A DNA stretch of 9,094 nucleotides from Saccharofermentans sp. (lineage in GTDB: Bacteria > Bacillota_A > Clostridia > Saccharofermentanales > Saccharofermentanaceae). Positions 1 through 9,094 of this stretch are shown piece by piece; position 1 is the stretch's first letter, and every line of letters starts with the position of its first letter. The notes under the pieces are model-generated. The model was given only the letters and a program-made list of their open reading frames with translations, did no database searches and had not been told where the DNA came from. The stretch covers positions 1 through 9,094 of the forward strand of contig JAILMZ010000030.1 in NCBI GenBank assembly GCA_024692105.1, written 5' to 3'. Both the position numbers and the translations under genes were made by a program.

Positions 1-405
1 ATCTGCAACAAGGTATCCGAGGATCTCCGAGAATTCACAGAACTCATACCCGTAGTCCTCACACTTTTCCGGATCCGCCACTAATTCATCCATATGCACC
101 AGCTCCGTGCACACACTGCCCGAAAACCAATCATCAAGGCAACTGTAAGCATAGATTATCCCCTGCTTTCCGTCTTCGCTTGCGGTGATCTCAACACCCT
201 TAAGATACTCGACATACTCACGGAGGAGCTTAATCTGAGTTTCGACGAACTCCGGCAACGACATCTTCTTGTACTTCTCATCGATATCTTCATCAAACTG
301 AAAGTCTCTGTAGTACTCCCAGATCTTCTTACACCTCTTCTCGAAATACGTTCTTACCAGCTCGTCTGCATCAAGCGTGCAAATATAATCCTTAACATTC
401 TTCAT
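1..405 (-). CDS. Hypothetical acidic protein, 3' end beyond the window (partial)
   Basis: This reading frame opens with ATG at 405 and runs 135 codons to the left edge without a stop, so the C-terminus is missing. The start is supported by a very strong ribosome binding site, GGGAGGAAG on the minus strand (420 to 412), seven bases before ATG. The visible product is rich in Asp, Glu, Tyr and Lys. A helical-looking first half (about residues 10-70) is followed by a stretch around 83-135 with several Cys, Trp and Tyr (YAYSCLDDWF, then EFCEFSEILGYLVAD). No signal peptide, membrane segment or catalytic motif is visible. It resembles the small uncharacterised acidic proteins common in clostridial mobile elements, but I do not recognise a named family. 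It is divergent from the nuclease-domain gene at 567-1109 and shares its 161-bp upstream region, so the two could be co-regulated. The gene is well supported; its function is unknown. Confidence 0.8.
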   Translation of the reverse strand, partial: MKNVKDYICTLDADELVRTYFEKRCKKIWEYYRDFQFDEDIDEKYKKMSLPEFVETQIKLLREYVEYLKGVEITASEDGKQGIIYAYSCLDDWFSGSVCTELVHMDELVADPEKCEDYGYEFCEFSEILGYLVAD

Positions 406-411
406 GCTATT

Positions 412-420
412 CTTCCTCCC
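412..420 (-). promoter_or_regulatory. Strong Shine-Dalgarno site of the left-edge gene
   Basis: GGGAGGAAG on the minus strand lies seven bases before the ATG at 405. It fixes that start and confirms that the minus-strand frame at the left edge is the coding one, rather than the plus-strand frame overlapping it. Confidence 0.75.
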
Positions 421-427
421 ATACCAT

Positions 428-456
428 TTTCTATCCAAGGTCATTATGCACTCCAA
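428..456 (-). promoter_or_regulatory. Candidate sigma-A-type promoter of the left-edge gene
   Basis: On the minus strand, TTGGAG (456 to 451) and TAGAAA (433 to 428) are separated by exactly 17 bases. Transcription would begin near 421, directly before the ribosome binding site, giving a very short leader. Both hexamers deviate from consensus (TTGACA, TATAAT), so this is a plausible but weak call. Confidence 0.35.
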
Positions 457-457
457 C

Positions 458-477
458 ATGGGTGATTTTTGTCCCAT
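458..477. repeat. Short inverted repeat in the divergent intergenic region
   Basis: ATGGG (458-462) and CCCAT (473-477) form a 5-bp inverted repeat around a 10-base spacer. The spacer contains TTTTTGTC (466-473), the core also found in the direct repeats at 501-540. It lies just upstream of the candidate promoter of the left-edge gene and could be part of an operator. At five base pairs it could also be chance. Confidence 0.25.
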
Positions 478-500
478 AACAAGAAAACACGCATTCCCCG

Positions 501-540
501 TCGTTTGTCGGTTTTTGTCGGTTTTTGTCGAGTTTTTGAG
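501..540. repeat. Tandem 10-bp direct repeats, operator- or iteron-like
   Basis: Two perfect head-to-tail copies of GTTTTTGTCG lie at 511-520 and 521-530. They are flanked by a degenerate copy TCGTTTGTCG at 501-510 and a weaker one, AGTTTTTGAG, at 531-540. A further TTTTTGTC core lies at 466-473. The 10-bp period is about one helical turn, so a protein reading GACAAAAAC would bind the same DNA face repeatedly. The array sits between the divergent genes, directly upstream of the nuclease-domain gene. That fits a shared operator; a replication or transfer iteron set is an alternative. Confidence 0.6.
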
Positions 541-559
541 TATTCCAAGCATATACAAT
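531..559 (+). promoter_or_regulatory. Weak candidate promoter of the nuclease-domain gene
   Basis: TACAAT at 554-559 is a fair -10 box. Seventeen bases upstream lies AGTTTT (531-536), a poor -35 box inside the repeat array. Transcription from here would start at about 566, essentially at the ATG at 567, giving a leaderless mRNA or one that uses a later start. A better -35 box, TTGAGT (536-541), pairs only with TAAATA at 559-564, which would start transcription inside the gene. Confidence 0.25.
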
Positions 560-566
560 AAATAAT

Positions 567-1109
567 ATGCATTTGAGAGGAATCGAAGTTTTGGAATCTG
601 AAAACCGGACCACATACAAAGATATAACTCAACTTTGGAAGAATAGTCTCACGGTAAACGAGCCTTGTGTCATTGATGCTTCGGAAGTAATAATCAATAA
701 CATTCATTATGTAATAGACGGTCATAGCATAATATTGGACTATAGTTGCAGAGAAAGAATCATTGGTGAATTACTTAGCAAAGCAACAGGGAAAACCGTG
801 ATTATGCAACCAAGAGTGTCAGGACATTTAAGAAATCAAAAATGGCCTGATTATCTGATTAACAATGCAAGGTGGGATTTAAAGATTATTAATGACGGGA
901 AAAGTAGTTCGTTACTTAGAAATATAGTTCACAAAAAGAACAAGCAGGCAGATAATTTCATTTTTGATATAACCAGCTCTGTCTTACCGGAATCTGAGAT
1001 TATTCGTCAAGCGCAACAACTATACTCTCACTACAACACGCAGAATGTTGATCATGTGGTTTTGATAAGAAAGCATGAAATCATAAGAGTATTTGTAAGA
1101 ATTAGATAA
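567..1109 (+). CDS. Stand-alone CdiA C-terminal-type nuclease domain protein
   Basis: This 180-aa protein consists almost entirely of a domain resembling the C-terminal tRNA-nuclease domain of CdiA contact-dependent inhibition toxins. The same domain is found at the ends of some Firmicutes phage minor-capsid proteins. Landmarks are QPRV (81-84), PDYLIN (94-99), WDLK (103-106), GKS (111-113), HKKNKQADNFIFDI (122-135) and a final IRKHEIIRVFVR strand (167-178). PD at 94-95 with D104-x-K106 resembles a PD-(D/E)xK-like catalytic layout; this is inference. No signal peptide, delivery domain or linked immunity gene is visible. The start is uncertain: ATG at 567 has no ribosome binding site, whereas TTG at 591 has GAGAGG ten bases upstream. 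The gene is clearly AT-richer (about 35% GC in a sampled line) than the minus-strand operon and is transcribed against it, suggesting separate acquisition. It could act on host RNA or DNA when the element enters a cell, or be a TA-like toxin. Confidence 0.62.
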   Translation: MHLRGIEVLESENRTTYKDITQLWKNSLTVNEPCVIDASEVIINNIHYVIDGHSIILDYSCRERIIGELLSKATGKTVIMQPRVSGHLRNQKWPDYLINNARWDLKIINDGKSSSLLRNIVHKKNKQADNFIFDITSSVLPESEIIRQAQQLYSHYNTQNVDHVVLIRKHEIIRVFVRIR

Positions 1110-1150
1110 GGGTTCGCCGAAACACCCAAGTGGACGAGTGGCAAACCCTT
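1108..1150. terminator. Hairpin between convergent genes, possible terminator
   Basis: AAGGGTTCGCC (1108-1118) pairs with GGCAAACCCTT (1140-1150) with a single C-A mismatch. The 21-base loop contains a second small stem, CAC/GTG (1123-1125 with 1130-1132). The stem begins within the TAA stop codon of the nuclease-domain gene and lies between that gene and the converging Doc toxin gene, the expected place for a bidirectional terminator. No good T-run follows on either strand (AAAGTAATTTCTT on plus, ATCTAATTCTT on minus), so an intrinsic terminator is only one reading; a structured RNA end or protein site is possible. Confidence 0.4.
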
Positions 1151-1225
1151 AAAGTAATTTCTTACTCAATTAAATTATATATCGCATAGATTCGATTATC
1201 AACAATGGTCCTTACCTAAAACACA
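1151..1225. other. AT-rich gap after the Doc gene with an inverted repeat
   Basis: This short AT-rich stretch separates the hairpin from the end of the Doc gene and holds no gene I can support. ATTCGATT at 1190-1197 is repeated in inverted form as AATCGAAT at 1229-1236, the latter overlapping the last codons and stop of the toxin gene. The perfect 8-bp stem with a 31-base loop is too loose for a classic terminator, and no T-run follows it. Confidence 0.4.
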
Positions 1226-1615
1226 TCAAATCGAATGCTTAAACACTCTGCTTCCAACCCACTCCCTGAACTCATCTTCCTTCATCTCTCCGGAAGCAAC
1301 ACCGTAGATCGCATCGTAGAACTCTTCATTACTTGCCTTAAGCTCATAACCGTTCAGCTCGAGCAGCACCAGCAGCGCCAGCGCACCTATCCTCTTGTTT
1401 CCGTCGGCAAACGGATGATTGCGAATAAGGCCAAACGCAAGCTGCACGATCTTATCCAGATCCGTCTCATACAGATCCTGTCCGCCGAAAGTCTGCATCG
1501 GGGCAGCAAGCGCAGAATCCAGCAGACCTTCATCGCGCACGCCGTAAGATCCGCCGAACCTGTCATATATCAACTTGTGAAGCAGAACGACCTGCTCTTT
1601 TGTAAGCATGATCAT
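1226..1615 (-). CDS. doc: Doc (death-on-curing) Fic-family toxin
   Basis: This 129-aa protein matches the usual length of Doc toxins, the short Fic-fold subfamily of type II toxin-antitoxin modules. The Fic motif HPFADGNKRIG lies at residues 67-77, inside the helical core; LAFGLIRN precedes it. Lys74 takes the place of the second Gly of the AMPylating Fic motif (HxFx(D/E)GNGR), as in P1 Doc (NKR). By family knowledge this points to a kinase that inactivates elongation factor Tu by phosphorylation rather than to AMP transfer. The N-terminal segment DRFGGSYGVRDEGLLDSALAAP (18-39) is the typical Doc substrate-loop region. The ATG at 1615 overlaps the antitoxin stop by four bases (ATGA), which implies translational coupling; an in-frame ATG two codons later is the only near alternative. 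All key residues are intact, so the toxin should be active unless neutralised. Confidence 0.9.
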   Translation of the reverse strand: MIMLTKEQVVLLHKLIYDRFGGSYGVRDEGLLDSALAAPMQTFGGQDLYETDLDKIVQLAFGLIRNHPFADGNKRIGALALLVLLELNGYELKASNEEFYDAIYGVASGEMKEDEFREWVGSRVFKHSI

Positions 1616-1734
1616 TTTGCCAACTCCTCGAAAGCCTCTGCGAACTTCTCCAGCTTCTCGGAAGCCACAGCCAGCAGTTCTTCGTCAGGTATGTGCTTAT
1701 ATTCAGTATTCACATTCTCGTTTGTGTTATCCAT
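1612..1734 (-). CDS. Short (40-aa) antitoxin of the Doc toxin
   Basis: This 40-codon gene is easily missed. ATG at 1734 is preceded by GAGAGG (1748 to 1743), and the stop TGA at 1614-1612 overlaps the toxin ATG in the tetranucleotide ATGA. The product begins MDNTNENVNTEYKHIPDEEL and ends in an amphipathic acidic helix finishing FEELAK. Several short antitoxins next to Doc/Fic toxins share this layout of a disordered N-terminus, an IPDEEL-like turn and a helix ending in EELAK. The helix probably covers the toxin's active site. There is no room for a Phd/AbrB-like DNA-binding domain, so autoregulation by this protein alone is unlikely; that may explain its position at the end of a longer operon. 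Position, overlap and composition make the call strong, although sequence identity to a named family was not tested. Confidence 0.82.
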   Translation of the reverse strand: MDNTNENVNTEYKHIPDEELLAVASEKLEKFAEAFEELAK

Positions 1735-1752
1735 TTCATTTACCTCTCGGCT

Positions 1753-1780
1753 TTTCTATCAATATATCACTACACCTCAA
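1753..1780 (-). promoter_or_regulatory. Weak candidate internal promoter for the toxin-antitoxin pair
   Basis: On the minus strand, TTGAGG (1780 to 1775) and TAGAAA (1758 to 1753) are separated by 16 bases, overlapping the end of the VWA gene. Transcription would start about ten bases before the antitoxin's ribosome binding site. This would give the TA pair its own expression independent of the upstream operon. Both boxes are imperfect. Confidence 0.25.
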
Positions 1781-3017
1781 CCCTCGCGACCTTACCCCAC
1801 GGCGGGTTTACAGGCTCGCCGGAACCTTCGTTTACCAGCAGCCAGAGGACCGGTATTCCCATCGCCGCGCTCTCGTTGGGAAAGGTTGCATATCCGTCAG
1901 TCATTATGATTATGCTGACAGGCATCGGATCCATCTTCTTTCTGACATAGTTGAATATTATGTCGAACCTCGTTCCTCCGCCGCCGTATGGCCGTATCGT
2001 CTTGAAAGCATCTATGCTGTCGAACGGCTTGGGCTCGACGATCTCTGCGTCGAAAAATCCGAGCCATCCCCTGAGTCTTCCGCCAAACTGGTCTATCGCA
2101 CCCTTTATCTCGGAGTACGCCGCGGTTATCTGGTCATCAGACATACTTGCGGATGTATCGACCATGAACAATATATCCTTGACCGCCTCGTCCTTCTCGT
2201 TGTAATCCGGCAGGTAGAAATCACCGCCGTCGAACCTTCTGTCGGGCGGAGTAAAGGAATAGTCCGTTATCTCCTCCTGGACGAAAACATTGAGTATAGT
2301 ACGCCAGTCGGTCTGCGGCTTGCGCAGTTCCTTAAGGAGACGTTCGGCACACATAGGCAGCAGCCCCTGACCGGTAGCGCTTTGCCTTACGGATATGGCC
2401 TCAGCCGCGTTTATAAGCCGGCTTGTCCATTCATCCTTGAGGACATCCTCATCTCCAGCCGTGCCCCAGCGTGAGTGATCATCCCAGTCACCATCGGCGC
2501 TACCCTTGTCACCATCGCCTGAACTCTTAGTGTGGCTGCCCTGTCCTTTCTTCTTTGTATTCCGGACCGGCAGCATCTCATACACCTGTTCTGCCGTGTA
2601 ATAGCAGCCCTCATCACCCTTAGGAGTCCTGTGCATCGCCTCGCCGTATTTACTGAGAGTAATATACTTCAGGTTGCCGTTTCTGGACGCAAGTATGTTA
2701 GAGTTGACCACGATGTCGCAGGCTATGTTGAATCCTTCATGGTCAAGGTCTTTGCCGCGGAAGCAGTGCTGGAGCGCGCAGTGCATCACTTCGTGCATCA
2801 TCACGAAATCCAGCTCGTCGTCAGACAGGTTACTCAGGAACGACGGTCCGAAATATATCTTCCTGCCGTCCGTGCATGCTGTCTTGATCCGCGTATCTAT
2901 CGCGAATTCCATGTGCATCAACAGCAGCCCGTAGAAGCCGTTCGTGAACAGTATCCTCATGCGGGACATCAGCAGGCGCTTAACATATCCGCGCTTCTGT
3001 TCACTTGACTGATCCAT
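1770..3017 (-). CDS. VWA-like protein with N-terminal metallopeptidase-like domain (DUF2201 type)
   Basis: This 415-aa protein has two recognisable parts. Residues 1-150 carry HEVMHCALQH (75-84), an HExxH zinc-peptidase signature with an extra His, followed by HEGFNIACDIVVN (93-105) as in the DUF2201 N-terminal putative metallopeptidase domain. Residues 280-415 form a VWA-like domain with a complete metal-ion-dependent adhesion site: DTSAS (287-291), Thr349 in GGGGTR and Asp374 in TDGYA. Between them is a low-complexity Gly/Asp/Ser/Lys linker (152-190) and a helical segment. No signal peptide is present, so it is cytoplasmic. The start at 3017 overlaps the end of the upstream MoxR ATPase gene by 17 bases, the classic MoxR-VWA pairing in which the VWA protein links the ATPase ring to its client. 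Whether the peptidase site is active is unknown. The gene ends in tandem stops (TAG TGA). Confidence 0.88.
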   Translation of the reverse strand: MDQSSEQKRGYVKRLLMSRMRILFTNGFYGLLLMHMEFAIDTRIKTACTDGRKIYFGPSFLSNLSDDELDFVMMHEVMHCALQHCFRGKDLDHEGFNIACDIVVNSNILASRNGNLKYITLSKYGEAMHRTPKGDEGCYYTAEQVYEMLPVRNTKKKGQGSHTKSSGDGDKGSADGDWDDHSRWGTAGDEDVLKDEWTSRLINAAEAISVRQSATGQGLLPMCAERLLKELRKPQTDWRTILNVFVQEEITDYSFTPPDRRFDGGDFYLPDYNEKDEAVKDILFMVDTSASMSDDQITAAYSEIKGAIDQFGGRLRGWLGFFDAEIVEPKPFDSIDAFKTIRPYGGGGTRFDIIFNYVRKKMDPMPVSIIIMTDGYATFPNESAAMGIPVLWLLVNEGSGEPVNPPWGKVARVEV

Positions 3018-4119
3018 TCAGCAAATTCCCTTTTTTCTGCGACCAAACGACAAACTCGGGTATCTTCATAAGTGTCAATCTGTAATCGGGTTCCAGGTAC
3101 ATGTAGTCCTTCAAAAGCACAACACTGAAATCCGGCGGCATCTTCTCCGAATAGCTTATGGAGCGGCCGATCGCCTCAAGGTCGTCCTTATGCTCTCGGG
3201 CATAGGCAGTCATCGCAGAACACAGAGCATACAGAGCGTCCGTGCTCTTCGGGACAGCCGGAGACTTGCCTGCGAAGATATCCTCGATCTTAGGGAGTTT
3301 CATATACACGCGAAGCCAGGTCCTGAACTCGACCGTGACGGCAGTTCCGACGATGCCTGCAATAAGCGGATATACATTATCCATGTCGCCGTCTATGCTG
3401 TTCAGCACATTGCTCACCATCTCCCAGGAACGCGGCGTGGCAAACGCCAGGTCGTCGGAAGCGGCATTGAATCTCATGAGGTAGTCTCTCTTGAATGACA
3501 GGAAGCCTATAACCTTATCGTTGATGCCGTTACTTACGGCCCATTCCCTCCACGCATCGAAACTTCCTTCTGCTTCGATGTGCATCAGACGGTTGGCAAG
3601 CGCCTTCGGCATCTTATACGCAACAGACTTGTCAGTCACCCTGTTGCCTGCTGCGATTACTATGCAGTTCTCGGGCAGCCTGTGCTCGCCCACGGTCCTG
3701 TCCAGCGTGATCTGATATGCAGCAGCCTGCACGGACTGCGGCGCGGCAGATATCTCATCCAGGAACAGTATGTTCACCACGTCGGGCGAGTCGTCCATCT
3801 GGAATATCTGAGGTCTCAGCCACACGGCAAGGGTCTTATCCGCGTTGGCTGTCGGGATGCCTCTGAGGTCGATCGGGTTGAACAGCAGGAGGCGCACGTC
3901 GGTGACGTTAACCTTCTTGCCTGTCTCACGCTCTATCTTGGAAGCGATCTGCCTTACAGCCTGGGATTTACCGACGCCCGGCGGGCCCCACATCATAACT
4001 GAAGGCATCGTCCTTAGCGGCAGCCTGTTGTTGATTATCGAGCAGTAGGAATTACCCAGAACCTCGACTATCTTTCCGACAGACATTGACGGAATGTTAG
4101 ACATCTTAAGATCACTCAT
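3001..4119 (-). CDS. MoxR-type AAA+ ATPase
   Basis: This is a 372-aa AAA+ ATPase of the MoxR/RavA/NorQ kind. It has Walker A GPPGVGKS (45-52), Walker B LFLDE (118-122), the sensor-1 Asn in AAGNR (156-160), an arginine-finger-like Arg177 in ANRLMHIE, and the sensor-2 Arg230 in ATPRSWE. Insertions typical of the family lie between Walker A and B, including FNPIDLRGIP (80-89). Such ATPases form hexameric rings that remodel or activate protein clients, usually together with a VWA partner. That partner is encoded immediately downstream with a 17-base overlap. The ATG at 4119 overlaps the helicase gene by eight bases, suggesting that all three proteins are made together. The C-terminal third (about 275-372) is helical and unrecognised and may provide client binding. 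All catalytic residues are present. Confidence 0.92.
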   Translation of the reverse strand: MSDLKMSNIPSMSVGKIVEVLGNSYCSIINNRLPLRTMPSVMMWGPPGVGKSQAVRQIASKIERETGKKVNVTDVRLLLFNPIDLRGIPTANADKTLAVWLRPQIFQMDDSPDVVNILFLDEISAAPQSVQAAAYQITLDRTVGEHRLPENCIVIAAGNRVTDKSVAYKMPKALANRLMHIEAEGSFDAWREWAVSNGINDKVIGFLSFKRDYLMRFNAASDDLAFATPRSWEMVSNVLNSIDGDMDNVYPLIAGIVGTAVTVEFRTWLRVYMKLPKIEDIFAGKSPAVPKSTDALYALCSAMTAYAREHKDDLEAIGRSISYSEKMPPDFSVVLLKDYMYLEPDYRLTLMKIPEFVVWSQKKGNLLNGSVK

Positions 4120-7100
4120 CTTTCTTCACCCCCAGTTGCTCATCCAGTTCTTCAACCTTTTTTCTGTAGTACTCGATCTTGTCGGCAAAGTCCTCGTCCT
4201 TGGCAAGTTCCGCCTTCAGGTCAGACTGCCTTTTCCTGATCTTCGTCAGGCCGTCAGTAAACTCATCAAGCCTGCCTTCCAAAGTATCAAGCGCATTGTC
4301 TATCCTCTGCAGGTTGCCGACCTCGGTATCGCCAAGTTCGACATAGTACTTGCCGCTCCTTGCGAGATACACATAAGGTTTCTCCGAAGACATGTTGGTC
4401 GGAAGGATTATGTCAAACCCTCGGTATGTCATCAGGGTTGTCTCCGATGTCTGCAGCACGTTACCTCGCACCGCAGATGCGATGGTCTCCCTCAAGCCCT
4501 TCCTGCGCTCTGCTTCTTCCTTCTTCTGTTTATTCCCTTCCGGTGCGGGATTGATCTCGCGCCAGTGCTTATAGAACTCAATGTCATCCGCGCACATCGT
4601 GATGAGGTCCTGCTGGCGCGCTATCTTCGCCGGGATTTCAAGCAGATCCTTCTGCATGGCGATCCTGGACTCTGTCAGCTTATGCTGAAGCACCATGTAA
4701 CGCGTCAGTTCGTTGGCAGCCTCCACACGCTCCTTGACGAGCGGATTGCCGACTGCAAGCGCCTTAACCTCAGCGTAGTTAAGGACAGTATCGTCGATGT
4801 CCGCGCCGCTCCTTGCGGTAAGCGAACCCGACAGCAGGCTCGATATGAACCTCTGCTTTGTCTCGAGCAGCTGCCACGAATAAGCATCAAAACTGCCCTC
4901 GGTGATATACCTGTAGATATACACCTTCGAATTCGTGTTGCCCTGGCGAAGGATCCTTCCCTCGCGCTGCGTCATGTCAGCAGGTCTCCACGGCACATCG
5001 AGGTGGTGGAGTGCGATGAGCTTGTCCTGAATGTTCACGCCCAGACCGAGCTTGAACGTCGATCCGATGAGAACGCGGACCTCGCCCTTGCGGACCTTCC
5101 TGAACAAAGCATTGCGCCTTACCTCGGTATCGGCATCGTGTATGAACGCGATCTGCTCTTCGGGTATGTTGTAACCCATCAGCCGCGCCTTGAGTTCCGT
5201 ATAGAGGTTGAAGTCCTTCTTCGGCGTCGACGAATCGCAGAACACCAGCTGCGTGCTCTTATCAGCAAAAGTCTTAACATAGATGTCCGCGATGTTCTCC
5301 GCACATCTTGCGACCTTCGACTGATATGTCGGAAGCGACGTTGGATCCACGAGCCTCATGTCGAGTGCGGCCTTCCTGCCGTCCGTCGTTATCTTGAGCA
5401 TGTTGTCATCCCTGCGGCTCACCTGCCCTGTGCGAACCTGCTCGGCCCTGTCGGATATCAGCTGCAGATAAGCGCTGAAGTCCGGTGTCTTGCCTATCAG
5501 CGCATCCTTATAGCCGTCGTGCGAAGGTATCCCCGCGGAATCGTCCACCGAATGGAAATCCGCGATGGAAGACAGCAGAGCAGTAAGTTCCGGCAGGTTG
5601 TGGAACTTGGCAAACCTCGTTGCCAGACGGTACGAACTCGTATCGACGTCTATCTCGAACTCGGTCACGCGCTCTGCGAACATGCCTATCCAGCTGTCGA
5701 AGCTCTGCAGGTCCAAGAGCGTCAGTTCTCCGCTCTGCAGATACATCTGCATTACGAAAGCATCCGTTATCGAATTGGTTATCGGCGTGCCAGTCGCAAA
5801 GACCACACCGCCGCCGTTGTTGCCGCGCTGTATGAGGTGAACCTTATCGAGCATGTCGAGGCATTTCTTCGAGCCTGCACCCGAGATTCCGAGGACATTG
5901 TTTGCCTTGGTATCTACAGGCAGGGACTTGAAGTTGTGCGCCTCATCGACAAACAGCCTCGTGATGCCGAGTTCGTCGAAGTAGACGGTGTCATACATGT
6001 CTTCCAAGGCAGCATTCAATTCGGCGATCTTCTCCTTGAGTTTCTCGCTCTTCTTTTTGAGCTTGCTCGTCGCCTTGCCTTTGGTATGTATGGTATTCTC
6101 GACCGCCTCCTGCTGCGCCTTCAGGTCATCCAGATAGCACTGCTTTGACAGCGGTATCATCTCGAAACAGCTGTACGCAATGATTATCCCGTCAAAGTCC
6201 TCATCCCTCACGCGTTCCAGGATGGCCTCGCGCTGGGAAGGCTTGAACATCTTCGGCTCAATGCAGAGGACCTTCGCATCAGGATACATCTGCGCGAAAA
6301 TGCTCTTCCACTGCCCCACGATGTTGTTCGGCACGACATACATGTTCTTCTTCGACAGTCCCATGCGCCTGAGTTCCTGGCCTGCGGCGATCATGACATA
6401 AGTCTTGCCCGCGCCCACATCGTGCGCCAGAAGCGTATTGGGCGAGAATAAGATCCTCGCCACCGCATCCTTCTGATAAGGGAACAATGTAACACCCGGA
6501 GACATCGTCGGAAATGTCAGGAACGATCCGTCGAACATGCGCCTTCTTACGCAGGAGAACTTCTCCTCGAAGATGGTCTCGAGCCTCTCTTTACGCTTGG
6601 GTTCGGTCCATACCCAGTCCTGGAACTCTTTGATGAGATCCTTCTGCTTCTCCAGCGCCGCCAGAGTCTCCTTCCTGTTGATGACTCTCTTGATGCCCGA
6701 CTTGTTCGTTAGGCACTTGACCTCGTCCGTCACCTTGACGGTCTTCATGTTCAGAGTGTTCTCAAGGATTTTGAGAGCCTCCATGCGGTTGGTACCGAAC
6801 ACCTGCGACACGCCTATGCTGTGGTAATACCTGTCAGTCAAGGGTATCTCCCATGTACCCGTAATCTCATCATGTCTGGTATCCAGATACCAGTGTTTAA
6901 TTTCTTCGCTGCGGAACCTGTAATGCGTCACCTCGCCGAACAGGTGCACTATAAAGTCATCTATGACATCCGTAGGCACCCAGGGCGAACCCAGAGTGAC
7001 ATAGATGTCCTTGGTCGCCACAGTCGGCGGGAGCACCTTCTCTATAGCCTTCAGGTTGTCTGCGAAGTATCCCTTGTACTCGTCATTGGCCTTGGAAGCG

Positions 7101-7639
7101 GTCTTCCACTTGCGCACGAGATTGCCAGACAGATACTCTTCTGCAGTCTCCCAGCCTTTATAGAAACACTCACCCCAGGTCTCCGGGTTCTGATAGATCG
7201 AACCCTTCAGCGTGCCAATGACCGTCTTACAGTCGGCACCCGTAACAGATGAGATGTATTCGATGTCCACGCATCCAAGCGTCGTAAGGCTCATCACAAG
7301 AGCATCAGGGATACTCTCTGTATGGACGCCCTGAGTCCTGGCATCGTTACCAAAGACATTCTCCCAGTCCATGGGAAGATCCATGGCGGTTACTTCCTCG
7401 ATGTGCCTGGCCTTACGCTCGGCTTCCTCTTTTGCCTTCCTCTCGCGCTCTTCGCGTTCGCGCTTCTTCTGTTCCCTGCGCTCACGTTCCCGGGAAATGT
7501 TCTTGGCAGAACTGAGCGCGTTGATAAGGCCCTGGATCTCATCAGGGGAAAACTTCTTGCCTATATCCTTGTCCGCACCTTCGGACAGAAGATCGAGTAT
7601 AGACAGTTGTCCTTTATGATTTTTACCACCCTTATTCAA
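4112..7639 (-). CDS. Large SNF2/DEAH-type helicase of mobile-element type
   Basis: This 1175-aa superfamily 2 ATPase starts at TTG 7639. Its order is a short N-terminus, a highly charged Arg/Glu/Lys helix (49-83), and a conserved region (about 105-235, including ETAEEYLSGN at 164-173). The helicase core follows: Q-like FPYQKDAV (386-393), Walker A GAGKT (409-413), DEAH (565-568), ATGTPITN (615-622), GLGVNIQD (865-872) and motif VI QREGRILRQG (891-900). Coiled-coil segments lie near 505-545, 985-1010 and 1130-1170. The 105-235 region and core match the helicase half of the giant methylase-helicase (SNF2-related) proteins of Firmicutes conjugative elements and phages. Here no N6-adenine methylase signature (DPPY/NPPF) is visible and the protein is about half their length. 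Likely roles are DNA translocation in protection of incoming DNA, antirestriction or transfer. It heads a set of overlapping genes with the MoxR ATPase and VWA protein. Confidence 0.9.
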   Translation of the reverse strand: MNKGGKNHKGQLSILDLLSEGADKDIGKKFSPDEIQGLINALSSAKNISRERERREQKKREREERERKAKEEAERKARHIEEVTAMDLPMDWENVFGNDARTQGVHTESIPDALVMSLTTLGCVDIEYISSVTGADCKTVIGTLKGSIYQNPETWGECFYKGWETAEEYLSGNLVRKWKTASKANDEYKGYFADNLKAIEKVLPPTVATKDIYVTLGSPWVPTDVIDDFIVHLFGEVTHYRFRSEEIKHWYLDTRHDEITGTWEIPLTDRYYHSIGVSQVFGTNRMEALKILENTLNMKTVKVTDEVKCLTNKSGIKRVINRKETLAALEKQKDLIKEFQDWVWTEPKRKERLETIFEEKFSCVRRRMFDGSFLTFPTMSPGVTLFPYQKDAVARILFSPNTLLAHDVGAGKTYVMIAAGQELRRMGLSKKNMYVVPNNIVGQWKSIFAQMYPDAKVLCIEPKMFKPSQREAILERVRDEDFDGIIIAYSCFEMIPLSKQCYLDDLKAQQEAVENTIHTKGKATSKLKKKSEKLKEKIAELNAALEDMYDTVYFDELGITRLFVDEAHNFKSLPVDTKANNVLGISGAGSKKCLDMLDKVHLIQRGNNGGGVVFATGTPITNSITDAFVMQMYLQSGELTLLDLQSFDSWIGMFAERVTEFEIDVDTSSYRLATRFAKFHNLPELTALLSSIADFHSVDDSAGIPSHDGYKDALIGKTPDFSAYLQLISDRAEQVRTGQVSRRDDNMLKITTDGRKAALDMRLVDPTSLPTYQSKVARCAENIADIYVKTFADKSTQLVFCDSSTPKKDFNLYTELKARLMGYNIPEEQIAFIHDADTEVRRNALFRKVRKGEVRVLIGSTFKLGLGVNIQDKLIALHHLDVPWRPADMTQREGRILRQGNTNSKVYIYRYITEGSFDAYSWQLLETKQRFISSLLSGSLTARSGADIDDTVLNYAEVKALAVGNPLVKERVEAANELTRYMVLQHKLTESRIAMQKDLLEIPAKIARQQDLITMCADDIEFYKHWREINPAPEGNKQKKEEAERRKGLRETIASAVRGNVLQTSETTLMTYRGFDIILPTNMSSEKPYVYLARSGKYYVELGDTEVGNLQRIDNALDTLEGRLDEFTDGLTKIRKRQSDLKAELAKDEDFADKIEYYRKKVEELDEQLGVKKDE

Positions 7640-7642
7640 TCT

Positions 7643-7650
7643 ATCACCTC
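7643..7650 (-). promoter_or_regulatory. Perfect Shine-Dalgarno site selecting a TTG start
   Basis: GAGGTGAT on the minus strand (7650 to 7643) matches eight bases of the anti-Shine-Dalgarno sequence and lies three bases before TTG at 7639. The nearby upstream ATG (ATG AGG TGA) runs at once into a stop, so TTG is the real helicase start. Confidence 0.8.
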
Positions 7651-7699
7651 ATTTTCCGTATTCTCACAGTGTAAGAAGACAGATGTACCATAAATTGGT

Positions 7700-9094
7700 C
7701 TATTCCCCTATTGACGCGGAAAGGCGAAGAATCTCCTCTACTTCCACTTCCGTCCTCTCATCACCGGGACATTCATGCCATGCATTCCAGAATGCAGCAC
7801 CTCTATCCTCGTCTCCGCCGATCCACTTACTAACCTTAACCAGTAGCTCGTCTTCTTCGGCAAGTTCGTCCTCTCCGACACTTCTCAGCCTGTACAGCGG
7901 CGACAGCCTCGGTTCATATTCATACACTCCGACGTCAGCAGCATTCTTGTAGAACCTCTTGTGCTTGAGCGCAGTTATTTTCCAATTATCAGTAAACGGA
8001 ACCTTGAACAGGATCGTCGGAAAACAGCAGTCATACTGTTCTACGCCCTCCACAACAAGCGCACGGAAAGGCGGCCCAAACGGACTGCAGTCTATATTCA
8101 CGATATCCCCGGCCTTGAAAGGAGTAGGAACGGACAGGTCAAATACCCCTCTGTAGAACCTCTCATCAGCCGGCACATAGAACTCCAGGCCATTTACCTC
8201 CCTGATCGTTTCCATCTGCTCGAACCAGCATATCTCACCGTTATAGACATAGTAGTTGAATCCAAGCTCATACTTGTCCCAGCCATTCAGATCCCAGGCC
8301 TCGACCCTATACCAACTGGGAGACGCTTTGTCCTCAACTGTCACTTCGCGTTCGAATTCCGCCACTTTCTTGAAGTATCTCTTCACCTGCTTAAGAGTTC
8401 CGAACAGTCCGCACGGATATGACTTCACTATCAGAACATCAGGGTCGTACCACTCTTCGAACAGATAGTAGATACAGTGCTTAAGCCCCATCTCTGCCAG
8501 ACTTAATTCCCTGACTGCATCGTGCAGACTGTCACCAAACATGCCTGAGACTTCCGAGACCGCTTTCTTCACACGCTCATACTCACTGCCTTCCCTGATA
8601 GCTGCAGCACCCTTAACGAGAGTCTCATAATTGACGAGAGTCTCATAATTAACATTGGTCTTCTTTATCAGCAGATCCAGCATCTCATGCTTTTTCTTAA
8701 GCGGTACAGGAGCCCGGCAGACGATATCCGTCAAAACGCTCTCGGACGGGATCCCGCTCTCAAGCATATGATCAAGCATCTCCTTACCGAACCCGCATGC
8801 CTTAAGGATCTTACGCACCAACTGAGGTGTCCACCCTTCGCGGTCAGGCACCAGAGGCTCCAAATCATCAACAGACGATATCTCGATGCACGAATCAGAC
8901 GGCAGATAATACAGCCTGCACTTCTTCTGAAGCGCCAAAAGCAGCAGGATATTTACCAGCACCTCATGACTCTCACCGTCCCAGACGGCAACCATGCGGT
9001 CACAGTTTACCGGGATCTTCTCACAGCCGTGCTTAGTCTTACACACCCCGGCATTCTCATACTGCCTGCTCTTGCACCTTCCGTACACCCTGTG
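7700..9094 (-). CDS. Hypothetical protein with SLOG/Rossmann-like N-terminal fragment (5' end missing)
   Basis: The frame is open to the right edge; 464 codons are visible, ending in TAG at 7702-7700. A GTG at 9088 is not a credible start because it lies mid-domain with no room for a ribosome binding site. Numbering from that GTG, the segment CDRMVAVWDGES (29-40) followed by LVNILLLLALQKKCRLYYLP (44-63) resembles the last strands of SLOG/DprA-like Rossmann domains, which bind nucleotides or nucleotide-derived ligands. A helical region follows (80-210). A C-terminal domain contains PFKAGDIVNIDCSPFGPP (323-340), with many Trp, Tyr and Cys, ending in a short helical tail (SPLYRLRS, then WIGGDEDRGAAFWNAWHEC). 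This domain recalls uncharacterised clostridial proteins, but I cannot name it. The gene lies 60 bases upstream of the helicase and may share its operon. It holds an 18-bp internal duplication at 8616-8651. Confidence 0.78.
   Translation of the reverse strand, partial: HRVYGRCKSRQYENAGVCKTKHGCEKIPVNCDRMVAVWDGESHEVLVNILLLLALQKKCRLYYLPSDSCIEISSVDDLEPLVPDREGWTPQLVRKILKACGFGKEMLDHMLESGIPSESVLTDIVCRAPVPLKKKHEMLDLLIKKTNVNYETLVNYETLVKGAAAIREGSEYERVKKAVSEVSGMFGDSLHDAVRELSLAEMGLKHCIYYLFEEWYDPDVLIVKSYPCGLFGTLKQVKRYFKKVAEFEREVTVEDKASPSWYRVEAWDLNGWDKYELGFNYYVYNGEICWFEQMETIREVNGLEFYVPADERFYRGVFDLSVPTPFKAGDIVNIDCSPFGPPFRALVVEGVEQYDCCFPTILFKVPFTDNWKITALKHKRFYKNAADVGVYEYEPRLSPLYRLRSVGEDELAEEDELLVKVSKWIGGDEDRGAAFWNAWHECPGDERTEVEVEEILRLSASIGE
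8616..8651 (-). repeat. 18-bp tandem duplication inside the right-edge gene
   Basis: ACGAGAGTCTCATAATTG (8616-8633) is repeated immediately at 8634-8651, with only the last base changed. In frame it duplicates the hexapeptide NYETLV (NYETLV NYETLV). Being 18 bp long it keeps the frame. It looks like a recent slippage or duplication event in a linker between helical segments and is probably harmless to the fold. Confidence 0.85.

Follow-up and report, generated by a model that had tools for sequence, protein, structure and literature searches.

A conserved clostridial operon of an SNF2-type translocase, a MoxR ATPase and a putative metallopeptidase with a VWA domain

The three-gene locus and its proteins

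The window, that is the whole stretch of 9,094 nucleotides analysed here (contig JAILMZ010000030.1 of a Saccharofermentans sp.), carries on its minus strand a trio of overlapping genes that encode an SNF2-type translocase, a MoxR AAA+ ATPase and a protein combining an HExxH metallopeptidase domain with a VWA domain. The SNF2-type SF2 translocase (4112..7639, minus strand) comprises 1175 aa from a TTG start and has a DarB-like core in which no methyltransferase domain is detectable. It is followed by the MoxR-type AAA+ ATPase (3001..4119, minus strand; 372 aa, ATG start), recognised by Pfam AAA_3 and by phrog_1297 (E 2.5e-92), and then by a protein of 415 aa (1770..3017, minus strand; ATG start) made of a DUF2201_N metallopeptidase domain and a DUF2201 VWA domain. 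The ORF coordinates place 8 bases of overlap between the helicase and MoxR genes (4112..4119, minus strand) and 17 between the MoxR and VWA genes (3001..3017, minus strand), confirming what the earlier note had described for these three large genes. Plausible ribosome-binding sequences were recognised by eye ahead of each start: one of the AGGTG type before the helicase TTG, GGGGGTGA before the MoxR ATG and AAGGGA before the VWA ATG.

Upstream of the helicase lies a gene without family matches (7700..9094, minus strand) that runs open at the window edge; it was considered as a further member of the unit and discarded, as it adjoins the helicase only in the window and in loci L007 and L008. The downstream side carries, by Pfam, a Fic/Doc gene (1226..1615) and, on the strand opposite to the trio, a CdiA_C-domain gene (567..1109). 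The Pfam scan covered seven window proteins. Neither RNA families nor tRNAs were found in the window, and its promoter-like sites numbered 2 versus 6.8 in shuffled sequences.

The helicase matches the Pfam models SNF2-rel_dom, Helicase_C and ResIII, and no methylase domain was detected in it by Pfam. Its residues 105-1174 align with the DarB-type core (phrog_10089, E 1.9e-245), and a Foldseek search with its model brings up Mot1 and RapA, among others. Motif counts given here refer to full-length ORFs only, the viral loci L002-L005 standing outside the 80 genome-contig loci described below. The Walker A motif DVGAGKT (6401..6421, minus strand) fits its pattern in 67 of the 68 full-length rows, and the remaining one, L084, retains a GKT; the DEAH box (5936..5947, minus strand) and motif VI, Q..GR..R (4946..4969, minus strand), are present in 68/68. 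L084 fails three motif patterns in all, only through single variant residues or placement.

The MoxR protein, which matches Pfam AAA_3 and AAA, carries a Walker A motif GPPGVGKS (3964..3987, minus strand) whose generic pattern is kept in 73/74 full-length rows, with SPPGVGKS in L084; 74 of the 75 rows were used, a second, unrelated ORF of L016 being dropped. No solved relative was retrieved for it by sequence profile at E 0.01. Of 8000 protein candidates scored, at least 7276 are related to MoxR with an E value of no more than 0.001, though not necessarily all belong to this family, and the MoxR tree exhibits long branches and unsettled bootstrap values that make its deep order unsure. The AAA_3 and phrog_1297 matches, together with the DUF2201 VWA domain, support the earlier assignment of a gene pair of the MoxR-VWA kind.

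The third protein is matched by DUF2201_N, annotated as putative metallopeptidase (E 3e-35), and by DUF2201, annotated as VWA-like (E 2e-11). Its HExxH zinc-peptidase motif, HEVMH (2781..2795, minus strand), is kept in 73/75 full-length rows, and its VWA MIDAS motif DxSxS, here DTSAS (2145..2159, minus strand), meets the strict pattern in 69/75. The two cassette members in which the catalytic Glu is missing are both triads (HQLLH in L069 and HLLLH in L078). The peptidase half is without a confident structural match: the profile reaches MJ1213 at the HExxH position with E 0.004, and Pfam M48 stays below its cut-off. A SprT-like domain likewise scores below the curated cut-off in the window protein (15.4 versus 25.6 bits, E 0.017), as it does in the VWA protein of the deep genome G263 (E 0.009). 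The structure search with the model of the VWA protein retrieved VWA/I-domains over residues ~277-415 only among the matches listed, beyond which peptidase families may still lie.

Conservation and distribution of the unit

Genome contigs of 84,980 species, searched with a MoxR alignment, provided 216 confirmed relatives, of which the best 80 loci were analysed. In these, the VWA gene is placed directly downstream of MoxR on the same strand in 80/80, and the helicase directly upstream, also on the same strand, in 78/80, with 155 bases as the largest gap between neighbouring gene matches. The two remaining loci (L035 and L037) are uninformative on the helicase, because their contigs start 152 and 77 bases before MoxR. 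Overlaps recur among the 57 full-length triads, a set that includes the window, excludes L016 (whose row took another ORF) and lets each gene begin at the earliest start codon of its frame: helicase and MoxR share 4 nt in 36 triads and 8 nt in 9, while MoxR and VWA share 14 nt in 36 triads and 17 nt in 15. Neighbours vary between loci, the next commonest gene cluster after the trio being present in 24/86 clustered sequences. Between the three proteins, pairwise distances are correlated (Pearson 0.72-0.78, with 0/999 permutations as high), which indicates joint inheritance and is not proof of interaction. The three genes form a conserved operon, and their arrangement is no accident. Some of the helicases, as those of L028 and L066, are cut by contig ends or apparently broken.

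Within the class, 291 genomes around G001 were sampled, and this MoxR family was found in 8 of them, G001 counted; these eight score E 1.6e-106 or lower, and the following match is at 1e-41. The triad is present in five of the eight (G001, G006, G265, G138 and the deep G263); in G246 the edge of the contig is met before the helicase would be reached, and G136 and G223 have a MoxR-VWA pair without helicase. One of the scans behind the triad counts scored the two best candidates per genome, and its counts are lower bounds. The VWA proteins of G136 and G223 carry HQxxH instead of HExxH and thus lack the catalytic Glu. A coupled loss of helicase and Glu was considered and set aside, since both genomes fall in one clade of the MoxR tree and represent at most one event; triads L069 and L078, devoid of the Glu, weaken the idea further.

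Carriers include named-strain records (Ruminococcus bromii 5AMG and Lachnospiraceae AB2028 and AC2029). The plasmid and phage records yielded no close copy: all helicase and MoxR matches there remain under 60% identity, and the best 40 plasmid MoxR matches reach at most 36%. IMG/VR holds the triad on a single short contig, L001. Searched for tyrosine integrases alone, the 20 kb around the unit contain one in 1/12 genomes (G008, ~15 kb from the VWA end), several of the contigs being short. The G+C content of the unit is above that of its flanks in 50/56 loci, by a mean of 4.2 points. A mobile element as location is thus unsupported by plasmid or phage identity and by tyrosine integrases in the sampled genomes, which are other than the window's own and whose contigs are often short. 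The unit is accessory in Clostridia and, in its best reading, chromosomal.

Flanking genes were sampled as the nearest complete gene of 130-1300 aa on each side, L001 included, yielding 116 genes; as control, 116 of 135 genes were taken from 18 regions of the same contigs of eight genomes, more than 50 kb away. By Pfam, a WYL domain occurs in 7/116 of the nearest flank genes versus ~0.06 expected, a value derived from 213 matches in 196 class genomes under an assumed genome size of 2.4 Mb and an assumed gene density. A WYL profile gave 31 matches in 28 loci over 773,842 flank bases and 0 in 216,000 control bases; the claim of enrichment rests nonetheless on the Pfam count, because the profile was built from the flank genes themselves, and similar loci (L022/L027, L044/L049/L053 and L009/L010, for example) are not independent. 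For WYL regulators of the BrxR family, co-localisation with a known defence system has been reported in about half of the cases, 48% (PMC9122601). PADLOC families show no overall excess in the flanks (88 flank versus 84 control families): single flank genes match models of a retron reverse transcriptase, AbiEii and CARF-HEPN, and single control genes those of RTasHel, GajB, ShosA and PDC-M37B. A defence island by PADLOC counts was therefore discarded, WYL alone standing out, and WYL enrichment in the absence of a PADLOC excess makes the island evidence moderate. Among the 25 listed of 118 flank Pfam families there are ordinary ones, as ABC transporters (6), GNAT acetyltransferases (3) and tRNA synthetases (2), and neither a methyltransferase that could act as self marker nor a phage structural family. 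PcfJ-like genes make up 4/116 of the nearest neighbours.

Relation to known helicases and MoxR-VWA systems

The translocase shares its helicase core with DarB-like and methylase-SNF2 proteins of mobile elements. DarB-like proteins extend over ~2000-4000 aa and include a methylase, whereas the clade described here has ~1175 aa, is devoid of methylase and is linked to a MoxR-VWA pair. An Eco57I match was obtained in all 4 long helicase relatives checked, above the cut-off in 2 of them, and a fifth matches the phrog_3820 methyltransferase. In the helicase tree, the sister clade is that of G124 and G284, proteins of similar length with an N-terminal sce7726 domain, which we take to be PD-(D/E)XK nuclease-like, and, unlike the clostridial unit, without MoxR-VWA nearby; the tree group labelled MT includes these two sce7726-type proteins, as well as G144 and G170, with frames of 1116 and 1251 aa. 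Judging from sequence, the clade lacks the methyltransferase of its DarB-like relatives and has as sister a clade with a fused sce7726 domain. Such comparisons point to a single motor core with three alternative partners: a methyltransferase, a putative nuclease and a MoxR-VWA peptidase. This swapping of partners would be expected if the helicase provided DNA engagement and the partner the effect.

The earlier note had raised the case of helicase homologues being usually found without the MoxR-VWA pair. This fails for the specific clade, whose members in G001, G006, G265, G138 and G263 all adjoin the pair (the helicase of G267, whose contig ends inside the gene, stood outside this check), and holds for the wider family. 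Neither G124 nor G284 has the pair nearby, and 79 of the best 80 viral helicase relatives have frames of at least 1500 aa, with a MoxR or VWA match beside 0/79 of these in the fetched flanks of up to 8 kb per side. The description as a giant mobile-element helicase survives in part: the resemblance stands, while the clade is short, at 1175 aa, and the mobile location finds no close plasmid or phage copy in its favour. DISARM DrmD, Zorya ZorD and the BREX helicases provide partial sequence matches far below the curated cut-offs (47.9 versus 610 bits for DrmD), and no other DISARM, Zorya or BREX genes were seen in the window.

RavA-ViaA, NorQ-NorD and CbbQ-CbbO are pairs of a MoxR ATPase with a VWA partner; unlike in them, the VWA partner here has an HExxH domain and the operon includes a DNA translocase. 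The MoxR-vWA ternary conflict systems (VMAP, iSTAND, beta-propeller and FtsH types) have in common with our unit a MoxR ATPase and a vWA protein with an effector domain, and differ from it in the third partner, here an SNF2 DNA translocase. Published systems of this kind combine a MoxR protein with a third partner and with a vWA protein to which a peptidase may be joined (PMC7159879, PMC12839542, PMC10907252); they occur preponderantly in multicellular prokaryotes, in contrast to the Clostridia seen here. The window MoxR stays below the bpMoxR cut-off (14.3 versus 27 bits), and the Pfam scan of seven window proteins, run without a model of iSTAND itself, shows no component of the VMAP, iSTAND, beta-propeller or FtsH type. 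The open-licence literature searched on MoxR-VWA, SNF2/helicase, defence, DUF2201, sce7726, N4 gp24/gp25 and crosslink repair gave no description of the three genes together, in agreement with the earlier opinion that no characterised system with exactly this composition is known. What appears new is the coupling of an SNF2 translocase to a MoxR-VWA peptidase; MoxR-vWA systems and the phage pair were already known.

Possible roles of the unit

The operon is conserved, its catalytic motifs are intact, and its helicase core occurs in other proteins joined to a methyltransferase or an sce7726 domain. The best reading, to which we would give even chances, is that of an accessory conflict system made of three proteins and located on the chromosome in Clostridia. 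In it the SNF2-type translocase would engage DNA and find the target; the VWA protein would dock via its MIDAS site onto the MoxR ring, which may unfold a protein substrate or switch the complex; and the HExxH domain would cut either proteins attached to the invading DNA or, if the system acts abortively, those of the host. That the proteins form a complex, that the third is an active protease and that invading DNA is the trigger are predictions. Counted against the conflict reading are the PADLOC balance of 88 to 84, the ordinary flank families and the lack of a methyltransferase among those listed, the peptidase half without a confident structural match and the Glu missing in 2/75 members, as well as the fact that co-inheritance could have a housekeeping reason. 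If true, a DNA translocase would join the partners served by MoxR-vWA machines, and proteolysis would be tied directly to DNA scanning in bacterial conflict, within a simple, testable three-gene unit of gut Clostridia.

More tentatively, and with the chances clearly against it, the unit might be a DNA-tracking proteolytic machine, in which the translocase, as a moving platform, would bring the MoxR unfoldase and the HExxH peptidase to DNA-bound proteins of invaders, as relaxases, terminal proteins or replication proteins. In evolution, the same motor core would then have received a methyltransferase in one case, a nuclease-like domain in another and a protease in a third. Crosslink clearance by helicase, p97 and SPRTN (FANCJ/p97/SPRTN) is a counterpart in composition.

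A translocase, an unfoldase and an HExxH peptidase are also the parts expected of a nucleoprotein-clearing repair machine for the cell's own DNA, where the translocase would move along DNA up to a covalently or tightly attached protein, MoxR unfold it and the metallopeptidase clip it; FANCJ/p97/SPRTN is similar in composition. The weak SprT-like matches of the window and G263 proteins (E 0.017 and 0.009) and the presence of Mot1 and RapA among the Foldseek matches agree with such a role, which we regard as doubtful: those SprT-like scores lie under the curated cut-off, and a MoxR family in just 8/291 class genomes, with WYL-rich flanks, would be unusual for core repair. The patchy presence and shifting neighbours argue as well against a housekeeping chaperone or remodeller, for instance one for RapA-like removal of stalled RNA polymerase with MoxR-VWA as maturation factor. 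This we deem unlikely, even though the SNF2 model has RapA among its structural matches and a role in assembly is described for MoxR-VWA pairs, RavA-ViaA included (PMC7159879). The core that aligns with DarB-like and plasmid or phage helicases, the PcfJ-like neighbours (4/116) and the triad on IMG/VR contig L001 would suit the idea, raised in the earlier note, of a helicase that serves antirestriction or the transfer of a mobile element and is accompanied by a chaperone pair. There is little probability in that either, considering the missing methyltransferase domain, plasmid and phage helicase matches all under 60% identity, plasmid MoxR matches of 36% at most among the best 40, a tyrosine integrase near only 1/12 and the pair beside 0/79 long viral helicases.

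The MoxR/VWA pair has phage relatives. Gp24/gp25 of phage N4, as the jumbo-phage pair, share the two-protein architecture and are homologous in sequence (phrog_1297, phrog_1314), N4 gp25 being DUF2201_N plus DUF2201, and gp566 and gp576 of Bacillus phage G are relatives of the pair. For the jumbo-phage MoxR and metallopeptidase-vWA pair a role in virion assembly is proposed (PMC7824862), and these homologies would favour a virion assembly chaperone here too. Such a function is most improbable for the clostridial unit: the 80 loci are on bacterial genome contigs, phage structural families are absent from the 25 listed of 118 flank families, and the phage pairs examined (L002-L005, L104 and L105) are, unlike the unit, without a coupled helicase; in phage G and large viral contigs the order or spacing of the pair differs as well. 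The conflict reading that we favour, if right, would also help to find out what the homologous pair does in phages N4 and G and in jumbo phages. In a survey of distant pairs that left out L004 and used approximate coordinates for L003, the pairs of phages N4 and G, those of one large viral contig and a Thermus plasmid, and a distant clostridial pair keep the HExxH motif, in contrast to G136 and G223.

Composition and recurring neighbours of the triad

Across those of the 80 bacterial genome-contig loci with a MoxR gene (L006-L085) that retained sufficient flank, the triad of helicase, MoxR ATPase and metallopeptidase-VWA protein displayed a higher G+C content than its flanks in 50 of 56 cases. 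Using profiles built from the flank genes themselves, SpoVK-like AAA proteins were detected near the triad in 21 of the 80 loci, LRR proteins in 12, PP2A-like metallophosphatases in eight, DUF2779 proteins in six and RtcB-like proteins in five, while none of these five families was matched in the control regions, located more than 50 kb from the triad on the same contigs of eight genomes. The LRR, RtcB and phosphatase names are tentative assignments of these flank families.

At L036 (genome G005), matches to the helicase appear in two pieces on contig C6 (70288-70791 and 83802-86630), separated by ~13 kb, as if an insertion had occurred within the gene.

Genes flanking the triad in the window

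Upstream of the helicase, a minus-strand gene (7700-9094) encodes a product of at least 464 aa for which family searches gave no match. Six of the fetched loci contain relatives; L007 and L008 are the two in which the relative sits beside the helicase.

Downstream of the triad, a Fic/Doc toxin-like gene lies on the minus strand (1226-1615; DOC_P1, 59.4 bits versus a cut-off of 38.65), and the 154 bases separating it from the VWA gene contain no candidate antitoxin ORF of at least 60 aa on that strand. A Fic/Doc gene is likewise located downstream of the triad in L008, with sce7726 coming first. On the opposite, plus strand, a 180-aa protein with a CdiA_C domain (567-1109; Pfam, 53.9 bits) is encoded at the low-GC end of the window.

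MoxR-VWA pairs and related helicases at other loci

Phage N4 gp25 (L105:6230-7372), annotated in its record as an HNH endonuclease, is instead a metallopeptidase-VWA protein, judging by its strong matches to DUF2201_N (293 bits) and DUF2201 (158 bits). In two MoxR-VWA pairs devoid of the helicase (L087:1395-2738 and L088:10071-11435), the zinc-peptidase motif HExxH is replaced by HQxxH. A Thermus oshimai plasmid (L106:5923-12780) carries a distant pair of MoxR and DUF2201 VWA genes, followed by an uncharacterised gene and then by one for a UvrD-type helicase; a RecQ helicase is encoded ~5 kb upstream. These surroundings constitute a further DNA-motor neighbourhood.

Sister-clade helicases with an N-terminal sce7726 domain are encoded at L099 (5526-9101) and L100 (5112-8699), and MoxR-VWA is absent from both loci. 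Close to the L100 helicase, one gene encodes a WYL protein and another a SpoVK/EccA/CbbX-like AAA protein, neighbours that are frequent at triad loci too.
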